From an uncultured Bacteroidota bacterium (GTDB lineage: Bacteria > Bacteroidota > Bacteroidia > Chitinophagales > Chitinophagaceae): a stretch of DNA of 5,731 nt. Both the position numbers and the translations under genes were made by a program. Below the pieces are notes generated by a model. The model was given only the letters and a program-made list of their open reading frames with translations. It ran no database searches and was not told the origin of the DNA. The stretch spans positions 1-5,731 of the forward strand of contig CAMLGP010000230.1 in NCBI GenBank assembly GCA_946479535.1, read 5' to 3'. Below are positions 1 through 5,731 of this stretch, piece by piece. Numbering within the stretch: position 1 is the first letter of the stretch; every line of letters begins with the position of its first letter.

Positions 1-7
1 AATCAAT

Positions 8-23
8 CCCGTTAGCTATCGGG
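8..23. repeat. imperfect 16-base palindrome flanked by direct repeats
   Basis: CCCGTTAGCTATCGGG matches its reverse complement at 14 of 16 positions. It is bracketed by two copies of TCAATCC (3-9 and 24-30). A T-rich stretch (35-41) follows, so it could be the remains of a terminator for a gene to the left, but only the 4-base CCCG/CGGG arms pair cleanly as a hairpin. An operator-type protein site is an alternative. The remainder of bases 1-219 shows no convincing coding sequence. Confidence 0.35.
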
Positions 24-103
24 TCAATCCTCTCTATTTTTGAGAAAAGAAACTGGATGATATCTTACTATCCACCACCGATAAACTCACCCGAAATTTC
101 CAG

Positions 104-132
104 TTGCATATTGCAGAAATTATTTAACTTTT
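104..132 (+). promoter_or_regulatory. candidate Bacteroidota promoter for the cytochrome lipoprotein
   Basis: TTG at 104-106, an 18-base spacer, then TAACTTTT at 125-132, one base away from the Bacteroidota -7 consensus TAnnTTTG. Transcription would start roughly 85-90 bases before the lipoprotein start. A second -7-like match, TATTTTTG, lies at 35-42 but lacks a TTG at the right distance. AT-rich DNA produces such matches by chance, so support is weak. Confidence 0.25.
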
Positions 133-219
133 TAACAAATTATGGATTCAGGGCAGGCAACTTTCACCAGTATTTCCCGTTTCATTTAAGCATAAGACAT
201 ATCTACTTAATAAATTTCA

Positions 220-609
220 GTGAAAATGAAGAAAGTGTTTTTGGTTGTAATAACCATAGCCTGTTCCATTATGTTTATTACAGGCTGTAGCAAAGGAAGT
301 GGCGCTAATGGTGATGGAGTCGGTAATGGCGGCGGCGGCGGATTTACGCCAGATTGTACCGGACCAGCCAAGAGCTTTGCTACGGATGTAAATCCAATTA
401 TTCAGACATTCTGTAATCAGGCCAATTGCCATAATACCGGTAGTACTAATGGTGTTGGACCGCTCACTAACTACATAGAAGTATTTGATGCGAGGGCACG
501 TATCCGTCCACAGATCGGCGCTGGTTTAATGCCCCAGAATAATACACTTACTCCTGCGCAAAAGAGCATTATCATGTGCTGGATTGATGCCGGCGCTCCC
601 AATAATTAG
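220..609 (+). CDS. small c-type cytochrome-like lipoprotein with a CX4CH haem motif
   Basis: A 129-residue protein read from GTG at 220; ATG at 226 (residue 3) is an equally or more likely start, and neither has a Shine-Dalgarno sequence. Residues 1-22 form a lipoprotein signal peptide ending in the lipobox ITGC, with Cys23 as the lipidated residue. A Gly/Asn-rich linker (24-44) includes five consecutive glycines, four of them encoded by GGC. The globular part (46-129) resembles the small haem domains found in Bacteroidota and Planctomycetota: a V-x-P-I-I stretch, then Cys65 and Cys70-His71 spaced as CX4CH rather than CXXCH, a Met104-Pro that could be the sixth haem ligand, and a closing LTPAQ...CWIDAGAP helix typical of these domains. 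Cys46 and Cys120 could form a disulphide. The inferred role is electron transfer at the cell envelope; the partner is unknown. The family call is fairly secure, haem attachment less so. Confidence 0.75.
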   Translation: MKMKKVFLVVITIACSIMFITGCSKGSGANGDGVGNGGGGGFTPDCTGPAKSFATDVNPIIQTFCNQANCHNTGSTNGVGPLTNYIEVFDARARIRPQIGAGLMPQNNTLTPAQKSIIMCWIDAGAPNN

Positions 610-625
610 AATGGCAGAATATATT

Positions 626-647
626 TTTTGGATATATTTATCCAAAA
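626..647. repeat. perfect 9-base AT-rich inverted repeat between genes
   Basis: TTTTGGATA (626-634) and TATCCAAAA (639-647) are exact reverse complements around a TATT loop. It lies 17 bases after the lipoprotein stop and 9 bases before the peptidase start, so it could form a hairpin in the leader of the peptidase mRNA or a weak transcript end. No U-run follows the stem on either strand; the only T-run (624-629) precedes and overlaps it. A classical intrinsic terminator is therefore not supported. A dyad-symmetric regulator site is also possible. Confidence 0.4.
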
Positions 648-656
648 CTACCTGCT

Positions 657-3083
657 ATGTTAAGAGGGTTGCTAACTACGCTGTTTTTATCCATTGCATT
701 TCTTACCCAGGCCCAAACTCCTGTACTTACTGTTGAGAAGATCATGCGAGATCCCAGATGGATGGGCACTTCACCCACCCTCCATCAATGGAGTGTTGAT
801 GGAAAAATGATCTATTTCAACTGGAATCCGGATAATGCACTGGATGATTCATTGTACTATATCACGCTCAGCAATAAAACTCCTGTCAAAGCATCTGTTA
901 CAGAGAAGCAGGACCGAATTAATGCAAATGCGGCTTCCTGGACAACAGACAGATCAGCCTATACCTATAACAAAGACGGAGATATTTATTTAACAGATGC
1001 CAAAACAGGCAAAACCCGTGGCGTTACATCTACGCTTGACCAGGAAAGCAATCCTCAATTCTCCTTCAATCAAACCAGGATAGTTTATACCCGTAATCAG
1101 AATCTGTATGCATGGGATATCAATTCTGGTGAAACCGTTCAATTGACAAATATCCGGGCCGCCGCAGGCGGCCCTCAAGGCAGTAGCAGAAGAGACAATC
1201 TGAATCAGCAGGAAGAATGGATGAAGAATGATCAGTTTCATTACTTTGATGTACTTCGTTCACGCAAAGAAAGAAAAGATGCAGCAGAAACATACAATAA
1301 GAATACAAAACCAAAAGAACTACGCAGTATAAGTTTGGAAGAAAGATCAATGCAGGGACTATCCATTAGCCCTGATGGCCGTTTTATTTCTTATCGTTTA
1401 TTTAAAGCAGCTACCAATGCCAAATCAACCATTATCCCCAGTTATGTAACAGAATCAGGATTTACTACTGATATTCCAGGCCGTACCAAAGTAGGTGCGC
1501 CACAGGGTACATCAGAAGCATTTATTTATGATCGTGAAAAGGATACAGTATATGCCATCAAAACAGATTCCATTCCGGGTATCAAAGACCTGCCGGATTA
1601 TGTAAAAGATTATCCCAGACAGCTGGAAGAAAGAAAGAAGAAGAATGCCAATCGTTCTGTTACGATCTTTAATCCCTGGTGGTCCACTAATTCAGCTTAT
1701 GCAATATTTGATATCCGGTCTGATGACAATAAGGATCGCTGGTTGTGGTTATATAATACGGCTGCCAATACATTTAAACTGGTAGATCGTCAGCGTGATG
1801 AAGCCTGGATTGCTGGCCCGGGGATCTCAGGGGGAAATAGTGCAGGCTGGATTGATGAATCCACTTTCTGGTTCCAGTCGGAACAATCCGGCTATTCTCA
1901 TATCTATACAGTGAATGTTGTTACGAATGAAAAGAAAGCTATCACTGAAGGGAATTATGAAGTACAACAGGCCCGGCTTTCCAATAATAAAAAATATTTT
2001 TATATCACCACCAATGAAGTACATCCAGGTGAACAACAGTTTTATCGTGTTATAATTGCCAGTGGCAAAAAAGAACGGATCACTACCATGACAGGAGCCA
2101 ACAATGTGGTTGTATCTCCAGATGAAAAATGGTTGGCTATTCTATACTCCTACTCCAATAAACCCTGGGAACTTTATTTACAGGAAAATAAACCGGGATC
2201 AAAACCAGAGCAGATCACTACAAGAGCACAAAGCGAAGAGTTTAGATCCTATGCCTGGAAAGATCCGGAACTGATCAATTTTATTGCAAGAGATGGTGCC
2301 ACTGTTTATGCCAGATTATATAAACCGGCTCATGCAAAACCCAATCAGCCTGCCGTGGTTTTTGTTCATGGTGCAGGATACCTCCAGAATGCGCATAAAT
2401 GGTGGAGCAGTTATTTCAGGGAATATATGTTCAACAATCTGTTAGCAGATAAGGGTTATTACGTATTGGATATCGACTATCGGGGCAGTGCCGGTTATGG
2501 ACGTAACTGGCGCACCGGCATCTACAGGCATATGGGTGGCAAGGACCTGGATGATAATGTTGACGGCGTGAAATACCTTGTCAAAACTTATGGAGTGGAT
2601 CCCAAACGTGTAGGACTCTATGGCGGCTCTTATGGTGGATTTATCACCCTGATGGCGCTGTTTACACAGCCTGATGTATTTGCCGCAGGGGCAGGCCTGC
2701 GATCTGTTACTGACTGGGCCAATTACAATCATGGTTACACATCCAATATCCTGAATGAACCCTATACAGATAGCCTGGCCTATCACCGCAGCTCCCCTTA
2801 TTATTTCGCGGAAGGGCTGAAAGGACACCTGCTTATGTGCCATGGCATGGTTGATGTTAATGTCCATTTTCAGGATATCGTAAAACTCTCACAACGATTG
2901 ATAGAATTGGGTAAGGACAACTGGGAACTTGCTGTATATCCCATGGAGGATCATGGCTTTGTTGAGCCCAGTAGTTGGACGGACGAATATAAAAGGGTGT
3001 TGAAGCTATTTGAGGAAAATTTGAACCCCGCCGATGGCGGGGCTAATAATCTCAAAACCTCTATATTTGTGCCTCACCAATAG
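657..3083 (+). CDS. secreted prolyl oligopeptidase family (S9, DPP-IV-like) serine peptidase
   Basis: An 808-residue serine peptidase predicted to cleave peptides outside the cytoplasm; by analogy with DPP-IV-type enzymes it may trim short or proline-containing peptides, but the exact specificity cannot be read. Residues 1-19 are a Sec signal peptide (cleavage likely after TQA). Residues about 25-540 look like the beta-propeller gate, with PD40-like SPDGR and SPDEK strands. Residues about 550-790 are the alpha/beta hydrolase: VHGAGY at 570-575, DYRGS at 607-611, nucleophile Ser658 in GGSYGGF, Asp733 in GMVDVNV and His766 in EDHGF, so the triad is complete. H571 stands where DPP-IV enzymes carry an oxyanion Tyr. 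E186-E187 (QQEEW) is not safely equated with the DPP-IV Glu-Glu substrate motif. Two GC-rich palindromes lie in frame at residues 167-173 and 790-796, the second inside a roughly 20-residue tail beyond the usual end of the fold. accD starts 8 bases after the stop, suggesting co-transcription. Confidence 0.9.
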   Translation: MLRGLLTTLFLSIAFLTQAQTPVLTVEKIMRDPRWMGTSPTLHQWSVDGKMIYFNWNPDNALDDSLYYITLSNKTPVKASVTEKQDRINANAASWTTDRSAYTYNKDGDIYLTDAKTGKTRGVTSTLDQESNPQFSFNQTRIVYTRNQNLYAWDINSGETVQLTNIRAAAGGPQGSSRRDNLNQQEEWMKNDQFHYFDVLRSRKERKDAAETYNKNTKPKELRSISLEERSMQGLSISPDGRFISYRLFKAATNAKSTIIPSYVTESGFTTDIPGRTKVGAPQGTSEAFIYDREKDTVYAIKTDSIPGIKDLPDYVKDYPRQLEERKKKNANRSVTIFNPWWSTNSAYAIFDIRSDDNKDRWLWLYNTAANTFKLVDRQRDEAWIAGPGISGGNSAGWIDESTFWFQSEQSGYSHIYTVNVVTNEKKAITEGNYEVQQARLSNNKKYFYITTNEVHPGEQQFYRVIIASGKKERITTMTGANNVVVSPDEKWLAILYSYSNKPWELYLQENKPGSKPEQITTRAQSEEFRSYAWKDPELINFIARDGATVYARLYKPAHAKPNQPAVVFVHGAGYLQNAHKWWSSYFREYMFNNLLADKGYYVLDIDYRGSAGYGRNWRTGIYRHMGGKDLDDNVDGVKYLVKTYGVDPKRVGLYGGSYGGFITLMALFTQPDVFAAGAGLRSVTDWANYNHGYTSNILNEPYTDSLAYHRSSPYYFAEGLKGHLLMCHGMVDVNVHFQDIVKLSQRLIELGKDNWELAVYPMEDHGFVEPSSWTDEYKRVLKLFEENLNPADGGANNLKTSIFVPHQ
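1156..1174. repeat. GC-rich perfect palindrome inside the S9 gene
   Basis: GGGCCGCC (1156-1163), loop GCA, GGCGGCCC (1167-1174): an 8-base all-G/C stem with a 3-base loop. It is read in frame as part of R-A-A-A-G-G-P (residues 167-173) within the predicted propeller. Surrounding DNA is AT-rich, so it stands out. It shares the core CCGCC-NNN-GGCGG with the palindrome at 3026-3042. Confidence 0.6.
3026..3042. repeat. GC-rich perfect palindrome at the 3' end of the S9 gene
   Basis: CCCCGCC (3026-3032), loop GAT, GGCGGGG (3036-3042): a 7-base all-G/C stem encoding N-P-A-D-G-G-A (residues 790-796), just after the hydrolase fold would normally end. It ends 49 bases before accD and could affect mRNA stability or readthrough between the two genes. 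No T-run follows, so it is not a typical intrinsic terminator. It has the same core as the palindrome at 1156-1174. Confidence 0.6.
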
Positions 3084-3091
3084 GTTAGGCT

Positions 3092-4006
3092 ATGGCGAAA
3101 CAAGTAGAAGATTTCGATGCAAACCTGGCAGGAGAAGACGGTAAAACGGAAGAAACAAAGACGAGCTGGTTCAAGCGCATCAAAAAAGGAATTAATACCA
3201 AGACCTCAGAGAAGAAAGAAACACCCGAAGGGCTCTGGACCAAATGCCCTGATTGCAACTATATCTGTACGATGACTGAATTGCGGGAACATCTTTTTGT
3301 TTGTCCCAAATGCAATTATCATCACCGCATCAACAGCAATGCTTATTACGAGATCCTTTTTGACGACAACCAGTTTACAGAGCTGTTTGATAATATTCGC
3401 AGTAAGGATTTCCTGGAATTTACTGACCTCAAGCCTTACAAAAAAAGGCTGGAAGAGATCTGGACCAAAACAGATCTTACAGATTCCATGCGTGTTGCAT
3501 TTGGAAAATTGAACGGCCATGATATTGTCATTGCATGTATGGATTTTGAATTCATTGGAGGTTCATTGGGTAGTGTGATGGGCGAGAAATTCTCACGGGC
3601 ATGTGATTATGCCATGGAACAGAATGTACCCTACCTGGTGATCAGCAAGAGTGGCGGGGCCCGAATGATGGAAAGTGCTTTCTCTCTCATGCAGCTGGCA
3701 AAGACCAGTGGCAAACTATCACAATTGAGCGATGCCGGACTTCCCTATATTTCCCTGTTAACCGATCCCACCTTCGGTGGTATCTCAGCTTCTTTTGGAA
3801 TGCTGGGAGATCTGAATATTGCCGAACCAGGCGCACTCATCGGCTTTGCCGGTCCACGTGTTATTAAAGAAACCATCAAGAAAGATCTGCCGGAAGGTTT
3901 CCAGCGCAGTGAATTTATTCTTGAACATGGTTTCCTGGATTTCATTGTTCAACGAAAAGAACTGAAACAAAAACTGTCAACAGTTCTAAAGCTTTTCAAA
4001 AATTAA
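3092..4006 (+). CDS. accD: acetyl-CoA carboxylase carboxyltransferase subunit beta
   Basis: AccD pairs with AccA to form the cytoplasmic carboxyltransferase that moves CO2 from carboxybiotin on AccB to acetyl-CoA, giving malonyl-CoA, the first committed step of fatty-acid synthesis. The product is 304 residues, the same as E. coli AccD. A four-cysteine zinc ribbon is intact (Cys52, Cys55, Cys71, Cys74). The crotonase-fold carboxyltransferase domain follows: GGSLGSVMGEK from 156, SGGAR at 187-191, then TDPTFGG, DLNIAEP, GFAGPRV (251-257) and GFQRSEF, all hallmark AccD stretches. Relative to E. coli, the conserved SWFKRIKKGI start is preceded by about 24 acidic residues. No ATG lies nearer the conserved start (the next Met is residue 61), so the extension is probably genuine. 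The gene sits 8 bases after the S9 peptidase and 15 before smpB, so co-transcription is likely. accA, accB and accC are not in the window. Confidence 0.97.
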   Translation: MAKQVEDFDANLAGEDGKTEETKTSWFKRIKKGINTKTSEKKETPEGLWTKCPDCNYICTMTELREHLFVCPKCNYHHRINSNAYYEILFDDNQFTELFDNIRSKDFLEFTDLKPYKKRLEEIWTKTDLTDSMRVAFGKLNGHDIVIACMDFEFIGGSLGSVMGEKFSRACDYAMEQNVPYLVISKSGGARMMESAFSLMQLAKTSGKLSQLSDAGLPYISLLTDPTFGGISASFGMLGDLNIAEPGALIGFAGPRVIKETIKKDLPEGFQRSEFILEHGFLDFIVQRKELKQKLSTVLKLFKN

Positions 4007-4021
4007 TATCTGCTGCATCGG

Positions 4022-4459
4022 ATGCCAGAGATCAAGAACCGGTCTGCCTATCATGAATACTTCATTGATACAAAATATGAAGCTGGCATGGTATTGCTTG
4101 GCACCGAAGTAAAATCCATTCGCTCGGGAAAAGTTAGTTTTAACGACAGCTACTGTCTTATTCACAAAGGCGAGATATGGATCAAATCCCTTCATATTGC
4201 AGAATATTCTCATGGCAATCTACATAATCATGATCCCGTGAGAGACCGGAAACTGCTACTCCGAAAACGGGAGATCAGCAAGATCGAGACAAAACTCAAG
4301 GAAAAAGGCTACACCCTCATCCCACTACGGATGTTCATCAATGAAAAGAACCTCGTAAAGATCGAGATTGGACTTGCCAGAGGCAAAAAACTGCACGATA
4401 AAAGGGAGAGTATCAAGGAGAAAGACGTGGAAAGGGAAATGAAACGCTTCCTGAAATAA
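4022..4459 (+). CDS. smpB: SsrA-binding protein SmpB
   Basis: SmpB binds the tRNA-like part of tmRNA and delivers it to ribosomes stalled on mRNAs lacking a stop codon, starting trans-translation in the cytoplasm. The 145-residue product has the family landmarks in order: NRSAYHEYFI (6-15), GTEVKSIRSGK (27-37), NDSY (41-44), HNHDP (68-72), RKLLLRKREI (76-85) and GLARGKKLHDKR (117-128). The DKR motif at 126-128, with preceding His125, corresponds to the E. coli residues that monitor the decoding centre. The basic tail after DKR is 17 residues, slightly shorter than in E. coli, as is the whole protein (145 versus 160). It starts 15 bases after accD without a visible Shine-Dalgarno sequence, and is probably co-transcribed. 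The tmRNA gene ssrA was not found in the window. A 16-base direct repeat spans its stop codon. Confidence 0.97.
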   Translation: MPEIKNRSAYHEYFIDTKYEAGMVLLGTEVKSIRSGKVSFNDSYCLIHKGEIWIKSLHIAEYSHGNLHNHDPVRDRKLLLRKREISKIETKLKEKGYTLIPLRMFINEKNLVKIEIGLARGKKLHDKRESIKEKDVEREMKRFLK

Positions 4460-4484
4460 CCTGCCTGCTCCTGAAATATCCTGC
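4449..4484 (+). repeat. 16-base direct repeat across the smpB stop codon
   Basis: TCCTGAAATAACCTGC (4449-4464) recurs as TCCTGAAATATCCTGC (4469-4484), one mismatch, period 20. The first copy includes the last smpB codons and its TAA stop; the second is intergenic. This looks like a local duplication of the gene's 3' end. No strong terminator is visible in the 74-base gap. Confidence 0.55.
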
Positions 4485-4509
4485 GAAGATTTTCGTTAAA
4501 GTCAAGCAT

Positions 4510-4517
4510 GATTTTTG
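4510..4517 (+). promoter_or_regulatory. weak -7-like element before the secreted protein gene
   Basis: GATTTTTG differs by one base from the Bacteroidota -7 consensus TAnnTTTG and ends 16 bases before the ATG at 4534. No TTG is found at the expected upstream distance, so it may be a chance match, with the gene instead transcribed by readthrough from smpB. Confidence 0.2.
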
Positions 4518-4533
4518 TCGAAATTTCCGCACT

Positions 4534-5463
4534 ATGAAGAAACTCGCCCTCTTTACCCTCCTCTTCCTGGCCCTGAATGCCTCGTCTCAGAGCGTATTTG
4601 GCTATTGGTATGGCAAAGGGAGCGTAAAAACAAAGACGGGCAATGACTACAACAATTATCTCGTAGAGCTGATCCTTTCTCCGGAAAAGGGATATGTGAA
4701 GGGTATCCTGAACTATTATTTTAAGAATACTTACCGAAGCACCCAGGTTAAAGGCAATTACGATCCAAAAACACGTCAGTTAAGCCTGTATAACATTCCT
4801 GTTACTTACCACGGTTCACTGGCCAGTATGGAAGTGGATTGTAATATGACGCTGCAGGCTTCTCACCGTATCGCTAAAAACGGAGATAACCTGGTAGGTG
4901 CATTTATTGGACTTCCTGAATACAAGTACATGTGTACTGATATCAATTTCAACCTGGGTAAAAGTGCTGATATGAGCAAACAGGATTCCGTTCTGAAGGC
5001 ATTGCGTGAGTTCAAGGAAACCAACCAGGTGTGGAAACCTTCCATGTTTGATACGCTGGCTGCTGTAAATGTTGTGCAGAGGAAAGTTGTCAACTATGTG
5101 ATTGAAGACCGGTTCAAACAAAGAGAGAATGTAGTTGCCAATGAAATTGAGGTAGCATCTGATTCCATCAAGGTAGACTTTTATGATAATGGAGAAATAG
5201 ATGGTGATTCCATTTCCATATTCTTCAATAAACAGCTGCTGGCTTTCTCTCAGAAATTAAGCTCTCGTGCCATTCATTTCGATCTTAAACTGGATTCTAC
5301 CAAAGAGGTTCAGGAGTTAAGTATGTATGCTGATAACCTGGGATCCATTCCACCCAATACAGCCCTTATGATAGTTACGGATGGGAAAAAACAGCAGGAG
5401 ATCCGTCTCACAAGTAATCTGGATAAGACGGCAACCATTCGCATTCGCAGAAAAAAGAAATAA
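4534..5463 (+). CDS. secreted protein of unknown function, two-part beta-rich architecture
   Basis: A 309-residue protein that I do not recognise as a named family. Residues 1-18 are a clear Sec signal peptide (MKKL, hydrophobic core, cleavage near NASS/Q) with no lipobox cysteine, so it is likely periplasmic or released. Residues about 22-145 are rich in short alternating hydrophobic/polar strands and aromatic residues (FGYWYGKG at 22-29), suggesting a beta-sandwich or barrel; Cys pairs here could form disulphides. A charged, probably helical linker (about 150-200) leads to a C-terminal part with YDNGEIDGDSIS (217-228), an FFNKQLL strand and NLGSIPPNTALM (268-279). That DNGxxDGDxI...GxIPPNTALM pattern resembles a C-terminal module I associate with other secreted Bacteroidota proteins; its acidic loop could bind a metal, which is inference. 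The end, RIRRKKK, is very basic. ATG at 4534 gives the complete signal peptide. The stop codon lies inside the first 76-base repeat. Confidence 0.8.
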   Translation: MKKLALFTLLFLALNASSQSVFGYWYGKGSVKTKTGNDYNNYLVELILSPEKGYVKGILNYYFKNTYRSTQVKGNYDPKTRQLSLYNIPVTYHGSLASMEVDCNMTLQASHRIAKNGDNLVGAFIGLPEYKYMCTDINFNLGKSADMSKQDSVLKALREFKETNQVWKPSMFDTLAAVNVVQRKVVNYVIEDRFKQRENVVANEIEVASDSIKVDFYDNGEIDGDSISIFFNKQLLAFSQKLSSRAIHFDLKLDSTKEVQELSMYADNLGSIPPNTALMIVTDGKKQQEIRLTSNLDKTATIRIRRKKK

Positions 5464-5532
5464 TGTATGGTTACACTGCGGCAGTTTGTGTCCCGTAAAC
5501 TACTGGTTTGTGAGACACGAACCAAGGCGATG
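5457..5532 (+). repeat. 76-base tandem repeat, copy 1 (two hairpins)
   Basis: The first of two adjacent 76-base units, differing at 4 positions. It begins at GAAATAATG, so it includes the last Lys codon and stop of the preceding gene. Hairpin A is 5483-5490 with 5494-5501 (8 pairs, two of them G-U, loop TCC). Hairpin B is 5505-5512 with 5516-5523 (8 pairs, one G-U, loop AGA). The unit closes with AAGGCGATG. The four arms are versions of the same 8-mer AGTTTGTG in alternating orientation, so a single long hairpin (5484-5492 with 5514-5522) is an alternative fold. Confidence 0.9.
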
Positions 5533-5608
5533 GAAATAATGTATGGTTACATTGCGGCAGTTTGTGTCCCACAAACTACTGGTTTGTGACACACGAACCA
5601 AGGCGATG
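5533..5608 (+). repeat. 76-base tandem repeat, copy 2 (two hairpins)
   Basis: The second unit, about 95% identical to copy 1. Hairpin A is a perfect AGTTTGTG/CACAAACT stem (5559-5566 with 5570-5577, loop TCC). Hairpin B is GGTTTGTG/CACGAACC (5581-5588 with 5592-5599, loop ACA). An alternative inner stem CACAAAC/GTTTGTG with a TACTG loop is also perfect. Differences from copy 1 are at 5552, 5571, 5572 and 5590. Confidence 0.9.
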
Positions 5609-5623
5609 ATCACTACTTACTCT

Positions 5624-5699
5624 GCTGTGGTTAGTGAGGCGCGTGAATGAACGCGCGGGAACCAATTCGTGAATCATGAACCATGGCGATGATCACTGC
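5624..5699 (+). repeat. diverged third relative of the 76-base unit
   Basis: The end of copy 2 and its flank (5595-5616) recurs at 5678-5699 with 2 mismatches in 22 bases, sharing the core GGCGATGATCACT. Upstream, TGTGGTTA and GGC recall the start of the 76-base units. The first-hairpin position is taken by a different stem, GCGCGT (5639-5644) with ACGCGC (5651-5656) and loop GAATGA. A second GGGAACC/GAACC-containing part follows but lacks a strong stem. It appears to be a divergent family member rather than a third exact copy. Confidence 0.5.
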
Positions 5700-5731
5700 T
5701 ACAATGCTTTCTTCAGTCCTTTTTCTCCTCT
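5699..5731 (-). CDS. possible C-terminal end of a convergent gene (partial)
   Basis: Reading the minus strand from the right edge gives R-G-E-K-G-L-K-K-A-L followed by TAG at 5701-5699. A basic, amphipathic-looking end like this is plausible for a gene entering from the right, and the repeat cluster would then sit between two convergent genes. Eleven codons are too few to identify a product or exclude chance. Confidence 0.22.
   Translation of the reverse strand, partial: RGEKGLKKAL

Follow-up and report, generated by a model that had tools for sequence, protein, structure and literature searches.

A tandem array behind a Chitinophagaceae gene, probably formed of REP doublets whose GCC-tagged palindrome flanks RAYT transposase genes in relatives

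The tandem array analyzed here, located towards the end of a 5,731-nucleotide stretch of DNA (the window), is in all likelihood a tandem cluster of REP doublets of the REPIN/BIME type, composed of non-autonomous DNA palindromes that are dispersed in Chitinophagaceae. It belongs to the already known REP/REPIN elements tied to RAYTs and is not a new regulatory RNA. A first-pass annotation had left three options for this repeat, being a 3' end structure for the upstream gene, a REP-like family or a small RNA, and the second of these is well supported by dispersed matches to the palindrome and by its flanking of RAYT genes in relatives.

The window encodes an S9 peptidase, an AccD-like carboxyltransferase, SmpB and a 309-aa protein without a Pfam family, and it looks like a stretch of Chitinophagaceae chromosome. 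The closest AccD in the species collection has 89% identity, and a search for tRNA and tmRNA in the window found none. The window also contains a small lipoprotein-like ORF at 220-609 that lacks a Pfam match and carries a CNQANCH stretch, which we take to resemble a CX4CH haem c site. No plasmid match to 5457-5700 was found at E <= 1 in 72,556 plasmid records, and viral contigs gave no match to the exact doublet pattern. The gene upstream of the array (4534..5463, + strand) is an ORF for the 309-aa protein, which is of unknown function and has orthologues in Chitinophagaceae; relatives of up to 71.5% identity were found using tblastn and of up to 96% in a further search, with the eight best (89-96%) found on contigs no longer than 7.2 kb. 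The first 76-base unit of the array starts within this gene: its position 5457 completes a codon, after which come the terminal lysine codon (5458-5460) and the stop codon (5461-5463), which thereby lies inside the unit. As the orthologues have similar lysine- and arginine-rich ends, the genuine end of the gene is most simply placed in unit 1, with unit 2 carrying its duplicate. The final bases of the window would accommodate a frame on the minus strand that ends at 5699, with ten of its codons visible, and if that frame is real, the spacer behind the 309-aa gene is convergent.

The two tandem 76-base units called in the first-pass annotation were confirmed as head-to-tail repeats of 95% identity without indels (TRF score 276). 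Copy 1 (5457..5532, +) comprises the gene tail and spacer, the REP doublet and a GGCGATG end, and copy 2 (5533..5608, +) includes a second copy of the last seven bases of the gene (GAAATAA). Not mentioned in that annotation were the start of the unit within the upstream gene and a third, diverged unit at 5609..5691 (+, spacing 83). Each 76-base unit contains a REP-A on the + strand, a 3-nt gap and a REP-B on the minus strand that has its GCC facing outward. In this inverted pair REP-B is a clear match to the family and REP-A a weak one. REP-B is found at 5505..5528 in copy 1 and at 5581..5604 in copy 2 (both minus), with GCC tags at 5526-5528 and 5602-5604 in minus-strand reading; both copies are off by 1/21 fixed bases from the pattern GCCTTGGTTCGTG-N3-CACGAACC, with the consensus of 21 fixed bases giving that single mismatch being GCCTTGGTTCGTGNNNCACGAACC, and all 24 letters of copy 1 are identical to a copy in the related genome G144. 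REP-A, with a tag of GCG and not GCC, is found at 5483..5501 in copy 1 (+, 8-bp stem and 3-nt loop, 6/16 stem bases off the family consensus) and at 5559..5577 in copy 2 (+, perfect 8-bp stem, 4/16 off). The third unit has a REP at 5664-5687 (minus, GCCAT tag, 3/16 stem bases off) and a weak partner palindrome at 5629-5647 (+, 6/16 off). That unit also contains a G+C-rich palindrome at about 5638-5657, a poor family match that is perhaps of another REP type or an insertion.

The palindrome was found to be dispersed among relatives. Using a limit of two mismatches to the consensus, it occurred in 29/195 genomes of the related family set (drawn from the family of G021), with a reversed control pattern found in 0/195. 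Five of the REP-positive genomes held 8 to 46 matches each and the other 24/29 four or fewer, the richest being G070 with 46 matches, of which 20 were listed, as were 20 of the 22 for G076. When 23 related genomes were searched by similarity, the matches were weak, and some of them formed inverted pairs separated by about 600 bp. The copies counted for pairs, covariation, tags and spacers come from loci (L081-L215) fetched by their likeness to the window repeat, the REP pattern or RAYTs, and are as such a non-random sample. Using a simple ORF caller, 102 of 118 copies in relatives were placed in spacers, 12 within an ORF of at least 90 aa and 4 at edges, with the palindrome in relatives hence being short, dispersed and mainly extragenic, as are REP elements, which measure some 20-50 nt. 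When two copies lay at most 30 nt apart in relatives (n = 19), 14 of the pairs were tag-out, none tag-in and 5 in the same direction (p = 1e-5 for 14/19 against one in four), while gaps of 31-150 nt gave 3 tag-out, 5 tag-in and 11 same-direction pairs; a backwards control pattern had 5 matches on the same loci, compared with 134 distinct copies. Tag-out gaps in relatives were of at least 8 nt, compared with 3 nt between REP-A and REP-B. The doublet of the window itself was not found in any relative, the longest match being 49 bases when two candidates per genome were scored, a scoring that gives a low count (36/394).

Larger arrangements of the palindrome were also seen in relatives. One locus (L192) has a 66-bp tandem unit of REP and flanks, and another (L149, G188:C3, at about 1496-1843) has a REP that recurs, together with matching flanks, at a distance of 319 bp, so that tandem duplication linked to REPs takes place on a larger scale too. 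In a third locus (L128, G144:C1), two tag-out REP pairs at 483-590 and 1412-1519 lie about 930 bp apart and have similar A+T-rich 70-nt fillers, resembling a MITE-sized composite of the palindrome family.

A link to a transposase was seen directly in three of the relatives' loci (L101, L102 and L104), where a frame of 183-189 aa has the palindrome on either side. All three frames matched NF047646 REP_Tyr_transpos at 63-79 bits, just missing the cut-off of 80 bits, and two of three matched Pfam Y1_Tnp, below its cut-off. The JGI name of several relatives of this protein is REP element-mobilizing transposase RayT. A PDB search with a single RAYT protein found no chain; the best chain for a RAYT profile was 4er8, TnpArep (E 0.007), which was also the best PDB fold match (E 4e-8) of an AlphaFold model of a close RAYT relative (mean pLDDT 89.8), and which is the structure of a RAYT (TnpAREP) bound to a REP hairpin. 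In relatives, the palindromes consequently flank a gene for a Y1 HUH transposase, as is the case in a REP/RAYT pair (REPtron). The consensus motifs of the relatives' RAYTs are NHIH, WQ and YIHNNP (35 proteins, of 120 relatives listed), and subclass 2.6 is tabulated with NH[LIV]H, WQ, YIH[QN]NP and 179 aa in the text of PMC6006769, where it takes in the 40 Bertels group 5 sequences, most of them from Bacteroidetes. As judged from these motifs, the relatives' RAYTs are of subclass 2.6 (Bertels group 5), a placement by motif only.

The proximity of palindrome and RAYT was also evident in counts. Among 103 listed REP places, 12 had a RAYT-like frame at most 500 bp away with 0.025 expected, and all 12 were at RAYTs of at least 56% identity (at 6/16 such frames), with none at 59 more distant frames, the 56% line having been drawn after the list was seen. 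For these 103 places, as well as for the 102 copies (72 distinct) used below, which also take in copies from the 23 related genomes, palindrome matches on both strands were counted once, with the strand chosen by the analyst. REP-positive genomes made up 10/15 of those having a RAYT of at least 56% identity, compared with 19/180 of the others (p = 2e-6). In 7/10 of the best RAYT loci the palindrome was found on both sides of the RAYT, with loops of 3 to 5 nt and the gene placed by tblastn; L185, L188 and L189 had no palindrome within 500 bp of the RAYT, with L185 covered for only 138 bp on one side. RAYT relatives of the L101 protein were found in 51/195 genomes at E <= 1e-20, and a separate RAYT family search found RAYT-like frames in 20/23 related genomes, indicating that RAYTs of some sort are common. 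Genomes without a RAYT of at least 56% identity made up 19/29 of the REP-positive ones, including G070 with none at E <= 1e-20, genome completeness not being given. A cognate RAYT is presumably encoded in the window's own genome. As to variation in the palindrome near RAYTs, four loci (L181, L183, L184 and L187) have RAYT-flanking palindromes with 4-nt, not 3-nt, loops and an unchanged stem, and loop length may track RAYT lineage. A different palindrome, GGCCTGTG-N3-CACAGGCC, is found at about position 1393 of L189 near a RAYT of about 57% identity; it keeps GTG/CAC at the loop and is possibly a co-evolved REP variant.

The palindrome also has a conserved tag beside one side of its stem, as do REPs. 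The bases G, C and C were found at -5, -4 and -3 in 111, 113 and 111 of 118 copies, respectively, counts that are inflated since the strand was picked by its tag and 6/124 stems were left out for their worse tags. The layout of the GCC-footed palindrome is a pyrimidine-rich tract, GCC, two bases and GGTTCGTG-N3/4-CACGAACC. Membership in the GTAG REP superfamily was rejected, with GTAG and GTGG each found in 1/118 copies within 8 nt 5' of the stem and their reverse complements on the other stem side in 2/118 and 1/118, as was membership among the CGTC palindromes, with CGTC in 1/118 within 8 nt 5' of the stem and 0/118 on the other side. Among the papers listed in a text search of the literature for letters of the palindrome, neither of two 15-mers occurred, with a 10-mer alone matching papers that were unrelated by title (supplements being outside that search), and no literature on palindromic repeats or REPs in Chitinophagaceae was found among the matches listed. 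In the text of PMC12306157, palindromes in three Bacteroidota genomes are counted by general criteria, with no such consensus given there.

A covariation check across related copies had been proposed, and it showed that the stems are kept by compensatory change. In 55 distinct stems, 21 doubly changed Watson-Crick cells were found compared with 4.5 (sd 1.9) upon shuffling, with 0/2000 shuffles reaching 21, although these shuffles ignore the relatedness of the copies. Among 18 distinct copies having exactly two stem changes, 6 had both changes on the same pair, with 1.2 expected (p = 8e-4), and four of these 6 double changes yield a Watson-Crick pair. Compensatory change of this kind shows that the hairpin matters. 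With regards to strand the outcome was different, since single-sided stem transitions that keep G-T favored neither strand: 13 on the tag strand versus 16 on the other in 72 distinct copies (p = 0.71), and 25 versus 17 for single-sided transitions in the 55 distinct stems (p = 0.28). The claim that retained wobbles mark the + strand as the RNA therefore fails, leaving it with one pair of adjacent changes. That argument furthermore depends on the fold chosen, and in the window the REP-B wobbles are opposite to its tag strand while those of REP-A copy 1 are on its own tag strand. We infer a prior of about 1 in 4 for two adjacent stem transitions to keep wobble on a given strand, which makes the observation weak evidence.

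The four differences between the two 76-base units were as first described: C/T at 5476/5552, GT/AC at 5495-5496/5571-5572 and G/C at 5514/5590. If each unit is folded as two hairpins, with 8-bp stems and loops of 3 nt, G-U wobbles do replace A-U and C-G pairs on the + strand through the GT/AC change, and the loop position of 5514/5590 holds as well. The minimum-free-energy RNA fold is instead one long hairpin per unit, in which (as read from dot-bracket strings) G5514 pairs with C5492 in copy 1, a pair that is lost in copy 2. Likewise, the description of 5476/5552 as unpaired holds for C5476 in copy 1 but not for 5552, which is paired (U-A) in the minimum-free-energy RNA fold of copy 2. A sparing of pairing by all four differences was thus not confirmed, as two of the four alter pairing in the long RNA hairpin. 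Compared with shuffles, the RNA folds had z = -1.75 (copy 1) and -3.49 (copy 2) for the + strand and -1.89 and -2.74 for the minus strand. Folded as single-stranded DNA, the + strand of copy 2 had the two-hairpin form as its best fold (-13.8 kcal/mol, z = -3.86) and that of copy 1 gave z = -1.97. The minus strand, being the tag strand of REP-B, gave z = -0.24 for copy 1, no better than shuffles, and a moderate -1.86 for copy 2; these weaker minus-strand folds give no help to the tagged strand of REP-B as the recognized strand.

The rival explanation that survives best, although we regard it as improbable, is that the array gives the upstream gene a + strand RNA structure in its 3' untranslated region, functional as an mRNA stabilizer or terminator and duplicated because it was useful. 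The array does sit behind a stop codon, its RNA folds are stable (z = -3.49 for copy 2) and it holds one terminator-like site, at 5559-5577, compared with 0.4 expected; however, the tail of that site is formed by the gap and the start of REP-B. REPs of the palindrome family also lean to convergent spacers in relatives, with 18/74 compared with 58/467 in the background (p = 0.008), and they are somewhat fewer in divergent spacers (6/74 versus 65/467, p = 0.11), as determined using a simple ORF caller and with a different set, 80 accD loci, as background. Against this explanation, apart from the lack of strand bias in wobble changes and the occurrence of the same palindrome next to RAYT genes and at numerous other sites, stands the result for the orthologous gene. 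Within 300 bp after the stop codon, no REP-like match (at most 6/21 mismatches) was found in 58/58 testable loci, whereas the same 300-bp test gave 5 matches in the window; there were 59 orthologue loci, of which one was untestable as its contig ends too early, with loci whose best match ended before residue 290 excluded. A 3' end structure as a conserved feature of the gene is thereby disfavored, and the array is most simply a lineage-specific insertion.

We consider it very unlikely that the array represents a family of small or cis-regulatory RNAs transcribed from a promoter of their own. Covariation of the stem across the palindrome family would be expected of an RNA family as well, but no Rfam family matched at E <= 1 anywhere in the window, the single promoter-like site found (9/12) compares with 0.7 expected, wobbles favor neither strand, and neither the inverted flanking of a transposase gene nor tag-out pairing is a feature of RNA. 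It is equally improbable that an ordinary intergenic stretch having an accidental palindrome was by chance duplicated in tandem, for although the duplicated part includes a gene tail and spacer and may be functionless, the family matches in all three units (1, 1 and 4 mismatches of 21) contradict it, the window outside the units having as its single best match one with 7 mismatches.

For the cluster of REP doublets, we propose the following history. A RAYT acting in trans would recognize the GCC foot and hairpin on single-stranded DNA, and would once have placed a doublet behind the 309-aa gene. The doublet, together with a left flank from the stop region of that gene, would then have been tandemly duplicated by slippage or unequal recombination. 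Movement of the doublet as single-stranded DNA is here assumed from what PMC8266576 describes of TnpAREP in E. coli and elsewhere, and the duplication is likened to the REPIN clusters of Pseudomonas fluorescens SBW25, described in PMC3116915 as tandem repeats that take in flanking sequences. Any effect at the RNA level, such as 3' mRNA stabilization or weak termination, would be a possible but secondary by-product. A wider proposal, with about as much to be said for it as against it, is that the GCC-footed palindrome is the cognate substrate of RAYT subclass 2.6 and forms a third REP class beside GTAG and CGTC, with short tag-out doublets, including that of the window, being the mobile form in Chitinophagaceae.

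With these results, what had been guessed to be an RNA element becomes a family of DNA repeats that is defined and has a likely transposase. The REPs linked to RAYT subclass 2.6, called 'atypical' in the main text of PMC6006769, now have a concrete consensus and tag, and substrate recognition by this subclass becomes testable, for example as to whether GCC guides it as GTAG does E. coli TnpAREP. There is also a more general caution, in that the covariation and wobbles of a duplicated hairpin do not speak for an RNA where a dispersed palindrome explains them.

In comparison with known systems, the CGTC-tagged palindromes described in PMC3733652 are likewise short tagged palindromes of Bacteroidetes, but apparently lack a dedicated transposase, whereas the GCC palindromes adjoin one. 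The REP/BIME elements of E. coli with their TnpAREP also form inverse REP pairs, often in consecutive tandem copies according to the text of PMC8266576, but with GTAG and a bulged stem where REPs of the window type have GCC and an even stem. The SBW25 REPINs, as presented in PMC3116915, differ in having a GTAG foot and another sequence, where the window has a GCC foot and a shorter gap between palindromes; they differ also in that no RAYT is visible within the window. They are nonetheless alike in having inverted REP doublets (of which REP-A in the window is a weak match) that can form a long hairpin, in the compensatory changes of their hairpins, and in having RAYT genes nearby, which for the palindrome of the window is seen in relatives. 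With regards to subclass 2.6, the main text of PMC6006769 describes its REPs as atypical, with weaker structure and without GT[AG]G, whereas the GCC palindromes have 8-bp stems and a conserved GCC foot two bases off, and compared with that description such a clear foot and stem for REPs by RAYTs of the 2.6 type may be new. The two share flanking palindromes without GT[AG]G and the presence of further copies elsewhere in the genome.
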